Below, piece by piece: positions 1 to 64,000 of a DNA stretch of 64,000 bases (position 1 is its first letter; each line of letters opens with the position of its first letter). The DNA comes from a virus. Made by a program: the position numbers and the translations under genes. The stretch covers positions 62,001 to 126,000 of IMG/VR virus record IMGVR_UViG_3300017917_003893. One strand, given 5' to 3'. The notes under the pieces are model-generated. The model was given only the letters and a program-made list of their open reading frames with translations. It searched no databases and was not told where the DNA came from.

Positions 1-143
1 TTAACTTTATCTAAATGTAAAGAAGTGTGAGTATTTTTTTTATAAATGAATATTTCTTTTTCTTGTACTGTTAGAGATGCGTTACCGTTCGTTGAAAACT
101 CTATTTGTCCTTCAAACACATCTCCCTCTTTTAATTCTATCAT
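1..143 (-). CDS. Hypothetical protein, cut by the left edge
   Basis: An ATG at 143 on the minus strand opens a frame that stays open for 47 codons to the window edge. The visible protein begins MIELKEGDVFEGQIEF and looks like a small beta-rich domain. No family is recognised. It lies 14 bp downstream of the zinc-ribbon gene on the same strand and is probably co-transcribed with it. Confidence 0.5.
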   Translation of the reverse strand, partial: MIELKEGDVFEGQIEFSTNGNASLTVQEKEIFIYKKNTHTSLHLDKV

Positions 144-156
144 ATGAGTATTCTAT

Positions 157-552
157 TTAAGAAATCTCATTTTGTTTATCTCTCTTTGATATATTATCAA
201 CCCCATACTTCTCTATAAGAGTCTTTTTCATCTTATTTAAGACTTTTTTATTTTGTATTGGGTAGTCAACTCCAAAATTTTTTCTTAAAGTTTGTTTTCT
301 TTTAGATTCTGAACATTTTCTACAATAGTATTCTCCCCATGGGTTATCATATTTTACATAATTTTTAAAGATAACTTCTTTTTCCACACCACAACTATCA
401 CATTTACATTTTATTTTATAGTGTGATCCTTTAGACATTAATTCGATAGGTATTTTTACAATCTCTCCTATTGACACGTCATATCCTAAATCATCATAGT
501 ACTGATAATTTGATTCATTTATTTTAATTTCTATCTCTCTAGTAAGGATCAT
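157..552 (-). CDS. Zinc-ribbon protein with homing-endonuclease-type repeats
   Basis: This 131-residue protein has four cysteines arranged CKCDSCG and YCRKC near residues 48-80, which suits a zinc ribbon. They are followed by two copies of a short repeat, FGVDYPIQN and YGVDNISK, each after a lysine-rich helix. Such K..T...KYGV.N. repeats are known as DNA-binding modules attached to phage HNH or GIY-YIG endonucleases. No HNH or GIY-YIG catalytic core is visible, and the frame stops right after the second repeat. It may be a truncated homing endonuclease or a stand-alone DNA-binding protein. Confidence 0.55.
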   Translation of the reverse strand: MILTREIEIKINESNYQYYDDLGYDVSIGEIVKIPIELMSKGSHYKIKCKCDSCGVEKEVIFKNYVKYDNPWGEYYCRKCSESKRKQTLRKNFGVDYPIQNKKVLNKMKKTLIEKYGVDNISKRDKQNEIS

Positions 553-684
553 AAAAAACCGCTCAATTTCTTTTATTTATTAATTTTTTCTTTCTTCCTC
601 ATGGTTTTTATAGAATATAGTTCCCGTTTGAAACATGAGTTGTCTATAAAAAATCCATCTTAAAAAAAAGGCGGTTTTTCATCG

Positions 685-695
685 AATATATATAC
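685..695 (+). promoter_or_regulatory. Late-type promoter motif (AATATATATAC)
   Basis: An AATATATATAC element lies 30 bp before the protease-scaffold start. The same TTTAATATATAC-like word precedes many genes here and is compared in the findings with the T4 late promoter TATAAATA. Confidence 0.5.
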
Positions 696-724
696 TCTAT
701 ATTTTAAAAAATAAATACATTTAA

Positions 725-2869
725 ATGAAACCAGTTTTAATCGTAGAAAATTCAACTAACGCTCTTATTAGAGAGAACGCTAGTTCTGGTAAGAAGGATT
801 ATGTTCTTGGTGGTACATTCACAGAATTTGGAGTAAAAAACCGTAATGAAAGAATTTATACTGCTGAAAAATTCCTTCCTGCTCTTCAAGAGCTTAATGA
901 AAGAATAACCAACCTAGGTGTTGTTTATGGTGAGTTTGATCACCCAGATGTTTTTGACACATCTCTTTCAAGAGCTTCTCACATAATCACAAAAGCAAAC
1001 TATGTTAAAGAATCTAACTTAGTTTCTGGTGAAATCAGATTACTTAATACTTATTGGGGTAAAGAAGCTAAGGCTTTAGTTGATGATGGTTGTCCAGTTT
1101 TCGTATCTTCAAGAGCGGCTGGTATTACTGAATCAGACGGTACTGTTTCTTTAAAGAAATTATTCACTTATGATATCGTTGCTGACCCTGGGTTTGCTTC
1201 TGCAAAGATGAGTGTTAAATCACTTAACGAGTCATTAGGATACAATGAAAACACCAACTTTAGGATATTTGAAATGTCCGATGAGTCAAAAATAAATCAA
1301 CTATTTGATATGAACAAAAATGAATTTGTAACAAAGCAACAGTTAACTGAGTATTCTCAATATTTAGTTAAAGAATTAGCTTCTACTAAGAAAGAAGTTA
1401 AGAGTGCTCTTACTAAAGGTAACCTATCGCCTAAGAAGATGGAGCAACTTTTAGAGTACTATGAAGAGTTGAATGCTACAAATGCTCAAGTTGTTAAGTA
1501 TTTAGATTACTTAGCTGAGAAAGTTCAAATTATGGTTAACGAGAACAAGTCATTGAGAGAAACAACTGACAAACTTATTAAGCATAATGACTACTTAGCA
1601 GAGAATTTAGAAAAAGCTGTTAACTACACTGAGTATTTAGCTGAAAACTTAGACAAGAACATTGAATATTCTGAGTATTTAGCTGAGAACTTAGATAAGA
1701 ACATTTCTTATGCTGAGTACATCGCTGAAAATCTTGATAAGAACATTTCTTATTCAGAATACTTAGCTGAAAATCTTGATAAAAATATTGAATACTCTGA
1801 GTATTTAGCTGAGAATTTAGATAAGAATATCGCTTACTCTGAATATATCGCTGAAAACCTAGACAAAAATATCGCTTACTCTGAGTATATCGCTGAACAT
1901 GTTGATAACTCAATTGCATATTCTGAATATTTAGCAGAACATGTTGAAGGTAACATCGCTTACTCTGAATACATTGCTGAACATTTAGATGATAATATCG
2001 CTTACTCTGAATACATCGCTGAAAACTTAGACAAATCTATTAGCTATGCTGGTATGATTGCTGAGAAATTAAACACAAAACTTTCTGGTAAATTAAATGA
2101 ATCTTGGGAAGAAGAAGAAGCTTTCCCTACATTAAATGCAGCAGGTTTCGAATCTCACGATGAAGAGGAAGAAGTATGTGGTCCAGATGCTGAAGAAGAA
2201 TGTGGTCCAATGAATCAAGAAGAGGAAGAAGCAACTTATGAGAACTCACAAGAGGATGAAGAAGATTGTGGTCCAAATTCTTATGAAGAAAACAACGAAG
2301 AAGAGGAAAATGAAGAAGAAGTACACAACTATGAAGTTAGTGGTAACTCTGATTCTGAATTATCTGAATCTATTGATAAATTAATTGAAGAAGCTAAAAA
2401 ACGTAAAGTTTCTGAATCAAGTGACTTGAACTTCTTAAAGTTCTTAAATAAGTCGCAAGTAGATAGTTTCTATGCTTTGTCTGATGAAGACCAAGAGGCT
2501 GTTAAATTTCACATAAGCGAAAGAAATTACTTCACATCTAAAGATGTGTTAAGCCTAATCGCAGAAGCTCTATCAACAAAAAACGAAACTCTTGAAGAAA
2601 GAGTAATCAGATTAATGCCTGAAAACGTTAAGGCTATCTGGGGTCAAATGAACGAATCAGCTAAAAAATCTATCTTATCACAAGCTAGACTTTACCCAGC
2701 TGAAGTTTTAATGACTGAATCACAAGTTGAGCATTTCTGGTTAACTAGAAATCTCAAGAAAAATGAGTCTGTAACTAAAAAGTTAGTAGCTCACGAAAGT
2801 TTAATACAAGAAGATAAACTTTCTGATAATGATGTTACTGCTATTATGGAAAGATTCAAAAACATTTAA
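725..2869 (+). CDS. Prohead protease (gp21-like) fused to scaffold core (gp22-like)
   Basis: Residues 1-165 match the T4 gp21 prohead protease: FGVKNRNERIY, then the catalytic His in GEFDHPD (H73) and the catalytic Ser in VSSRAAG (S128/S129). The enzyme degrades the scaffold and trims head proteins during capsid maturation. Residues 288-455 are twelve near-identical 14-residue repeats of the type YSEYLAENLDKNI, predicted helical or coiled coil. They are followed by a Glu-rich stretch with three CGP motifs and a C-terminal domain to residue 714. In T4 the protease and scaffold (gp22) are separate genes, so this is a fusion. Alternative internal starts for a scaffold-only product exist (for example near 1274) but cannot be confirmed. 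The gene sits directly upstream of the capsid gene, as in T4. Confidence 0.88.
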   Translation: MKPVLIVENSTNALIRENASSGKKDYVLGGTFTEFGVKNRNERIYTAEKFLPALQELNERITNLGVVYGEFDHPDVFDTSLSRASHIITKANYVKESNLVSGEIRLLNTYWGKEAKALVDDGCPVFVSSRAAGITESDGTVSLKKLFTYDIVADPGFASAKMSVKSLNESLGYNENTNFRIFEMSDESKINQLFDMNKNEFVTKQQLTEYSQYLVKELASTKKEVKSALTKGNLSPKKMEQLLEYYEELNATNAQVVKYLDYLAEKVQIMVNENKSLRETTDKLIKHNDYLAENLEKAVNYTEYLAENLDKNIEYSEYLAENLDKNISYAEYIAENLDKNISYSEYLAENLDKNIEYSEYLAENLDKNIAYSEYIAENLDKNIAYSEYIAEHVDNSIAYSEYLAEHVEGNIAYSEYIAEHLDDNIAYSEYIAENLDKSISYAGMIAEKLNTKLSGKLNESWEEEEAFPTLNAAGFESHDEEEEVCGPDAEEECGPMNQEEEEATYENSQEDEEDCGPNSYEENNEEEENEEEVHNYEVSGNSDSELSESIDKLIEEAKKRKVSESSDLNFLKFLNKSQVDSFYALSDEDQEAVKFHISERNYFTSKDVLSLIAEALSTKNETLEERVIRLMPENVKAIWGQMNESAKKSILSQARLYPAEVLMTESQVEHFWLTRNLKKNESVTKKLVAHESLIQEDKLSDNDVTAIMERFKNI
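1586..2089 (+). repeat. Twelve 42-bp coding repeats in the scaffold
   Basis: Twelve tandem 42-bp units encode 14-residue repeats of the form Y-[ST]-E-Y-[LI]-A-E-[NH]-L-D-K-N-I-x. Units differ mostly at synonymous positions, which points to purifying selection on the protein. Each unit carries [LI]-A-E, a hydrophobic-x-Glu sequence like those cut by T4-type prohead proteases. Confidence 0.9.
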
Positions 2870-2911
2870 TCTATAAAAAATCCACACTTGAAAAAATCAA
2901 GAAAATAAAGG

Positions 2912-2922
2912 ATTATATATAG
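2912..2922 (+). promoter_or_regulatory. Late-type promoter motif before the capsid gene
   Basis: ATTATATATAG lies 28 bp upstream of the capsid ATG, followed by an A-rich leader with no Shine-Dalgarno sequence. Strong expression of the capsid gene from its own promoter would be expected. Confidence 0.45.
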
Positions 2923-2949
2923 ATCACAAAAAAAAATTAAAAACAAATT

Positions 2950-4623
2950 ATGTCACACATTAGAATAGACAAATCAAAAGCAGTTAAGAAATGGGCTCCG
3001 GTTCTTGAGAACATGGGCGTTTCAACTGAAAGAGTTGAGTGGATGTCAGAAATGGCTGAGTACCATTCAATCAACGAGAACGCATATGTTAATGCTGCTA
3101 ACGTAGCAGGTATGGGTGCTGTTCTTAACCCAGTATTAGGTAGTTTACCTGGTAATGTAACTGGTAACGGTAACGTAGCTGGTTCTGGTGATGTAGGTCA
3201 AAACTTACTTCCAGTAGCTATGAAAATTGCTGCTCAAACAATCGGTTTAGATTTAGTAGCAGTTAAACCAACTCCAGGTCCAAAAATCGACTTACTTTAT
3301 ATTGACTTCCAATATGATGATGTTGATTCTTCAGTAAATGAAAGACCTCAAGTTTTCAAAATCAACGCTGCTACTAACTTAGATGCAGTTGAGACAGTTT
3401 TAGGTCTTCAGTTAGTATCTAAAGGTATCACTGAAACTCAAGGTGGTTTAGCAGGTGGTAGATTATTCTGTGGTATCACAGCTTCTGCTACTTTCACAGC
3501 TACCGAGCCTGCAACTAAAACAGGTTGGGTTGAGTTCTTAGGTTTCTCTCGTATCGATGGTTTCCCAATGTTTAGAGCTTACAGACAAGCTAATACAGCT
3601 GGTCAAGCTAACTACTTTGCGTTTGATGCTACATTAAACACATTCTCAAATGATAGAACATCTACAATTGCTTCTCAAATCGCAAGCATCGGTACTCAAT
3701 CAACTGGTGGTAGTGTTTCAATCGAGTTAGTATCTGCTCTTGAAGACCACATCCCTGGTTTCTCTGCAAACTGGACTTCTGCTGCTTCAGGTCAAGCTGC
3801 TGGTCAATACCCAATGGGTCGTTTAGCTGATGACCAATCATATGCTGGTGTTATCGGTCCAAAAATTTCTTCTAAATCAGTTGCTGTTGGTACTATCGAA
3901 GTATCTTCTGCTCTTAGAAGAACTGAAATCGAAGATATTAAAGCTAACACAGGTATGGATATTGTTCAAAAAATGGAATCTATCCTTGTTAACGAATTAT
4001 CTCAAACAATTTCTAAGCAAATCGTTGCTAAGATTTTTGAAATGGGTGATCTTAACAGATCTTCAGCTCCTACATTTGGTGCTTCTGCTACTATCACTGG
4101 TCAAACTATCTTTGACTTAGATACAGCTTATGTAACTAACGGTCCTGGTGGTGAAACTACTCACGCTGTTCAACGTAAGTTAATCACTAAGATTGCTCAC
4201 GCTTCGAACTTCATCGCTACTGAAGGTCGTGTTGGTCCTGCTCAATACCTTATCACAAACGGAGGTCTTGCTGCTGCTTTACAAGATATCGCTGGTTACA
4301 CAATTAACCCAGTTAAATCTAAATTAAACGGACAAGGACAACTTTACCCAGTAGGTTCAATCGGTGATATTTCAATCTATGTTGACCCATACATGAAGTA
4401 CAACGATAACAGAATCGTTCTTGGTAGAAAGAACAATCCTGACCAACCAGGTATCATTTTCGTACCTTACTTAATGGCTCAGTCTATCTCAGTTATCTCT
4501 GAAGCTACATTCGCACCAAGAATGTTGTTACGTTCAAGATATGCTGTAACTGAAGTTGGTTGGTTCCCACAAAAACAATATATGACTATCAAAGTTAAAG
4601 ATAGCGCAAGCTACCTTAACTAA
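2950..4623 (+). CDS. Major capsid protein (gp23-like)
   Basis: This 557-residue protein has gp23 hallmarks in order. They are an N-terminal KKWAPVLENMGV segment, a central helix pair (EVSSALRRTEIEDIKANTG ... LVNELSQTISKQIVAKIF), the SNFIATEGRVGPAQYLITNG segment, IYVDPYMKYNDNRIVLG, and a C-terminal FAPRMLLRSRYAVTEVGWF. A hydrophobic-x-Glu site, I41-N-E43, lies where T4 gp23 is trimmed, so the mature protein probably starts near residue 44. Codon choice is noticeably less AT-biased than in neighbouring genes (many GCT, GGT, ATC codons), as expected for a very highly expressed gene. It is followed by a strong terminator. Confidence 0.93.
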   Translation: MSHIRIDKSKAVKKWAPVLENMGVSTERVEWMSEMAEYHSINENAYVNAANVAGMGAVLNPVLGSLPGNVTGNGNVAGSGDVGQNLLPVAMKIAAQTIGLDLVAVKPTPGPKIDLLYIDFQYDDVDSSVNERPQVFKINAATNLDAVETVLGLQLVSKGITETQGGLAGGRLFCGITASATFTATEPATKTGWVEFLGFSRIDGFPMFRAYRQANTAGQANYFAFDATLNTFSNDRTSTIASQIASIGTQSTGGSVSIELVSALEDHIPGFSANWTSAASGQAAGQYPMGRLADDQSYAGVIGPKISSKSVAVGTIEVSSALRRTEIEDIKANTGMDIVQKMESILVNELSQTISKQIVAKIFEMGDLNRSSAPTFGASATITGQTIFDLDTAYVTNGPGGETTHAVQRKLITKIAHASNFIATEGRVGPAQYLITNGGLAAALQDIAGYTINPVKSKLNGQGQLYPVGSIGDISIYVDPYMKYNDNRIVLGRKNNPDQPGIIFVPYLMAQSISVISEATFAPRMLLRSRYAVTEVGWFPQKQYMTIKVKDSASYLN

Positions 4624-4641
4624 TAGTTAAGCATATTAAAG

Positions 4642-4668
4642 AAAAAAGACCCTTAATGGGTCTTTTTT
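4642..4668 (+). terminator. Rho-independent terminator after the capsid gene
   Basis: AAAAGACCC and GGGTCTTTT form a hairpin with loop TTAAT, followed by a T run. It isolates the capsid transcript from the next gene. Confidence 0.9.
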
Positions 4669-4688
4669 CATTTTAAATAGTTTTATAA

Positions 4689-4699
4689 TTAATATATAC
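4689..4699 (+). promoter_or_regulatory. Late-type promoter motif TTAATATATAC
   Basis: The motif ends only 3 bp before the ATG at 4703. If it is a -10 element, transcription starts at or within the start codon and the mRNA is leaderless. Confidence 0.5.
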
Positions 4700-4702
4700 A
4701 CT

Positions 4703-5092
4703 ATGATAAAGAATTTCAAATTATTTAATGAAGGTAAAAAGGAAAAATTTCCTAATATTCAAAAATTAGACATAGATGGCTTTGTAGTTTATGTTGGAAA
4801 AGATGCTAAGTCAAACGACCATTTAACATTTAATGTTGCTGATAAAGAAGATATTTGGATGCATGTTAAAGGTGTTCCAGGAAGCCATGTTGTTATTCGT
4901 GTTAGAGAAAATTTACCTACAGAAACTGTTATTAAATCTGCTGCTTTATTGGCTAAAAAGAATAGTAAAGCATCTAAGGAAAATAGTGCAACTGTTGTTT
5001 ATTGTCAAAGAAGGTTTGTTAAAAAAGAATCAGGTATGAACGATGGTCAAGTTAAAGTTGATTATACTAATTCTTATCAAATTGTAGTTTAA
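4703..5092 (+). CDS. Stand-alone NFACT-R (DUF814) domain protein, head-targeted candidate
   Basis: Residues about 25-129 match the NFACT-R domain of RqcH/NEMF. The signatures are DIWMHVKGVPGSHVVIR, then a helix of small residues and lysines (SAALLAKKNSKAS), then CQRRFVKKESG. In RqcH this domain contacts RNA in stalled-ribosome quality control. The other NFACT parts are absent, so this is a minimal 129-residue version. The N-terminus MIKNFKLFNEGK fits the shared head-targeting pattern with a possible cleavage after LFNE. Inferred role: delivered with the DNA to act on host ribosomes or RNA. Confidence 0.75.
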   Translation: MIKNFKLFNEGKKEKFPNIQKLDIDGFVVYVGKDAKSNDHLTFNVADKEDIWMHVKGVPGSHVVIRVRENLPTETVIKSAALLAKKNSKASKENSATVVYCQRRFVKKESGMNDGQVKVDYTNSYQIVV

Positions 5093-5094
5093 TA

Positions 5095-5106
5095 TTTAAT
5101 ATATAC
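5095..5106 (+). promoter_or_regulatory. Late-type promoter motif TTTAATATATAC
   Basis: A full match to the recurrent word, 20 bp before the peptidase start codon. It probably drives the two-gene unit 5127-6988. Confidence 0.5.
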
Positions 5107-5126
5107 AATAATAAAATAACAAAGAG

Positions 5127-6533
5127 ATGGATAAATTATTAAGATATAATCAAATATTTGAAGCTGGTACTCAATCAGTCTCCGCTTCAAATGACCAAGT
5201 TAGAGTTAAGTTTACTCAAGATTTACATGATATTCTTAAAGTATTAGAAGATGAGAATAGTTATATAGCCTTTGAAATGCTTTGGTTAAATGAACCAAAT
5301 TCTAAATACTATAATGGATTAAAAATAGGTAAGGTTGATGTGTCTAAAACAAAATCCTGCTTAGATGTTACTATAGGTGAGAAGGTTCATCCTATGAAAA
5401 TAGAAAATTTTATTAAATTTTATTTTAAAAATTACTTTCAAGCCTCAGATATATCTGAATTCATTGAACAATATGATATTTTAGCTGGTGGTGGTTCTAT
5501 TGAAGACCACAGAGTTAAGATAACACCTGAGCCTTTTAGTTATAATCCAACTGATGTTAGAAGTACATTTATATCTTTAGTAACTAAAACTTATCCACAT
5601 GGTCATGAAGAAGAAGTTATGCAGTTTATGCCAAAACTTGATAAAGATTCTGTTGGTAATTATTATAAAATAATAGGTGAAAATCCAACAACTATGTTTA
5701 CATCTCACTTAGATACTGCTGATAGAAAACAAGGTATTACTAAACTCTTTAGTATGAAAGATGAAAATGGTGATGAAATAATATACACTGATGGATCTAC
5801 TATATTAGGTGCTGATGATAAATCTGGAGTTGCTGTTATGTTATACATGATGGCTAATAATGTTCCGGGTTTATATTATTTCTTTATGGGTGAAGAAAGA
5901 GGTGGTATTGGTTCTGGTTTATTATCATCAGTTTATGAACAAACACCATATTTGAAGGATATTAAAAGATGTGTTTCTTTTGATAGAAGAGATGTTCGTT
6001 CTGTTATTACATCTCAATTAGGTAGAGTTTGTTGTTCTAATCAATTTGGAACAGCTCTTTGTGAACAATATAATAAACAAGGTCTTAATCTTTCTTTAGA
6101 CCCTACTGGTATTTACACAGATTCTGCTTCATTTTTAGAACAAATACCTGAGTGTACTAATATATCTGTTGGATATTACAATGAACATACAGGTAAAGAA
6201 AAACAAAATATTAGTTATTTAGAAAGATTGGCTAAGGCTAGTGTATTAGTTGATTGGAATTCATTACCTACAGTTAGAAAAATAGGTGTAGATGAAGAGA
6301 TAATTAGAAAGTACAGTAAACTAATAAATGATATAAAAGCTAGTCCTTTTGGTATAGATGTTAAGATTACAGCTGAAGAAGGTGGTGGTACTGTTATTAG
6401 ATGTGATTTAGAAGATGGTCAAATAGATGATACATATGAATCTTTATCAACTTTACAATTCTTGTTAAATAAACATAAAGTAAATCAAACAGTTTACTTT
6501 GACGGAGAATATATAAAAATAGATTTATCGTAA
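5127..6533 (+). CDS. M20/M28/M42-type zinc peptidase, head-targeted candidate
   Basis: Residues 145-380 form a di-zinc aminopeptidase-like domain. Metal-binding candidates are H194/D196 in SHLDTAD, D230 in GADDKSG, E256/E257 in MGEERGGIGSG, D286 in SFDRRD and H354 in NEHTG. The first 135 residues are an extra domain of unknown role, starting with MDKLLRYNQIFEAG, which fits the head-targeting pattern with cleavage after IFE. A shorter paralogue at 22122-23222 lacks that domain. The stop overlaps the start of the next gene (TAATG). Substrate unknown. Confidence 0.8.
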   Translation: MDKLLRYNQIFEAGTQSVSASNDQVRVKFTQDLHDILKVLEDENSYIAFEMLWLNEPNSKYYNGLKIGKVDVSKTKSCLDVTIGEKVHPMKIENFIKFYFKNYFQASDISEFIEQYDILAGGGSIEDHRVKITPEPFSYNPTDVRSTFISLVTKTYPHGHEEEVMQFMPKLDKDSVGNYYKIIGENPTTMFTSHLDTADRKQGITKLFSMKDENGDEIIYTDGSTILGADDKSGVAVMLYMMANNVPGLYYFFMGEERGGIGSGLLSSVYEQTPYLKDIKRCVSFDRRDVRSVITSQLGRVCCSNQFGTALCEQYNKQGLNLSLDPTGIYTDSASFLEQIPECTNISVGYYNEHTGKEKQNISYLERLAKASVLVDWNSLPTVRKIGVDEEIIRKYSKLINDIKASPFGIDVKITAEEGGGTVIRCDLEDGQIDDTYESLSTLQFLLNKHKVNQTVYFDGEYIKIDLS

Positions 6534-6988
6534 TGAAACTTAAAAAATTTAACTTATTTCAAGAAAGAGAAGGATTTGATGACATCTATGATTATGATGA
6601 TTATGGTGATGGTGATTATGGTGATGAATTTTCAACTGATGATAAAGAGTATGATCCAAATGAAGATGAAGACTCTGATGATATGGAGCACCTTTGTTAT
6701 TTACTTAGACAGATGATGTACAATTCGGGAATTGATGATGTTTCTGTAGAAAGTAGAGGACTAGATATATCTATTTCTGTTCAATTTAATAGAAAAGAAC
6801 AACTTAAAGATATAGTTAAAACTTTTGGTGTTATTAAAAAGATTAAGAGAGATATACTTGCTCAGTATGAAGACTCTTATGAGATTTGGGAAACAAAAAA
6901 AGGTAGTCCAGTAATCACATTTGATTTTAATTATGATGATGGTAATACTGAAAAATCATCTGATGGTGATGGTGATTATCCTTGGTAA
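6533..6988 (+). CDS. Acidic head-targeted candidate, unknown function
   Basis: The protein is 151 residues and very acidic, with tyrosine/aspartate-rich stretches (YDYDDYGDGDYGDEF) at the start and a GDGDYPW end. Its first residues, MKLKKFNLFQEREG, match the shared head-targeting pattern with a possible cut after LFQE. The middle (residues 50-130) looks like a small alpha/beta domain. It is translationally coupled to the peptidase through a TAATG overlap. No family is recognised. Confidence 0.7.
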   Translation: MKLKKFNLFQEREGFDDIYDYDDYGDGDYGDEFSTDDKEYDPNEDEDSDDMEHLCYLLRQMMYNSGIDDVSVESRGLDISISVQFNRKEQLKDIVKTFGVIKKIKRDILAQYEDSYEIWETKKGSPVITFDFNYDDGNTEKSSDGDGDYPW

Positions 6989-7023
6989 TTAATTTTTTTC
7001 TAAACTTTTTGCTATTTTAAGAT

Positions 7024-7034
7024 ATTATATATAC
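7024..7034 (+). promoter_or_regulatory. Late-type promoter motif before the tmRNA
   Basis: ATTATATATAC lies 25 bp before the predicted tmRNA 5' end. The tmRNA therefore appears to have a phage promoter of its own. Confidence 0.45.
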
Positions 7035-7058
7035 ATTTGTAGTATAATTAACACACTT

Positions 7059-7438
7059 GGGGATGTTTTAGAATTGATTTGCGGGATGGTGGTGATTATG
7101 CAGGTATCGGCTGGTTAAGTATCCGATTAATAAATTAAGTGACGAATTTGTAAACGGCAACGTTAATGAAGTAGCAAGCAAAGAAGATTTAGTATTTGCT
7201 CTACAAAACAACATGCTCTTGGTAGAAGAGCCAGCAACTGTCTAACAACAGTTACTGTTCAAAAAATTCTCCAACCTGTCTCACACAGGAATAAAAGGGT
7301 GAAATGGTTTTTTGTTACTTATTAGAGTTTTTCAAAAAAAGTAAATATTTCGTAAGTTTAGAAAAAGTTACTATGCCTGTGAATGAATAATTATTAACAA
7401 CCGAAAAAGACACCAGGGGCAGTACCTGGTCATCTCCA
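7059..7438 (+). ncRNA. ssrA: tmRNA with an unusual long tag
   Basis: The 5' end GGGGATG (7059-7065) pairs with CATCTCC (7431-7437) and includes the G3-U70 wobble that specifies alanine charging. CAGGTA near 7100 pairs with TGCCTG near 7374 as helix 2. A tag frame runs from about GTA 7150, through AAC GGC, to TAA 7243, and the stop lies in the loop of an AACTG/CAGTT hairpin, as in tmRNA helix 5. The tag is about 30 residues and ends EEPATV, whereas bacterial tags are usually 8-15 residues ending ALAA or similar. The T arm has stem ACCAGG/CCTGGT with loop GGCAGTA, which lacks the usual TTCRA. CCA is not encoded. The role of tmRNA is to rescue stalled ribosomes by trans-translation. Confidence 0.85.
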
Positions 7439-7443
7439 CAACA

Positions 7444-7468
7444 GTCCACTCTCAGAGTGGACTTTTTT
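7444..7468 (+). terminator. Terminator after the tmRNA
   Basis: GTCCACTC and GAGTGGAC form an 8-bp hairpin with loop TCA, followed by six Ts. It lies 6 bp past the mature tmRNA end. Confidence 0.9.
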
Positions 7469-7504
7469 ATTTTAAACAATTTAAGTTATTATAATATAAT
7501 TATT

Positions 7505-8023
7505 ATGATTAATAAATTTGAAGGTAGATTTCGTTTCCTATCAAACTTTTATCCTTGTAAAATAGAACATAAAGGAATTAAATATCCTTCAGTAGAGCAT
7601 TTTTATGTTGCTATGAAAGTAACTGAGATGCAACTCTTAAATGGTATATACTATACAGCCGCTGACTTTAGAGAACTTATATCAAAAATATCAGAACCAG
7701 GTGATGTTAAAAAAATAGGTCAGCGTGTTAAAGTTAGAAAAGATTGGGATGATAAAAAGTTAGAATTTATGAATTGGTCAGTTAGAGAAAAATTTAAAGA
7801 TGAGACTCTTGCTGAAATGTTATTATCAACAGGTGATGAAGAGATAGTAGAAGGTAACTGGTGGCATGATAGATTTTGGGGAGTTTGTATCTGTCCAAAG
7901 TGTTCAAGTTCTGGTGATAATCACTTAGGAAAGATATTAATGTCAATTAGAGATGAAATAAAATTATCAAATCAAAAACCTTCAATAGAAGATTTTATAA
8001 AAGAAAAAAATAAATTAAAATAA
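7505..8023 (+). CDS. NADAR (YbiA-like) family N-glycosidase
   Basis: The 172-residue protein has NADAR family landmarks: FLSNFYPC at residues 11-18, EHFYVAMK with E31-H32, and NWWHDRFWGVC followed by GDNHLGKILM near the C-terminus. NADAR enzymes cleave N-glycosidic bonds; E. coli YbiA acts on riboflavin intermediates, and other members remove ADP-ribose from guanine in DNA or RNA. An upstream in-frame ATG at 7457 lies inside the tmRNA terminator, so the ATG at 7505 is preferred. It abuts the DNA methyltransferase gene. Counter-defence against ADP-ribosylating toxins is a reasonable inference but unproven. Confidence 0.82.
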   Translation: MINKFEGRFRFLSNFYPCKIEHKGIKYPSVEHFYVAMKVTEMQLLNGIYYTAADFRELISKISEPGDVKKIGQRVKVRKDWDDKKLEFMNWSVREKFKDETLAEMLLSTGDEEIVEGNWWHDRFWGVCICPKCSSSGDNHLGKILMSIRDEIKLSNQKPSIEDFIKEKNKLK

Positions 8024-8980
8024 ATGAGTGTAATTTCGTATTTCGGTGGTAAATCATCAAATGTATTCATTGAGTTTATTAACTCAAAGATACCAAAAGA
8101 TGGTTCTATTAAAACATACTTGGAGCCTTTTTCTGGCTCAATGGGAACGTATATGGACGACCCAAAATTAAAATTTGATGTAGTTGTCTACAATGATAAA
8201 AATCGCCACCAGGTGAACTTATATAAGTGTTGTTCAGAACCAGAAACTTTTGTACAATATTTACAAAACCTTAAAAACACTTTGCTACATACAACTGAAA
8301 CTGATCCTTTGAAAAAGTGGGATTTTTATAAAGGTATTTACAAAGAATACATCAAGAATGATTTCCTAGATGATATGAACTTTGAAATTGGTGATTATGA
8401 AAAAGCGGCTATTTATGCTTTCCTAATCACATCTGCTCATAATTCAGTTTATCCTCGTGGTGCTGGTTTCAATGGTTATAAAAAAGATAAAGATAGACTT
8501 AAATTAGAAGTTCTTATTGATAAATTAAAAAAGAATAAGTATACTGAAAAGTTGAAATCTATTACTGATTTTTATAATATTGATTTTGAAGAGCTTATTA
8601 CTAAATATGATTCTGAAGATACCTACTTGTATTTAGATCCTCCTTATGCTCGTTTTGATGAAGCTAAAGGTGAAGATGATGCTAAAAGATTATTTTGGTA
8701 TGGTGCTGATGCTGAAGGTGTTTTTGGTCCAGCTTCTCATAGAAGACTTTTAGAATTGATTAAGAAATCTAAATCTCGTTGGTCTTTATCATACTACTAT
8801 TTTCCTCTATTAGAGGAATTGTTACCAAGAGACCAATATATCTGGACTGAAAAAGAAGTATTCAGAAGTTCGGCTCAAGGTGGTAATAACCATGAGGGCA
8901 AAGGTGAACAAGCTAAAGGTGTTGAGTTGTTAATTTTAAATTATGACCCAATTACGGGTAAAAAAATAAATTTTGAATAA
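8024..8980 (+). CDS. DNA adenine N6-methyltransferase (Dam/D12 class)
   Basis: FGGK (residues 7-10) and EPFSGS (34-39) form the AdoMet-binding part, and DPPY (205-208) is the catalytic motif of D12-class adenine methyltransferases. The 318-residue length suits the family. No partner restriction enzyme is adjacent, so it is probably an orphan that protects phage DNA. The gene begins 1 bp after the NADAR stop. Target site cannot be read from the sequence. Confidence 0.88.
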   Translation: MSVISYFGGKSSNVFIEFINSKIPKDGSIKTYLEPFSGSMGTYMDDPKLKFDVVVYNDKNRHQVNLYKCCSEPETFVQYLQNLKNTLLHTTETDPLKKWDFYKGIYKEYIKNDFLDDMNFEIGDYEKAAIYAFLITSAHNSVYPRGAGFNGYKKDKDRLKLEVLIDKLKKNKYTEKLKSITDFYNIDFEELITKYDSEDTYLYLDPPYARFDEAKGEDDAKRLFWYGADAEGVFGPASHRRLLELIKKSKSRWSLSYYYFPLLEELLPRDQYIWTEKEVFRSSAQGGNNHEGKGEQAKGVELLILNYDPITGKKINFE

Positions 8981-8981
8981 T

Positions 8982-9572
8982 ATGTATAAATTTGAATCTG
9001 AAGAAATACTTGGTCTAATAAAAGAAATCCAAGAGACTAGAATATGTGATACTGACAAGGGATCTTATCATACTTACACTGGTATGTATGAAGAGATATT
9101 ATCACAATATAAAAATAGAGATTGTACATTATTAGAAATTGGTGTGCAATCTGGTGGATCTGCTTTACTTTGGAGTAGATATTTACCAAATGCTAAATTA
9201 TCTTTTTCTGATATTAATCAACTTAATCAAGTAGTAATTGATATGATTGGTGATAAGTGTATTTTTCATTTAGGTGATGCTTATTCGGATTATGGATCAA
9301 GTGCTATTAAAAGTGCTAGACCAGACGGATTTGATGTTATAATTGATGATGGTCCACATACCCTTCAATCAATGGTTGAATGCATTAGAAGATATTTACC
9401 TGTGGTTAAAAAAGGCGGATATCTTATAATTGAAGATATTCAAGATATTTCTTGGTGTGAAGTGTTAAGAAATGAAGTTCCTTTAGAATATAAAGAAAGT
9501 ATTGAGGTTTTTGATATAAGAAATTTCAAAGGTAGATATGACGATATTGTTTTTATAGTTAAAAAAAATTAA
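8982..9572 (+). CDS. Class I SAM-dependent methyltransferase
   Basis: The ATG at 8982 is chosen over an upstream TTG at 8973 that overlaps the preceding gene. The protein (196 residues) has LLEIGVQSGGSALLWS as the AdoMet-binding loop, then FDVIIDDGPHTLQSM and KKGGYLIIEDIQD. This arrangement resembles the Methyltransf_24 / cephalosporin-hydroxylase-like group often found near sugar-modifying genes. Substrate unknown; small molecules or glycans are likelier than DNA. Confidence 0.75.
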   Translation: MYKFESEEILGLIKEIQETRICDTDKGSYHTYTGMYEEILSQYKNRDCTLLEIGVQSGGSALLWSRYLPNAKLSFSDINQLNQVVIDMIGDKCIFHLGDAYSDYGSSAIKSARPDGFDVIIDDGPHTLQSMVECIRRYLPVVKKGGYLIIEDIQDISWCEVLRNEVPLEYKESIEVFDIRNFKGRYDDIVFIVKKN

Positions 9573-9573
9573 T

Positions 9574-9780
9574 ATGAGTTATCCCTTACCAAATCAAAAA
9601 TATAATCATTATAAAGGTGGTACATATGAAGTTATTTCTATGGCTACTCATACTGAAACAGGAGAAAAGTTGGTAGTTTATAAATCTATCAACTTTGGCT
9701 CTGTTTATGTTAGACCTTACGACCTGTGGTCTGAAACTTTAGAAGGCGGTCAAAAAAGATTTGAACTAATAAATGAATAA
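9574..9780 (+). CDS. DUF1653 family small protein
   Basis: The 68-residue protein contains YNHYKGGTYEVISMATH, then ETGEKLVVYKS and VYVRPYDLW, the pattern of DUF1653, a small beta-barrel-like family in bacteria and phages with no established function. Its last codons overlap the next start by 8 bp. Confidence 0.8.
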   Translation: MSYPLPNQKYNHYKGGTYEVISMATHTETGEKLVVYKSINFGSVYVRPYDLWSETLEGGQKRFELINE

Positions 9781-10513
9781 TATTATAAAAGATTTCAAAC
9801 AAAGAGGTGATATTATTAAAATTTATGATTGGATGAAAATTAATAAGAATCTAAATAATTTTGATAAGAAACAAGTTTCTATGAAAAATAATTCAGGCAT
9901 TGGTACTGCTTTTAATATAGATGTTACAAGCATTGTTACTAGTACACTTATCAATGAATTAAATCAAGATTTAATTAGAACTATTTTGAAATCAATGTTT
10001 AATACTCAAAATTTTGATTATTTAGATTTAAGACCAGATGGTTCTCTAATGACTGGTAGAGTTCATCTTGAGAGGTTAGTACAAATGATTTATCAAAGCG
10101 GTTATAAAAATGTTATCACAACTGGCATGATAGCTTCTGAACTTATGGATAGTGCTTACTTTTTATCCAATGGGTTTAAAAATGCTAGTATGAGTGCTAC
10201 TTCAACATTTTATAATTCAGGTAGTTTAAATGGTGTTAAAGTTTGGGTTGATCCATATATGAAATTTAACGATGGTAGATTATGTCTGTTCAATGAGGTT
10301 GATATCAACATTGAAGACGTTGACTTAGTTGAATTTATTGACCCAGTTGATGCACAGTCCACATTCAAGATTCAGTATAAATCCGACTTTATTGTAAATG
10401 ACTCTAAATTAATATTTGTAATTGAGAATGAAAACTCCGAGGCATATATTCAATATAAGTCGTTACAAAGAGATATAAAAATAGATAATATTTTAGATGG
10501 CAAATCTTTCTAA
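9773..10513 (+). CDS. gp23-fold paralogue (divergent capsid-like protein)
   Basis: Two segments of this 246-residue protein align by eye with the window's own capsid protein. STLINELNQDLIRTILKSMF corresponds to the capsid LVNELSQTISKQIVAKIF helix, and NGVKVWVDPYMKFNDGRLCL corresponds to GDISIYVDPYMKYNDNRIVL. The capsid N-terminal arm and much of the outer domain are missing. It could be a vertex, decoration or assembly protein; T4 gp24 is a precedent for a gp23 paralogue. It ends RDIKIDNILDGKSF, which carries the C-terminal motif described in the findings. Confidence 0.6.
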   Translation: MNNIIKDFKQRGDIIKIYDWMKINKNLNNFDKKQVSMKNNSGIGTAFNIDVTSIVTSTLINELNQDLIRTILKSMFNTQNFDYLDLRPDGSLMTGRVHLERLVQMIYQSGYKNVITTGMIASELMDSAYFLSNGFKNASMSATSTFYNSGSLNGVKVWVDPYMKFNDGRLCLFNEVDINIEDVDLVEFIDPVDAQSTFKIQYKSDFIVNDSKLIFVIENENSEAYIQYKSLQRDIKIDNILDGKSF

Positions 10514-10715
10514 TACATTTCAAATAAATAGTACCTGTGGTTCAAGTGCTTTAACGATTGATTCTGATGGTAATACGGTTGTAAATAAGCTGGTTCTTTT
10601 GGATGAAAAAACAGGAAATAAATGGGAAGTTAAAATATCGCATGGTGAACTAGTGGTTGAGCCTTTAGAATTAGAAGATAAAAGAGAATTTAAATTAAAT
10701 AAAATATTGAAATGA
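10497..10715 (+). CDS. Small protein with the shared C-terminal motif
   Basis: The 72-residue protein starts inside the previous gene (17-bp overlap). It looks beta-rich (FQINSTCGSSALTIDSDGN, KWEVKISHGELVVEP) and ends DKREFKLNKILK. No family recognised. The tight overlap on both sides suggests translational coupling within the 9574-11257 cluster. Confidence 0.6.
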   Translation: MANLSNTFQINSTCGSSALTIDSDGNTVVNKLVLLDEKTGNKWEVKISHGELVVEPLELEDKREFKLNKILK

Positions 10716-11257
10716 AATACACAGTCTCAGTTTATGGCTATGGAGCCGAAGTAACTATTGGTTCTGTTAATGAAGAATTAAAACAGATACTAAGTAATCC
10801 AGAAAAAGAGTTGATAGATATTGTCACTGAAGATATTGAAGATTTTGGTAGTTGGTATGAAATAGATGACCAATATCACAAATGGAGTGCCGCTGGAAAT
10901 TTTACAATTTTAGTTGAAGATGAAAATGGAAACGAAGTTTGTAAAATAGATTCAGAAAATATGCACAAACATGATACAGATAATTTTGAATTAGTAGAAT
11001 ATGATTGTATAGAAGTTGATGATTCTAAAGATTTGTTAATGTGTGTAGCCTATGAAAAAGGTTCATTTTTTGAAGGAGATATTGAAACTGATAGATTTGA
11101 AATATCAAAGTTAAAAATTAAAATAGATGGTGAGATAGGTATTGAAGAATGTTACTTTGGTGATATTATATCTGGTATCTATTATGATGATGAAGAAGTT
11201 GATAACTATGGTGGTGGTACCGATGGTAAATCATTTGAAGTTTATAAGAACTTTTAA
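10712..11257 (+). CDS. Hypothetical acidic protein
   Basis: The 181-residue acidic protein overlaps the previous gene by 4 bp (ATGA). It begins MKYTVSVYGYGAEVTIGSV and looks like a beta-sandwich or repeated beta-hairpins, with aromatic and acidic residues throughout. No family recognised. It is the last gene before a bidirectional terminator. Confidence 0.6.
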   Translation: MKYTVSVYGYGAEVTIGSVNEELKQILSNPEKELIDIVTEDIEDFGSWYEIDDQYHKWSAAGNFTILVEDENGNEVCKIDSENMHKHDTDNFELVEYDCIEVDDSKDLLMCVAYEKGSFFEGDIETDRFEISKLKIKIDGEIGIEECYFGDIISGIYYDDEEVDNYGGGTDGKSFEVYKNF

Positions 11258-11262
11258 AAAGA

Positions 11263-11292
11263 AAAAACCTCAGAGAAATCTGAGGTTTTTTT
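11263..11292. terminator. Bidirectional terminator
   Basis: AAAACCTCAGA and TCTGAGGTTTT form a hairpin with loop GAAA. It is flanked by A and T runs, so it can end both the plus cluster at 11257 and the minus gene ending at 11300. Confidence 0.9.
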
Positions 11293-11299
11293 ATTTATT

Positions 11300-11764
11300 T
11301 TACTCTTCAGTATATATTTTAGCTGAGAACTTTGGTGACTTATAATCAACATCAGTTGTGTTTGTAACACAACTATCATCATCAGCCTCACCACTCTTTA
11401 CTATTCTCAAAGCCTCCTGCTCATTTTTTGCTTCTATGATATATTCACGATATGCTCTTACTGGATAATCAATAGTTACTATATAAGTTTCATTGCTTGA
11501 TTGACCTTCATTAGTGCCTTCTAATTCTTCAATTGCATCAATTTTATCTTCAATCTCAGCAGGACTTAAATCATCCATCTTACGAGTTACTTTATTGAAT
11601 TTATATCTTGAGTTAGCAAAATTCTTTTGATACTCATCAGAATTAGGCTTATTTTGTCTATTCATTTTCTTTAGTTCATCTTTCTCAGAATCTGCTGAGA
11701 AATCCTTAAAGTTTACTACTTTTCTATTTACATTGAATGTAGGTTGATTATCTTTATAAGTCAT
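11300..11764 (-). CDS. Hypothetical protein with a DpnD/PcfM-like C-terminal fold
   Basis: The first 100 residues are polar and low-complexity. Residues about 95-140 read YIVTIDYPVRAYREYIIEA then NEQEALRIVKSGE, a beta-beta-alpha arrangement similar to small DpnD/PcfM-like domains; this resemblance is weak. Residues 18-30 (VNFKDFSADSEKDE) resemble the head-targeting pattern but are not N-terminal. Function unknown. Confidence 0.5.
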   Translation of the reverse strand: MTYKDNQPTFNVNRKVVNFKDFSADSEKDELKKMNRQNKPNSDEYQKNFANSRYKFNKVTRKMDDLSPAEIEDKIDAIEELEGTNEGQSSNETYIVTIDYPVRAYREYIIEAKNEQEALRIVKSGEADDDSCVTNTTDVDYKSPKFSAKIYTEE

Positions 11765-11832
11765 TTTATAGAATTACTTTTTTGTATATATTAAATTCAA
11801 TATTTCATTTATTTTATTTCAGAGACCTGGTT

Positions 11833-11844
11833 TTTTATATATAC
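11833..11844 (+). promoter_or_regulatory. Late-type promoter motif TTTTATATATAC
   Basis: Lies 28 bp before the start at 11873 and divergent from the minus-strand gene starting at 11764. Confidence 0.45.
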
Positions 11845-11872
11845 TTATGATGAAAACAAAAATCAAAAAGTA

Positions 11873-13219
11873 ATGTATAATAAAGACATGAGTAAGTTAA
11901 TAACACTAAATGGTAATAATGACCAAGAATTATTGAGTTCTATATTCGACAATGAAATAGTAGTATTTGAAGATGTACAAGGCTCAAAGATATGGGTTAA
12001 TTGGGATGGTAAAGAGTTTACTATAAAACCTAAATCAATGAATAGCGATCCTATAAATTTAATTGATTTGGCTATGCAAAACTATTATAATCCAGCAATT
12101 ATTTTTTTTAATTCACTTGATGTTAGAGTTAAGTCTTTATTGAATAAAAAATGGTGGTTTTGTTTTGAATATTTTCCTGATAATCAACCAGCTAATATTG
12201 AGTACTCTAGAGTTCCAAAAAATAATTTAGTTTTAATTACAGTTAATAAATCTGGAAAATATGATTTTGGTGTTGATGAACTAGATGAATATGCTAGACT
12301 TTTTGATGTGGATATGTTGCCTATTGTTTTTCAAGGTAAATTGACCGAAAGAATGATAGAGGCAATTAGATATTTTATAAACACAAGTGAAGAGGATTTA
12401 GAATATGTTTTTGGTGAAAAATCATTTGCTTTTTTCTTTTATAAAATATTGAATCCTAGTTCAAAGAATTCATTTTTAATGGAAACTGATGATTTTCAAA
12501 ACAATGTAGAAAAATTAATAGTTAGAACTGCTAAAGGTGATATTTCATTTGAAATATTAAATCCTTTATATAAAAGAATAAGTGATAATAATTCAACAGA
12601 ATTTGTTGAGATATACACTTTAATTCTAGTTAATTTCTTGAATTTCTGTCAATCATTTAACTTAGAAGAAATTAAGTTAAAGGGTGATAAAAGAGATGAG
12701 GTTTATATTTATTTAATGTCTAAGTTATTTAATGTTTATGTATCTGAGGTTAAGCAAGATTTATTAGACTTTGAATTTATAGTTCCTGAATTTTTCGACA
12801 AAGAGAAGTTTAAGATTAATATTGAATTAATACCAAATAAATTAACTAAAGACTATATTAAAGAATCAGATAAATTAGAATATATTTTCAAAGTTATTTT
12901 AGGCTCATTTAATAAAAAAAGAAAGAAGCCAATTGGTGTATTTACAGAAAATACAGTTATTCTTTTCAATGGATTTGTAACTGATATTAATAATTATATT
13001 GATAAATATTTAAATAAATTACACGAAGTTGAGTTAACAAGAGCTGGTCTTTTAGACTTTGGTGATTTCTTTGAAATTCAATATGATACAGACGGTGAAG
13101 GTGAAGTTTATCCAGATGTTTATACTGAATTTGAAAAAGGAGTTCCTTCTGATAAGAAGAAAAAAGGAAAAGGTGGTAAAATGTTACCAGTTGAAGAAAC
13201 GCCTAAATCTCCTAAATAA
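11873..13219 (+). CDS. RNA-ligase-fold-like protein, probably catalytically altered
   Basis: Residues 31-56 read VVFEDVQGSKIWVNWDG then FTIKPKSM. This resembles motif I (EKxDGS) and the following strands of covalent nucleotidyltransferases such as T4 RNA ligases, but the nucleophilic lysine position holds Asp34. The remaining 390 residues are helical and unassigned, and the C-terminus is a lysine-rich tail (KKKKGKGGK). A second in-frame ATG at 11888 (MSKLITL) is an alternative start. The ligase assignment is tentative. The last codon overlaps the next start (TAATG). Confidence 0.4.
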   Translation: MYNKDMSKLITLNGNNDQELLSSIFDNEIVVFEDVQGSKIWVNWDGKEFTIKPKSMNSDPINLIDLAMQNYYNPAIIFFNSLDVRVKSLLNKKWWFCFEYFPDNQPANIEYSRVPKNNLVLITVNKSGKYDFGVDELDEYARLFDVDMLPIVFQGKLTERMIEAIRYFINTSEEDLEYVFGEKSFAFFFYKILNPSSKNSFLMETDDFQNNVEKLIVRTAKGDISFEILNPLYKRISDNNSTEFVEIYTLILVNFLNFCQSFNLEEIKLKGDKRDEVYIYLMSKLFNVYVSEVKQDLLDFEFIVPEFFDKEKFKINIELIPNKLTKDYIKESDKLEYIFKVILGSFNKKRKKPIGVFTENTVILFNGFVTDINNYIDKYLNKLHEVELTRAGLLDFGDFFEIQYDTDGEGEVYPDVYTEFEKGVPSDKKKKGKGGKMLPVEETPKSPK

Positions 13220-13419
13220 TGAAATCTGTTAATCTTAATATAAAATCTGTCGAGGTAAAAGCAAGTGTAAGACCACTTAGAACTAAGTGGACTCGTGAAA
13301 TGGTCAATGATATACAAAGCCTTAGTGATATGGATTTAAGTTCTTTTGAGAGATATTTTACAAAAGAGTTAAGAAGAGAAAATAGGAAAAATTCTATAAA
13401 TAAAATCTTTAAAAAATAA
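13219..13419 (+). CDS. Small gp23-helix-like protein
   Basis: The 66-residue protein reads VEVKASVRPLRTKWTREMV, then LSDMDLSSFERYFTKEL, and ends RKNSINKIFKK. By eye this follows the capsid segment IEVSSALRRTEIEDIKANTG, GMDIVQKMESILVNEL, AKIF. It may therefore be an isolated gp23 helical module, or a small protein with the shared C-terminal motif. Starts at the stop of the preceding gene. Confidence 0.55.
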   Translation: MKSVNLNIKSVEVKASVRPLRTKWTREMVNDIQSLSDMDLSSFERYFTKELRRENRKNSINKIFKK

Positions 13420-13450
13420 AAACATAGAACCGTTTTCGAGGTATAATTGT

Positions 13451-14689
13451 ATGACGGTTTCGAGTGTAGTTAAATTAAGTGATATTGAATCATACTCTTC
13501 AATTAAGAAGAGCTTAGAAAATAAAAAGTGCAGTTTACAGTTTCTTCCATTATCTATGGAGTCCTTATCCAAGGAAAAGAATTTTACCTATAAAGGTCAA
13601 AAGTTAAAGACATCATATCTTATTGATATAGTTCACAATCTTATATTAAAATACTATTTTAAGAAAGAGAATAAGTTTCATCTTATGTCTCCAATATTAA
13701 AAGAAAAGTATGGTTATTTATATAATTATTATATGGACTATCTTATTGAGAATAAGGTATTAATTTTACTATCTAAGCATCAAAAAGGTAAAAGTTCAAG
13801 AGTATATGCTATTAATGAGTTTATATTAAGAGGTACTATAATTCGATATAATAATTTTGACAAAGTTTTATTAAAAAAATACAAGAGTAAAGTTTCTCAA
13901 CTTAAAGAAGAAACTAAGTTTGAAAATTTACTGATTGATAATGATATTAAAATCAAACTTGTTGACGATTTGTTCAAGATTCAAATAGAATTTGATAGGT
14001 CTATATTCTATTTAGATTCACTAAAAGGAGATGATGTTGATATTTACAATAGAAATAAATATTCCGTTGAGTGTATAAATGATAAACACATATTCTATCA
14101 CTTTGATAACTATGGTAGAATGCACACAAACTTTACTATCCTAAAGTCTTTCATCAGAAAGAACTGTTTACTTATAAATGGTGAAGAAACACATGAGATT
14201 GATATTAAAAATAGTCAACCTTTGTTCTTAGCAAAGTTAATTAAGGATTCTGGAACTAAGTGGGTCAATGAAGATGAGTTTGAATTATTCAAAGACTTAA
14301 CGCTTAGTGGTAAGTATTACAACTACTTTATGGATTCTTGTGGTATTTCTGATAGAAATACTGCTAAAGAGTATACATATAAAGTTCTTTTTGGTAGAAA
14401 TGGTTCAAATAGTAAAGCAGATAAAATGTTTATTAAATTATTTCCCACTATACACAATTTTATCAAATTATATAAAAAAGAAAATGGTGATTATAAAGTT
14501 CTTGCCTATGAGTTACAGAAATCAGAAAGTAATCTTATATTTAACAAGATAATTAGACAAATTATGACATTATATCCTGAAATTAATTTAGTAACTGTAC
14601 ACGATAGTATAATTGTTCAAAGGTCTTATAAAGACTCTGTTTGGGCTATATTTCAGACTAAACTTTATGAAGAGTTTGGACTTATTTAA
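13451..14689 (+). CDS. Divergent family-A-polymerase-like protein
   Basis: The C-terminal half of this 412-residue protein carries palm motifs of DNA polymerase I in the right order. HEIDIKNSQPLFL fits motif A (DYSQIELR), TYKVLFGRNGS fits the motif B region (helix plus YG), and LVTVHDSIIV fits motif C (VHDE) with Ser replacing Glu. GRMHTNFTIL before motif A also suits PolA-like proteins. The N-terminal 200 residues are unassigned and no 3'-5' exonuclease motifs are seen. The phage also has a family-B polymerase, so this enzyme is probably specialised (repair, priming or mobile-element origin). Confidence 0.6.
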   Translation: MTVSSVVKLSDIESYSSIKKSLENKKCSLQFLPLSMESLSKEKNFTYKGQKLKTSYLIDIVHNLILKYYFKKENKFHLMSPILKEKYGYLYNYYMDYLIENKVLILLSKHQKGKSSRVYAINEFILRGTIIRYNNFDKVLLKKYKSKVSQLKEETKFENLLIDNDIKIKLVDDLFKIQIEFDRSIFYLDSLKGDDVDIYNRNKYSVECINDKHIFYHFDNYGRMHTNFTILKSFIRKNCLLINGEETHEIDIKNSQPLFLAKLIKDSGTKWVNEDEFELFKDLTLSGKYYNYFMDSCGISDRNTAKEYTYKVLFGRNGSNSKADKMFIKLFPTIHNFIKLYKKENGDYKVLAYELQKSESNLIFNKIIRQIMTLYPEINLVTVHDSIIVQRSYKDSVWAIFQTKLYEEFGLI

Positions 14690-14713
14690 GAATAAATTTA
14701 AAATATATAAGAT

Positions 14714-14866
14714 ATGAAAATGTTCTATTTAACCGTTAACGGAAACAAGAAAGATGTTATATCTAAGGTCATGACAGAGACATTAGAACAAGCAGTTGTT
14801 TACTTCTCGGAAATTAAAAATCTGTCAATTGATGCTCTACTAAAAATCTATACCATTACTGAATAA
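14714..14866 (+). CDS. Small hypothetical protein (50 aa)
   Basis: ATG at 14714 follows an ATATATAAG element by 4 bp. The 50-residue product starts MKMFYLTVNGNKKDVISKVM and ends KIYTITE, with a beta-alpha-beta look. The promoter-like element, a clean stop and the same strand as its neighbours support it. No family recognised. Confidence 0.5.
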   Translation: MKMFYLTVNGNKKDVISKVMTETLEQAVVYFSEIKNLSIDALLKIYTITE

Positions 14867-14878
14867 GTGTTGTATATT

Positions 14879-14890
14879 TTTAATATATAC
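14879..14890 (+). promoter_or_regulatory. Late-type promoter motif TTTAATATATAC
   Basis: A perfect copy ending 4 bp before the ATG at 14895, again implying a leaderless or nearly leaderless transcript. Confidence 0.5.
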
Positions 14891-14894
14891 AATT

Positions 14895-15434
14895 ATGATT
14901 GGATTAGAACATCAAAATGCAACCTTCATCTTACTATCTTCAAAAAGACTTGAAGATATGATTTCTATACTTTATGCTAAAGAATATACAGTTGTGCCAA
15001 TAAAGGGTTACTACAGAGGTCAGTTTGAAGACTCTGTTATGGCTTATGGTATGGTTGATAATGATACTTTAAGAAAAGATGTACTTTTTCTACTTAATCA
15101 TTTTGATGAAGAGTGTGCTATAATAAAATATCAAGGAGAATCTAATGCTAAAAAGATATTTAAAGATGGTTCTGAAAAACCACTTGGTATAGTTATGTAC
15201 AATACAGATGCTGACAATATGTCTTATCTATACAATGGTACTTCATTCTCATTCGTAGAGTCTAAGAGATATTGGAAGCCAACTAAGAAAGAAGATTTTA
15301 GAGTAGGTATGTTAGTTGAATACTTCAACAATAATAAATGGTATGAAAAACTTGTTGAGAATCCTAACGATGAATATGAAAAACTTTATAAGTTACTTAT
15401 AAAGTATGATAAAGTTAGAGTTGCTTCTAAATAA
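14895..15434 (+). CDS. Conserved-looking phage protein, unknown function
   Basis: The 179-residue protein begins MIGLEHQNATFILLSSKRLE. The last 50 residues (DFRVGMLVEYFNNNKWYEKL ... YDKVRVA) look like a small SH3-like or Tudor-like barrel that might bind nucleic acid or protein. Its 3' end overlaps the convergent minus-strand gene by 8 bp with no terminator between them. Confidence 0.55.
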   Translation: MIGLEHQNATFILLSSKRLEDMISILYAKEYTVVPIKGYYRGQFEDSVMAYGMVDNDTLRKDVLFLLNHFDEECAIIKYQGESNAKKIFKDGSEKPLGIVMYNTDADNMSYLYNGTSFSFVESKRYWKPTKKEDFRVGMLVEYFNNNKWYEKLVENPNDEYEKLYKLLIKYDKVRVASK

Positions 15435-16203
15435 TTTCAAACCAATTTATTATTTTATGCCAATTTGGTGTTTCTTTTAAGAAGTATCTCATATCATTTG
15501 GACAATTTATTACATTCAATCCGTTTTCAGTTTTTTGAACATTTCTCATCATAATAATCTTATTTGATTTAATATAAGGAGAAGTTATAACATTTATTCC
15601 GTTAATATTTCCAGTTACAACACCGTTATTACTAGACACAATCATTCCATTAGATAATAGAAGATATTTATAAGCATCTAAACCAACTATAATTGTATTA
15701 GCTGGTCCGGTTCTACCTGATGATGCTATTAAGCTACTAACCATCATTATTCTAGTTATCACTCTTCTCGATAAAGCTATTTCGTTTTCAGAATCTGTTA
15801 AGTTAGAATCTTTTTGATAAATAACATTTAGATTTTGAGGAACACCCATTGGGTTTGATGTTAGTGTCTCTAATGTTTTCATAATATCTGTATAGATATC
15901 TGTTAAATCTAAATAGGTTTTACCTTGAACATTAATAGAATTTATTTTAGGAGAAATAACTGACATATAACCTTCATTATCCAAAGGGTTTGAAAATGTT
16001 TCTCTGTTCTTGAACTCTTCTACTTTACCATCAACGATAGCGTCAATAGCAAGATCTCTATTCTTTCTTTTTAATTCTCTTTGATATTCTTCGTTTGGTT
16101 CTTCAATCCAATCCATATATGTCATTACAACTTGAGGTAAAGAAGGTTTGGTAGATTCTACATAATTACAGATAGCAATTAAGTCATTATTAGAAATTAT
16201 CAT
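15427..16203 (-). CDS. gp23-fold paralogue at the end of the glycan operon
   Basis: From the ATG at 16203 the protein has 258 residues. RRVITRIMMVSSLIASSGRT then GPANTIIVGLDAYKYLL and NGINVITSPYIKSNKIIMMRN follow the capsid segments KLITKIAHASNFIATEGRVG, GPAQYLITNG and GDISIYVDPYMKYNDNRIVLG. An earlier ATG at 16221 is possible, but 16203 gives the usual short overlap with the glycosyltransferase stop. Its place as the last gene of a glycosylation operon suggests a capsid-associated protein that is glycosylated or helps glycosylate the shell. Confidence 0.6.
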   Translation of the reverse strand: MIISNNDLIAICNYVESTKPSLPQVVMTYMDWIEEPNEEYQRELKRKNRDLAIDAIVDGKVEEFKNRETFSNPLDNEGYMSVISPKINSINVQGKTYLDLTDIYTDIMKTLETLTSNPMGVPQNLNVIYQKDSNLTDSENEIALSRRVITRIMMVSSLIASSGRTGPANTIIVGLDAYKYLLLSNGMIVSSNNGVVTGNINGINVITSPYIKSNKIIMMRNVQKTENGLNVINCPNDMRYFLKETPNWHKIINWFEII

Positions 16204-16951
16204 ATTTATTCTTCCATCCAATTTTTGGCATTTGGTTTAATATAACCTTCTGTAATTGTTCTTTATTCATAGTGGATGTTTTTTGTAACAATTGTAGATT
16301 TCTTTGATACCACTTCATGTCAGGTTGAACTCTTTCGTGGTATAAATGAAAGCATCTTGCTTGTAGTTCGGTCCAAGTTAAAAAGTTTTTAACTTTCATA
16401 GTTTGAAAATCATCTTCTCCACCCCAACCAATGAAGTCTTCATTCCAACCACCAATCTTTTGAATAGCTTCTCTTCTAAACATTGCTATACCACCAGAGA
16501 TGTTAATTTTTTGATTATCTGTTTCTCCTCTACCTGGTCTATTTATACTAATCATTTGTTCTAATTGTAGATTACTTTCTTGTTGGGTTAAATCTACAAC
16601 TGAATGATACGGACTCACCATATCATAACTTTGTAAAGCGTTTAAACCAGCTATGAATTGATTAGGTTCCATAATTAAATCAGAATCACCAAAAACAATA
16701 ATATTTGAGTTTGCCCATTTCATTGCTACATTAAATGCCCAGGATCTGTTGTAGGGCATATCTGATTTTGTAAATATGTGTTTGGCTTTTAAGTTTAGGT
16801 GAGATATTTTAGAGTGAGTATCTTGTTCAATTAGTAGCACTTCAACTCCTCCAAATCCGTTAATCCAATCGAGAACTCTTCTTAAATTTTGTAATCTTTC
16901 TAGATTGTGTCTATAACCTATTACATAGGTGAATGAATAGTTTGAACTCAT
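16190..16951 (-). CDS. Family 2 glycosyltransferase
   Basis: The 253-residue protein has a GT-A fold signature: VIGYRHNLERLQNLRRVLDW at the start, the metal/nucleotide-binding DSD at residues 89-91, and GWNEDFIGWGGEDDF around 169-182, typical of the galactosyltransferase-like C-terminal half. It probably transfers a hexose to a glycan acceptor. It is in an operon with the LicD and cytidylyltransferase genes. Confidence 0.8.
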   Translation of the reverse strand: MSSNYSFTYVIGYRHNLERLQNLRRVLDWINGFGGVEVLLIEQDTHSKISHLNLKAKHIFTKSDMPYNRSWAFNVAMKWANSNIIVFGDSDLIMEPNQFIAGLNALQSYDMVSPYHSVVDLTQQESNLQLEQMISINRPGRGETDNQKINISGGIAMFRREAIQKIGGWNEDFIGWGGEDDFQTMKVKNFLTWTELQARCFHLYHERVQPDMKWYQRNLQLLQKTSTMNKEQLQKVILNQMPKIGWKNKYDNF

Positions 16952-16995
16952 TAATGAATATTATTTTTTATTTATATTAAATATAATGAGTTTGT

Positions 16996-17610
16996 TTATA
17001 CTATATATGTTTTCCATTTATCATCTAATTCATCAAAATCAAACTGATATTTAAACATCTCAAAATCATCTTCCCAATAGCTATTTATATCGTGATTCCA
17101 TAGTAAGCACTTTTTAAGAGGATCTTTACCTCCATACTTTCTTTTAAACCAATTGTATGGATTATTTGGAATATTACATTCAATATTATTAAATGTGTGT
17201 CTTTTTAGAGGATATATCTCTTTTTCGGTTAGCTCTGATAGTCTACCATATGTTTCATCTTCAGTTCTTTCTAGAAAGAATATATCCACTCTTGGTTTGT
17301 AAATACTATACTCACCCTCATGTACTCTATATAATCTAGCATCAACATTAGAAAACGTCACATTAAGATTCATGTCTATGTTAAGAAAGTTTTCCAATTC
17401 ACTCCAAGGTATACATATGTCTATATCATCATCCCAAGGTATAAATCCGCCGTGTCTTATAGATCCAATTAGTGTTCCATATCCTAACCAGTATGTTATA
17501 TTGTTTTTTTCTAACTCATATATTAAGTCTTTGAGTATTCTCAAAGACTCTCTTTGTCTATTCACTAAATCAAAATCACATATTTCCTCAAGTTTAGTAT
17601 TTATGTTCAT
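16996..17610 (-). CDS. LicD-family phosphotransferase
   Basis: GTLIGSIRHGGFIPWDDDIDI (residues 45-65) is the LicD/fukutin nucleotidyltransferase-like active-site motif. LicD enzymes transfer phosphocholine or related phospho-alditol groups from CDP carriers to glycans. The adjacent CDP-glycerol-type cytidylyltransferase could supply the donor. The 204-residue size suits a single-domain member. Its start overlaps the end of that neighbour by 4 bp. Confidence 0.85.
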   Translation of the reverse strand: MNINTKLEEICDFDLVNRQRESLRILKDLIYELEKNNITYWLGYGTLIGSIRHGGFIPWDDDIDICIPWSELENFLNIDMNLNVTFSNVDARLYRVHEGEYSIYKPRVDIFFLERTEDETYGRLSELTEKEIYPLKRHTFNNIECNIPNNPYNWFKRKYGGKDPLKKCLLWNHDINSYWEDDFEMFKYQFDFDELDDKWKTYIV

Positions 17611-17981
17611 AGTATTTTTTTAATTTCCGTTGAACTTACATTTTCAGTTCTTTTTAAGTAGATAACTTTACAGTTTAAGTCATCAAATTTGCCTTTCCAA
17701 TCATCCCCAATTACAAATATGTCAATTTTGTAATTCTCTATGTCTGTATTTTTTTGTTGCCAGTTTTCTTCCGGTATTATCTCATCAATATATTTGATTG
17801 ATTCTAACCACTCTTTTCTTTTATCATAGTTGAACTTACTTTCTTTACCTTTTATTCTATTAAAGTTATCAGTTGATAGTCCAACAATAAGATAATCACC
17901 TAGTTCTTTAGATCTTCTCAAAAGTTCTAAATGACCATAATGAAATGTGTCAAAAGTTCCATACGTTATTACTTTAGTCAT
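17607..17981 (-). CDS. Glycerol-3-phosphate cytidylyltransferase (TagD-like)
   Basis: ITYGTFDTFHYGHLELLRR contains the HxGH motif (H14-Y-G-H17) and RTENVSSTEI (about 111-120) is the second nucleotide-binding motif. The 124-residue length is typical. It makes CDP-glycerol or a similar CDP-alditol from CTP. Overlaps the big glycosyltransferase by 8 bp, so the two are likely co-expressed. Confidence 0.88.
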   Translation of the reverse strand: MTKVITYGTFDTFHYGHLELLRRSKELGDYLIVGLSTDNFNRIKGKESKFNYDKRKEWLESIKYIDEIIPEENWQQKNTDIENYKIDIFVIGDDWKGKFDDLNCKVIYLKRTENVSSTEIKKIL

Positions 17982-20900
17982 TGATTGAATCTACTTTTTT
18001 AAGTTTATCTGAAATAATATTAAATTTCAAATTCTCTATTATTTCAAAATCTTGAATATCTCTGTTGTCAATTAAACCATCTCTACTTTCAAACTCATTC
18101 ATATCAAGTCTTTTTACTTCATAGAAACAAGGTTTTTCATATCTCATTGATATTGATGTGTTTGCGTATTCTCTGTCAATATATTCACACCTTTCAGCAT
18201 CTACCCATTTAACACCTTTCAATAAACTAAAAGATCTATACTCATCATAATATGAATCTGTGTTTATATACATTTCATTATCTTGTGTTATAAAAAGAGT
18301 TTCTCCGCTAAACCAAAGGGAAAACTTATCATCTCTATTAGAGATATCAAATTCTTTAATCATATCTGATAGATTTTTCCTGTTTGCTATAAAATCCGCA
18401 TCCCATTTTATAATTGTTGATTTTGTTGCTTTGCTTAAACAGAAATTATAATAACTTGATAAGCTGTTTCCTACTATCTTAATGTTTTTTGTATAATTTG
18501 GACCAGCTTTCGGTACCTCCTTGGTGTATTTGAATACCTTTATGTTTTCGTATTTTTTACTTAGTTCAAATGCTATTTCATATGTTTTATCTGTTGATAA
18601 ATGATCTACAAATATTACCTCATCGGCTATGTCAACTATAGATGTTAGACATTGTTCTACATTTTTTTCTTCATTTCTTGCTCTTATTATAAAGCTAGTT
18701 CCTTTTTTATAACCACCATATAAGTAATCAAGATAGTATTTACATTTCTCGTAACTTCTGTTGTATTTTATCTGGTCTTTTATTTTGTTTTTATCTAAAA
18801 CACCAATTTTGTAAAGTTTTTTTATTTCATTAACAAATATTATAATTTCGCCATCTCTGAATCTATTAAAAATGCAGTTATCTTTATCATTTATGTCAAA
18901 TGATTTTCTTTGATTTATGTTTACAACAGAACCATAATTATTTAAAACCATTGGTATTTCACCATGTGATGGATAAACACAATGAACTCCACAAGTCATT
19001 TGTTCAAGAAGTGATATTGGTAAGCCTTCACTGGGTGATGTGTTTAGTGATATACTAAAAGTAGATATGTATTTGTAAACATCACTGTTATTAACATAAC
19101 CTGTTATTATAACTTTATCTTCTAAGCCTAAATCTTTAATATAATCTAAAACTTCTTTTTTATAAGGTAGTGCTTCCGTTGTTTTTGGTGCATCACCTAC
19201 AATTAAGAGTTTGGCATTTTCAATATTTAATTCACTTAGTATTCTTATTGAATCAAGTATATTTTTATCAGGTGATATTCTGGTCACCATTCCTATTACA
19301 AAATCATCGTCTTTTATTCCAATTTTATTTTTGATTTCAGTATTGTCAAAATTTTGTATGCTGTTATCTATTGATTTATAATCTATAAAATTAGGAATAG
19401 TTATTATTCTTGTATTGCAAACTCCTTTTTTATTAAACTCATCTCTTATTTTGTCATGTATCACTACATACTTGTCTGTTATCTCGTCATATTCAAATAT
19501 AGAGTTAACTACCCATTCTATATCAGAATGGGCAATTGTGTAGTATTTAAAGTCTCTTAGTTCTTTGAGAGTTTTTATGTGTGGCGTTATTCCGAAATAG
19601 TTACAATTGTAAACTATTTCACAGTCATTTGATAGATTGTATAGTATGTCTATTAGTATATTGATATCAATATCATATAGCTTTGAATAATACAAATCAA
19701 CATCAAGATCTTTTATTTTATTAAAAAACATTCCTTTGTCTGCTGATAGTACAACCGGATGATATCCAAGTTCTTTACAAGCTTTTATATGTTGATAGGA
19801 TACATATTCGGCACCACCTATGTCATTTAGATACATTAAAAATAGTATCTTCTTGCCACCTTTATTTGATGATATATTAATAACCTCAAAGTGATTTGAA
19901 TTCTCATCTAAAGGCTTATTATATTTATTTATTTCATTAGATTTTTTTTCACCTTGTAAAAGAATATCTACAAACTTCTCAGTTTTTCTTCCTGTCCAGT
20001 TTTGATTAGTTGGTCCTAAGTGAACAACATAAGTGTCTAATTCTTTTTTAGATTTAAACATGTCTCTAAACTCTAAGTCACTAAAACTAGCATCATTATA
20101 ATTTTCAGGAAAAATATTTCTTTTGTTAAAGTTTCTAATATTAAATAGATGAAAAAAACCATAACCCTTAGCCCTTTCCATATTACCAACGTTTTCACCA
20201 TTTTTCCACTTTAAAAAATCATCATGATTATCTACAACAAGTCTTTTTGAAATAAAAAGATCTTTATATGTTAGATTTGTCGAATTTACTACATCTAAAA
20301 AATCATCTTTTAAATAAATATCAGCATCTAAAAGTAGTATCCAATCTGGATTTTGAATCGTTTTTATTCCATCATTTATGGCTTTACCTTTGTTAAATAC
20401 AGCTCCGTTTTCGTAAATTCTACTAGATATTACACAATTTACTCCAAATGATTCACAAATTTTTTGACACTCAGTATCTTTTTCGGTTGTTACTACAGTA
20501 ACTTTTATTTCTTTAGGTATATTACTCAGAGTTATAGGTAGTATATCATTATAGTCTACCGAAACCATAATAATATCTATTTTTGGTATTTTTTTATCTT
20601 CTTTTTTCTTAGATAGATAATTGCTAATTCTCTCTTTGTTTTTTAAGGATATCTTTGGTCTATTAATTACCATTTGTGTGTTATCCTCTTTAGTCCAAAT
20701 ATTTTTTTTATTAACTATTATTTTATTATTTGTTTCAAATGATTCAAAAATAGAATTAACATCTTGATTGTTATTAAATTGGTAGTTTCTATTAAATATG
20801 TAATAGTCTTCAGATTTTATAACACTTTTAAAATTTTTGTCAATGTGTATTAGACTATTGTTAAATATTGCAAATGGGTTGGCAAATATGAAAACTTCAT

Positions 20901-21123
20901 CATTATAAATTCTTTTACAGTATTCAATTATTTCTTTATCTGTGTAGCCATTTTTAACAACTAAATTAACTTTATTGTTTTTTGGTAATACAATATTTGT
21001 ATTATTATAAAAAACAACTATGTTGCTAATAAATCCAACGTCAGAGTTTTTCAGTAAGCATTCCATTAAATCTTTTTGAAATGCTTCGTTTAATAGCGGT
21101 GTTAATTTATTTATTAGAATCAT
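17974..21123 (-). CDS. Multidomain glycosyltransferase (GT-A, GT4, GT2)
   Basis: The 1049-residue protein has at least three glycosyltransferase modules. Residues about 180-330 form a GT-A domain with LLLDADIYL (DAD 266-268). Residues about 425-760 form a GT-B/GT4 domain with NDIGGAEYVSYQH, VTRISPDKN and the SPSEGLPISLLEQM donor-binding motif. Residues about 805 onward form a GT2 domain with FIIRARNEEKNVEQCL and IKWDADFI. Residues 1-170 are a further, unassigned segment. It probably builds several linkages of one oligosaccharide on a phage or host surface. It is the first gene of the minus-strand operon and starts next to a TTTATATATAAA element. Confidence 0.85.
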   Translation of the reverse strand: MILINKLTPLLNEAFQKDLMECLLKNSDVGFISNIVVFYNNTNIVLPKNNKVNLVVKNGYTDKEIIEYCKRIYNDEVFIFANPFAIFNNSLIHIDKNFKSVIKSEDYYIFNRNYQFNNNQDVNSIFESFETNNKIIVNKKNIWTKEDNTQMVINRPKISLKNKERISNYLSKKKEDKKIPKIDIIMVSVDYNDILPITLSNIPKEIKVTVVTTEKDTECQKICESFGVNCVISSRIYENGAVFNKGKAINDGIKTIQNPDWILLLDADIYLKDDFLDVVNSTNLTYKDLFISKRLVVDNHDDFLKWKNGENVGNMERAKGYGFFHLFNIRNFNKRNIFPENYNDASFSDLEFRDMFKSKKELDTYVVHLGPTNQNWTGRKTEKFVDILLQGEKKSNEINKYNKPLDENSNHFEVINISSNKGGKKILFLMYLNDIGGAEYVSYQHIKACKELGYHPVVLSADKGMFFNKIKDLDVDLYYSKLYDIDINILIDILYNLSNDCEIVYNCNYFGITPHIKTLKELRDFKYYTIAHSDIEWVVNSIFEYDEITDKYVVIHDKIRDEFNKKGVCNTRIITIPNFIDYKSIDNSIQNFDNTEIKNKIGIKDDDFVIGMVTRISPDKNILDSIRILSELNIENAKLLIVGDAPKTTEALPYKKEVLDYIKDLGLEDKVIITGYVNNSDVYKYISTFSISLNTSPSEGLPISLLEQMTCGVHCVYPSHGEIPMVLNNYGSVVNINQRKSFDINDKDNCIFNRFRDGEIIIFVNEIKKLYKIGVLDKNKIKDQIKYNRSYEKCKYYLDYLYGGYKKGTSFIIRARNEEKNVEQCLTSIVDIADEVIFVDHLSTDKTYEIAFELSKKYENIKVFKYTKEVPKAGPNYTKNIKIVGNSLSSYYNFCLSKATKSTIIKWDADFIANRKNLSDMIKEFDISNRDDKFSLWFSGETLFITQDNEMYINTDSYYDEYRSFSLLKGVKWVDAERCEYIDREYANTSISMRYEKPCFYEVKRLDMNEFESRDGLIDNRDIQDFEIIENLKFNIISDKLKKVDSIND

Positions 21124-21160
21124 AGTTTATATATAAAGAAACTTTGTTTTTGTCACAAAA

Positions 21161-21562
21161 ATGAGAAAAAAGATAGGAAGAACTGAAATTATATCATTAC
21201 CTGATTTTGGAATATTCGGGTTATCAGCAAAAGTTGACACCGGGGCCTATGGTGTAGCTTTACATGTTGATACTATAAAAATAGATAATGATAAGCTTTA
21301 CTTTACTATTGATAATAAAGAGTTTATATATGACAAGTTTAAAATGGTGTCCGTTAAAAGTTCTTTTGGTAAAGTTCAAAAAAGATTTTCTATTATGACT
21401 AAAATATTAATCGGTGACAAGATATATAAATTTTATGTATCTTTGACCAATAGAAAGAACATGAGATATCCTATTCTAATAGGTAGAAGATTTTTGTATA
21501 AATTTGACTATTTAGTAGATGTTAAGAAAAAGAATATAAATGATACAGTTAAAAAGATGTAA
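21161..21562 (+). CDS. RimB-like retropepsin-type aspartic protease (PF05618-like)
   Basis: KIGRTEIISLPDFGI, KVDTGAYGVALHV (DTGA at 26-29), VKSSFGKVQKR and MRYPILIGRRFL are the landmarks of the family once called ATP-dependent zinc proteases. It includes RimB, which trims glutamate tails added by RimK. No RimK-like ligase is seen in the window. The 133-residue length is the normal minimal size. It could remove host protein modifications or serve in virion assembly. Confidence 0.8.
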   Translation: MRKKIGRTEIISLPDFGIFGLSAKVDTGAYGVALHVDTIKIDNDKLYFTIDNKEFIYDKFKMVSVKSSFGKVQKRFSIMTKILIGDKIYKFYVSLTNRKNMRYPILIGRRFLYKFDYLVDVKKKNINDTVKKM

Positions 21563-22079
21563 TTATATTACGGGTGATCCAAATGAATTAGGATTTGCTG
21601 TTTCTGATATCGTTAAGTTTCTTGAAACTGATGGTAGAAATGCTCTATTGTTTACTCCACCAAGAGCTACAACTGAAGATAAAAAAGGAGTTTCTACATC
21701 TATAAAATATATTTTTAGTAATCAATTCACTTTTGATAATTTTAATCAGTTTTCAGAGATAATTGCCAATAGGTCTAATTTATTTAGAGTTGATTTATTA
21801 GTCTTTGATTTTTATCACCTTTCTCCTTGGCAAATTTCTGATTATAAGAAATTAATAGATGAATTAAATATAGACCATATTATAATAGCCAAAGAATATC
21901 ATTACAAAACTTCTGATGATGTTAATGATTTTCGTGTTAGAAGAGAATACAAAGACCTAAATAAAAGTGAAACTCACATAACTGATAATATAAATAAGTG
22001 GACTTCTACACTTAAATCTTTATCTGTATCTTATATAAGAGATAAAAAAATCGACAATATATTTGGTAGTGATGAATAG
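21540..22079 (+). CDS. Degenerate P-loop-like protein with the shared C-terminal motif
   Basis: The start overlaps the preceding gene by 23 bp. The 179-residue protein begins with YITGDPNELGFAVSDIVKFL, which sits where a Walker A loop would, but has no GKT/S. LLVFDFYHLSP resembles a Walker B strand. It ends YIRDKKIDNIFGSDE, carrying the C-terminal motif. The overall arrangement resembles the protein at 26252-26734. Function unknown. Confidence 0.45.
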   Translation: MIQLKRCNYITGDPNELGFAVSDIVKFLETDGRNALLFTPPRATTEDKKGVSTSIKYIFSNQFTFDNFNQFSEIIANRSNLFRVDLLVFDFYHLSPWQISDYKKLIDELNIDHIIIAKEYHYKTSDDVNDFRVRREYKDLNKSETHITDNINKWTSTLKSLSVSYIRDKKIDNIFGSDE

Positions 22080-22121
22080 TATTACTATATTTGCTTCATT
22101 AGCAATATAATATAAATATTA

Positions 22122-23222
22122 ATGAGAATTAGAAGAAAGTTTCTACAACTTACACGGTATACATATCCTTATGGTACCGAATCATTCCTTAAATCATACT
22201 TACCTGAAGGTATTAAAAAAGACCAATATGGTAACTATTACTATGTTATTGGTGATAAACCAACAACAATGTTTACCTGTCACTTAGATACGGCTTGTGG
22301 TAAACAAGATAAGGTTAAACACGTTATTAATAATAACATAATTAAGACAGATGGTAAAACTATACTTGGTGCTGATGATAAGGCAGGTATGGTTGTTTTG
22401 CTTTATATGATTGAAAATAAAATACCTGGACTATATTATTTCTTTATTGGTGAAGAAGTTGGTTGTATAGGTTCTGGTAATTTATCATCTACTTGGGCTG
22501 ATACTGAATTTAGTTATTATGTATCAAAAGTTGTTTCATTTGACAGAAGAAGTACTTGTTCTGTTATCACTCATCAATGGTATGGTCGTTGTTGCTCTAA
22601 TGAATTTGCTGAAGAATTGTCAAGTAGACTAAATGGTGCTGGTTTTAATCTTAAATTAAAGCCAGATGATACTGGTGTTCTAACAGATTCTGCTCAATTT
22701 ATGGATATTGTTCCAGAGTGTACAAATATATCAGTTGGTTACAATTATGAACACACAACATCTGAATATCAAGATATTGATTATTTAAGTAGACTATGTA
22801 AGTCAGTGTGTTTAATTGACTGGGAAACACTTCCTGTTGAAAGAGATCCCTATGAAGAATCTATTTTTAGTGATTCACCAGGTTGGGATGATGATATTAA
22901 TCACTCAAATGATTCTGAATTTGTAGAAGATTTCTATTCTTATTTTTCAGTAGATGGTGAGACTAAAAAGATGTATATTTCCAAGGATGTGATTACTAAA
23001 GAAATTGAATTAATTACTGATTGGCTCAAATCACAAGATGGATATAGTGATGTTTCAACTATTAACTGGAATGGAAATACTCTTTATGTCGATAGTGAGT
23101 CCGGTGGTTATAATTTTATAGGTAGTCGAACTGATATTATGGAGTTTATTACTGAATTATGTTCAGTTTCCAATTCAAAAGTAACTGATAAAATTAAGAC
23201 CAAGAAGAATATGGTTTTTTAA
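22122..23222 (+). CDS. M20/M28/M42-type zinc peptidase, short paralogue
   Basis: Metal-binding candidates match those of the 5127 gene: H54/D56 in CHLDTACG, D85 in GADDKAG, E111/E112 in GEEVGCIGSG, D141 in SFDRR, H211 in YEHTT. The extra N-terminal domain and head-targeting segment of the paralogue are missing; the peptidase core starts almost at once. A 100-residue acidic C-terminal extension follows. This copy is probably cytoplasmic, while the paralogue is packaged. Confidence 0.8.
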   Translation: MRIRRKFLQLTRYTYPYGTESFLKSYLPEGIKKDQYGNYYYVIGDKPTTMFTCHLDTACGKQDKVKHVINNNIIKTDGKTILGADDKAGMVVLLYMIENKIPGLYYFFIGEEVGCIGSGNLSSTWADTEFSYYVSKVVSFDRRSTCSVITHQWYGRCCSNEFAEELSSRLNGAGFNLKLKPDDTGVLTDSAQFMDIVPECTNISVGYNYEHTTSEYQDIDYLSRLCKSVCLIDWETLPVERDPYEESIFSDSPGWDDDINHSNDSEFVEDFYSYFSVDGETKKMYISKDVITKEIELITDWLKSQDGYSDVSTINWNGNTLYVDSESGGYNFIGSRTDIMEFITELCSVSNSKVTDKIKTKKNMVF

Positions 23223-23383
23223 GACAATCTTGGTTTTTTATATGAGTCCTGAGAAACTATCTCTAGCATTTGTCTAGTTGATAGTTCTTTTGGATTCCAT
23301 CCTTTTTTTCTTGAATATTGATGGATGAATTTTTCTCTAAGCAGAGAAACTTCTTCTTTTGTGAGTCTTATTTTATTGTTCAT
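23219..23383 (-). CDS. Small hypothetical protein (54 aa)
   Basis: ATG at 23383 opens a 54-residue frame beginning MNNKIRLTKEEVSLLREKFI and containing RKKGWNPKELSTRQMLEIV. It looks like a helical, perhaps helix-turn-helix, protein. Its start overlaps the stop of the membrane protein upstream (ATGA) and its stop overlaps the convergent peptidase stop. Too short for most ORF listings but well packed into the operon. Confidence 0.6.
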   Translation of the reverse strand: MNNKIRLTKEEVSLLREKFIHQYSRKKGWNPKELSTRQMLEIVSQDSYKKPRLS

Positions 23384-23808
23384 AGTATAAATAAATAGAT
23401 AAATATTTGAAGTAGTAAACCAACTGACATTCCAATTGTTCTTCTTTTATATGTAGTTAATAGAGAAAATGGTGGAAATGTTTTTGATTCATCTGACCAT
23501 CTTTTAGGATATAAGTTACTATCAAGTTTATTTCTTGTGTAGTAATAAGTTCCATTGTGAAAGAAAGGAAACATTATAACCATACAAAACAAACTTAAAA
23601 GTGAGTAGGTCCCTAATGTGTAAAAAAGAAATCCGCTGGTTAGCAGTAAAACAAGTAATCTTTGTAAATTAAATATTCTATTTAAGTTAAAATCACAAAC
23701 TCTTTTACTTTTATTTTCATAGTTCCAGTAAAAACCTTCTCTAATACCTTCAGTTAGTGAGTATCCTATCCAGATAATATTTGTTATTAATAATGTTAAT
23801 AGAATCAT
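23380..23808 (-). CDS. Integral membrane protein
   Basis: The 142-residue protein has three to four hydrophobic segments: residues about 1-17, 48-66, 70-84 and the C-terminus (MSVGLLLQIFIYLFIL). Between them lies a soluble patch with FFHNGTYYYTRNKLDSNLYP. No family recognised. An envelope role such as superinfection exclusion or lysis control is possible but unsupported. Confidence 0.6.
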   Translation of the reverse strand: MILLTLLITNIIWIGYSLTEGIREGFYWNYENKSKRVCDFNLNRIFNLQRLLVLLLTSGFLFYTLGTYSLLSLFCMVIMFPFFHNGTYYYTRNKLDSNLYPKRWSDESKTFPPFSLLTTYKRRTIGMSVGLLLQIFIYLFIL

Positions 23809-23824
23809 TGTTTTTCGCTATTTT

Positions 23825-23855
23825 TTGTATATATTAATTTTTTATAGTATCTTTG
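23825..23855 (+). promoter_or_regulatory. Host-type promoter, TTG-N20-TATCTTTG
   Basis: TTG at 23825-23827 and TATCTTTG at 23848-23855 match the Bacteroidetes sigma-A consensus (TTG, about 19 bp, TAnnTTTG). The start would fall near 23861, just inside or after the first ATG of the next gene. This suggests early, host-polymerase transcription. Confidence 0.65.
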
Positions 23856-23859
23856 TTCT

Positions 23860-24333
23860 ATGTTAGAAATGAAAGGTATATTAGAATTTGACCCAGTTAA
23901 CGTAACTAGGAAGCACTTAGCACAGTCTTCTTGGAAGAGAACTGCTATGGTTCGTTTTGATTGTGACCTTTGGGCATACTACGCTTGGTTTATTGAAAGA
24001 CGATTCAACTTAAAGTTAAATAAACCTTTAAGAGGAACTCACTTGACTGTCATCAATGATAGATTTGAAAGTGATGAGCTTTACGCACAAGCCCGTCAAT
24101 TATTTCACGGTAAAGAAATTACTGTAAAATATGATCCTACTCTTATTCGTGCTAATAATAAAGGTCACTGGTGGATAAATGCGGATAGTGATGATGCTAG
24201 AAATATCAGAAGTGTTATTGGATTAGATCCTAATCCTTACTTTGGCTACCACATCACTATTGGTTTGGCTACTCACTTACAATTAGAACACTCTAAATAC
24301 ATCTTAGACCAATGTATAAGATTCAATCTTTAA
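23860..24333 (+). CDS. 2H phosphoesterase-like protein
   Basis: Two HxT motifs, H61-L-T63 in GTHLTVIND and H131-I-T133 in GYHITIGLA, are spaced and placed as in 2H phosphoesterases (LigT/CPDase, tRNA ligase CPD domains, phage anti-CBASS Acb1). These enzymes open 2'-5' or cyclic phosphodiesters. The host-type promoter makes the second ATG (23869, residue 4) a likely true start. Early expression and family make cyclic-nucleotide or cyclic-phosphate RNA ends the candidate substrates. Confidence 0.65.
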   Translation: MLEMKGILEFDPVNVTRKHLAQSSWKRTAMVRFDCDLWAYYAWFIERRFNLKLNKPLRGTHLTVINDRFESDELYAQARQLFHGKEITVKYDPTLIRANNKGHWWINADSDDARNIRSVIGLDPNPYFGYHITIGLATHLQLEHSKYILDQCIRFNL

Positions 24334-24803
24334 TAGACCATATTGAGAAAGTATATGGATTTGAAATTGTCCCTTGTTCAATACCAAGGGGCAATTTTCA
24401 ATATTTTAAAAGATATATCTACCTATTTATACTTCATAAAGTAAGTGAAAAGTTATTTTACTTTTTAAGAGATAAAGTCTCACCTATTAAATATTTAGAT
24501 GAAAGACCGGATAAAGAACTTTGGTTTCGTAAAAGAAACTCAGAGGGTAGAGTATCTATTGAAGTTGAAATAAGACCAGTTCCTGTTGAAGCTTGTATTT
24601 ATTTAAGTCATGATTCTGGTTTATTTAAGACTATGGATGAAAACTATAAAGTTAAAATATATTGTCAACTTAGTGATGTTGAACATATATCATTTCCATT
24701 AAATCACATCAACGGTAATGAACAGATTGATTATTACTTTTCTAAAATTAATGAACTTAAAGAAGAGTTGAGAAATTATAAATTAAATAATATTTTAAAG
24801 TGA
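24312..24803 (+). CDS. Hypothetical protein with the shared C-terminal motif
   Basis: The start overlaps the 2H gene by 22 bp. The 163-residue alpha/beta protein has no recognised family. It ends EELRNYKLNNILK, with the motif recurrent in this phage. Probably co-transcribed with the 2H phosphoesterase as an early unit. Confidence 0.55.
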   Translation: MYKIQSLIDHIEKVYGFEIVPCSIPRGNFQYFKRYIYLFILHKVSEKLFYFLRDKVSPIKYLDERPDKELWFRKRNSEGRVSIEVEIRPVPVEACIYLSHDSGLFKTMDENYKVKIYCQLSDVEHISFPLNHINGNEQIDYYFSKINELKEELRNYKLNNILK

Positions 24804-24986
24804 TTTATTTTTCTTAAACTTAAATAGTTTAAATTTTCTTCTTTTCTTCTTCTTTTCTTCTTTCTTTGTAACTGATTTACTATAAAGACTGTCTATACTT
24901 GAGGTTATTTTTTTATCTATAACAATGTTTTCTTTTTCACATGAAGTAAGCAATAAAGTAAGTAGTATTATTATAAAAAATCTCAT
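24795..24986 (-). CDS. Small lipoprotein
   Basis: The N-terminus MRFFIIILLTLLLTSCEKEN is a classic signal peptide II with the lipobox LLTSC (Cys16). After it comes a short spacer and a very lysine-rich tail (KKEEKKKKRRKFKLFKFKK). The mature 48-residue product would be an anchored cationic peptide in the periplasm or outer membrane. A Rz1-like spanin component or superinfection-exclusion lipoprotein are both possible. Confidence 0.65.
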   Translation of the reverse strand: MRFFIIILLTLLLTSCEKENIVIDKKITSSIDSLYSKSVTKKEEKKKKRRKFKLFKFKKNKSL

Positions 24987-25054
24987 AATTCTTATATTTA
25001 ATTTAGTGGTAAAGGTTCTTAAACTAGATTATATATTAGACATATAATGATTAT

Positions 25055-25405
25055 ATGGATGATTTTTTTGATAGCTTTAAGGGTAAACCTAAATACGACC
25101 ATAAAGTGAGAGTAGTTCACTTTAAAAAAGAACCATATGACATTTACATTGGTCGTCTTCCGAATGGAAAATATAATAAGTGGGCTTATCCAAAAGAGTT
25201 AAGAGAAAGTTTTCCAGAAGGCACACCAAGAAAAGTTATTGTTGATGCTTATGAAGAATATCTTACTAATAATGAAGAATTGATGAATTCACTTTGTGAG
25301 TTAAAAGATAAAGTTCTTGGTTGTTGGTGTAAAAATCTAGGTGGTGGTGGAAAGTCATGTCACGGTGATATTTTAGTTAAGTGGGTTAAGAAAACTTGTA
25401 ATTAA
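25055..25405 (+). CDS. DUF4326 domain protein
   Basis: VRVVHFKKEPYDIYIGRLP, the EEYLTNNEELMNSLCELKDK helix, and LGCWCKN ... CHGDILVKWV are the hallmarks of DUF4326, common in phages. Two cysteines and a histidine (CWC, CHGD) may bind metal. Function is not established. 116 residues is the usual length. Confidence 0.8.
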   Translation: MDDFFDSFKGKPKYDHKVRVVHFKKEPYDIYIGRLPNGKYNKWAYPKELRESFPEGTPRKVIVDAYEEYLTNNEELMNSLCELKDKVLGCWCKNLGGGGKSCHGDILVKWVKKTCN

Positions 25406-25435
25406 TTTTTTATATAACCTACATAATTTAATAAT

Positions 25436-26221
25436 ATGCCAGAACTTGCAGAAATAAAAATAATGTCAGATTACATCAACGAAAATTGTAAAAATAAAAC
25501 TTTTACAAAAGCATATCACGTTGAAAAAGGCAACAATCCTGTTGACTTTAATTTAATTGAAAACTTTAATGTTGAAGCCGAATCCAACGGTAAAGAACTC
25601 ATAGTCAAAATGTATCATGATGATACATGTATTAATCTATCAGTTTTTATGGGTATGTCTGGTAATTGGTTATTTACTCCAACTGAAACTTGGTCAGAAA
25701 GAAAATTCACAAGATTTAGATTAGATACAACTGATGGCAATTCACTACTTCTTTATGGTCTTTATATGGGTCCTAAATATAGAGTAGGTGGATTTACAGG
25801 AGTTAAAAGAGGCGTAGATCCTACAAAAGATTTTGAAGCATTTAAGAATACTGTTTTAGATAATCTAGATAAGAAGATATTTGATAAACCTATCTGTGAG
25901 GCACTATTAGACCAAAAGTATTTTAATGGAATTGGCAACTATCTTAGAAGTACTATTCTTTATTATTTAGATGTTAATCCATTTGAAACCGCTAGAACAG
26001 TCATTAAATCAAATACACAAGTTTTAGATATGTGTAGAGATATTCCTATGAAAGCATATGAACTAAACGGTGGTCAACTACAAGACTGGAAAAATCCATT
26101 TGATACTGATTATGAAGAATTTCAAAAATGGGTTTTTTATCAAAAAGGAATTTCTTGTAAAGATAAAACAGGTAGAACCTTTTGGTATAATGAAAAATGG
26201 AAAGAATATTGTCCTTACTAA
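25436..26221 (+). CDS. Fpg/Nei-family DNA glycosylase (NEIL-like)
   Basis: The protein begins MPELAEIKIM, giving the catalytic Pro2 and Glu3 of Fpg/Nei enzymes. LLDQKYFNGIGNYLRSTIL (about residues 160-180) is the helix-two-turn-helix. The C-terminus has DKTGRTFWY with arginine but no zinc-finger cysteines, as in zincless-finger NEIL1-like enzymes. It excises oxidised bases and nicks DNA. 261 residues is normal. Confidence 0.88.
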   Translation: MPELAEIKIMSDYINENCKNKTFTKAYHVEKGNNPVDFNLIENFNVEAESNGKELIVKMYHDDTCINLSVFMGMSGNWLFTPTETWSERKFTRFRLDTTDGNSLLLYGLYMGPKYRVGGFTGVKRGVDPTKDFEAFKNTVLDNLDKKIFDKPICEALLDQKYFNGIGNYLRSTILYYLDVNPFETARTVIKSNTQVLDMCRDIPMKAYELNGGQLQDWKNPFDTDYEEFQKWVFYQKGISCKDKTGRTFWYNEKWKEYCPY

Positions 26222-26251
26222 ACCATATTTAATTTATTTATATAATGTATA

Positions 26252-26734
26252 GTGTTTGATTTAAATTTTAATACTATACATGGTGATGATAAAACTGGTA
26301 GAACTAGATTTCTACTAGAGTTATCGTCTATTTTAAAATCATATGGTTTTAAAATATTCTTTTTAGGATGTACAAGTGAATTTGAAAACGCAAAAAGAAG
26401 TGGTGATTTATCTTCTTTTGATGACTTTAGAATAATATCAACAAGTGATGATTTTAATAATCTAAAAATAATTGAAGTTATAAATGAAATAACTGATACA
26501 AAAAGTTATGATTATCTAATAGTAGATGATATTGATTATTTATCAGATAACTGTATAAATTCAATAATTAAAACAAAAGTTAAAAAAGTTATTACTTGTT
26601 TAAGTGATAATAAAAAAAGATTACCAGAAAGTTCAACATTTTATAATATCACTGATATTAAAGATATGACTAAGATTAATGATTATATTAAAACTTTAGT
26701 CAGAGACCAAAAAATTAATTCTATACTTAAATGA
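26252..26734 (+). CDS. P-loop-like protein with altered Walker A
   Basis: The start is GTG at 26252, the only start codon in frame near the beginning. IHGDDKTGRTRFLLEL resembles Walker A but has GRT in place of GKT; YLIVDDIDYL is a good Walker B. It ends LVRDQKINSILK with the shared C-terminal motif. The protein (160 residues) may be a nucleotide-binding adaptor without hydrolysis. Its stop overlaps the thymidylate synthase start (ATGA). Confidence 0.5.
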   Translation: MFDLNFNTIHGDDKTGRTRFLLELSSILKSYGFKIFFLGCTSEFENAKRSGDLSSFDDFRIISTSDDFNNLKIIEVINEITDTKSYDYLIVDDIDYLSDNCINSIIKTKVKKVITCLSDNKKRLPESSTFYNITDIKDMTKINDYIKTLVRDQKINSILK

Positions 26735-27564
26735 TAAAAGCAGACAAGTACTATATAGACAATCTAAAAAGAATAGTCTATGGTGACGGAACTTGGGATG
26801 AAAATCCTAGACCAAAATATGCAGATGGTCAACCGGGTCACAGTAAATTTATAACTCAAATTTTTGAAGAGTATGATATCTCAAAAGGTGAGTTTCCAAT
26901 TACGACATTAAGAAATACAGCAATAAAAACAGGTATCAAAGAAGTTCTTTGGATTTATCAAAGACAATCTAACTCACTATCTGTGGCTCGTGAAATGGGT
27001 ATTAATTGGTGGGATGAATGGAATGTTGGTGATGATACAATTGGTCAAAGATATGGAGCCACTATTAAAAGATATGACTTAATTGATAAGTTACTTCATA
27101 ACCTAAAGTATGATCCATTTGGTAGAAGACATATTATGAATATGTATCAATATGCTGACTTAGAAGAGACTAATGGTTTATTTCCTTGTGCCTTTGAGAC
27201 TATGTGGTCTGTTAGAAGAGTAGATGATGATTTTTATTTAGACTTGACACTTAATCAAAGAAGTAATGATTACATCATGGCTGGTTATATAAACAAAGTT
27301 CAATATGTGGCTTTACAAATGATGATAGCTTCTCATTTAGAGTATAAAGTAGGTAAGTTTTGTCATTTTGTTCAGAACCTTCATGTTTATGATAGACATT
27401 TTGATGCTGCATCTGAATTATTGAATAGAATGCCATTAGATAAACAACCAAGGATTGAGTTGGTATCTAATAAATCTTTCTATGAATTTACAGTAGATGA
27501 TTTCAGAATTATTGATACTGATGGAATTAAGAAAATAGAAAGTAAGCTAGAGATAGCTATATAA
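26731..27564 (+). CDS. thyA: Thymidylate synthase
   Basis: Clear ThyA signatures: FPITTLRNTAIKTGIKEVLW, GQRYGATIKRYD, the catalytic cysteine C153 in LFPCAFETMW (the usual PCH is PCA here), NQRSNDYIMAGYINKVQY, and HVYDRHF. It makes dTMP from dUMP with methylene-tetrahydrofolate. 277 residues is normal. With NrdA at 39484 it supports phage nucleotide synthesis. Confidence 0.95.
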   Translation: MIKADKYYIDNLKRIVYGDGTWDENPRPKYADGQPGHSKFITQIFEEYDISKGEFPITTLRNTAIKTGIKEVLWIYQRQSNSLSVAREMGINWWDEWNVGDDTIGQRYGATIKRYDLIDKLLHNLKYDPFGRRHIMNMYQYADLEETNGLFPCAFETMWSVRRVDDDFYLDLTLNQRSNDYIMAGYINKVQYVALQMMIASHLEYKVGKFCHFVQNLHVYDRHFDAASELLNRMPLDKQPRIELVSNKSFYEFTVDDFRIIDTDGIKKIESKLEIAI

Positions 27565-27577
27565 AATAATTATTGAT

Positions 27578-28057
27578 ATGGGAAGATATGATAGCTTATT
27601 AGAACAAATAAAAACAATTGATACTGAAGTTGTTAAAGATTGGGATTCAAATACAGATCCATCTATGAAAGTTGTAGAGGAACAAAAAGTTTATATTTGG
27701 ATAAGACTTTATTTGAAAAATGAATCTAACTTAGAGATTGGTGATGATATATTCATTAACTATACACCAAGTGGAGAGAAATTAGAGACTAAGTTTATTT
27801 GTTATGATAAAACTAGTTTAACAAAAGATCACGATGACTTAGAAAAAATAGTTAATTTCAATCCTGAAGATGATAAGAAAGTTCTTTGTCTTATGGTTGA
27901 CCAAGACAGAATCAACAAAGGAAATGATATACCTTTTATTAGAACACTGTTTAAATCAGGAATTCATTATCAACATCAACTTGTAAGAAGATCTGAACTT
28001 TTATTTGTGAATAGTAGAACTGGTGAGTCTTTAGACTATTTTGACTGTGATTATTAA
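27578..28057 (+). CDS. Hypothetical protein
   Basis: The 159-residue protein begins MGRYDSLLEQIKTIDTEVV. It has alternating strands and acidic loops (IGDDIFINYTPSG, KVLCLMVDQDRIN) and ends with paired acidic and aromatic residues (DYFDCDY). No family recognised. Same strand and 13 bp after thyA. Confidence 0.6.
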   Translation: MGRYDSLLEQIKTIDTEVVKDWDSNTDPSMKVVEEQKVYIWIRLYLKNESNLEIGDDIFINYTPSGEKLETKFICYDKTSLTKDHDDLEKIVNFNPEDDKKVLCLMVDQDRINKGNDIPFIRTLFKSGIHYQHQLVRRSELLFVNSRTGESLDYFDCDY

Positions 28058-28083
28058 AAAATAAAAAAAATGAGTTTTATAAT

Positions 28084-28094
28084 GTAATATATAC
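28084..28094 (+). promoter_or_regulatory. Late-type promoter motif GTAATATATAC
   Basis: Lies 26 bp before the start at 28121, after an intergenic break from the thymidylate synthase group. It fits late expression of a head protein. Confidence 0.45.
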
Positions 28095-28120
28095 ATTATA
28101 AAAAATTAACCTAAATAGAC

Positions 28121-28678
28121 ATGAGATATTTAAAAACTTATGAATCATTTTCAACAAACGAAGAGTTCTTAGGTGGACTTTGGAATAAAATTACCGCTGC
28201 GTTTGCTAATTGGAAAAATGAAAAAATGAAAAAAGCTGGTGAGACACTAGCTAAATCAATCGAAGAAAAAAAGGATGATCCTAAAATGCAAAAGGCTCTA
28301 GCTGACTTAAAGGTAGCTTATGATAAATTAGCTCCAGAAGATAAGGCTAAAGTTCAATCATTTAAAGATGAAAAAAATATTCCAGTAGAAACTGAAGTAA
28401 ATGCTGAAGAAGAAGTTATGGCTGAATCTTTACTTTTAGAAGAAGAAGGTATGGTAGCTAAAATTATCTCTTACCTAGGATTTACAGCAGGTGCTGCTTC
28501 ATTTGTTAGTCTAATTGTAACAGTTATTCAAATCGCTATGGCTGGTTCTGGTTATCCAACTACTTTATTTGGATTATCATTGGGTACTTTTGGTGCTATC
28601 TGTATGGTTGCTGTATTAGTATTTGGTGTTGGTGGAGCTATTGCTCAGTCTGTTGACCAAGGTGAATTTTCAAAATAA
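28121..28678 (+). CDS. Head-targeted candidate with two membrane segments
   Basis: The N-terminus MRYLKTYESFSTNEEFLG fits the shared targeting pattern. Residues 25-75 are charged helix. The C-terminal third has two strong hydrophobic segments with many small residues (LGFTAGAASFVSLIVTVIQI and FGAICMVAVLVFGVGGAIA) separated by a short turn. A packaged protein with a hairpin of membrane helices could insert into the host envelope during infection. Ends before a strong terminator. Confidence 0.65.
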   Translation: MRYLKTYESFSTNEEFLGGLWNKITAAFANWKNEKMKKAGETLAKSIEEKKDDPKMQKALADLKVAYDKLAPEDKAKVQSFKDEKNIPVETEVNAEEEVMAESLLLEEEGMVAKIISYLGFTAGAASFVSLIVTVIQIAMAGSGYPTTLFGLSLGTFGAICMVAVLVFGVGGAIAQSVDQGEFSK

Positions 28679-28700
28679 TAATAAATTTATAAAATAAAAA

Positions 28701-28728
28701 GGAGATAATTAATTATCTCCTTTTTTTT
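28701..28728. terminator. Bidirectional terminator
   Basis: GGAGATAATTAATTATCTCC is a perfect palindrome followed by eight Ts and preceded by As. It separates convergent genes ending at 28678 and 28709. Confidence 0.9.
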
Positions 28729-28939
28729 GTTCCTTATTTTTTAGCTTTTCAAATTCCGCATCTAAGCCACTTTTTCTCAAGCCAAAGTTTGAAGCAAAGT
28801 AAGCAGTTCCTAAAACAAGAATGCAGAATAGTGGATTTTTCATTTCATCACCAAAACCTGTTAATAGGAAAATGCCAAAAGTGATTGCTATTCCGATTAG
28901 GTGAAAAATTGCTTTGTAGTTGTTAACGATGAATTTCAT
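28709..28939 (-). CDS. Small membrane protein
   Basis: From the ATG at 28939 the product has 76 residues, with hydrophobic segments AIFHLIGIAITFGIFLLTGF and PLFCILVLGTAYFASNFG and a charged, lysine-rich tail. An upstream in-frame ATG at 28969 would add ten residues, but the internal start gives a tidier protein with MKFIVNNYK before the first segment. No family recognised. Confidence 0.55.
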   Translation of the reverse strand: MKFIVNNYKAIFHLIGIAITFGIFLLTGFGDEMKNPLFCILVLGTAYFASNFGLRKSGLDAEFEKLKNKEQKKGDN

Positions 28940-29055
28940 ATGTGTAGTGATTAATTTTATATTGAACAAATATAATACTTTTTATTTAATATCCAAAATA
29001 AAATAACTTTTTTCTAAAAAATATCTATAACTCATGTAAAAATAAATATGAATAG

Positions 29056-30582
29056 ATGTTAGTTGAAACACAATATTTAACAAATAGTAAGAAATTAGTA
29101 GTTAGTTACGTTGATAAAACCGGTGATATAAAGCTTAAATATTATAATTGGGATAATCCAATGAAGTATGTTGCTTGTGAGGACAACGATCCTCAAAGAC
29201 ACCCTGAATTTAGATCTTGGGATGGTAAATCAGTTAAACAAGTTGAAGTTAATCAACCTGATAGATATGCTATCTATGAATTCTTAGATGGCTTACCAGA
29301 ATCTGAAAAAAATGAAATATTTGAATTTAATCTACCTAAGATTTACTTTATAGATATCGAGACTGAAATCGTTGATGGTTTCCCTGAGGCGGCTGATGTT
29401 AAAGACCAAGATGGTAATATAACTAAAGAAGGAGCTTCAACACAAGTTCTTTCTATCTCTATTGTTTATGATGATAAAATCATTCTACTTGGTTTGAAAG
29501 AAATGCCTCAAGATATGCAGGATAGAATTATTACAAATACTAATAAGTATTTTGAGAAGTTCGGAACTGAATACAAGTTTAAGTATATTAAGTATGATGA
29601 TGAGTTTGATATGCTTTATGCTTTCTTCTATAAGATGATTCCTAAGATGCCAATTTTAACTGGTTGGAACTTCTTACAATATGACTGGTTGTATTTAGTA
29701 AATCGTTCTAGAAAGATTTCTAAGTGGGTAAATGGTAGAGAGTATAGAATTGATCCTGCTGTTTCATCTTTAACAAAAAGAATGAATAAGATTTGGTCAA
29801 CAGACTTTGAAGTTCCAGCACATAGAATGATTTTTGACTATATGCAACTTTATGAAATCTGTGATACTTCTATCAAAGTAAAAGAATCTTCATCATTAGA
29901 CTTCGTATCTAATAAATTAGTTGGTGTTGAAAAGATTAAGTATAATGGATCTTTACAAAAGTTATATGAAGATGATTTTGAGACATTTATGTACTATAAC
30001 GCAGTCGATAGTGTTCTTGTTCAAAAGATACACGATGCTCGTAACTACATTTCAATTATCTATGCGATTTCATCACTTGCTCAGATTAGAATCATTGACG
30101 TTGTTTCTCAAATGAATAATGCGTTAGGTTCCTTGGCTATTACAGAAGGTGTTTTAAGAAACAGATTTCGTAAGATGGACAATATTGTTCTATTCCGAGA
30201 TGAGCGAGGAGATGCAGAATCTACAATTGCAGGTGGTTGGGTAAAAGACCCTGTAGTTGGTATGAATCAGTGGTGTGTTACTTATGACTTTGCTTCACTT
30301 TATCCAACAACACAAAGACAATTCTTTATAGCACCTGAAACTTTTGTAGGTGTTCAAGATGAAAAAGATAAGTCTAAATGTACAAATGGTAGACCTATTG
30401 ATTTAGATAAACATGTTTTATGTGTAAATGGTGTAGTATTTGAAAAAAGAAAGTCACCAACGCTTAATATGCTTGAGGATGTTTATGCTGATAGAAAAAA
30501 AGCAAAGAAAGTGATGATGCAAAAGAAAGAAGACTTAAAAAAAGTTCTTGATGAGATTAAACAATTAGAGGCAGAAATATAA
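29056..30582 (+). CDS. DNA polymerase family B, N-terminal part (gp43-like)
   Basis: Residues 1-95 are the gp43-type N-terminal domain. FIDIETE (D100, E102) is Exo I, GWNFLQYDWLYLV is Exo II, and YYNAVDSVLVQKI is Exo III. TYDFASLYPTTQRQFF is polymerase motif A, with Asp at residue 411. The protein ends at residue 508 in the fingers helix (ADRKKAKKVMMQKKEDL). Motif B (KxxxNSxYG) and motif C (DTD) are absent here and are not encoded in any other frame of the window. The polymerase is therefore split, and the missing part should lie outside. The stop sits inside a clean terminator, so the end is not a sequencing artefact. Confidence 0.88.
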   Translation: MLVETQYLTNSKKLVVSYVDKTGDIKLKYYNWDNPMKYVACEDNDPQRHPEFRSWDGKSVKQVEVNQPDRYAIYEFLDGLPESEKNEIFEFNLPKIYFIDIETEIVDGFPEAADVKDQDGNITKEGASTQVLSISIVYDDKIILLGLKEMPQDMQDRIITNTNKYFEKFGTEYKFKYIKYDDEFDMLYAFFYKMIPKMPILTGWNFLQYDWLYLVNRSRKISKWVNGREYRIDPAVSSLTKRMNKIWSTDFEVPAHRMIFDYMQLYEICDTSIKVKESSSLDFVSNKLVGVEKIKYNGSLQKLYEDDFETFMYYNAVDSVLVQKIHDARNYISIIYAISSLAQIRIIDVVSQMNNALGSLAITEGVLRNRFRKMDNIVLFRDERGDAESTIAGGWVKDPVVGMNQWCVTYDFASLYPTTQRQFFIAPETFVGVQDEKDKSKCTNGRPIDLDKHVLCVNGVVFEKRKSPTLNMLEDVYADRKKAKKVMMQKKEDLKKVLDEIKQLEAEI

Positions 30583-30596
30583 TTTCTGTCTTTTTT
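30571..30596 (+). terminator. Terminator overlapping the polymerase stop
   Basis: GCAGAAAT and ATTTCTGTC form a hairpin with loop ATA followed by six Ts. The stop codon of the polymerase fragment lies in the loop and descending arm. Confidence 0.8.
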
Positions 30597-30635
30597 ATTT
30601 TAATATATATTGTTGTAAAAAAATATCTTCTTCTA

Positions 30636-32843
30636 ATGAAAATTGAAAAATACTCAGATTTCAACAATCAAAATATATCCGAAGAAATAGATTGGGAAAA
30701 TATAAAATATAAACTAGGTAAACTAGGATCTATTACTAAAGGTGGTAAATTTTTTGGTAGAAAAAAACAAGATGCTAAGGCTAAAGAGGAAATTGAAGCC
30801 TTACTTAAAGATGCTAATAATAAATTTATTAGCGATATGGATAAAAAACTAAAAGAGGTAGCACCTGAGTTTCCAAACAATAAAAGTAGAGACCAGTTCT
30901 TAGAAGCACTTTCAATAATTTCAGCTACATATGACTCAATAATTCAAGCTTGTCATAAAACATACGAAATACACGCATACTCAAGTAGTCGTGAAGATTT
31001 AAAAGATGAAGATAATAAAGGTTTTTTGAAAACAGATAAAGATGGTAATATAATTACCACTCTTAAACCAGGTGATGAGAATTATATGACAATTGAAATG
31101 GCTAATGCTTTAATTCAGTCATTACAAAAATATATGAAAAAACTAATAGACTATGATTTATCAACATCTTACACAGTTTTTGAAAAAAATACTATAACAG
31201 AAGAAGAAGCTGAATATTTAATTAATAAGTTAAATGAAGAGATATCATTAAATCCTTTTAATTGGTTTAAAAAGAAACAAGAATCACCTGCTCTTACTTC
31301 AGGTACTGATACGGCTACTAAAAAAATGGTACACTCTACTAAATATGAAAAGATATTTGGTGGTTTAGGTGTTGCTTTAGGTGTATTTGGTTGGGTTGTT
31401 CAAACAGAATGGTTTAGAACAATGATGGAGTCTTGGTTGAATAAACCAGAAATAACAAAAGATGTTATAAGTAAAGATATTAAAAATATAGGAATGGAAG
31501 TTAAAGATGGTGAAGGTTTAACTCAGGCACTTAACAGAACATTAGGTACAGATTTTAATAAGAATACACCCGTTTCAGAATTTGTTAGTACTCTTAGAGA
31601 TAAGGGATTTGGTAATAATCCTACTGAGATATTTAATAATTTAGGTATTGATTCTTTATCACCAAATGCTAATTTTAATGCAGATGCTGTTACAGCTTTA
31701 AGTGGTGGTGGTAATTTACAAAATGCTTTTTCAGGAATTTTTCACGGTAGAGGTGGTACTTTATTGGCTCTTAATCCAGGGGAATTTTTAGCAAAACAAA
31801 TAACAACACAAGTAACAAAGGTTGTTGTTCAACAAGCTGTTAAAGTAGGAACAACTATTGCTACTGGTTTAGCGGCAGCAGGTCCTTTTATTACTGGTTT
31901 AGGTATAGCTATGGTTGCTGGTGCTATAACATCTTGGTTGTTAAAAAGAAAGGCTAAGAAATCTTCTAGATATAAAGACTTACAAGAACTTTTAGAGAAA
32001 TTCAAGCTAATTGAGTTACAACAAGGTTATAGAAAGAGTCCTATTAAATATGAAGATGGTGAAGAGTTTACACCAATTGGTAATGATGAAACTGGTGGTA
32101 CTGTTGAGTCATCTGGTGTTAGTGAGAAGTCAATTTATTCTTTAATGATTAAAAACTTAACTCAGTTAAGAAGTTTAATTAGCACTTCAGAAGGTGTTAG
32201 ATTAGAAGGCGAAAAAGACTCAATTAAAGGTGCTGAACTTGGAAAATCAAAAAGACAAAAAGAAGTATCTAAAAGAAGAGTTAATAAACCAGCACTTGCT
32301 GAAAATTTAATATTAAGATATAATGATTTGATAACTGAGGAAGATAGATTTGGTCAGCAACGTAATGTTGAGATAATGAAGACTGAAGAATATTTAACTC
32401 AAGCTTTCACTAATATTAGAAAGTCTTTAAAGTCATTAAAAGATGAAAAAGATAAAGGTATTGGAGTTACATATGATTTCATAGGTGATATTCTTGATAA
32501 GAAAATGGATTCTGGCACAAAAGAACCAATTAAGAACTTATATTCTGAAATATATGATTATCTATATGGTTCTAAATCTAAAACTGTAAGTGATTTAGGA
32601 GCTTTATATAAAGAAAGTGTTGAAGTTATTTCTAATAAGGCTAAAAGACAAGTTGTTGCTGAAAAAATAGCTAGATTCTCAAAAAGATCTTTACAGTTTG
32701 AAGGTGAAGGTTTTTATGGTGGTATGGGTCAGTTTGGATCAGACTTACAGGATTTTAATAAATCACTTAAAGATATAATGAATTACTTTAAAGAAAATAG
32801 TCAAGTAAAAGAATCTAAAATACAAAGATTCAAAGATATGTAA
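30636..32843 (+). CDS. Large head-targeted candidate with hydrophobic centre
   Basis: The 735-residue protein starts MKIEKYSDFNNQNISEEIDW, fitting the targeting pattern with possible cleavage after ISE. A hydrophobic stretch near residues 240-260 (IFGGLGVALGVFGWVVQ) and a longer one near 400-435 (VGTTIATGLAAAGPFITGLGI then AMVAGAITSWLLKRK) look membrane-active. The rest is helical and charged. This is a good candidate for an ejected internal virion protein that crosses or lines the envelope. A TTTAATATATAT element lies 25 bp upstream. Confidence 0.6.
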   Translation: MKIEKYSDFNNQNISEEIDWENIKYKLGKLGSITKGGKFFGRKKQDAKAKEEIEALLKDANNKFISDMDKKLKEVAPEFPNNKSRDQFLEALSIISATYDSIIQACHKTYEIHAYSSSREDLKDEDNKGFLKTDKDGNIITTLKPGDENYMTIEMANALIQSLQKYMKKLIDYDLSTSYTVFEKNTITEEEAEYLINKLNEEISLNPFNWFKKKQESPALTSGTDTATKKMVHSTKYEKIFGGLGVALGVFGWVVQTEWFRTMMESWLNKPEITKDVISKDIKNIGMEVKDGEGLTQALNRTLGTDFNKNTPVSEFVSTLRDKGFGNNPTEIFNNLGIDSLSPNANFNADAVTALSGGGNLQNAFSGIFHGRGGTLLALNPGEFLAKQITTQVTKVVVQQAVKVGTTIATGLAAAGPFITGLGIAMVAGAITSWLLKRKAKKSSRYKDLQELLEKFKLIELQQGYRKSPIKYEDGEEFTPIGNDETGGTVESSGVSEKSIYSLMIKNLTQLRSLISTSEGVRLEGEKDSIKGAELGKSKRQKEVSKRRVNKPALAENLILRYNDLITEEDRFGQQRNVEIMKTEEYLTQAFTNIRKSLKSLKDEKDKGIGVTYDFIGDILDKKMDSGTKEPIKNLYSEIYDYLYGSKSKTVSDLGALYKESVEVISNKAKRQVVAEKIARFSKRSLQFEGEGFYGGMGQFGSDLQDFNKSLKDIMNYFKENSQVKESKIQRFKDM

Positions 32844-32850
32844 AAAAAGA

Positions 32851-32878
32851 AAACCTCTGATAAATCAGAGGTTTTTTT
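32851..32878. terminator. Bidirectional terminator
   Basis: AAACCTCTGA and TCAGAGGTTT with loop TAAA, flanked by As and Ts, between convergent genes. Confidence 0.9.
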
Positions 32879-33527
32879 AATTTATTTTAATAGGTTCCCA
32901 AATTACTTCAGGCATTTTTTCTTTAACAACTTTAGTTGCTCTTTTTAGATATTTTGGATTATCATCATAAAAAATAGCTTTTTTGAAACCGGTTTCTTTT
33001 AATATTTCAACTATTTTTTCACCTTTCCAAATTCCCAAATTTCTTGAACCTTTAGGTGCCATATGTAATCCATATTTAGGTAGTTTTAGTCCTAGTTGTA
33101 ATAATCTATCAACTATTTTACCTCTTATAGTTTCTTCTCTTGCTGTAACAATACATTTATTTTCAACTGATTTGTATAAGTCTGATACTTCTTTTAATGT
33201 ATTAGGTAAGCTTATGTTTGATGTGTGAAATAAATTAGGTGTTGTTAAATACATTCTATCACCTTTTCTAACCCAGTTTCCGAACTCTTTAATTTGTTTA
33301 TTTGGATCTGGTATATAAATTCTATTATCCTGCCATTTTAAGTCATTTAATGATACGCCAATTCTATTAACTGATTGTATCAATAGGTCTTTAATAGTTA
33401 CATCTTCTTTTAAATATTGAATAGCTAGTTCTTCAAATGATGGTGAATTTACAAGTGTGTCATCAAAATCAAATACATGAAGCGTTTCTTCATCACTTGT
33501 AAATTCATTATAGGTTTTAATTTTCAT
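32877..33527 (-). CDS. HAD-superfamily phosphatase, head-targeted candidate
   Basis: VFDFDDTLVNS is HAD motif I (DxD), CIVTAREE contains motif II Thr, and KAIFYDDNPKYLK is the motif IV acidic pair. The cap has KWQDNRIYIP and LTTPNLFH. The ATG at 33527 (MKIKTYNEFTSDEE) is chosen because it gives the targeting N-terminus seen elsewhere; an ATG at 33536 adds three residues. The family includes nucleotide and polynucleotide 3'-phosphatases; the substrate here is unknown. Confidence 0.8.
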   Translation of the reverse strand: MKIKTYNEFTSDEETLHVFDFDDTLVNSPSFEELAIQYLKEDVTIKDLLIQSVNRIGVSLNDLKWQDNRIYIPDPNKQIKEFGNWVRKGDRMYLTTPNLFHTSNISLPNTLKEVSDLYKSVENKCIVTAREETIRGKIVDRLLQLGLKLPKYGLHMAPKGSRNLGIWKGEKIVEILKETGFKKAIFYDDNPKYLKRATKVVKEKMPEVIWEPIKIN

Positions 33528-33705
33528 TGACTTCAAAAAATATATCTATTATATCTTGAAACTCTTTACCAAAGTGTTCAACACATAATGTATATATTTC
33601 TTCTTTCAATTCAAAACCTTGCTCAAAGAGCTGTTCTACATAATATTCAACATCATCTACTGATGTATAAATATTAAACTCATCATAATCTGGTACTAGC
33701 AACAT
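33517..33705 (-). CDS. Small hypothetical acidic protein (62 aa)
   Basis: It reads MLLVPDYDEFNIYTSVDD and continues as acidic helix to IIDIFFEVNEN. Its end overlaps the HAD gene start by 11 bp, so the two are coupled. No family recognised. Confidence 0.55.
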   Translation of the reverse strand: MLLVPDYDEFNIYTSVDDVEYYVEQLFEQGFELKEEIYTLCVEHFGKEFQDIIDIFFEVNEN

Positions 33706-33814
33706 AAAATGGAAGATATTTTTACTTATATATTATTAAAAACCTTTGAAAATTCAATTTTTTCAAACAATTTTGAAAAAAATAATATAAATTTTACAAA
33801 AAGTTTAAAGAAAT

Positions 33815-35482
33815 ATGTCTCTAAAAAAAGATCTTGCTAAATATAAGCCCCGTAAAGAACAAAGAGAAGCTCTCGATTTTATAGAAAGTGAGTATCTAAA
33901 GAATAAAATGAACAAGTTTTTTTTATTAAATCTTCCAGTTGGAAGTGGAAAATCACACTTAGCATTAATGATTGCTGACTGGTATAAAAAGAATGTTAAT
34001 AAAACTGCAAAAGTAGATATAATCACTAATAGTAAAATATTACAAGACCAGTATTCTGGTACTTATGAGTCAATTAGTGATTTAAAGGGAAAAGAAAATT
34101 ACGAATGTGAACAATATTCTTGTTCTTGTGCTCAAGGTGCTGAGTTTAATAGATTAAATAAAACATCTTGTGAAAGTTGTCCTTATACCTATGCTAAGGA
34201 GTCTTTTATTAGTGGTGGTATTTCTTTAACTAACTTTTATCTTTATATACTTTATGCTATCTATAATCAAAAACTACTTGAGAGTAGAGATTCTAGAGTT
34301 TTAATAGTTGATGAGGCTCATGAGTTTGATGATGTAATGTCTGACTTTATTACTATTAAAATAACTGAAGGTATAGTGAAGAAGTATAAATTTTCAAATG
34401 AGTATGAGATAATGAAACAGTTAAAATCTGTTACAACAATATCTCAGTACGTTGATTTTTTAAGATTTCTTAACGGTGAAGTTATATCTACAATTGAAGA
34501 TATGGAGAAAGGTTTGTCTAAATCACCAAGAAATGTTAGACAAGACAAACGTGATTTAAAAATTAATAAAATTATTGGTGGTAAAAACTCAGATGTTAAG
34601 ACAATGCAGTTAGCAACCGATTTAAGACAATTACAATTAAAGATTGAAGTTTTTTTAAAAGAGTATAAAGATAATCCAAACAACTGGGTTCTTGAGTCTT
34701 CCTATAATGAAAAGGCTAAACAAAAAGAGCTATCACTTGAGCCAATATGGGCATATGATTACTTAGATAAATATGTATTTAGTAACTATGATATGGTTAT
34801 AATGATGTCGGGTACTATTTTAGATAAAAATCTATTTTGTCAGTTAAATGGCTTAGATGTTACTAAAGCAGTTTACTATTCAATAAGAAGTCCTTTCTCA
34901 TTAAAGAATAGACCTATTTACTATATGCCACTTGGTAAGATGTCCTATAAGTCAAAAGACGAGACATTTAAGAGATATATTCCTTACATAAAAAAACTAC
35001 TTGATAAGTATAAAAATAAGAAAGGTATAATACATACTAACTCTTTTGAACTAGCTAAATGGATTCAAGAATCAATTAAAGATCCAAGATTAATTTTTCA
35101 TGATTCTCAGAATAAAGATGAGATGTTAAAGATGCATAAAGATTCGGAAGAGCCAACAGTAATAGTTAGTCCTTCTATGGACACTGGAGTTTCATTTGAT
35201 AATGATGATGCTAGATTTCAAATAATAGCTAAAGTTCCTTATCCAAGTTTAGCATCTCAGAAAAATAAACTTAGACAGTCTAATAATCCTGATTGGTATT
35301 CTTGGAAAACAGTTGCTGGTTTAGTTCAAATGACTGGTAGACCTGTTAGATCTGAAATTGACTATGCTGATACTATTATACTAGATGGTTCTTTTGGTGA
35401 TGTTATTAAACATAGTTCACAATTTATTCCAGATTGGATTCAAGAGGCTATTAAAAAAGTTAATGTTAAAATTGAGGCATAA
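33815..35482 (+). CDS. DinG/XPD-like SF2 DNA helicase
   Basis: Walker A PVGSGKS (41-47) and DEAH box (166-169) define an SF2 helicase. Between them cysteines C98, C103, C105, C119 and C122 lie where DinG/XPD helicases hold an iron-sulfur cluster. SFELAKWIQESI and VAGLVQMTGRPVRSEID are the C-terminal motifs V/VI region. It unwinds DNA 5' to 3' or displaces R-loops. 555 residues suits the family. Confidence 0.88.
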   Translation: MSLKKDLAKYKPRKEQREALDFIESEYLKNKMNKFFLLNLPVGSGKSHLALMIADWYKKNVNKTAKVDIITNSKILQDQYSGTYESISDLKGKENYECEQYSCSCAQGAEFNRLNKTSCESCPYTYAKESFISGGISLTNFYLYILYAIYNQKLLESRDSRVLIVDEAHEFDDVMSDFITIKITEGIVKKYKFSNEYEIMKQLKSVTTISQYVDFLRFLNGEVISTIEDMEKGLSKSPRNVRQDKRDLKINKIIGGKNSDVKTMQLATDLRQLQLKIEVFLKEYKDNPNNWVLESSYNEKAKQKELSLEPIWAYDYLDKYVFSNYDMVIMMSGTILDKNLFCQLNGLDVTKAVYYSIRSPFSLKNRPIYYMPLGKMSYKSKDETFKRYIPYIKKLLDKYKNKKGIIHTNSFELAKWIQESIKDPRLIFHDSQNKDEMLKMHKDSEEPTVIVSPSMDTGVSFDNDDARFQIIAKVPYPSLASQKNKLRQSNNPDWYSWKTVAGLVQMTGRPVRSEIDYADTIILDGSFGDVIKHSSQFIPDWIQEAIKKVNVKIEA

Positions 35483-35484
35483 AA

Positions 35485-35507
35485 AAACCCACCAATTGGT
35501 GGGTTTT
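35485..35507. terminator. Terminator after the helicase
   Basis: AAACCCACC and GGTGGGTTT around AATT form a hairpin with flanking As and Ts. It can serve both the helicase and the convergent gene ending at 35530. Confidence 0.9.
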
Positions 35508-35529
35508 TCTTTTTATTTTAAGTTAAAAA

Positions 35530-36051
35530 TTATTTCTTTTTTGCTAAAATTGACTTTTGAAGAGCCGCTGGTAACTTCTTTTGTGCTGCAGTTAAACCTT
35601 TAGTTTCTTTTTTATCATCTTTCTTATCTTCTTTAGCTTCTTTAGCCGCTTTTTTCATAGGCTCTTTTTTATCACCATCTTTATCTAAGTCTAAAAAATC
35701 AGGTTTAGCTTTTTTACCACCTTTTTCTTCTTTCTTGTCATCTTTTTTATCTTTCTTAGCTTTTTGTTTGTCTAAGAATGCTTGGAATCCAGCGTTTACT
35801 TTTTTCTTTTCAACAACTTCATCGCCCCAAACTCTACCTTTTTCATCTTCTCTTTCATCTTCAAAAGTTTCTTCTTCTTCTCTTTCTTCTCTTTCTTCCA
35901 TTTCTTCTTCAAAATCTTCTGAGTTATAGATTTCTTCCTCTTCTTGATCGAACGCTTGTTCGTTTTCGTAAGGGTTGTTAATTTCTTCTTCTTCGGAGAA
36001 TCTTCCTAAGTCTTGTCCTGAGAAGTTTTCAAATTTTTTTAAGTATTTCAT
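35530..36051 (-). CDS. Head-targeted candidate, acidic then basic
   Basis: MKYLKKFENFSGQDLGRFSE fits the targeting pattern with possible cleavage after FSE. Residues 20-75 are Glu-rich. Residues 85-173 are Lys-rich and contain KPDFLDLDKDGDKKEPMKKA, then AAQKKLPAALQKSILAKKK. After removal of the N-terminus the basic tail would suit binding to packaged DNA, like T4 internal proteins. No catalytic domain. Confidence 0.65.
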   Translation of the reverse strand: MKYLKKFENFSGQDLGRFSEEEEINNPYENEQAFDQEEEEIYNSEDFEEEMEEREEREEEETFEDEREDEKGRVWGDEVVEKKKVNAGFQAFLDKQKAKKDKKDDKKEEKGGKKAKPDFLDLDKDGDKKEPMKKAAKEAKEDKKDDKKETKGLTAAQKKLPAALQKSILAKKK

Positions 36052-36203
36052 TTTAGCGTAAATAATTTTTTATAACTTATATATTAAGTATATAAAGCCA
36101 TTTTCTTGTTTTTTATATATACTTATATTAAACTTTTAAATTTTTTTGAATTTACTCAATAATTAAAAGTGAAATTTGAAAATTGAAATTAATATATAGA
36201 TTT

Positions 36204-36998
36204 ATGAAGGTACAAAGATTTTCTGAATATGAGTTTGAGATAGAAGCCGCTCAACTTTTTTTAAATTCATTTGATAACATGGTAAATGAATCTGATGAAT
36301 CTCATCTTAAAAAAATAATGAGAAAGGTTATTTCTGACTTAAAATTAAATACTAGTCTTGTATTTACATTTGGTGCTGGTATTGGTGCTTGTTATCCAGT
36401 TGTTCAAAGTCTTATGCAAAATATGGGTGTTGACTCTTTTGTACTTTCTGAAGAATCTATTTTACTCTTAACAATTACTGCTTTAACAATACTATACTTA
36501 GAAGAAAAAAAGTGTAAAAGTATAGATGAAGAAGAACGTCTAACAAAAGATGCTAAGTCTATGTTAGAAGAATTAAAGATGAAAGGTATTGGTAACGGTA
36601 TAGTTAAAAAGGTTATCGCATCACTAAAATCTATTAAAAACATATTTAATGTTATAGGTAAACACATCGGTGCTGTTATAGGTGGTGTTGTTGATATGTT
36701 TGCTTACACTTCACTTTTAATTCCTATCATGAATGGTATTTTGGCTATCATTAAAAAATATGATTTAAATTTAGAAACACTAACTCAGAACCTTATAGGA
36801 CTTGCTGCTGGTATAGGTACTATAATAGCAAAGCATGGTATTGTTGAAATACTTAAAAGAATAAAGGATAAATTTAATATTAAAGTTGATCAAAAAGAAA
36901 TCATAGATGACTTAGAAACACCTTCTATTCAGAAGTTTTCGACATTTGGTGACGCTGAAAAAGAAGAACAACCTGGTGATTTAATCAAAGAGCAATAA
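36204..36998 (+). CDS. Head-targeted candidate with membrane segments
   Basis: The listed frame can begin with TTG at 36183, but the ATG at 36204 follows a TTAATATATAG motif by a few bases and gives MKVQRFSEYEFEIEAAQ. That fits the targeting pattern with cleavage after EIE. Hydrophobic stretches occur near residues 55-70 (LVFTFGAGIGACYPVVQ), 85-100 (ILLLTITALTILYL), and later two glycine-rich stretches (GAVIGGVVDMFAYTSLLI; LIGLAAGIGTIIA). A membrane-inserting internal head protein is the favoured reading. Confidence 0.6.
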   Translation: MKVQRFSEYEFEIEAAQLFLNSFDNMVNESDESHLKKIMRKVISDLKLNTSLVFTFGAGIGACYPVVQSLMQNMGVDSFVLSEESILLLTITALTILYLEEKKCKSIDEEERLTKDAKSMLEELKMKGIGNGIVKKVIASLKSIKNIFNVIGKHIGAVIGGVVDMFAYTSLLIPIMNGILAIIKKYDLNLETLTQNLIGLAAGIGTIIAKHGIVEILKRIKDKFNIKVDQKEIIDDLETPSIQKFSTFGDAEKEEQPGDLIKEQ

Positions 36999-37053
36999 GT
37001 TAATTAAAACTTAACTCTTACATTTCATATAATATAAAAATGAAATTGATTAA

Positions 37054-38385
37054 ATGACTCCTCAACTGGAAAAAGTATTCTTTAATTTTGTTCTTAGAAA
37101 TAAGAAGTACTTTGATATTGTAAAGCCTTACTTTTTCAGAAATTCTGAAATTCAATTTGTTTATGGTGTCATAAGAGAGTACATGAATAAAGGTACAGAT
37201 GCTCAAATACCTTCACCTAGACAAATTTTAGATATGGTCACTCTTGAAGATAAAGAGGGTATTATTACAAAAGAAATATTAAAATCTATATTACAAGTCG
37301 ACTTAAAAGAGTATGATGAGAAAAACTTTATTGAGCCAAAATTCAATGCTTGGGTTCTTTCAAATCGACTAAAAACAGGAACTGTTGATATTATAGATGA
37401 AACTAGAAATTTAGATACTATTTCTGATTTTGAAAAGGCTATAGAGACCGCTGATAGAATTAAAAGTATTGTAGACGAAATGTCTTCAACTAATTTTGTT
37501 CAAGATGATGATATGGGTTCTGACTTTGATGACCCTGAGATGCACGTTCAAGATTCTTCTAAATTTAAAGTTAAATGTGGATTTGACTCGATTGACCATA
37601 TGTTAGGTGGTGGTTGGGATATATCTACATTAAATGTGATAATGGCTGAAACTAATAACGGTAAGTCATTATGGATGCAAAACTTTGCTGTTAAGTCTGC
37701 TAATATGGGTCATAACGTTCTTTATATAACACTTGAAATGAGTGAAAGAAAAGTTATGAAGAGATTAGGTGCTATGCGTTTAAGAATTCCAATTAACGAT
37801 TATGATGTTATGTCAAAAGACGTTGATATGATTAAGAACAAAATATCTAATTTAAGTAAAACCGAAGGTAGTGCTGATCTTTTTGATAGAAAGGTCGGTA
37901 AAATAATAACTAAGTTTTGGGCGGCAGGTACTGCCACTATTTCGGATTTTGATTATTATATTCAAAAACTAAAAGAGAAAAAAGATATAAAAATTGATAT
38001 GGTTATTGTTGACTATATCACATTAGTTGCTGCTGGAAAAGGTACAGCGGCTGATAATCTTTACACAAAAGGAAAACATTTAGCTGAGGGTTTAAGAGCC
38101 TTAGGTGCTAAGTATAAATGTCCAGTTTTAACTGGTGTTCAAGTTGCTAAGGATGCTTGGAACTCATCTGATATAACATTAGAAAGTGTTCCTGAATCTA
38201 AAGCTATAGCAGAAACTGCTGACACATTTTTTGCTATAATAAGAACTGAGGAAATGAAAAGGCAAAATATTTATAGATTTAAACTTCTAAAACAAAGAGA
38301 TGGAGATTTTTTGAAATCTCAGATTAGACTTAATTTGAATCCTACATATTTGACTTTAGAAAACGATCAGTTTATAGACCAATAA
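37054..38385 (+). CDS. Replicative DNA helicase (gp41/DnaB-like)
   Basis: The RecA-type core begins FGDSI-like at CGFDSIDHMLGGGWD, with Walker A AETNNGKS (198-205), LYITLEMSERKVMKRLGAM, Walker B DMVIVDYITL, and GVQVAKDAWNSSD, then ESKAIAETAD. The 140-residue N-terminal helical domain is of the DnaB/gp41 type. It is the hexameric 5'-3' helicase of the phage replisome. Confidence 0.92.
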   Translation: MTPQLEKVFFNFVLRNKKYFDIVKPYFFRNSEIQFVYGVIREYMNKGTDAQIPSPRQILDMVTLEDKEGIITKEILKSILQVDLKEYDEKNFIEPKFNAWVLSNRLKTGTVDIIDETRNLDTISDFEKAIETADRIKSIVDEMSSTNFVQDDDMGSDFDDPEMHVQDSSKFKVKCGFDSIDHMLGGGWDISTLNVIMAETNNGKSLWMQNFAVKSANMGHNVLYITLEMSERKVMKRLGAMRLRIPINDYDVMSKDVDMIKNKISNLSKTEGSADLFDRKVGKIITKFWAAGTATISDFDYYIQKLKEKKDIKIDMVIVDYITLVAAGKGTAADNLYTKGKHLAEGLRALGAKYKCPVLTGVQVAKDAWNSSDITLESVPESKAIAETADTFFAIIRTEEMKRQNIYRFKLLKQRDGDFLKSQIRLNLNPTYLTLENDQFIDQ

Positions 38386-38415
38386 TTGGTTTAAAAAAAA
38401 TTAATAAAAAACTCT

Positions 38416-39384
38416 ATGGCTAAAAAAGTTAGAGATGAAGACGAATTTGATGATTTAGATAATGAACTTGATGATGAGTTAAATGACGATGTTTTATCTG
38501 ATGATGACTCTGATGAAGATGATTCTATATCTGATGATGAGATTAACATATCTGATGATGATGATAATTTAGATATTATCATTGAAATTGACGAGGACGA
38601 CCTTGATATAATAGAACCTAATTCTGATTCTGAATCAAAACCTGAAGAATCTGAGTCTGATGGTGTTATTCTTTCTAAACATAAAATAGAAGGAAAACAC
38701 TCATTAAAATATGACTCTATCTTTAAGGGTAAAAAAGAAGACCCTTTAGATGAAGAAGAAGGAACTACAATTGATATGTATCAAAAAGATACTATCGAGG
38801 TTGATAGATCATCTAATTACTATTTTGAATCAATTGATAATGAAAAGTATATTAGATCAAAACAAGTAAAAGAAAAAGTTTATGAAGTTTTATCAGAAAA
38901 CACAACAATTAACTTCTTAAACAATCGTAGAAAGCCTTCAAGGTCAGATTTTAATCAATATTATAATATTTTAAAGTCTAATCTTCAAACAGAAAGTTTT
39001 ACGAATGTTGAACTTTTTAATGAACTGGCGGTTTACTTTTCTGATAACTTATTCAACATGTTTAAGCTTCTTGATAAGAAGTGGAGAAATCTAATAATTC
39101 TTGAGTTACAAGATCATATTGGTAAAAACACAAATTCAAAAGAAATAACAAATAGAAATATCTATGAAGGTACAGAAGTTGAATTTGAATGGGAAGATGA
39201 TTTTACTGAACATAAAATTTTTATAACAGGTGATGTTGTTGAAGTTGATTATGAAAATTCAACTTTTAAAGTTAACTCATATGAGAGAATTTATGATGTT
39301 GAGATAACAATGATAACTAAAATTCTCAATAACACTAAGTTCAAATATAATTTAAATAAACTTAATAATATAGATTTTCTATAA
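38416..39384 (+). CDS. Hypothetical protein with a long acidic N-terminus
   Basis: Residues 1-75 are almost only Asp, Glu, Ser and Leu. Residues about 110-322 are a mixed alpha/beta region with LNNRRKPSRSDFNQYYNIL and EVEFEWEDDFTEHKIFITGD. It sits between the helicase and ribonucleotide reductase genes, so a replication role such as a DNA mimic or adaptor is possible. No family recognised. Confidence 0.6.
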   Translation: MAKKVRDEDEFDDLDNELDDELNDDVLSDDDSDEDDSISDDEINISDDDDNLDIIIEIDEDDLDIIEPNSDSESKPEESESDGVILSKHKIEGKHSLKYDSIFKGKKEDPLDEEEGTTIDMYQKDTIEVDRSSNYYFESIDNEKYIRSKQVKEKVYEVLSENTTINFLNNRRKPSRSDFNQYYNILKSNLQTESFTNVELFNELAVYFSDNLFNMFKLLDKKWRNLIILELQDHIGKNTNSKEITNRNIYEGTEVEFEWEDDFTEHKIFITGDVVEVDYENSTFKVNSYERIYDVEITMITKILNNTKFKYNLNKLNNIDFL

Positions 39385-39483
39385 TTTTTTTGAGTGCTAT
39401 AAAAAACTCAAAAAAAAACAAAATGTGAACTTTTAAATAAAAAAACAGTCGGATATATAAAAGACAAAAAAAATTAAAAAAGT

Positions 39484-42030
39484 ATGAATATAAAAGTAAT
39501 AAAGAGAAACGGCAAGAAAGAACCAGTAATGTTGGATAAAATTTTAGACAGGATTACACAACAAACTTATGGCTTAGATAAACTAATTATTCCTTTTGAA
39601 GTTGCTCAGAAAGTAATCGAAGGTATTACTCCTGATATCAAGACTTCAACATTGGATCAATTAGCAATGGAAACAGCGGCATCATTGGCTACAAAACACC
39701 CAGACTATTCGATATTAGCTGCTAGATTAGCAATTACGAATTTACATAAAGAAACTAAAAAGAGTTTTTCAGAGACTGTTGAGGATTTATATAAATATAT
39801 CGATCCTAAAACAAGTAAACACTCACCTATTGTTTCAGAGAACTTCCGTAATTTAGTTAAAAAATACGCTGATGAGTTAGATTCAGCAATCGTACATTCT
39901 CGTGACCATAACTTTGACTATTTTGGTTTTAAAACGTTAGAGAAATCTTACTTATTAAAGATTAATGGTAAAGTAGCAGAACGTCCTCAGTATATGTACA
40001 TGAGAACCGCTATTCAAGTATGGGGTGATAACTTAGAAAAAGTTATTGAAACATATAATTCTTTATCAGAGGGATATTATACTCACGCAACTCCTACCTT
40101 ATTTAACTCAGGTACAACAAGACCTCAATTGTCATCTTGTTTCTTGTTAGATTTAGAATCTGACTCTATTGAAGGTATTTTTAATACACTTAAAGAGTCT
40201 GCTCAAATTTCTAAGAACGCTGGTGGTATTGGTATTGCTTTTACTAAAGTTAGAGCAAAAGGCACATACATTGCTGGTACAAATGGTACTTCAAATGGTA
40301 TTATTCCTTTCTTAAAGATTTATAATGAAACTGCCAGAGCCGTTGACCAAGGTGGTGGTAAACGTAAAGGTTCAATTGCTATCTATATGGAGCCTTGGCA
40401 TTCTGATATTATGGAGTTCTTAGACCTTCGTAAAAACCAAGGTAAAGATGAGGTTCGTGCTCGTGACTTATTCTTAGCTATGTGGATGAATGACTTATTC
40501 ATGGAAAGAGTTGAGTTAGACGAAGATTGGACTTTAATGTGTCCTCATGAATGTTCTGGTTTAACAGAAACTTATGGTGAAGAGTTTAGAGAACTTTACA
40601 CTAGATATGAAAGAGAAGGTAAAGGTAAGAAAACTTTAAAAGCTCGTGAAGTTTGGAATAAAATTCTTGAGTCTCAGATTGAGACAGGTACTCCTTACAT
40701 TCTTTACAAAGATTCAATTAATGAAAAATCAAATCAATCAAATATTGGTGTGATTCGTTCATCTAACCTTTGTGCTGAAATTGTTGAAGCTACAGGTGTT
40801 ACTAAGACACAAGCTGAAATTCTTCAGAATAAAGAATTACTTGAAAAGTTAGGATTAAGTGAGTTTTATGGTGAGGAATCTGTAAATGAAACAGCTGTTT
40901 GTAACTTGGCTTCAATTGCGCTTCCTAAATTTGTAAATAAGAATAAGACTTATAACTTTAATAAGTTATATGAAGTTGCTTATCAAGCCACTATCAACTT
41001 AAACAATGTAATTGATGTTAACTTCTATCCTTCTCCTGCTGCTAAGTTTTCTAACTTATTACACAGACCAATTGGTTTAGGTGTTCAAGGTTTGGCTGAT
41101 GTATTCTTTATGCTAGGATTACCGTATGAGTCAGATGAGGCTAAGTCAATAAACAAAGAAATTTTTGAGACTATTTACTATGCTTCTATTAAGGCTTCTT
41201 GTGATTTAGCAAAAACAGATGGTTCTTATGCTACATATCAAGGTTCTCCTATTTCTCAAGGTAAGTTTCAGTTTGATTTATGGGGTGTTACTCCAACTAA
41301 GAGATGGGATTGGGATAAATTAAGAGAAGATGTTAAGAAACATGGTGTTAGAAACTCTTTAACAACTTGTATTATGCCTACGGCTTCAACAGCCTCTATT
41401 TTAGGTAACGAGGCATCTTGTGAAGCACAAACATCAAATATGTATACTCGTTCAGTATTATCTGGTACATTTATCCTAGTTAATAAATATCTTGTTAAGG
41501 AGTTAGTTAAATTAGGTATTTGGAATGATACTATTAGAAAGAAGATTATTACTGAAAATGGTTCTGTTCAAAACATTCCTGAGATTCCAACAAATCTTAA
41601 AGAAATATTCAAGACAGTTTATGAAATTAAACAAAGAGATGTTATTGATATGGCGGCTGATAGAGGTGCTTTCATTGACCAAACACAGTCTATGAATATC
41701 TTTATGGATTCACCTAACTTTGCTAAGTTAACAGCTATGCATTTTTATGGATGGGGTCGTAGAAACTTTATTATGAACTCAGATGGAACTCCAAATATTC
41801 CACAAGGTGAAAACATTGAAATTATTTACGATAAAGATGGTAAGCCAAGATGTTATCGTGATAAGAGATTCAATCTTAAAACAGGAATCTATTATTTAAG
41901 AAATAAGGGTGCCGCTGATGCTGTTAAGTTCACAATTCAAGAAGAACAAAAGAAATCTGTTGAAGAACAAATGGCTGAAATTAGCTGTTCACTTGATAAT
42001 CCAGATGACTGCTTAGCTTGTGGATCATAA
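39484..42030 (+). CDS. nrdA: Ribonucleotide reductase class I, large subunit
   Basis: An N-terminal ATP-cone (IKVIKRNGKKEPVMLDKIL), TPTLFNSGTTRPQLSSCFLL with the active-site Cys, NAGGIGIAFTKVRAKGTYI, SSNLCAEIVE with NLCxE, IMPTASTASILGNEASCEAQ, and the C-terminal redox pair in CLACGS. 848 residues is slightly long for NrdA. The beta subunit gene is not in the window. It converts NDPs to dNDPs for phage replication. Confidence 0.95.
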   Translation: MNIKVIKRNGKKEPVMLDKILDRITQQTYGLDKLIIPFEVAQKVIEGITPDIKTSTLDQLAMETAASLATKHPDYSILAARLAITNLHKETKKSFSETVEDLYKYIDPKTSKHSPIVSENFRNLVKKYADELDSAIVHSRDHNFDYFGFKTLEKSYLLKINGKVAERPQYMYMRTAIQVWGDNLEKVIETYNSLSEGYYTHATPTLFNSGTTRPQLSSCFLLDLESDSIEGIFNTLKESAQISKNAGGIGIAFTKVRAKGTYIAGTNGTSNGIIPFLKIYNETARAVDQGGGKRKGSIAIYMEPWHSDIMEFLDLRKNQGKDEVRARDLFLAMWMNDLFMERVELDEDWTLMCPHECSGLTETYGEEFRELYTRYEREGKGKKTLKAREVWNKILESQIETGTPYILYKDSINEKSNQSNIGVIRSSNLCAEIVEATGVTKTQAEILQNKELLEKLGLSEFYGEESVNETAVCNLASIALPKFVNKNKTYNFNKLYEVAYQATINLNNVIDVNFYPSPAAKFSNLLHRPIGLGVQGLADVFFMLGLPYESDEAKSINKEIFETIYYASIKASCDLAKTDGSYATYQGSPISQGKFQFDLWGVTPTKRWDWDKLREDVKKHGVRNSLTTCIMPTASTASILGNEASCEAQTSNMYTRSVLSGTFILVNKYLVKELVKLGIWNDTIRKKIITENGSVQNIPEIPTNLKEIFKTVYEIKQRDVIDMAADRGAFIDQTQSMNIFMDSPNFAKLTAMHFYGWGRRNFIMNSDGTPNIPQGENIEIIYDKDGKPRCYRDKRFNLKTGIYYLRNKGAADAVKFTIQEEQKKSVEEQMAEISCSLDNPDDCLACGS

Positions 42031-42053
42031 GATTAAATAAAACAAATTAAATT

Positions 42054-42081
42054 AAAAGGGAGATGAACATCTCCCTTTTTT
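42054..42081 (+). terminator. Terminator after nrdA
   Basis: AAAAGGGAGATG and CATCTCCCTTTT pair around AA, followed by Ts. Confidence 0.92.
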
Positions 42082-42108
42082 GTTATATAATAAAAAAGAT
42101 TTTTTAAT

Positions 42109-42753
42109 ATGAATAAAATTGAAATAGAAGGTAAATTAAATAAATCTTGGGTTAATAGTCTATTAGCTGAGGGTTATACAACATATGATATTGTATCAAA
42201 CTATGAAATAGATGAAGATGTTATTTTAGAGTGTTATGAGTTTTTAGATAAAAATGTAATAATACAAGGTCTTAATTTATCAGAAGATTTTATAAACAAG
42301 TCTATTGAAATACAATATTTAGACTTAGAAGATATAAAGGAACTAAGTATGTCTACTTATGCTAATTTGTCTCCGGAATTTATATCTAAATATAAAGAGT
42401 ATATCAACTGGAATAGAATGATTCTCTACATTTCAACTCAGTCAAATTCATTTGATGAATATGTTGAGGTTATTAATGATAAAGACTTATGGCAAGTTAT
42501 TAGTGCTAATGATTTACCATTAGAGTTTATAAGAGAATATAAAGATAAATTAGATTGGTCTTATTTATCAATGGTTAAGTGTTTTACAGATGAGGAAAAA
42601 GAAGAGTTTGGTGATTATATTCTTACACCTGTACAAAAAGAAATAAGCGATGAGTCATTTATTAATCAAGATGATTTAAAATTCTCAGATAAGATGACTG
42701 ATGAAGAGTTAGAAGATTTAATTAATGAAATCTCAAAACATATAGGAAAGTAA
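42109..42753 (+). CDS. Helical-repeat phage protein
   Basis: The 214-residue protein has repeats of the form L-[SP]-x-E-F-I-x-[KE]-Y-K-[ED]-x-[IL]-[ND]-W, seen as LSPEFISKYKEYINW and LPLEFIREYKDKLDW. Such repeats recur in large phage genomes without a known function. The C-terminus is acidic. It lies 1 bp upstream of a small gene, ahead of the Ro60 locus. Confidence 0.55.
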   Translation: MNKIEIEGKLNKSWVNSLLAEGYTTYDIVSNYEIDEDVILECYEFLDKNVIIQGLNLSEDFINKSIEIQYLDLEDIKELSMSTYANLSPEFISKYKEYINWNRMILYISTQSNSFDEYVEVINDKDLWQVISANDLPLEFIREYKDKLDWSYLSMVKCFTDEEKEEFGDYILTPVQKEISDESFINQDDLKFSDKMTDEELEDLINEISKHIGK

Positions 42754-42754
42754 A

Positions 42755-42913
42755 ATGTCAAATTATCAATTAAAAATTTTAGAAAAGTTAGATGATGAGG
42801 ATTGGAATTATCCAAGCGTGGTAAAGGTTGTAATGAAACCTAAATCTGCTATAAACAATCCACCTTTGAAAAAAACGAAATTTTCGAGGTTGATATATAC
42901 TGAACAAAAATAA
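42755..42913 (+). CDS. Small hypothetical protein (52 aa)
   Basis: ATG at 42755 follows the previous stop by 1 bp. The product begins MSNYQLKILEKLDDEDWNYP and is basic toward its end (KKTKFSRLIYTEQK). Position and spacing support a real gene; no family recognised. Confidence 0.5.
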   Translation: MSNYQLKILEKLDDEDWNYPSVVKVVMKPKSAINNPPLKKTKFSRLIYTEQK

Positions 42914-42949
42914 TTAAAAATATTTTTTACAAGATTTAAAACTTTTTCA

Positions 42950-42957
42950 TATCTTTG
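42950..42957 (+). promoter_or_regulatory. Host-type -7 element TATCTTTG
   Basis: TATCTTTG matches the Bacteroidetes -7 consensus TAnnTTTG. The -33 region reads TTTTTTAC, a weak TTG match. Transcription would start near 42963, ahead of the structured RNA. Confidence 0.55.
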
Positions 42958-42962
42958 TATAA

Positions 42963-43344
42963 AATAAAAACAAATAAAAAAACCCAGTAGCGAATTGAAG
43001 TGTTACTTCGTATGGATTGAAAAAACACACTTTAATGATTTACTCTGGTCAATATATAGGCTAAACCGCAAGCATAGCGATAGTTTGAGATACTTCGATA
43101 AATATCAATTAAACTATGACAGCCAAAGTGCCGAGCTAACAGCAAAGCTACCTTTCAATCTCCAATTGGCTGATTGATAAAAAGGTGAAAAAGTTCGAAA
43201 AGTACCTCGTAAAGGGCTAAGGAATTCAGAAACTTCCTTTAAATAAAGAACTGAGTGAGATAGTCACTTCAACCATCGGCAAAGTTTCGGGAGAATTCTT
43301 TGTAACGCTTAGGCTAAATTTTCTTGCTTGCGATTAACATATAT
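42963..43344 (+). ncRNA. Unassigned structured RNA upstream of the Ro60 locus
   Basis: This 380-nt stretch has no convincing gene but many pairings. CGCAAGCA (43067-43074) pairs with TGCTTGCG (43325-43332), closing a large domain. Inside are ATAGTTT/AAACTAT (43080-43117), AGCCAA/TTGGCT (43121-43171), AAGGAA/TTCCTT (43219-43239), GTGA/TCAC (43255-43267) and CAAAG/CTTTG (43280-43302). It has a host-type promoter and a strong terminator. GC content is higher than in flanking intergenic DNA. It is not a tmRNA, 6S, SRP or RNase P RNA by the motifs I could check. Whether Ro60 binds it is unknown. Confidence 0.6.
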
Positions 43345-43384
43345 GACCAGATTAACTTTACTGTTAGTCTGGTCTTTTTTTTTT
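43345..43384 (+). terminator. Strong terminator of the structured RNA
   Basis: GACCAGATTAAC and GTTAGTCTGGTC pair with loop TTTACT, followed by ten Ts. It ends the large RNA before the Y-RNA-like element. Confidence 0.93.
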
Positions 43385-43394
43385 GAACAAACTC

Positions 43395-43465
43395 GGACAA
43401 GCTCGTGTATCTCGAAAGAGTGAACGGTTTCTAGAGCCAAGGTGGTATCCCACGAGCCTCTGTCC
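43395..43465 (+). ncRNA. Y-RNA-like cloverleaf before the Ro60 gene
   Basis: GGACA (43395-43399) pairs with TGTCC (43461-43465), and GCTCGTG (43401-43407) pairs with CACGAGC (43451-43457). The long stem encloses small hairpins CTC-GAAA-GAG (43411-43420) and GGTT/AGCC (43427-43438). The 71-nt size and multibranch shape mimic tRNA, as in bacterial YrlA RNAs, but TTCGA is lacking, so it is not a tRNA. CTCGAAAG resembles the conserved CGAA-containing Ro60-binding motif I recall for bacterial Y RNAs. It ends 35 bp before the Ro60 start codon. Confidence 0.6.
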
Positions 43466-43500
43466 CTTAAATAGAAATTAATAAAAATTAAAACGATATT

Positions 43501-44952
43501 ATGTCAAAATTTAACACAACAATGCCAAAGGCAAAAACTCTTACTGAAAACCTAGCAGGTGGTCAAGCTTACTCTCAATCAAATGAGTTAGCTTTAGTTT
43601 CTCTTCTTTTAACATCTTTTGTTAATGATCAGTTCTATAGGAATGCTCAAACGACTCTTGATGAATTGAGAAGCCTTATCACTAAGGTTAAAGATAAAGA
43701 ATTTGTTGCTAAGGCGGCTATATTTGCTCGTGACCGTTTTGGTATGAGAAGTATTACTCATGCTCTTGCTGGTGAATTAACTTCACAACTATCGGGTGCG
43801 GAGTGGGGTAAAAACTTCTACGACAAAGTAGTTGTTCGTGTTGATGATATGACTGAAATCATGTCATACTACTTGGCTTATAAGACATCTAAAGATAGTC
43901 CTAAGTTTCCAAACTCTTTGAAGAAGGGTTTTGCTAAGGCTTTTGATAAGTTTGATGGTTATCAACTTGCTAAGTACAAAGGTGATAACAAAGAAGTTAA
44001 ACTTGTTGACCTTGTTAACATTGTTCACCCAGTTCCAACTGAAAGAAACAAATCTGCTCTTGAGTCACTTGTTAAAGGTGAACTAAAGAACACTCAAACT
44101 TGGGAAGCTAAACTTTCACAAGCAGGGCAAATGGCTGAATCTGAAGAAGATTTGGCTCAACTGAAGGCTGATGCTTGGCAAGAACTTATCTCTACAAGAA
44201 AGATTGGTTACTTTGCTCTTCTTAGAAACTTGAGAAATATCATCACTCAATCACCATCTGCTGTTAAGTCAGCATGTGAGTTGTTAGTTGATGAGAGAAT
44301 GATTAAGAATTCAAGAGTTCTTCCATTCCGTTTCTCAACTGCATATGAAGAAATCTCTAAGTTAGGTTCTTCTAAAGAAGTTCGTGATGTTCTTGTTGCT
44401 ATTAACCAAGCATTGGATATCTCAGTATGTAACGTTCCTAAGTTTGACGGTGAAACACTTGTTGTTATGGACGTTTCTGGTTCAATGAGTGGTAAACCAT
44501 CTGAGATTGCTTCTTTGTTTGGTGCTATTTTAGCTAAAGTTAATAACTGTGATGTTATGACTTTCTCTACTGATGCTCAATATAAGCAATACAATCCAAT
44601 GGATTCAGTGTTGACTATTAGAGGTTCTTTTAGATACTCTGGTGGTGGTACAAACTTTAAGTCTATCTTTCAGAAGGCTAACAAAAAGTATGACAGAGTA
44701 ATTATCTTGTCAGATATGCAAGGTTGGATGGGGTACACTACACCATCTTCTGAGTTTGCTCAGTACAAAAAGAAATACAATGCTAATCCATTTGTATATT
44801 CTTGGGACCTTGCTGGATTGGGTACTTTACAGTTCCCAGAACAAAATGTCTTTGCTTTGGCTGGCTTCAGTGATAAAGTATTTGACATCATGAAAATGAT
44901 GGAGTTAGACAAGAAGGCTCTTTACAATGAGATTAAAGCTATACAGCTTTAA
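43501..44952 (+). CDS. rsr: Ro60/TROVE-domain RNA-binding protein
   Basis: Residues about 20-310 form the helical-repeat TROVE module (NELALVSLLLTSFVNDQFY; FVAKAAIFARDRFGMRSITH; KIGYFALLRNLRNII). Residues 318-483 are a von Willebrand A domain with an intact MIDAS: D324-x-S326-x-S328, T384 in GGGT and D405 in LSDMQ. Ro60 rings bind Y RNA and misfolded RNA and can tether the exonuclease PNPase in bacteria. Codon use is GC-richer than the neighbours and resembles the capsid gene, so high expression is likely. Confidence 0.88.
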   Translation: MSKFNTTMPKAKTLTENLAGGQAYSQSNELALVSLLLTSFVNDQFYRNAQTTLDELRSLITKVKDKEFVAKAAIFARDRFGMRSITHALAGELTSQLSGAEWGKNFYDKVVVRVDDMTEIMSYYLAYKTSKDSPKFPNSLKKGFAKAFDKFDGYQLAKYKGDNKEVKLVDLVNIVHPVPTERNKSALESLVKGELKNTQTWEAKLSQAGQMAESEEDLAQLKADAWQELISTRKIGYFALLRNLRNIITQSPSAVKSACELLVDERMIKNSRVLPFRFSTAYEEISKLGSSKEVRDVLVAINQALDISVCNVPKFDGETLVVMDVSGSMSGKPSEIASLFGAILAKVNNCDVMTFSTDAQYKQYNPMDSVLTIRGSFRYSGGGTNFKSIFQKANKKYDRVIILSDMQGWMGYTTPSSEFAQYKKKYNANPFVYSWDLAGLGTLQFPEQNVFALAGFSDKVFDIMKMMELDKKALYNEIKAIQL

Positions 44953-44954
44953 TT

Positions 44955-44984
44955 AAAAAACCCACTTAATGAGTGGGTTTTTTT
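44955..44984. terminator. Bidirectional terminator after the Ro60 gene
   Basis: AACCCACT and AGTGGGTT with loop TAATG-like centre, flanked by As and Ts, between convergent genes. Confidence 0.9.
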
Positions 44985-45819
44985 ATTTCTTAAATGAGTT
45001 ATTTCTTAGTATCATTTTAGTATGAGTTGGATGACTTAGTATTATATTAAAGTCTTTCTTAACTTCATTTCTTAAATATGGTAGAACAAAGTTGTCTTCA
45101 TATAATATTGAGTACGAACCAGGTATCTTAGATTTTAATGTTTCAAGTGTTATTGGTAAATAGTTTTCATTAACTTCTCTTTCCCAGTTGTCTGTGTATT
45201 TATACTTTAATAAAAAATGTACAAAGCTTCTGTAGTCTGAGTTTATACTACCCCATACTTCTTCAAATGAAGTTAGGCTTTTCGTATCAGCCATTCTTCT
45301 TAATTTTTTAGCATCTTCTTTGAAGTTATTTATTTCATTTCTAGTTAGAGTAACTGACGGTATCATATCTCTTATTGTAATATATTTGAATTTTCCACCA
45401 AATACTTGTTGATTCCAAAACTTACTAACAACTAATGAACTTGAATATGAGTAAACTTCATGTATTACAGAGCTTAGATTAAGTAGAGGATTTTTATATC
45501 CTGATATTTCTTTTAACACTTCATTCCAATCGTCTGTTAGAACTGCATTACTAGGTAGTTTTCCTCTAGCAATTTCAAGCATTTTTGAATCTAAGTCATA
45601 ACCTATAATTTTAACATTTGGTCTCACACTTGAAACACTCTTTAAGAATGTTCCGTCAGCACATCCAAAATCAACTATAACATCAAATTTAAATTCATTT
45701 ACAAAGAATAGCTTATCAGACATAGTTGTATTCATGTCTGATATGTATTGATCGTAATTTGATATTGGATTTTCTCCTACTAGTTCTTCTAGAAATAGTT
45801 GCCAAGATAGTATTCTCAT
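44983..45819 (-). CDS. SAM-dependent methyltransferase, head-targeted candidate
   Basis: FDVIVDFGCADGTFLKSV (AdoMet loop around residues 50-58), KIIGYDLDSKMLEIA and the following DDWNEVL mark a class I methyltransferase. The first residues MRILSWQLFLEELVGEN fit the targeting pattern with cleavage after LFLE. The C-terminal 120 residues are unassigned. A packaged methyltransferase could modify host protein, RNA or DNA early in infection. Confidence 0.7.
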   Translation of the reverse strand: MRILSWQLFLEELVGENPISNYDQYISDMNTTMSDKLFFVNEFKFDVIVDFGCADGTFLKSVSSVRPNVKIIGYDLDSKMLEIARGKLPSNAVLTDDWNEVLKEISGYKNPLLNLSSVIHEVYSYSSSLVVSKFWNQQVFGGKFKYITIRDMIPSVTLTRNEINNFKEDAKKLRRMADTKSLTSFEEVWGSINSDYRSFVHFLLKYKYTDNWEREVNENYLPITLETLKSKIPGSYSILYEDNFVLPYLRNEVKKDFNIILSHPTHTKMILRNNSFKK

Positions 45820-45835
45820 AGACTTATATATTAAA

Positions 45836-46606
45836 TTATTTCCAGATTTTTTCTAAATCAATTTTAGATGTTATTTCTATAACTTTGTTTCCTGTTTTAA
45901 GAGAATATTTTTGAATAGGTTGAAATAGTTTTACAATTTTTTTAATTTTTTTACTATCTTCTATATCTATATCTTCGTTAAAAATTTGAATTAAGTTTTC
46001 TATTTCATTAAAAGTTATACTTCTTTTATTGCCTAAAAAGAATATAAAATCATAACTATAATCGTTGTATTTGATTGCATCATGTTCATCTGATTTACTT
46101 ATTAAATAGTTAGTTATGCAGTTCTCAACACCAATTGATGGTAAACTAAACTTAAATCCATCTATTGTAAATTCTTTTTTAGATTCATTATAGTTTTTTT
46201 TCATCTCTTCATTTATAATAAAATAGTTAAAATAATTAGATGAGAATTCAATTGCATTTTCTTTACCGATTTCATCATCAAAATATGTCAAACTTACAGC
46301 TTTTCCTTTTGTAAATCTTACAATCTCTAAAAATAAAAATACAACATCTATACTTTTTAAATCATTGAATTCATAACCCTTTGAGAATATAGAGTTTTTT
46401 TCAACTACCTTTTTTAGTTTATTGATTATTGAACCTAAATCATCTTTAATATAATCATGTTCATATTCTATTATATCTTCTATATTGGCTTTTTTTATTG
46501 TAATTTCAAAATCATCATTGTAAAAAAGTCCTTGCGATGGTAAAGATTTAACATCAACTACCTTTTGAAGATTTAATAACCCTTTTAATAAATTTACTAA
46601 GCTCAT
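45836..46606 (-). CDS. Baseplate hub protein, T4 gp26-like (tentative)
   Basis: KSLPSQGLFYNDDFEITIKK near the N-terminus and a helix-rich 256-residue layout with DVVFLFLEIVRFTKG and FKFSLPSIGVENCIT resemble the T4 gp26/gp51-type baseplate assembly family. This is a resemblance in general pattern and not a strong motif match. It starts 66 bp from the divergent methyltransferase. Confidence 0.45.
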   Translation of the reverse strand: MSLVNLLKGLLNLQKVVDVKSLPSQGLFYNDDFEITIKKANIEDIIEYEHDYIKDDLGSIINKLKKVVEKNSIFSKGYEFNDLKSIDVVFLFLEIVRFTKGKAVSLTYFDDEIGKENAIEFSSNYFNYFIINEEMKKNYNESKKEFTIDGFKFSLPSIGVENCITNYLISKSDEHDAIKYNDYSYDFIFFLGNKRSITFNEIENLIQIFNEDIDIEDSKKIKKIVKLFQPIQKYSLKTGNKVIEITSKIDLEKIWK

Positions 46607-46655
46607 TTTCTTGGTTATATTTTATGTATATATTATTTATATGAAGGTCATGTTG

Positions 46656-46667
46656 TCTAATATATAC
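46656..46667 (+). promoter_or_regulatory. Late-type promoter motif TCTAATATATAC
   Basis: Ends 4 bp before the ATG at 46672. A second similar element (TGTATATATTA, 46625-46635) may serve the divergent baseplate gene. Confidence 0.5.
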
Positions 46668-46671
46668 TTTG

Positions 46672-47397
46672 ATGATTTTACAAGGTGATTGTTTTGAATT
46701 AATTAAAAATATTGATAGTAAGTCAATAGACTTAATTTTAGTAGATCCACCTTATCTTATTTCTAGAGATTCTAACTTTGACAAATATTCAGGTGATACC
46801 TCAAAGGAAATGGTGACCAAGTATGGTGGTATTTCTATAGATTTTGGTGATTGGGATAAATCAGAATTAAATTGGGATTTTTTATTTAAACAATATAATA
46901 GAATTTTAAAAGATGGTGGTACATTAATTATATTCTATGATATATGGAAGTCAAACGAAATTAAGTTAATGGCTGATAAGTATAAGTTCAAACAACCTAG
47001 AGTTTGTCAGTGGCAAAAAACAAATCCTGTTCCAATAAATTCAAAAGTTAATTATTTATCAAATGCTATTGAGTATTTTTTTACTTTTGTTAAAGGTAAG
47101 AAACCAACATTTCACTCAGTTTATGATAATGGTGTTTATAAATATCCAATTTGTCACGGTAAAGAAAGATATGAGCATCCTACTCAAAAACCACTTCAAT
47201 TAATTTTAGATATTGTAAATAAACATTCTAATAAAGGTGATGTTGTTTTAGATAATTTTGCAGGAACTGGAACTACAGCACACGCTTGTATTTTATCCGA
47301 AAGAAATTACATAGTTATAGAAAAAGATGAAAAATATTTTAATATTTTGAAGTCTAGAATAGAATCAACAACATTAGAAATAAATAATATAAAATAA
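46672..47397 (+). CDS. DNA methyltransferase, N4/N6 beta-type
   Basis: The order is catalytic DPPY (25-28) first and AdoMet-binding FAGTGTT (196-202) last, the beta arrangement of N4-cytosine and N6-adenine methyltransferases. HPTQKPLQLI lies just before the latter, as expected. The ATG at 46672 is preferred over an upstream TTG. It is the second DNA methyltransferase of the window; no restriction enzyme is adjacent. Confidence 0.9.
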   Translation: MILQGDCFELIKNIDSKSIDLILVDPPYLISRDSNFDKYSGDTSKEMVTKYGGISIDFGDWDKSELNWDFLFKQYNRILKDGGTLIIFYDIWKSNEIKLMADKYKFKQPRVCQWQKTNPVPINSKVNYLSNAIEYFFTFVKGKKPTFHSVYDNGVYKYPICHGKERYEHPTQKPLQLILDIVNKHSNKGDVVLDNFAGTGTTAHACILSERNYIVIEKDEKYFNILKSRIESTTLEINNIK

Positions 47398-47413
47398 AAA
47401 ATAAACAATAAAA

Positions 47414-47815
47414 ATGTCTATTATAGTAAGAAACTCACAATTAAATGATGAAACTATGACTTCTTTGAATAAGTTAGTCGATGTTGATATTAATGCTAAT
47501 GTTGCATTTAAGTTAATGAGAATCATCAAAGAAATATCTTCAATAGTTGAAGATAAAAATAAAATGGAGCAAATGATTATAAACAAACATGCTGAAAAGG
47601 ATGAATCTGGTAAAGTAATACAAGCAAAAGATGACAATGGTAATCCTATACCAGGTGGTGTTAATATAAAAGATATGGATGCATTTTCAGCTGATATGGC
47701 TAATCTTATGGAAGTTGAAAACGAAATCGGATATGATAAGATAAATTTTGAAGATTTAAATCTTAAAACTGCTAAAGTCAAAGATTTAATAAAACTAGAA
47801 TTCTTATTTAATTGA
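47414..47815 (+). CDS. Hypothetical protein, possible structural chaperone
   Basis: The 133-residue helical protein starts MSIIVRNSQLNDETMTSLNK and contains VAFKLMRIIKEISSIVEDKN and a middle loop DDNGNPIPGG. Small helical proteins of this type are often tail assembly factors in large phages, but no family is recognised. It lies between the methyltransferase and fibre genes. Confidence 0.5.
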   Translation: MSIIVRNSQLNDETMTSLNKLVDVDINANVAFKLMRIIKEISSIVEDKNKMEQMIINKHAEKDESGKVIQAKDDNGNPIPGGVNIKDMDAFSADMANLMEVENEIGYDKINFEDLNLKTAKVKDLIKLEFLFN

Positions 47816-47856
47816 TATCTTTAGAAGAAAAACACCAGTTGTTAAAATATTTAAAA

Positions 47857-47885
47857 AGTCTGATAATAATTATCAGACTTTTTTA
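47857..47885 (+). terminator. Terminator before the fibre genes
   Basis: AAGTCTGATAA and TTATCAGACTT pair and are followed by a T run. Confidence 0.9.
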
Positions 47886-47905
47886 TTAATAGTTGGTCTT
47901 GTTTT

Positions 47906-47917
47906 TTTAATATATAC
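47906..47917 (+). promoter_or_regulatory. Late-type promoter motif TTTAATATATAC
   Basis: A perfect copy 19 bp before the first fibre/baseplate gene. Confidence 0.55.
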
Positions 47918-47936
47918 AAAAAAAGATTAAGACTAA

Positions 47937-49547
47937 ATGCCGGCTACATACAGTATAAATGTTGGACAACCAACAGAAGCTTTTAGAAAGCAAGATATTA
48001 ATAGTGTTTTATTAGAACTTCCTGATAATACTCAAAAATTAATATCTCCAAAAGATGTAAGAGATGCTTTTTTAACATCTTGGGCTAACTCTGCTTTTAA
48101 ACAAACAATCGGTCAAGCCGGTATTGAATATTTAGGTATTGATTCAGGAAATCCTTCTGATAGAGATATAAAACAAAAAATATTTATTGGTAAAAGAAGT
48201 TATACAGGTTCTGATATAATGACTAGTAACTTACTTAATAACAGTAGCTCAGATATTTATATTTATAATACAAAGCCTGATAATTATTTAACACAAAGTA
48301 CATCAATAGTTATATTAGCTGGTACAAATTCTACATTACATGAATATGCGCCTTATATACATTCAAGTGTGGTTAATTCTGACACAGCTTTAAGTTTAGA
48401 TTTTATTAACCCTTCATTGTATTCTGGTCCTATAAATATTTTTAGTCCAACTGGTAGAGTATCCGTTAACGGTATATTGTTTCCAACTTTATCTGAGACA
48501 TCAGCTTCTGCTTCAAATGGTAAAATATTAAAATATTTTGGTAGTTATCCAAATGGTGTTCTTAGATGGTCAGAGCCTACTGTTAGTTTGGCTTCAATTG
48601 GTTCAATTGGTTCACCTACTAATATCTATGGTACTGTTAGTGTAAATGGATTTCAAGGTAATTCTTTAGAATTTGTTAATTCTAATATTGTTCCTCAAAC
48701 AATAGGTGGAGTTTCTATAGGTGACTCTTTTGCTTCTGGTAGTTTTAATGGTCAGAATTGGCCCTTATCAGAGGTTTTAAGAAAAGTTCTTTATCCTTAT
48801 GTTCCGCCTACTTTATCAATTTCAGTTACAAACGGTGGTGTTAATTACTTCTCGACAGGTTTAAGTCAGTCAGCCTTATTTAGTTATTCTGTTTTTAGAT
48901 ATTCTAATGCTGTTTCAAACTATAGAATACTAGATAACTCTTTAAGTGTTTTAGGAACTTTTTCAAACTTATCATATAATGGTGCTGTTGGAACCGGAGT
49001 AAATGCTACATTTTCTTACAATATTTACTCAAATAGTGATGCTACACAAAGCTATTATATATCCGCTAGAGATAATCAAACATTAATTACTTTTTCACAC
49101 AGTGCAACGGCTTCTATTAGATTTGCTCATCCAATTTTTTATGGATTTAGTACTACTTTTATAGACCTATTTGCGTCTGGTGGTGCTGCTGCGACTTTAA
49201 GAGCCACACAGAGTGGTGCTTTTATGAATAGCTCAACGAGATATATTTATCCTTATTTAGGTCCTTCACAATCTATGTCATTTAAAATAAATGGCTCAGG
49301 ATATATTTATTTTATGATACCAAATGGAACAGGAAATTCTGCTTTTCCTTTGTTATCATTTATTAAAGATCCTAATGGTTTTGTGATACATGACTCTAAT
49401 AATTTGAGCTTATCTGCATTTACTTACTCTTCTAGCGTCGCAAATCAAGGTGCTAATAATGTACCTAGTGGTTTAAGTTATAAAGTTTATAGAACAATTG
49501 CAACTTGTAGCTATACCGGAAATGGTAATTTTGAATTTATATTTTAA
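47937..49547 (+). CDS. Tail fibre or baseplate structural protein (paralogue 1)
   Basis: The 536-residue Ser/Gly/Thr-rich, beta-strand protein begins MPATYSINVGQPTEAF and contains ISPKDVRDAFLTSWANSAFK, IFIGKRSYTG, and ISIGDSF-like GVSIGDSFASG before LYPYVPPTLS. The same landmarks occur in order in the next gene, so the two are paralogues. The C-terminal half resembles immunoglobulin-like domains. It is probably a fibre attachment or baseplate wedge component. Confidence 0.7.
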   Translation: MPATYSINVGQPTEAFRKQDINSVLLELPDNTQKLISPKDVRDAFLTSWANSAFKQTIGQAGIEYLGIDSGNPSDRDIKQKIFIGKRSYTGSDIMTSNLLNNSSSDIYIYNTKPDNYLTQSTSIVILAGTNSTLHEYAPYIHSSVVNSDTALSLDFINPSLYSGPINIFSPTGRVSVNGILFPTLSETSASASNGKILKYFGSYPNGVLRWSEPTVSLASIGSIGSPTNIYGTVSVNGFQGNSLEFVNSNIVPQTIGGVSIGDSFASGSFNGQNWPLSEVLRKVLYPYVPPTLSISVTNGGVNYFSTGLSQSALFSYSVFRYSNAVSNYRILDNSLSVLGTFSNLSYNGAVGTGVNATFSYNIYSNSDATQSYYISARDNQTLITFSHSATASIRFAHPIFYGFSTTFIDLFASGGAAATLRATQSGAFMNSSTRYIYPYLGPSQSMSFKINGSGYIYFMIPNGTGNSAFPLLSFIKDPNGFVIHDSNNLSLSAFTYSSSVANQGANNVPSGLSYKVYRTIATCSYTGNGNFEFIF

Positions 49548-49550
49548 TAT

Positions 49551-51071
49551 ATGATGACTTATAGTATTAATACAGGAACTTCTACACAAGCAACCACTTA
49601 TGATATAATTGGTGCAACTTCTGTTGATCTAACCTCAGTTCTTGAAGCTTTACATGATAATACTAATAAGGAGATAAGCCCTTCGGTTATAAGAAACTCT
49701 ATTCTAACTGCTTGGTCAAGTTCAGCATTTAAACAAACATTGGCTTCTCAATCAAATATTGATTATATAGGAATTGATAATGGTGATACTGATTATACTA
49801 ATAAAGATGTTAAAAGTAAAATTTATATAGGAAAAAGATCTTATAATGGTACTTATTCATATTCAGCTAGTGGTGATATTATGACATCTGACATATTGAA
49901 TAGAACAGAAGATGTATTTTTATTTAATACAAAAAAAGATACAGTTTCTAATAATAGAACCAGAATATCTATTTTATCTGGTACAAAATCATCTTTATTT
50001 ACACAGTCTCCTTATATACAATCTCAAATTATAACAGTTGGTACAAATTCTACACTTTCATTAGATATTGTAAATGATACTACTAGTGGTGGTACTGCTT
50101 CTGTTATTTCTTTTAGAAGTGACACTGGTACTGTATCAATCAATGATATTGTTTTTCCAACAATACAGGATTCAATTTCAAATGCTTCTGATGATAAAGT
50201 TTTAAGTTGGAATAATGGTAATATGATTTGGGATGTTATGTCATTTTCAGCAGTAAACTATATCGGTGTTACTGGCGGTACAACTAATATATTTGGTTCA
50301 CCTATTAACATCAACGGTTATCCTTTAGAGTTTACAGATTCTAATCCGTGTCCAATATCAATAGGTGATATTCAATATGGTGAAACTTTTAATTCAGAGT
50401 CTATTATTGATATGTTAACAAGAATAATATATCCTTATTTACCACCTAGTTGTTCAATTAGTATAAGACCTCCTTATTCTTCGGGTTATGTTGAAGTTGG
50501 TACATCACCAATAGTTGGTATTGATTATAGTATAACAAAAAGAAGTCTTCCTACTTTAACAACAGTGTTATCTTATATGATACCTAGTGCATATCCACCA
50601 ATAACAACTCCTGGTCAAGTAACTATAAATGGATCAGCTTCAGGTGTTGTTATAACACCTGTTACTAGTGCAACCACATCATTCTCAATTACAGTTAGTG
50701 ATGGTACTCAATCAGCTTCAGCTAGTACTAATATAAAAGGAATATATCCTTATTTTTATGGATTTAGTTCTATTTCCACAATGAATACAGCTGGGTTACT
50801 TCCACTTACTAAAGTAGTTGAACCACTTGGTGATAAGTCTGTTGATATTGTTGGTAGTGGTAATTTTTATTTTATGTATGATAGTAATTACCCTGTTTTG
50901 AGTAATATATTTGACGAGTTAGGAAATACTGTTTCTTCTTCTTTTACATCATCTATTGTTACTTTATCATCACCAACCGGTTTATGGGCATCTAAACAAT
51001 TTAGAGTTTATCAATGGAATGGTGTTTCACAAATTGGACCACCATCTGTAAATTATCAATTCAAATATTAA
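49551..51071 (+). CDS. Tail fibre or baseplate structural protein (paralogue 2)
   Basis: This 506-residue protein starts 3 bp after its paralogue. Shared landmarks include ISPSVIRNSILTAWSSSAFK, IYIGKRSYNGTY and IIYPYLPPSCSISI. N-terminal halves are similar; C-terminal halves diverge, as expected for proteins that meet different partners or receptors. Confidence 0.7.
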   Translation: MMTYSINTGTSTQATTYDIIGATSVDLTSVLEALHDNTNKEISPSVIRNSILTAWSSSAFKQTLASQSNIDYIGIDNGDTDYTNKDVKSKIYIGKRSYNGTYSYSASGDIMTSDILNRTEDVFLFNTKKDTVSNNRTRISILSGTKSSLFTQSPYIQSQIITVGTNSTLSLDIVNDTTSGGTASVISFRSDTGTVSINDIVFPTIQDSISNASDDKVLSWNNGNMIWDVMSFSAVNYIGVTGGTTNIFGSPININGYPLEFTDSNPCPISIGDIQYGETFNSESIIDMLTRIIYPYLPPSCSISIRPPYSSGYVEVGTSPIVGIDYSITKRSLPTLTTVLSYMIPSAYPPITTPGQVTINGSASGVVITPVTSATTSFSITVSDGTQSASASTNIKGIYPYFYGFSSISTMNTAGLLPLTKVVEPLGDKSVDIVGSGNFYFMYDSNYPVLSNIFDELGNTVSSSFTSSIVTLSSPTGLWASKQFRVYQWNGVSQIGPPSVNYQFKY

Positions 51072-51074
51072 AAA

Positions 51075-51086
51075 TTTTATATATAC
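51075..51086 (+). promoter_or_regulatory. Late-type promoter motif TTTTATATATAC
   Basis: Ends 3 bp before the ATG of the S74 fibre gene, again implying a nearly leaderless mRNA. Confidence 0.5.
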
Positions 51087-51089
51087 AAT

Positions 51090-52646
51090 ATGGCAATACA
51101 AATTATAGATGGTTTTCAAGTAAACATCGCATCACCGATAGATAATAGAATAGTAGCTTCTGGTTCTTCTGCTAGAAATTCAATACCTTATAAATATGAA
51201 GGTTTAAGAGTTTTTGATTTATCAAATGGAATTCCTTATGTTTGGTATAATGGTGCTTGGGTATCTGAAAATGCTACAGGTGTTGCTGGTGTTGGTACTA
51301 CTACTAATTATATTCCTAGATACACATCAACAAATGTTATAGGTAACAGTATTATTTATCAGTTAGGTTCAAGTATAGGTATTAATACATTAGTACCTAG
51401 TGCTACTTTTTCAGTTAATGGTTCTTTAAGTGCTACAACTTTAAGTGGTGATGGACAATCACTTACAAATTTAAATGCTTCAAATTTAGCAACAGGAACT
51501 GTTGCTCTCAATAGATTACCAAATGGATCTAACGGTTGGATTTTATCTGGTGGTTCTGGAGTTCCAGCCTATGTTAATCCCACTCAAATAACAGTTGGTA
51601 CTTCTTCAGTTGCTAACAGTATTGCTATAAATAATACAACAACAAACGCTACACATTATTTAACATTTATTTCATCTGGTGCTTGGTCATCAACAAATGC
51701 TAATGCGATTATTAGAGCTAATTTAGGTATCGGATATAACCCAAGTACTAATATTTTAACTACTGGTGGTATTACAGCGAGTAATTATGTCTCAACACTA
51801 AATGGTTTTTACTCATATGGTGGTACACTTTCTAATACCCTTAATACTAAAAAAATATTAATGAATTTGTATATTAATACCGGAAATAATGATAATTTAG
51901 AGTTCTCAAAAATAAGAACTACTGGTTCATCTGGTTGGCAAAATGCTGGTTATAGAATACAGTCTAAAGTTGATTCAAGTGATTTGGGTTATATACAATT
52001 TAATGGTAATAACGATACTGGTATTTCATTTGGTACTGGATATAGCGCAACTGAAAGATTAAGAATTGATATACTTGGTCGAGTTTTAGCAAATACCACA
52101 ACTCCAATAAGTAGTAATTGTATCTTACACTTAAAAAGTGATTCTAGCCTTTATGATGGTTTAGTTCATCAATCTTTTAATGATTCTCATACTATATTTG
52201 AATTTAAAAATACATCAGGTGTTCAAAGAGGTCGTATAGTTGGTAATGGAACAGGTGCTGTGCTGTATAATACTTCTTCTGATAGAAGATTGAAAGATAA
52301 TATACAAGAAATGCCTAGTATGTATAATGTGATAAAAGAATTAAAACCTTCAAAGTTTAACTGGAAATCAGGTAATAAAGAAGACTATGGTTTTATAGCT
52401 CAAGATGTATATAGATTAATACCTAATCTTAGAGGTGAGATAGCATATTGTGATGTTAATAGTGAAGACTTTGATATTGAAAATCCAATTAAAACAGATG
52501 GCGATCCTTATTACTATGGTTTAGACTATGGTAAATTAACACCATTCTTAACTAAGGCATTACAAGAGACTATTGAAAGGCTTGAGACACTAACTGATAA
52601 GATTAAGAACGCTAGTTCTTTAGATGAGTTAAAAAGTAGTTTATAA
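51090..52646 (+). CDS. Tail fibre with S74 intramolecular chaperone
   Basis: The C-terminal 122 residues are a peptidase S74 self-cleaving chaperone: SDRRLKDNI with catalytic S397 and K402, then YGFIAQDV and YGKLTPFLTKALQE. It trimerises the fibre and is then cut off before Ser397. The N-terminal 100 residues (FQVNIASPIDNRIVA; YVWYNGAWVSEN) are an attachment domain, and the middle is repetitive beta-helix-like sequence. Confidence 0.9.
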   Translation: MAIQIIDGFQVNIASPIDNRIVASGSSARNSIPYKYEGLRVFDLSNGIPYVWYNGAWVSENATGVAGVGTTTNYIPRYTSTNVIGNSIIYQLGSSIGINTLVPSATFSVNGSLSATTLSGDGQSLTNLNASNLATGTVALNRLPNGSNGWILSGGSGVPAYVNPTQITVGTSSVANSIAINNTTTNATHYLTFISSGAWSSTNANAIIRANLGIGYNPSTNILTTGGITASNYVSTLNGFYSYGGTLSNTLNTKKILMNLYINTGNNDNLEFSKIRTTGSSGWQNAGYRIQSKVDSSDLGYIQFNGNNDTGISFGTGYSATERLRIDILGRVLANTTTPISSNCILHLKSDSSLYDGLVHQSFNDSHTIFEFKNTSGVQRGRIVGNGTGAVLYNTSSDRRLKDNIQEMPSMYNVIKELKPSKFNWKSGNKEDYGFIAQDVYRLIPNLRGEIAYCDVNSEDFDIENPIKTDGDPYYYGLDYGKLTPFLTKALQETIERLETLTDKIKNASSLDELKSSL

Positions 52647-53330
52647 TTAATCCTCTATCTTTTCAAACCACCAGTTAAAGTAAATAAAGTTGTCATTTAT
52701 TAGATTGTAATAATCAGACTCATGTTTTATTATTATCTTGTTTTCATGAGACCTTACTAATTCAACTTCAATTCCTTTTTCCATTCTTAATTGTTTACCA
52801 GTTTCTGTTGAATAACAAGTAATTTCATCATTTAACAATCTATACTTACCTGGTTCGGGTTTTAACCAAGTTTTAATTGTTTTTATAATAATACCTTTTA
52901 TTTTAACAACCCATTCCTTTGTTTGATATAAATCATAGTCTTTGAATACTTCTGAGGTTAATTCTGGACTTAAACTTGTTATGTTTTCAACAACTCCCCA
53001 ATATTCATAGTCATCAATAACAAAAGTTATATAAACATCATAGTTAATATTATTTGATTTAACTATTCTAAGAATCTTCATTTTTTGTACATCTTGATGT
53101 TCTAATGCTAATTTACTTTTAAGATTTCTATAAGCACTTGTTCCTGATAAGTTATACAATATGTCATTGATTCTAGACATTGCTTGTCTTAAAGCATCTT
53201 GATTTTTATCAAATGCGTTTGTTGATAATTGTGGATCATCAACATGTACAGATGCTTGTGCTGAATCAGGATTCATTCTTTGAAGATTGAATTCTGTGAA
53301 TTCTAGAATTAGTCTATTTCTACCTTTCAT
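52647..53330 (-). CDS. Conserved-looking phage protein, head-targeted candidate
   Basis: MKGRNRLILEFTEFNLQRMN fits a variant of the targeting pattern (possible cut after LILE). It is followed by DPQLSTNAFDKNQDALRQAM, RINDILYNLSGTSAY and a beta-rich domain YITFVIDDYEYWGVVEN. The C-terminus holds an SH3-like stretch. The combination looks like a recurring large-phage virion protein, but no function is known. Confidence 0.6.
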   Translation of the reverse strand: MKGRNRLILEFTEFNLQRMNPDSAQASVHVDDPQLSTNAFDKNQDALRQAMSRINDILYNLSGTSAYRNLKSKLALEHQDVQKMKILRIVKSNNINYDVYITFVIDDYEYWGVVENITSLSPELTSEVFKDYDLYQTKEWVVKIKGIIIKTIKTWLKPEPGKYRLLNDEITCYSTETGKQLRMEKGIEVELVRSHENKIIIKHESDYYNLINDNFIYFNWWFEKIED

Positions 53331-53367
53331 AATTAAATATATATATTAAAATACCAAACTATTAATT

Positions 53368-53685
53368 ATGAAAATAAGAAGATTTAATGAAGATGAACAA
53401 GTAGATATTTCATCTGAAAGAGTTAATGAAATTATAGAAGAGTTAAAAGACTTCTCAGCTATTATGAGTGATAAGTCAAAATATGTAGATGCTTTATTAA
53501 ATGAACTTAATAATTATAAGAGTGATTCCACTAAAGGAAATGACCAAATAGATGATTCTATAGCGGCTTTGCAAATTGTAAAAAAAGATGCTGATGATTG
53601 TAATGATAAGATTGATACAATTGTTAATAATCTTTTAGATTATAATGATAGTGGTAGAAAGTATATGTATACTGAAAACAAGTAA
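53368..53685 (+). CDS. Small coiled-coil head-targeted candidate
   Basis: The 105-residue protein starts MKIRRFNEDEQVDIS, with possible cleavage after RFNE, then continues as one long helical region with heptad-like hydrophobics (EIIEELKDFSAIM; ALLNELNNY; IDTIVNNLLDYN). No catalytic motif. Confidence 0.6.
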   Translation: MKIRRFNEDEQVDISSERVNEIIEELKDFSAIMSDKSKYVDALLNELNNYKSDSTKGNDQIDDSIAALQIVKKDADDCNDKIDTIVNNLLDYNDSGRKYMYTENK

Positions 53686-53706
53686 TCAAATTTACTGTAT
53701 AATCTT

Positions 53707-53841
53707 ATGTCTGTTTGGGAAAATATACCTCTCATTGATAGAGAATCTATAAAAAAATCTTTGTATAGATTGAATAGAATTCAAAGTAGGAAAAATAAAA
53801 TTAATAGTATATTTAATGAAGTTAGGAAAGAAGTCAAGTAA
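53707..53841 (+). CDS. Small protein (44 aa) with the shared C-terminal motif
   Basis: ATG at 53707 begins MSVWENIPLIDRESIKKSLY and the product ends SRKNKINSIFNEVRKEVK. It overlaps the next gene by 26 bp. Size and ending parallel the 13219 protein. The motif itself is the main evidence that it is translated. Confidence 0.6.
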   Translation: MSVWENIPLIDRESIKKSLYRLNRIQSRKNKINSIFNEVRKEVK

Positions 53842-54085
53842 TTTAGAACCTGGTTATGTTTTTGCTCCTTATATTCCAGTGACTTCATCACAAGTAATAG
53901 TTGATTACAGTTCTTCTAAAAGAGTTAACAGAAAAAGAAAGATTAATAACATATTTGATTTGGGTTTAGATATTAAAGATTATGATATATTCTCACCAAG
54001 TAAATCAATTATGAGTAGATATTCTAAAAAGATTATAAATGCTAATTATTACGGAACTATAGAAATAAAAAAACCCACTTATTAA
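53816..54085 (+). CDS. Small protein resembling the gp23 C-terminal region
   Basis: The 89-residue protein reads LEPGYVFAPYIPVTSSQV, then KRVNRKRKINNIFDLGLD, then SIMSRYSKKIINANYYGTIEI. The first and last parts resemble the end of gp23-type capsid proteins (GIIFVPYLMAQ; MLLRSRYAV) while the middle holds the recurrent RKxKINxIF motif. It may be a detached capsid module or a decoration protein. Confidence 0.5.
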   Translation: MKLGKKSSNLEPGYVFAPYIPVTSSQVIVDYSSSKRVNRKRKINNIFDLGLDIKDYDIFSPSKSIMSRYSKKIINANYYGTIEIKKPTY

Positions 54086-54095
54086 GTGGGTTTTT
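54074..54095. terminator. Bidirectional terminator
   Basis: CCCACTT and AAGTGGG with loop ATT, flanked by As and Ts, between convergent genes. Confidence 0.9.
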
Positions 54096-54098
54096 AGT

Positions 54099-54659
54099 TT
54101 ATTTGTTATAAGTTAATTTGTAGATTGTTTTATATTGTAAAGCTATTAGCTCATCAACTATGTTGTGTATATGTGTATCTTCATCTTTTATACAAGTTCT
54201 TTCAGATTTAACAAACTCAACAACTTCTTTGAAATAGTCTAATCTATCTTTTGATTTAGAATCTGTTGTATCAATTACATCATATCCTTCGATAAGACCG
54301 TATTGACCTTGATAAATTTCAACGATATCATCAATGAATCCAATAACACCATCGTAGTAAGCCTCTAAAGCTAAATGTGCGGCGTGTGAACCCATATCAC
54401 CTTTAACAGTCCAGTGATAAACTTGTGCCATTTCTCTACTTTCTAAAAGTTTAGAAATAAATTTTGATATATCTGTAGAATTTGAATTTTCAGGTTTGTC
54501 TTCAACCTTTTCTTCATTATCAGTTTCTGGCTTTTGTTGTTGACCAGACATTAACTTTAATAGTTCTTCTTTTGACATATCTTCATAGTTAGAAGGTAGA
54601 TTTGATTCTGCCTCAAATATTTTCTTCTTAACCGGTTTGAATTCAGAAAATTTTCTCAT
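54099..54659 (-). CDS. Ferritin/Dps-like protein, head-targeted candidate
   Basis: Residues about 65-186 form a four-helix bundle with MAQVYHWTVKGDMGSHAAHL, EAYYDGVIGFIDDIVEIYQG and HIHNIVDELIALQYKTIY. The H, E and D residues suit a ferritin-like metal site, as in the phage DUF5856 group. The N-terminus MRKFSEFKPVKKKIFEAESN fits the targeting pattern with cleavage after IFE. Packaged, it might protect DNA from iron-driven oxidation or bind DNA. Confidence 0.75.
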   Translation of the reverse strand: MRKFSEFKPVKKKIFEAESNLPSNYEDMSKEELLKLMSGQQQKPETDNEEKVEDKPENSNSTDISKFISKLLESREMAQVYHWTVKGDMGSHAAHLALEAYYDGVIGFIDDIVEIYQGQYGLIEGYDVIDTTDSKSKDRLDYFKEVVEFVKSERTCIKDEDTHIHNIVDELIALQYKTIYKLTYNK

Positions 54660-54701
54660 ATTTCTTTTTAATTTTTATGTTTTATATATTATTTTTCAAT
54701 A

Positions 54702-55100
54702 TTACTTTAGTGTGTTTAAAAAATGATTGTAATCAAATTTTATATCTTCTCTTTTGAATTGAGATATCATATCATTAGCAATCTCCATTCTATTTTCTTT
54801 ATCTTTTACTTTTTTAAGTATATCTATAATACCAGAAACCATTTGATAATCATTTCCTTTAATTTCCTTTTTAATTTCTGATTTAGATTCTTTTATAAAT
54901 GACTCAGAGATTCTATCATCTGTACTTTCAATAAGTTGAATTGTATAATCATAATTATTTTCAACAGATGCTAGTATAGAGTCAGCAATATATCCAGCTT
55001 CTCCTTCATTTTCGGCTGGAATTATTAACTCTACTTTAGCAAATACTTTATAGTATTTTTCATTTAAGTTATTTTCTAAAATTTTAGTAAATTTTTTCAT
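54702..55100 (-). CDS. Head-targeted candidate, unknown function
   Basis: The 132-residue protein starts MKKFTKILENNLNEKYYKVF, with possible cuts after ILE or LNE. It continues as a beta-alpha-beta domain (YYKVFAKVELIIPAENEGEA) and a helical C-terminus. Overlaps the upstream gene by 17 bp. No family recognised. Confidence 0.6.
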   Translation of the reverse strand: MKKFTKILENNLNEKYYKVFAKVELIIPAENEGEAGYIADSILASVENNYDYTIQLIESTDDRISESFIKESKSEIKKEIKGNDYQMVSGIIDILKKVKDKENRMEIANDMISQFKREDIKFDYNHFLNTLK

Positions 55101-56208
55101 TTTGTATATCTGATTTTATTTTTGCAATTTTTTTCTTCATGTAAGTTCCATTTTGATTAAATTGTTTACCCCAATAATCTATGAATTGTTTACAACTCAT
55201 TTTCTTTAAAGTATTAATTGATATTATAGGTTCACCTTTCTGTTCTTTTAACTCTTTCTCATAAACAGAAACCCACATATCTTTTAATCTATCAGCAACA
55301 TCATCAGGACTATCATTGTCAACTAATAGTGCGTTTCCTAAATCTTTCCAATTGTGAGATGATATTTCATTTATCAATGATACATAAAAAGAATCAGCAT
55401 CAAAGTTTTGCATTTCACTAGCCGTTCTGTATATCTTAAAACTACTTAAATCTTTTTCAGGATATTTTCTTATAAAATAGTGTATTTCTTGTATGTTTGC
55501 ATTTAGTTCTTGAGCCTCACTTATGTATATATACCTAAGAAATTCATCACTCCATTTATACCATATTGATTTTGGAAATTTCCATATATTATTTTCAGCA
55601 TAAGTTAAAGCTGTGTTAAAAGATCTACCATATATGGGTTTTCTATATTCACCTCTTTTAGGTGACCTAATAGTTCTTTTATAATGCTCGTAGCAATGAT
55701 TTAACTCATGATATAGTGTTGACCTTATACCATCTAGTAATTCTTTTTTGTTACTTGGATTATTAATATCAAAATTATTTTTATCTACATCAATACCTAC
55801 GCTTAATTGTATAATTAAACCAACATCTGCTATTTTTCTCATTGGTTTTACAATTTTAGAATAGTTTTTCCAATTTTTATTTCCAAATCCTGAGGCATAT
55901 CCACCTATTGCGACATGGTCGGGATAGTCATACAAACTATTAAACTTTCTTTCTGTCATTTTTTTGAATTCAAGTATTAACTCAAATCCAACTACAGGAA
56001 AGTCTGCATATTTTTGTTTATCTATAAATGGCGCTAATTGTCTATATTTTATATTTAATGTCTCATCTAATGATTTTTCAGATGATTCTAAGAATTCTAT
56101 AAATTTATAATAAGTTTTCTTATCAAGTAGATCTACAAACATGATACTTGATTCTGAGAGACCTTGTCTTTCATTTATTAGAAACTGTTTAAAATTAAAA
56201 ATCCCCAT
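55084..56208 (-). CDS. HExxH zinc metalloprotease-like, head-targeted candidate
   Basis: STLYHELNHCYEHYKRT carries HExxH (H167, E168, H171) with a further His at 175. The flanking helix is typical of zincins. The N-terminus MGIFNFKQFLINERQGLSES fits the targeting pattern with cleavage after INE. The remaining 370 residues are helical and unassigned. A third metal ligand is not obvious; E214-E217 in the helix YISEAQELNAN are candidates. A packaged protease could cleave host proteins on entry. Confidence 0.65.
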   Translation of the reverse strand: MGIFNFKQFLINERQGLSESSIMFVDLLDKKTYYKFIEFLESSEKSLDETLNIKYRQLAPFIDKQKYADFPVVGFELILEFKKMTERKFNSLYDYPDHVAIGGYASGFGNKNWKNYSKIVKPMRKIADVGLIIQLSVGIDVDKNNFDINNPSNKKELLDGIRSTLYHELNHCYEHYKRTIRSPKRGEYRKPIYGRSFNTALTYAENNIWKFPKSIWYKWSDEFLRYIYISEAQELNANIQEIHYFIRKYPEKDLSSFKIYRTASEMQNFDADSFYVSLINEISSHNWKDLGNALLVDNDSPDDVADRLKDMWVSVYEKELKEQKGEPIISINTLKKMSCKQFIDYWGKQFNQNGTYMKKKIAKIKSDIQNEKIY

Positions 56209-56235
56209 AGACTATATATAAAAATCTATGGGGAT
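56201..56235 (-). promoter_or_regulatory. Hairpin with a promoter in its loop and the start codon in its arm
   Basis: On the minus strand ATCCCCATAGA (56235-56225) pairs perfectly with TCTATGGGGAT (56211-56201). The 13-nt loop contains TATATATAG, the late-type promoter word. The descending arm contains the ATG (56208) of the metalloprotease gene and runs into Ts, so it can end read-through transcripts from upstream. Confidence 0.7.
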
Positions 56236-56251
56236 TAATTTTACTTAATGT

Positions 56252-56680
56252 TTAATTTAATATCTCGTTTATTTGATTTTCTCTTAGTGATTGTAAATCA
56301 ATATCAGTTTCAACAGCTTCATAGAAGCTCATTCTAACCATTTTGTAATACTTTTCACATTCTTCTTCATTAGCCATAGGATGTAGTTTGTTTTCGTAAT
56401 TATCCCATCTGTTTTTTGATTCTGGCTTGCCGTATTTGGCTATTAATGATTCATTAAACTCTTCATATTCACTTACATCAACATTTAAAGAATCTTCTAA
56501 ATCATATGAATATTCTGATAGTGAACACTCTTTATATTCTTTTATGTTTAATTCATATACTTTTTTTTCAGCTTCTTGTTTTGTGAATACAATTAAGCTA
56601 GGACTACCACCTTCTGTTTCACTGTAGATGTTATCATCATACTCAAATCCTTTTTTTAAAATTACAAATCCTTTTTTCAT
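56252..56680 (-). CDS. Conserved-looking protein with the shared C-terminal motif
   Basis: The 142-residue protein begins MKKGFVILKKGFEYDDNIYS and has FTKQEAEKKVYELN and KNRWDNYENKLHPMANEEE. It ends LRENQINEILN, a version of the recurrent motif. Function unknown. Followed by the hairpin at 56201-56235. Confidence 0.6.
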   Translation of the reverse strand: MKKGFVILKKGFEYDDNIYSETEGGSPSLIVFTKQEAEKKVYELNIKEYKECSLSEYSYDLEDSLNVDVSEYEEFNESLIAKYGKPESKNRWDNYENKLHPMANEEECEKYYKMVRMSFYEAVETDIDLQSLRENQINEILN

Positions 56681-56686
56681 ATTATT

Positions 56687-57172
56687 TTATTTTATTTCAA
56701 TATTTTTCATCCATTTATTTACTTGACTTTCCGCCATATCACAAATTTGTTCTTTTGTAAATCCCATTTGTGACATAATATCAAATATCATAATCAAACA
56801 ATCTGTCGACTCTAATAGAATATTTTTCTCTATTTGTTGTTTACTTTCAGTTGTTCTTTTATAATTAATAAGTTTTAATACCTCTGCTGAAAGCTCACCA
56901 TATTCTTCTCCTAATTTTAGACATCTTTCAATTAAACCTGGGTTTTCAAACTTTGAGGCATTCATTACTAAATCATAAACATAATCTATTATAGGCTCAA
57001 CCTCAACATTTTCATTTGAAAAATCTCCTTTTCTTTCAAAATCTTCAATTAGAATCTCTAATACAGCTACATTGTTTGATTCTTCTTCTGATAATTCTTT
57101 ATGAAATATAGACTCTAAATATTCTTGAGCCTTTTTGTAGTCGTATATTGTTTTTATTGGTTTAATTTTCAT
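56687..57172 (-). CDS. HigA-N-like plus MazG-like fusion
   Basis: From the ATG at 57172 the protein has 161 residues; an earlier ATG at 57298 would overlap the divergent gene. Residues 1-50 (KPIKTIYDYKKAQEYLESIF; NNVAVLEILIEDFERKG) resemble the N-terminal segment of HigA-type antitoxins before their HTH. Residues 85-160 (LKLGEEYGELSAEVLKL; LLESTDCLIMIFDIMSQMGF) match the MazG-like NTP pyrophosphohydrolase helix pattern (EExxE...D). It may hydrolyse (d)NTPs or alarmones. Confidence 0.6.
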   Translation of the reverse strand: MKIKPIKTIYDYKKAQEYLESIFHKELSEEESNNVAVLEILIEDFERKGDFSNENVEVEPIIDYVYDLVMNASKFENPGLIERCLKLGEEYGELSAEVLKLINYKRTTESKQQIEKNILLESTDCLIMIFDIMSQMGFTKEQICDMAESQVNKWMKNIEIK

Positions 57173-57224
57173 TTTTAACAATTGGAATTTAATATATATG
57201 TTGTAAAAAATATAAAGTTTATAT

Positions 57225-57428
57225 ATGGGATTAATTAAAAAGTTTGACTCTTTTGTATCTGAAAAATTAGTTGCAGAAGCACCTGTCAGTAAGACCATTT
57301 CTAAGCCAGTAGTTGAGCCTGAGGTTTCTAGTGAAGAATCGGCTAAACAAGTAATTGATAGATTATCAAGAATCTATAATGAATTACCAACTGATGAGAA
57401 AAAAGAAATAGATAAATATTTCCAATAA
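57225..57428 (+). CDS. Small head-targeted candidate (67 aa)
   Basis: MGLIKKFDSFVSEKLVAEAP fits the targeting pattern with possible cuts after VSE or VAE, leaving a 50-residue acidic/helical peptide ending KEIDKYFQ. Preceded by TTTAATATATAT at 57187. It precedes two larger head-targeted candidates on the same strand. Confidence 0.6.
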   Translation: MGLIKKFDSFVSEKLVAEAPVSKTISKPVVEPEVSSEESAKQVIDRLSRIYNELPTDEKKEIDKYFQ

Positions 57429-57441
57429 ATTATTTTAAGAT

Positions 57442-59181
57442 ATGAAAAATTTCAAAGATTTTATAAAAGAAGAAGTAGATTTAAGAGGAAGTAAAGGTAT
57501 TCCTTCTGATTTTATTTCTAAAGCAGACCAAGAAGCAAGAGCATCTTTAGGTATTAGACCTGATGATGAATCACAAATGATGAGAATTTGGCCTGAGTTT
57601 GAAAGAAACATGAGAGAATCTAGTCAGTTATTAACAACTGGTCCTAATGGTCAAAGACTACCTCAAAATGAAGTTAAAGAAAGAGTTGAAAAACTTGAAA
57701 AACTAGCTGAGAAAGTAGTTAGAGATCAATTTGATGAAATATTAGATACTGCTGTTAAGCCAATTGAGTTAAAGATTAAATTAGTTCCTATGGGTGAGGT
57801 TTCTTCAGAGATATCTGATATTACAAAAGTCCCTAAACAAGCTAAACAGCCTACTGAAGAACAACAAGAAGAACAAGACGAGAAAGACGAAGAAAATAGA
57901 AAAAAAGAACAAGAAGAACAATCTGAAGAAGAAAAAAGACAACAGGCAGAAGAAGGTGAAGAAACACCGGGTACTGACTTAGTTGCTGCTGTTGATAAGA
58001 AGAAAATTCTTAATATGATAACTCAAGCTGCTGGTAAATCTACTAAAGATATTATCAGAGCCTCTGATATTGTTGATGAGGGATTACAAGAAATATTTGG
58101 TGATTCTGCTAGAAGAATTTTAGATTGTTGGGTTAGAATGTCTGACTTAGCTGATAAAATGGACTGGGTTATTCCAATTGGTAGAAAATCACAAATGATG
58201 AAAGATATGCCAGGCGGTATGGCGGGTGCTGTACAACTTAAATGGGAAAGTCATTCAGGTAATTTTTATGATATGAAACTTCTTTTAGAAAAAGAAGCTA
58301 CTAAAATTGTTATTCACGCTACTGGTGTTGATTTTCCTATGTTAATACATGAAACAATTAAAGGTATTTATCTTTTCTTACAATCTGGTGCTATCAAAAA
58401 AGATAAGGAAACAGCTAAAATTGTAAAAGCAGCAACTTCTTCATTTGAAGATGAGGCTCAAGATTTTAGATATGGTCCTCCAGCTTTACAAATGTTACTA
58501 AACTTTGTTAATATGTTCCCTGAATCTAATCAATATAAAAGACTTGATACTAGAGTATTTACAATTTTAGCGGTTGATAAAGAAAGAGCTATGGCTGAAG
58601 CTAAGAATGCTAGTGAAGAACATAAAGAATTCTTAGAAAAGAAAGCAAATGTAGCAAGAACAGATGAACAATTTTTAGAAATTATGAAAAGTTTATTTTC
58701 TGTATTTGATCTTCAAGGCTCTAACTATGTTGTTAATGAAGAAAGATTCAATACATCTTTAGCTAAAAGAGAAATCAAAAAGATTATTGATTATATAGTT
58801 GAGGATATTGAAGAATATAAGAGAGAAATTGAAGAGTGGGAACAAGAACAAAGAGAAAGAGAAGAAGAGTCTAAATATCGTCAAGAATATAATGATGATG
58901 AAGGTACAATTGAACCTGGTCAAGAAGAAGAATCTGAAATAGACGCTTTAATTAAACAAACTTTATATGGTCAAGAAGATGAAACTCCAACATCTAATGA
59001 AATTGATTATTCTGAATTAACTCAAAGAGAGTTACAAGAGTTAATCGATGATGCTTTAGATGCTGGTGATTATGAAAGAGTTAAAATGCTAGCTCAGTAC
59101 ATGAAAGAAGGTAAAGAAGTTTATATGAAAGAACTTGAGAGAATAAATGAATCTCATAGTTTTCATACAAGAAGAAAATAA
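57442..59181 (+). CDS. Large head-targeted candidate with glutamate-rich linkers
   Basis: The 579-residue protein starts MKNFKDFIKEEVDLRG, nearly the T4 internal-protein pattern, with cleavage after FIKE. A Glu/Gln/Lys-rich linker covers about residues 130-175. A globular core at about 185-440 includes LIHETIKGIYLFLQSGA, where HE could be part of a metal site but HExxH is not complete. A second charged linker and a helical C-terminus follow. No family recognised. Confidence 0.6.
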   Translation: MKNFKDFIKEEVDLRGSKGIPSDFISKADQEARASLGIRPDDESQMMRIWPEFERNMRESSQLLTTGPNGQRLPQNEVKERVEKLEKLAEKVVRDQFDEILDTAVKPIELKIKLVPMGEVSSEISDITKVPKQAKQPTEEQQEEQDEKDEENRKKEQEEQSEEEKRQQAEEGEETPGTDLVAAVDKKKILNMITQAAGKSTKDIIRASDIVDEGLQEIFGDSARRILDCWVRMSDLADKMDWVIPIGRKSQMMKDMPGGMAGAVQLKWESHSGNFYDMKLLLEKEATKIVIHATGVDFPMLIHETIKGIYLFLQSGAIKKDKETAKIVKAATSSFEDEAQDFRYGPPALQMLLNFVNMFPESNQYKRLDTRVFTILAVDKERAMAEAKNASEEHKEFLEKKANVARTDEQFLEIMKSLFSVFDLQGSNYVVNEERFNTSLAKREIKKIIDYIVEDIEEYKREIEEWEQEQREREEESKYRQEYNDDEGTIEPGQEEESEIDALIKQTLYGQEDETPTSNEIDYSELTQRELQELIDDALDAGDYERVKMLAQYMKEGKEVYMKELERINESHSFHTRRK

Positions 59182-59190
59182 TTAATAAAA

Positions 59191-61143
59191 ATGAAGTTAT
59201 TTAAGTACAACCAATTTTTAGGTGAGAATCCAATAAATGAAAACCTTGATAAGGCAAAAAAATACATGAAAGAAAGATACCTTTTAAATAAGGTTGCTAA
59301 TGATTTAGGTTTTGTTCAAGGTGAGTTAAAAGCTCAGATGGATCACAAAGAGAAAAGAAGTTTAACTTTAGGTGATTTTACGCCTGAACAACAAGAACAG
59401 ATAAAACAAGGTTTAAGAACTATTAAGTTAACTGACCAAGAGGTTAGAAATATTGAAAGAGAACCCGATTTCTTAAAAATAAGAGAACTTTTGGGTCAAC
59501 AATATATTGGTTGGACTTTTCCGTTTACTTATTTTTATTTTGTTGAGATGGTATCATTGGATGAGTTATTCAATAATGAGGGTTCTATATTAAATAAACT
59601 TATAGAATATAGAGGTCTTTTGGATAAATTACCTAAGAAATTTGACCAAAACTTTATTGATCCTAATATTCCAAATAATGCTGAGGTTTTAGTTGATGGT
59701 TTAGATTCACTTGAAGATTATAGAAAAGTTAAGAAAGTTTTTGATAAATTAACTCCTGTATTGAAAAAAGATTATAATGATTCACCTGAAGTTATTAAAC
59801 AACAATTTGCTGAAGTTGCTCGTGGCTTTGACCAATTAGGTGGTGAAGATGAAGCAAAGAAAGAAAAACTTTGGAAATCATTCTTTGGTGAAGTTAGAAC
59901 AATTGATGCGGATCAAGTAATACATGGTAAAGCTTATAAAAGAGGTGATAAAAGATATTTTGGTCCACTTAACAGATACACTAACATTAGAGAGTTTATC
60001 AAGGCTGGTCAAAACTACTTAAAATCTTCTGAGAACGAATCTATTATTGCTTTTTATGATAAGATTAATAACTGTAATGATAAATATGGTACACAAGGTG
60101 CTGATACGGTATTTGAAGAAAATGGTATATTGATTATTGAAGTTAAATCATTCCAAGCTAACCAATACTTAAATGGACACACAAGACACTGTATTAAAGA
60201 TTATTCATCTCAGTGGGAAAACTATGTTGCTAGTCATGATAATAAACAATATTATATCTATAACTTTAACATACCACAATATGACAATAAGTCAACAATT
60301 GGTATTACTATTGAGCCTGGTCAGAGAATTAGAGCTTGTCACTTAAAAGATGATGCTGGATATTCTAGCAACATTAAATCTCTTTTATCTAGTTGGGAAA
60401 AAGAATATGGTATTAAAGAAGATCTTTTTGCTCAACTTAAACCAATGACTAGTGAAGAAGTTGAGAAAAGAAGAAGAGCTAAAGTGGCAGAAAGAGAAAT
60501 TGTTAAAAAAGGTCTTACGATTGATCAAATTAACAAGTATGTTAAAGAAGATGGTGCTAATATCAATAAAGATAATTGCGTTGCTCTTTTACATGCTGTT
60601 GAAGAAGATGATCTTGAAAAGGCAAAAGTTATTCTTGGTTTAGGTGGTTCACCAAACTTGAGAAGTAAATCTGATGCTATTATTAATAAAGCTCAGTCAC
60701 TTGATATGATTAAAATATTGGTATCTAATGGTTCTGAATTGACTGGAGAAGTATTCAATAATATTTGTAATGATTTAGATGCGGTTGAATACTGTTTGAA
60801 ACAAGGATTAGATCCTAACTTTGATAATTCACTTCCTTTTAGAAGAAGTTGTAAAGGTTCTTGGAAAACTAAAGATGATATTGGAGAAGGATATTTTGAC
60901 GTAATGAAGTTGTTAGTTAAGTATGGTGCTAAATTAACAGACGATAATGGTAGAAATATGCAACTTAAATGGGCAGCAGAGTACGGTAGATTGGACTTTA
61001 TTGACTATATGATAGAGAAAGGTGTTAAGACAGGATTCAAGGCGGCTCTTTCTTGGTTAAATCACAGTAGAAAAATTCCAGATACTAAGAAACAAGAAGT
61101 TGTTGCTTATTTAAATGATAAAGTTAAACAATATGAATCATAA
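59191..61143 (+). CDS. Head-targeted candidate with PcfJ-like and ankyrin parts
   Basis: MKLFKYNQFLGENPINENLD fits the targeting pattern (cuts after LGE or INE). Residues about 300-405 include NGHTRHCIKDYSSQWENYV, reminiscent of the His/Cys motif of PcfJ-like proteins. Residues about 450-640 hold degenerate ankyrin repeats (LLHAVEEDDLEKAKVILGLG; VMKLLVKYGAKL; AAEYGRLDFIDYMIEKG). Ankyrin repeats suggest binding to a host protein. Starts 9 bp after the previous gene. Confidence 0.6.
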   Translation: MKLFKYNQFLGENPINENLDKAKKYMKERYLLNKVANDLGFVQGELKAQMDHKEKRSLTLGDFTPEQQEQIKQGLRTIKLTDQEVRNIEREPDFLKIRELLGQQYIGWTFPFTYFYFVEMVSLDELFNNEGSILNKLIEYRGLLDKLPKKFDQNFIDPNIPNNAEVLVDGLDSLEDYRKVKKVFDKLTPVLKKDYNDSPEVIKQQFAEVARGFDQLGGEDEAKKEKLWKSFFGEVRTIDADQVIHGKAYKRGDKRYFGPLNRYTNIREFIKAGQNYLKSSENESIIAFYDKINNCNDKYGTQGADTVFEENGILIIEVKSFQANQYLNGHTRHCIKDYSSQWENYVASHDNKQYYIYNFNIPQYDNKSTIGITIEPGQRIRACHLKDDAGYSSNIKSLLSSWEKEYGIKEDLFAQLKPMTSEEVEKRRRAKVAEREIVKKGLTIDQINKYVKEDGANINKDNCVALLHAVEEDDLEKAKVILGLGGSPNLRSKSDAIINKAQSLDMIKILVSNGSELTGEVFNNICNDLDAVEYCLKQGLDPNFDNSLPFRRSCKGSWKTKDDIGEGYFDVMKLLVKYGAKLTDDNGRNMQLKWAAEYGRLDFIDYMIEKGVKTGFKAALSWLNHSRKIPDTKKQEVVAYLNDKVKQYES

Positions 61144-61156
61144 AAATATTAAAAAT

Positions 61157-61501
61157 ATGAAATACATTAATTTATTTGAAGAGTTTCAAGAAGGACCAAT
61201 GCAAAAACCAAAAAGTTTTTTTAGTAAAATTGTTAAAGGTGCTAAAGATGTAATGGGTGTGGAAAATAAAGAGGATAGAAAATCACTAGAATCTTTACAT
61301 AAAACCATTTCTGATATGCCTAGTTTTGTGAAAAATGTCAGAGAGATTAAACCAGGTGTTATTGTTGCTTGGATTCTTGACAATTCTATTACTGTTGATA
61401 AGAATACTCCAGAGATTATCTACAAAGGTAAAACACTTGATTTGCATAATACAACTAGTGAAGCTGAGTATCTTTATAATAAATTAATTAATAGACTTTA
61501 A
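61157..61501 (+). CDS. Small head-targeted candidate
   Basis: The ATG at 61157 gives MKYINLFEEFQEGPMQ, with cleavage after FQE; an upstream in-frame ATG at 61115 lies inside the previous gene. The rest (114 residues in all) has a basic patch FFSKIVKGAKDVMGV and a small alpha/beta end. No family recognised. Its stop abuts the convergent resolvase-like gene. Confidence 0.6.
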   Translation: MKYINLFEEFQEGPMQKPKSFFSKIVKGAKDVMGVENKEDRKSLESLHKTISDMPSFVKNVREIKPGVIVAWILDNSITVDKNTPEIIYKGKTLDLHNTTSEAEYLYNKLINRL

Positions 61502-62209
61502 TTATTTACCAAGAATTTGATAAATTAAATAGGCATCATCAACATCTTCATAGGGTTTGGGAGTTGTACTTACTGAAAGTACTTCATCTTTTACAGATTT
61601 ACAGTGCTTAGACCAAAAGTCATCTAATTTTTCATTTTCGACAATAGCTCTAAACATATCTGGTTTTTGAAACTTACCACCAGGTATTCCTAGTTTGTTT
61701 CTATATTCTTCAACTATCTTAATCTTTTTGATTCCGGTTTCCTTTCTAATTGGTTCGTAACTAAACTTACAAGCTTCTAATTTAAGAGTTGATGGAGACA
61801 TTACCCATATATTTTCAGATACTTTATCAAATAGTTTTTTTCTTAAAAGTGTTGAGAAAGTTACCAGGTCAATAAGGTCACCTACTTGAGCACCAAAGTT
61901 ATAACCTTCAATTCCTATTTTAGTTTCTTTTGTTGGATCAATGTTCAAAAGAATATCATCTATTATTTGGTCTGTAATTGCGTCATAATCTTTTAGCTTA
62001 GTTAACTCGCCTTCTGAGTAATCTTCAAATTCTCTATATTCAATGAATTTGTAAGTTACATATTGTTCAGCGGATTTGAACCACTTAGTTATTCCTTTTT
62101 TGCCAAATACTTTGGATTCTCTACAATAGTTGTAGATTTTAAAACTATCACCAGAACTTACTACAAGTGCTGTTGATATTAATGATGGATCAATTGCTAC
62201 TATATTCAT
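61502..62209 (-). CDS. RuvC/RNase-H-fold resolvase-like protein
   Basis: NIVAIDPSLISTALVV begins with the first catalytic Asp (D7), IGIEGYNFGAQVGDLIDL supplies the Glu, and DVDDAYLIYQIL at the C-terminus supplies the last Asp pair. This is the RuvC-type layout of Holliday junction resolvases and related nucleases. The ATG at 62209 places the first strand at the very N-terminus, as usual. Probably acts on recombination or packaging intermediates. Confidence 0.75.
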   Translation of the reverse strand: MNIVAIDPSLISTALVVSSGDSFKIYNYCRESKVFGKKGITKWFKSAEQYVTYKFIEYREFEDYSEGELTKLKDYDAITDQIIDDILLNIDPTKETKIGIEGYNFGAQVGDLIDLVTFSTLLRKKLFDKVSENIWVMSPSTLKLEACKFSYEPIRKETGIKKIKIVEEYRNKLGIPGGKFQKPDMFRAIVENEKLDDFWSKHCKSVKDEVLSVSTTPKPYEDVDDAYLIYQILGK

Positions 62210-62234
62210 AATTCTATATAGTAACAATTCATGT

Positions 62235-62636
62235 CTACCACCTCTTAGTTGTGTCTTTTGGAGTGTGTCCTATTTTAGATATTACTAATTCGTAGTATGC
62301 GTCAGTTTGTCCAAAGTCTGATGCATATACATATAAGTTAAATTCTTTAAGATGTTCATTTACATCATTAATCAATTCAAATATCTTTGGTTCAACATAA
62401 TGTAAAACGGGCATATCACTTGGAAAATCTATGCCTTTTTCCATAAATTCAATAATAAAACAATTATCATCTTTTTCAATTAAAGATGATTGTAAAGAGT
62501 CTTCTACATAATAATCTAAATTAGGAAACTCATCAGTGATATGATAAAGTATCTCAGTTAAATCTTGATATGATATACCAAAATCATTTTGTAGAGAGAA
62601 TCTTTCTGTTATAAATTGATTGTATTTTTTAATCAT
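62235..62636 (-). CDS. Head-targeted candidate
   Basis: The ATG at 62636 overlaps the stop of the 36-codon gene upstream (TAATG) and gives MIKKYNQFITERFSLQ, with cleavage after ITE. The frame is open further upstream, but there it would overlap that small gene. The rest (133 residues in total) is acidic alpha/beta with YYVEDSLQSSLIEKDDNC. No family recognised. Confidence 0.6.
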   Translation of the reverse strand: MIKKYNQFITERFSLQNDFGISYQDLTEILYHITDEFPNLDYYVEDSLQSSLIEKDDNCFIIEFMEKGIDFPSDMPVLHYVEPKIFELINDVNEHLKEFNLYVYASDFGQTDAYYELVISKIGHTPKDTTKRW

Positions 62637-62746
62637 TACATCATTCTTAATGTTTGTATAAATGCTACTTTTATTCTTATCCAAGCTCTTTTCTTCCAAG
62701 GTAAAGATTTGAATTCTTCTGTTAAAAAAATATCTTCTAGTTCCAT
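62636..62746 (-). CDS. Very small protein (36 aa)
   Basis: ATG at 62746 opens MELEDIFLTEEFKSLPWKKR, ending KVAFIQTLRMM. A TTAATATATAG motif lies 5 bp before the start, and the stop overlaps the next start. The peptide is acidic at first, then basic and amphipathic. No family recognised. Confidence 0.45.
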   Translation of the reverse strand: MELEDIFLTEEFKSLPWKKRAWIRIKVAFIQTLRMM

Positions 62747-62763
62747 AATTTCTATATATTAAT

Positions 62764-62793
62764 TTTGACATTATAAGTATTTTCCTTATTTTT
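62764..62793 (+). promoter_or_regulatory. Host-type promoter, TTG-N19-TATTTTTG
   Basis: TTG at 62764-62766 and TATTTTTG at 62786-62793 are 19 bp apart, an exact fit to the Bacteroidetes consensus. The next ATG is 20 bp downstream. Confidence 0.7.
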
Positions 62794-62813
62794 GTATAAA
62801 TAATCACTACAAA

Positions 62814-63266
62814 ATGGAAGGTCGTAAGTTAAAAAATTCAGATGCTCTTAAATTTATGTTTGCTGGTAAATCTATTTTTACTTTTGTAAACACACAATCT
62901 GGTAATCGTTTTACTTTTAAAATTAAAGCCGCAAAGGATTCTAATTTATTCTTTGTTAGTGTATTAACTAATCCTGATACTTATACTTATATTGGTACTT
63001 GTATTGAAGGTAACTTCAAACATGGTCGTAAATCAAGTGTTTCTCAAGACGCTCAATCAGTAAAAGTATTTCAATATGTTTTGGCTAAATTAAAACTAGG
63101 TACTTTACCTGATTTTATTGAAGTTTGGCACGAGGGTCACTGCGGTAAATGTGGAAGACGTTTAACAGTTCCTTCTTCTATTGAAAATGGCTTGGGTCCT
63201 GAGTGTATTAAAACTTTGTCTAAGTCAGAAAAGCGTGATAAATTTTTAGAACTAATATTAGCATAA
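62814..63266 (+). CDS. DUF6011-type zinc-ribbon protein
   Basis: The C-terminus holds GHCGKCGRRLTVPSSIENGL then GPECIKTL, the DUF6011-type treble-clef pattern with four metal ligands. The first 90 residues form a beta-rich domain (SIFTFVNTQSGNRFTFKIKA). These proteins are common in phages; function unknown. Early expression is suggested by the host-type promoter. Confidence 0.75.
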   Translation: MEGRKLKNSDALKFMFAGKSIFTFVNTQSGNRFTFKIKAAKDSNLFFVSVLTNPDTYTYIGTCIEGNFKHGRKSSVSQDAQSVKVFQYVLAKLKLGTLPDFIEVWHEGHCGKCGRRLTVPSSIENGLGPECIKTLSKSEKRDKFLELILA

Positions 63267-63748
63267 TGCAATCGATAGTCAGTATTTTATTTTCCTTATT
63301 ACCATTTATTTTTATCTCATATTACTTTTTTAATGTGAGAAAGACAAAGTATATTTCACTTGACTTAAAAACTGGACAAAGATGTTATTCTTGTAAAGAC
63401 AAAATAGAAATAGACCAAGTTGATTTACTTGATATACTTTTAAAAGAAAAAAAGAACTATCGTCTTTGTCATGCTTGTCAACGTGAAGAAAAGCTCGATG
63501 GCTTAATTAATAAAAATAAATCGTCTATCTTACATAAGTTTAATCTTAAACTTATCGATGAAAGATTTGATAAGACATCAAAAATTTTATTAACCTCTAT
63601 TGTTTTCTTATTAATTGTAGATCTTACATTAAAGATTGTATTTGGTATTAAGTGGTTTTCATATTGTTATAATATATTTTTGGCACTTTATTGGTGTTTT
63701 ATGATTTATAGACACAAGTTAATATCAATAAAAAAACCCTCAGAATAA
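63266..63748 (+). CDS. Membrane protein with a cytoplasmic zinc motif
   Basis: An N-terminal transmembrane helix (IVSILFSLLPFIFISYYFF) is followed by CYSCKD ... LCHACQRE, a CxxC-CxxC zinc module, then two more hydrophobic segments (ILLTSIVFLLIVDLTLKIVF; CYNIFLALYWCFMIY). Start overlaps the previous stop by one base (TAATG). No family recognised; co-transcribed with the zinc-ribbon gene. Confidence 0.65.
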   Translation: MQSIVSILFSLLPFIFISYYFFNVRKTKYISLDLKTGQRCYSCKDKIEIDQVDLLDILLKEKKNYRLCHACQREEKLDGLINKNKSSILHKFNLKLIDERFDKTSKILLTSIVFLLIVDLTLKIVFGIKWFSYCYNIFLALYWCFMIYRHKLISIKKPSE

Positions 63749-63761
63749 TCTGAGGGTTTTT
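63733..63761. terminator. Terminator at the end of the zinc-ribbon pair
   Basis: AAAACCCTCAGA and TCTGAGGGTTTT with loop ATAA; symmetrical enough to serve both strands. Confidence 0.9.
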
Positions 63762-63762
63762 A

Positions 63763-63795
63763 GGGCCGACCGGATTCGAAACCGTTCAGTATCCA
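63763..63795 (-). other. tRNA 3'-end-like fragment
   Basis: On the minus strand the bases CGGTTTCGAATCCGGTCGGC then CCTA resemble a tRNA T arm (TTCGAAT loop) and acceptor 3' strand. The matching acceptor 5' strand (AGGGCCG) is not found upstream within a tRNA length, and the T stem has mismatches, so no complete tRNA is present. It lies directly after the stop of the edge gene. Confidence 0.4.
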
Positions 63796-63800
63796 CCACC

Positions 63801-64000
63801 TTATTTTTCTAAACAAGGAAACTTATTATTTTCGATATAACTAATTATACCTCTAATAAATAATTCTTTTATTACAGATTCACAAGTATATGTTTTATCT
63901 GAATAAAATTCAATGTTATTTCTAACATTGTCCATTCCAACTTTATATAAGATATCCATTGGAAAGTTTTTAATTTCTACATTTCTTTCTAATAGTAATT
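63801..64000 (-). CDS. Hypothetical protein, cut by the right edge
   Basis: A minus-strand frame is open from the edge to a TAA at 63801-63803, giving at least 65 residues. The visible part includes NFPMDILYKVGMDNVRNN and ESVIKELFIRGIISYIENNK. No start is visible; no family recognised. Confidence 0.5.
   Translation of the reverse strand, partial: LLLERNVEIKNFPMDILYKVGMDNVRNNIEFYSDKTYTCESVIKELFIRGIISYIENNKFPCLEK

What the first reader, a model, noticed from the sequence alone, without database searches (positions are those of the whole stretch)
7059..7438. tmRNA with a ~30-residue tag and an atypical T loop
The acceptor stem (with G3-U70), helix 2 and the stop-codon hairpin are sound, so it looks functional. 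The tag frame from about 7150 passes the usual end (FAL) and continues through QNNMLLVEEPATV to the stop at 7243. Host tags end in ALAA-like degrons read by ClpXP. Ending in EEPATV, this tag may fail to trigger proteolysis, so rescued proteins could be kept or sent elsewhere.
Basis: partly seen in the sequence, partly recalled or inferred. Interest (0 to 1): 0.75.

Follow-up and report, generated by a model that had tools for sequence, protein, structure and literature searches.

The report
Giant-phage tmRNA with a long tag
A giant bacteria-infecting virus carries its own ribosome-rescue RNA, which standard gene finders miss because its tRNA-like elbow is altered and its protein tag is three times longer than usual; relatives show that it is a real, conserved gene, but nothing shows that its tag prevents protein breakdown.

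Summary
Window 7059-7438 is a one-piece tmRNA that ARAGORN and Rfam both miss. Homologues lie in 114 of 143 related phage loci, beside the gp23-like capsid gene. They also lie in the 634- and 642-kb genomes LR745206 and LR756502, whose lengths match the largest published Mahaphages (predicted Bacteroidetes hosts). Acceptor, T stem and helix 2 show many compensatory changes, and G3-U70 is present in 65 of 65.

The resume codon is GGC at 7156. The tag is GNVNEVASKEDLVFALQNNMLLVEEPATV (29 aa), with the stop at 7243 in a hairpin loop. All 65 family tags have 27, 29 or 30 residues and end in Ala or Val. Sampled Bacteroidota tmRNAs mostly carry 9-residue -ALAA/-AMAA tags.

The odd T loop (GGCAGUA on a 6-bp stem, with D-loop A18-G19) arose once from the canonical form. 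It matches the elbow in Rfam consensuses of two-piece alphaproteobacterial and mitochondrial tmRNA, so it has a precedent.

Complete relatives encode SmpB, two or three ClpP and a ClpC-like ATPase, and have no Rfam-detectable tmRNA. The best reading is a phage-owned trans-translation module whose tag is probably still a degron. The claim that the tag escapes proteolysis is not supported. This is a new variant of a known kind.

The parts
7032..7039 (+). TACATTTG, Bacteroidetes-type -7 promoter box (TAnnTTTG), with a TTTTTG run about 20 nt upstream (about 7007-7011)
   Evidence: TAnnTTTG lies within 40 nt upstream of the tmRNA in 40 of 65 family members against a mean of 2.4 (maximum 7) in shuffles; the -7/-33 consensus itself is from my own knowledge
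7059..7441 (+). one-piece tmRNA (ssrA) gene, mature part 7059-7438, encoded 3' CAA 7439-7441
   Evidence: alignments A1 and A4, nhmmer, RNAalifold
7059..7065 (+). acceptor stem 5' strand GGGGATG with the alanine identity pair G3-U70; pairs with 7431-7437 CATCTCC
   Evidence: G3-U70 in 65/65; positions 5 and 6 vary as AT/GC/GT/CG and TA/AT/CG
7066..7078 (+). D-loop region TTTTAGAATTGAT with A18-G19 (7070-7071) instead of G18-G19
   Evidence: A18 in all 47 members whose long T loop carries G55; 22 Bacteroidota tmRNA loci fetched as controls, 20 of them printed by ARAGORN and 19 showing the D loop in full, all with GG
7078..7105 (+). helix 2 5' strand, pairing with 7375-7408
   Evidence: most pairs have both-side changes
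7106..7127 (+). ATCGG...CCGAT hairpin upstream of the tag (first pseudoknot position)
   Evidence: inner three pairs invariant, outer two compensatory; the loop pairing of the pseudoknot was not tested
7156..7245 (+). tag reading frame GNVNEVASKEDLVFALQNNMLLVEEPATV* (29 aa), resume codon GGC 7156-7158, stop TAA 7243-7245
   Evidence: frame kept in 65 relatives; lengths 27/29/30; same resume codon as ARAGORN assigns in L141-143, L127, L131
7172..7203 (+). hairpin inside the tag frame (TAGCAAGCAAA...TTTGCTCTA)
   Evidence: compensatory CG/AU/GC changes at A4 columns 137-139 / 154-156
7215..7231 (+). second possible hairpin inside the tag frame, GCTCTTggtagAAGAGC
   Evidence: single-sequence fold of the window and terminator scan; not in the family consensus
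7236..7253 (+). stop-codon hairpin (helix 5 position), TAA in the loop
   Evidence: sequence and single-sequence folds
7412..7430 (+). T arm: 6-bp stem ACCAGG/CCTGGT and 7-nt loop GGCAGTA (7418-7424)
   Evidence: stem pairs 50-53 compensatory; sixth pair GC 43, AT 2 among 9-nt loops; C56 in 45/45 and loop position 7 T in 45/45
7443..7473 (+). intrinsic terminator directly behind the tmRNA
   Evidence: 9-bp stem then T run; 3 terminator-like sites in the region against 0.2 in shuffles

Best explanation
This is the tmRNA of a Mahaphage-like giant phage whose host is probably a Bacteroidota bacterium. It is transcribed from its own promoter and terminated just behind its 3' end. Its 3' end is matured like the phage's own tRNAs, which also end in xCAA, so CCA is presumably added by an enzyme. 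It is charged with alanine through G3-U70, bound by the phage's own SmpB (or the host's), and enters ribosomes stalled on broken mRNA. Translation resumes at GGC 7156 and adds a 29-residue tag. The tag probably still marks the rescued fragment for Clp-type proteolysis, by the host's ClpXP or by the phage's own ClpC-like/ClpP pair. The altered elbow (A18-G19 in the D loop facing G55-C56 in a 6-bp/7-nt T arm) is a compensated alternative to G18-U55/G19-C56, not decay. Shown by sequence: the gene, the frame, covariation, family-wide conservation, co-encoded SmpB, ClpP and ClpC-like in complete relatives. Inferred: charging, SmpB partnership, rescue activity, fate of tagged proteins.
For: Homologues in 114 of 143 related loci. 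G3-U70 in 65/65; compensatory changes in the acceptor, T stem and helix 2. Tag frame kept in 65 members, lengths 27/29/30, last residue always A or V. Canonical relatives (L127, L131, L141-144, L146) have TTCGA T loops, several read by ARAGORN as tmRNA with the same tag family. SmpB at E 7e-53 and 8e-50 in the 634- and 642-kb genomes and in all three contigs of 385 kb or more. No Rfam tmRNA over cut-off in either complete genome. ClpP in both complete genomes and in four of six large contigs. ClpC-like ATPase in six of eight records, with a UVR motif in LR745206 and a VGF motif visible in the sequence. TAnnTTTG promoter box in 40 of 65 against 2.4 by chance. Phage tRNAs share the xCAA end.
Against: No expression, charging or tagging data. 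The window's own 143-kb fragment contains no SmpB or ClpP, so the partner genes are inferred from relatives. Amino-acid constraint on the tag measured by pN/pS is weak (0.63 in frame against 0.70 and 0.76 in the other frames), partly because a hairpin overlaps the frame. Phage ClpP could serve another purpose. SmpB, ClpP and tmRNA genes are not clustered.
Confidence: 0.82

Rival explanations
1. The tmRNA rescues ribosomes but the tag is a non-degradation or re-routing tag, so rescued fragments are kept or sent elsewhere.
For: The tag ends in PATV, not ALAA. It carries 18-20 extra residues. The 17-residue front part is more conserved than the tail, as expected if it binds something.
Against: All 65 tails end in A or V, and several are degron-like (-LAVA, -VALA, -LVVA). 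-ASV is degraded, slowly and only by ClpXP, in Salmonella (PMC11003136). The phages encode ClpP and a ClpC-like ATPase.
Confidence: 0.12
2. A decoy: a tRNA-like domain that titrates SmpB or blocks host trans-translation, as proposed for the short phage DS6A tmRNA.
For: A precedent exists (PMC4131195 and PMC11915505). The elbow is altered.
Against: The tag frame, the position of the stop in its hairpin and helix 2 are all conserved, which a decoy would not need. The complete relatives encode their own SmpB.
Confidence: 0.04
3. A decaying or chance tmRNA-like sequence.
For: ARAGORN and Rfam miss it; the T loop is non-canonical.
Against: 38 of 51 consensus pairs show compensatory changes, with 114 homologous loci. 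The alternative loop is fixed: C56 and loop position 7 T in 45/45.
Confidence: 0.01
4. The elbow was acquired by recombination with an alphaproteobacterial tmRNA instead of evolving in place.
For: The RF01849 consensus has the same T loop GGCgGUA and D-loop uAGGAUCGAC.
Against: Relatives with intermediate forms exist (T18-G19 with ATCGTAC, AGCGATA or TTCGTTA loops). The long T arm maps to a single branch of the capsid tree. Alphaproteobacterial genes are permuted, with a 5-bp T stem.
Confidence: 0.08

Closest known systems
Standard one-piece bacterial tmRNA (Rfam RF00023), here the Bacteroidota forms
   Same: 7-bp acceptor with G3-U70 and G7-C66, conserved GAC before the T stem, helix 2, resume codon GGC after a TAA-rich stretch, stop in a hairpin, size about 380 nt
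   Different: Host T loop TTCRA on a 5-bp stem, D-loop GG, usual tag 9 aa ending -ALAA/-AMAA, 100-155 bits to RF00023. Phage T loop GGCAGUA on a 6-bp stem, D-loop AG, tag 27-30 aa, below every cut-off
Two-piece alphaproteobacterial tmRNA (RF01849) and mitochondrial tmRNA (RF02544)
   Same: Rfam consensus T loop GGCgGUA / gGCaGUa with D-loop uAGGAUCGAC / UAGAAUUGAC, the same A18-G19 / G55-C56 combination. The GG replacement in Reclinomonas and the G in Caulobacter were noted in 2005 (PMC1168896)
   Different: Those genes are permuted and the mitochondrial RNA has no tag. The phage RNA is one-piece, has a 6-bp T stem and a long tag
Phage-encoded tmRNAs (Bacillus phage G, mycobacteriophages; huge phages found by ARAGORN)
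   Same: tmRNA carried by a phage; huge phages with tmRNA and SmpB were reported in 2020 (PMC7162821)
   Different: The 2025 tmRNA database (97,179 sequences) has only 79 from phages (PMC11915505). ARAGORN, one of that study's search tools and the one used for huge phages, misses most of this family
Long mycoplasma-type tmRNA tags (from my own knowledge, not tested)
   Same: tag of comparable length
   Different: different sequence and, in mycoplasmas, Lon-directed

Membership tests
tmRNA (one-piece) | 7-bp acceptor with G1-C, G2-C and G3-U pairs | tested here: met
   65 of 65 distinct genes; these pairs are essentially invariant in tmRNA (PMC1168896)
tmRNA (one-piece) | tRNA-like T arm with TTCRA loop and D-loop GG | tested here: not met
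   GGCAGTA and AG in the window; met in the basal relatives L127, L131, L141, L142, L144 and L146. The same exception is the rule in alphaproteobacterial tmRNA, so this lowers 'standard tmRNA', not 'tmRNA'
tmRNA (one-piece) | helix 2 joining the tRNA-like domain to the rest | tested here: met
   columns 23-55 / 366-399, many compensatory pairs
tmRNA (one-piece) | internal tag frame with resume codon and stop | tested here: met
   frame in 65 relatives, 27/29/30 aa
tmRNA (one-piece) | pseudoknots 1-4 | tested here: inconclusive
   the first hairpin is conserved; pseudoknot pairings were not modelled
tmRNA (one-piece) | score above the Rfam RF00023 cut-off or an ARAGORN call | tested here: not met
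   ARAGORN of 153 sequences scanned
SmpB partnership | smpB gene in the same genome | tested here: met
   in LR745206, LR756502 and five of 20 long contigs; not in the 143-kb window record, a fragment
tmRNA function | alanylation, ribosome rescue, tagging | not testable with these tools
   needs bench work
Two-piece (alphaproteobacterial) tmRNA | permuted gene order | tested here: not met
   acceptor 5' strand at 7059 precedes the tag and the 3' strand at 7431
Clp degron tag | C-terminal small or hydrophobic residues read by ClpX | tested here: inconclusive
   always A or V at the end, -2 variable; recognition not testable here

The most novel reading that the evidence does not exclude
A private, insulated trans-translation pathway: the altered elbow and the phage SmpB form a pair separate from the host's, and the long tag directs rescued fragments to the phage's own ClpC-like/ClpP protease (or spares them) while the host pathway is ignored.
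Probability: 0.2. Interest if true: 0.8.

Novelty: new variant of a known kind. Interest (0 to 1): 0.55.

Why it matters
It reveals a large family of giant-phage tmRNAs that the standard finders miss, so phage translation-quality-control genes are under-counted. It gives a natural case in which the D-loop/T-loop contact of a tRNA-like domain switches from G18-U55 to A18-G55, apparently a second time after the alphaproteobacterial and mitochondrial lineage, with intermediates still alive. It also makes a clear question testable: what does a 27-30-residue ssrA tag do when the virus carries SmpB, ClpP and a ClpC-like unfoldase of its own?

Tried and rejected
An exact 31-base pattern found nothing in viral contigs. 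The basal (L142) form had no blastn match in the phage collection. Stop-loss at tag codon 10 (host TAA to phage GAA) was considered as the origin of the long tag, but the stop still sits in the hairpin expected for it, so insertion of coding hairpins ahead of that hairpin fits better. A group I intron remnant in the T loop was rejected: the two T-stem strands are only 7 bases apart. A phylogeny-aware test of A18/G55 coupling found only 2-3 independent pairs, nearly all in agreement but too few for significance. The pN/pS test of the tag was weak. The key mitochondrial tmRNA paper (PMC3849159) is not held. SmpB neighbours in bacteria were too many and too mixed to name a host.

Full report
What is there. 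The window is bases 62001-126000 of a 143,336-base virus record. At 7059-7438 it holds a one-piece tmRNA that neither ARAGORN nor Rfam reports. Rfam's only lead at a loose threshold is 27.5 bits to mitochondrial tmRNA over the T arm. blastn finds the same element in two uncultured phage genomes, LR745206 (634,780 bp, 82.6%) and LR756502 (642,428 bp, 73.5%). Their lengths match two of the four largest curated genomes of Al-Shayeb et al. 2020, which belong to the Mahaphage clade and whose predicted hosts are Bacteroidetes (PMC7162821); the accession number itself is not printed in that paper's main text. The window's capsid gene is gp23-like and 75-76% identical to theirs.

Family. Scans with the capsid protein and the neighbouring 468-aa protein brought in 140 viral contig stretches. 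A DNA profile finds the tmRNA in 114 of 143 loci, nearly always a few kilobases from the capsid gene; most loci without it are short contigs. The 65 distinct full-length genes give strong comparative evidence. G3-U70 is present in 65/65. Acceptor pairs 5 and 6 and T-stem pairs 50-53 take several Watson-Crick types, and the sixth T pair is GC or AT. RNAalifold on 49 of them predicts 51 pairs, 38 with both-side changes.

Tag. ARAGORN can read a few basal relatives and, in five of them, places the resume codon at the position aligned to GGC 7156. All relatives keep the frame. Tag lengths are 27 (18), 29 (41) and 30 (6), and the last residue is Ala (33) or Val (32, window and L001 included). A conserved hairpin lies inside the frame (7172-7203), so part of the amino-acid change there, for example Lys9/Phe14 against Arg9/Ala14, follows RNA pairing. 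This explains why in-frame pN/pS is only mildly reduced. The stop remains in its hairpin loop. Bacteroidota tmRNAs fetched as a control mostly carry 9-aa tags such as GENNYALAA or GNTQYAMAA, apart from a few apparent ARAGORN miscalls. The most frequent length in the 2025 tmRNA database is 10 (PMC11915505).

Elbow. Basal members have D-loop GG and T loop TTCGA. A capsid tree places a single change to the longer loop (6-bp stem plus 7-nt loop) on a fully supported branch above 50 of 61 rows. A18 occurs with G55 in 47 of 47; this corrects one machine miscall for L031, whose loop is ACGCAATAT. G18 occurs with U55 in 10 of 10, including nested reversions in L048 and L024/L026. U18 is mixed (six with U55, two with G55). 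G19 is present throughout, and C56 in every 9-nt loop (45/45). Independent pairs are too few for a significant test. The same A18-G19 with G55-C56 is the consensus of alphaproteobacterial tmRNA (RF01849: T loop GGCgGUA, D-loop uAGGAUCGAC) and is seen in the mitochondrial consensus (RF02544). A 2005 comparative-modelling study noted the GG in Reclinomonas and the G in Caulobacter (PMC1168896). The T loop is therefore a known alternative that reappears here, in a one-piece tmRNA with a longer T stem. The phage's own tRNAs keep TTCRA-type loops, a few with ATCGTTA.

Transcription and maturation. A TAnnTTTG box stands about 20 bases upstream, and 40 of 65 relatives have one against 2.4 expected. 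A strong terminator follows directly. CCA is mostly not encoded (ACAA 41, ACTA 13, ACCA 7). The phage's tRNAs in LR745206 and LR756502 mostly end the same way, so the tmRNA is probably matured by the same route.

Partners. SmpB is strong in both complete genomes and in all three contigs of 385 kb or more, with the conserved GKK..DKR tail region. Neither complete genome has another tmRNA that Rfam detects. LR745206 has two ClpP genes (Bacteroidetes-type model best; Ser, His and Asp in place by inspection) and LR756502 has three PF00574 matches. A 709-719-aa ClpC-like ATPase occurs in both and in four of six other large contigs; a UVR motif was found in the LR745206 protein, and a VGF motif typical of ClpP-binding loops is visible by inspection. 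Three genes upstream of the window's tmRNA is a 129-aa NFACT-R domain protein, a domain known from the ribosome-quality-control factor RqcH.

Interpretation. The most likely role is phage-owned trans-translation during infection. I rate degradation of tagged products as more likely than protection: the tails always end in A or V, some are close to known degrons, and even -ASV is a slow ClpXP degron in Salmonella (PMC11003136). Charging, SmpB binding, tagging and the fate of tagged proteins are inferred, not shown.

Noticed in passing
window 4703-5092 (+): A 129-aa protein with a stand-alone NFACT-R domain (E 9e-17), the RNA-binding domain of the ribosome-quality-control factor RqcH, three genes upstream of the tmRNA. 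Homologues stand at the same place in L001 (5689-6078) and, with an N-terminal extension, in L002 (5335-6024). It may be a second ribosome-rescue factor.
   Followed up: partly
LR745206 and LR756502 tRNA arrays (L005-L007, L009, L011, L012): Nearly all phage tRNA genes encode xCAA instead of CCA at the 3' end, like the tmRNA. A few have ATCGTTA-type T loops also seen in intermediate tmRNAs.
   Followed up: partly
L154, L156, L158 (LR745206); L153, L155, L157, L159 (LR756502): Giant phages carrying two to three ClpP genes and a ClpC-like ATPase that seems to lack most of the N-domain.
   Followed up: partly
window 5127-6533 (+): 468-aa protein without a Pfam match, conserved between the capsid gene and the tmRNA; motifs HLDTADR, GADDKSG and EERGG suggest an M20-type peptidase.
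   Followed up: no
window 7457-8023 (+): NADAR-domain (ADP-ribose-related) protein directly downstream of the tmRNA, followed by a D12-class adenine methyltransferase (8024-8980).
   Followed up: no
L048, L024, L026: Nested reversion to D-loop GG together with U55 inside the A18/G55 clade while the long T arm is kept: a natural double-mutant test of the 18-55 contact.
   Followed up: partly
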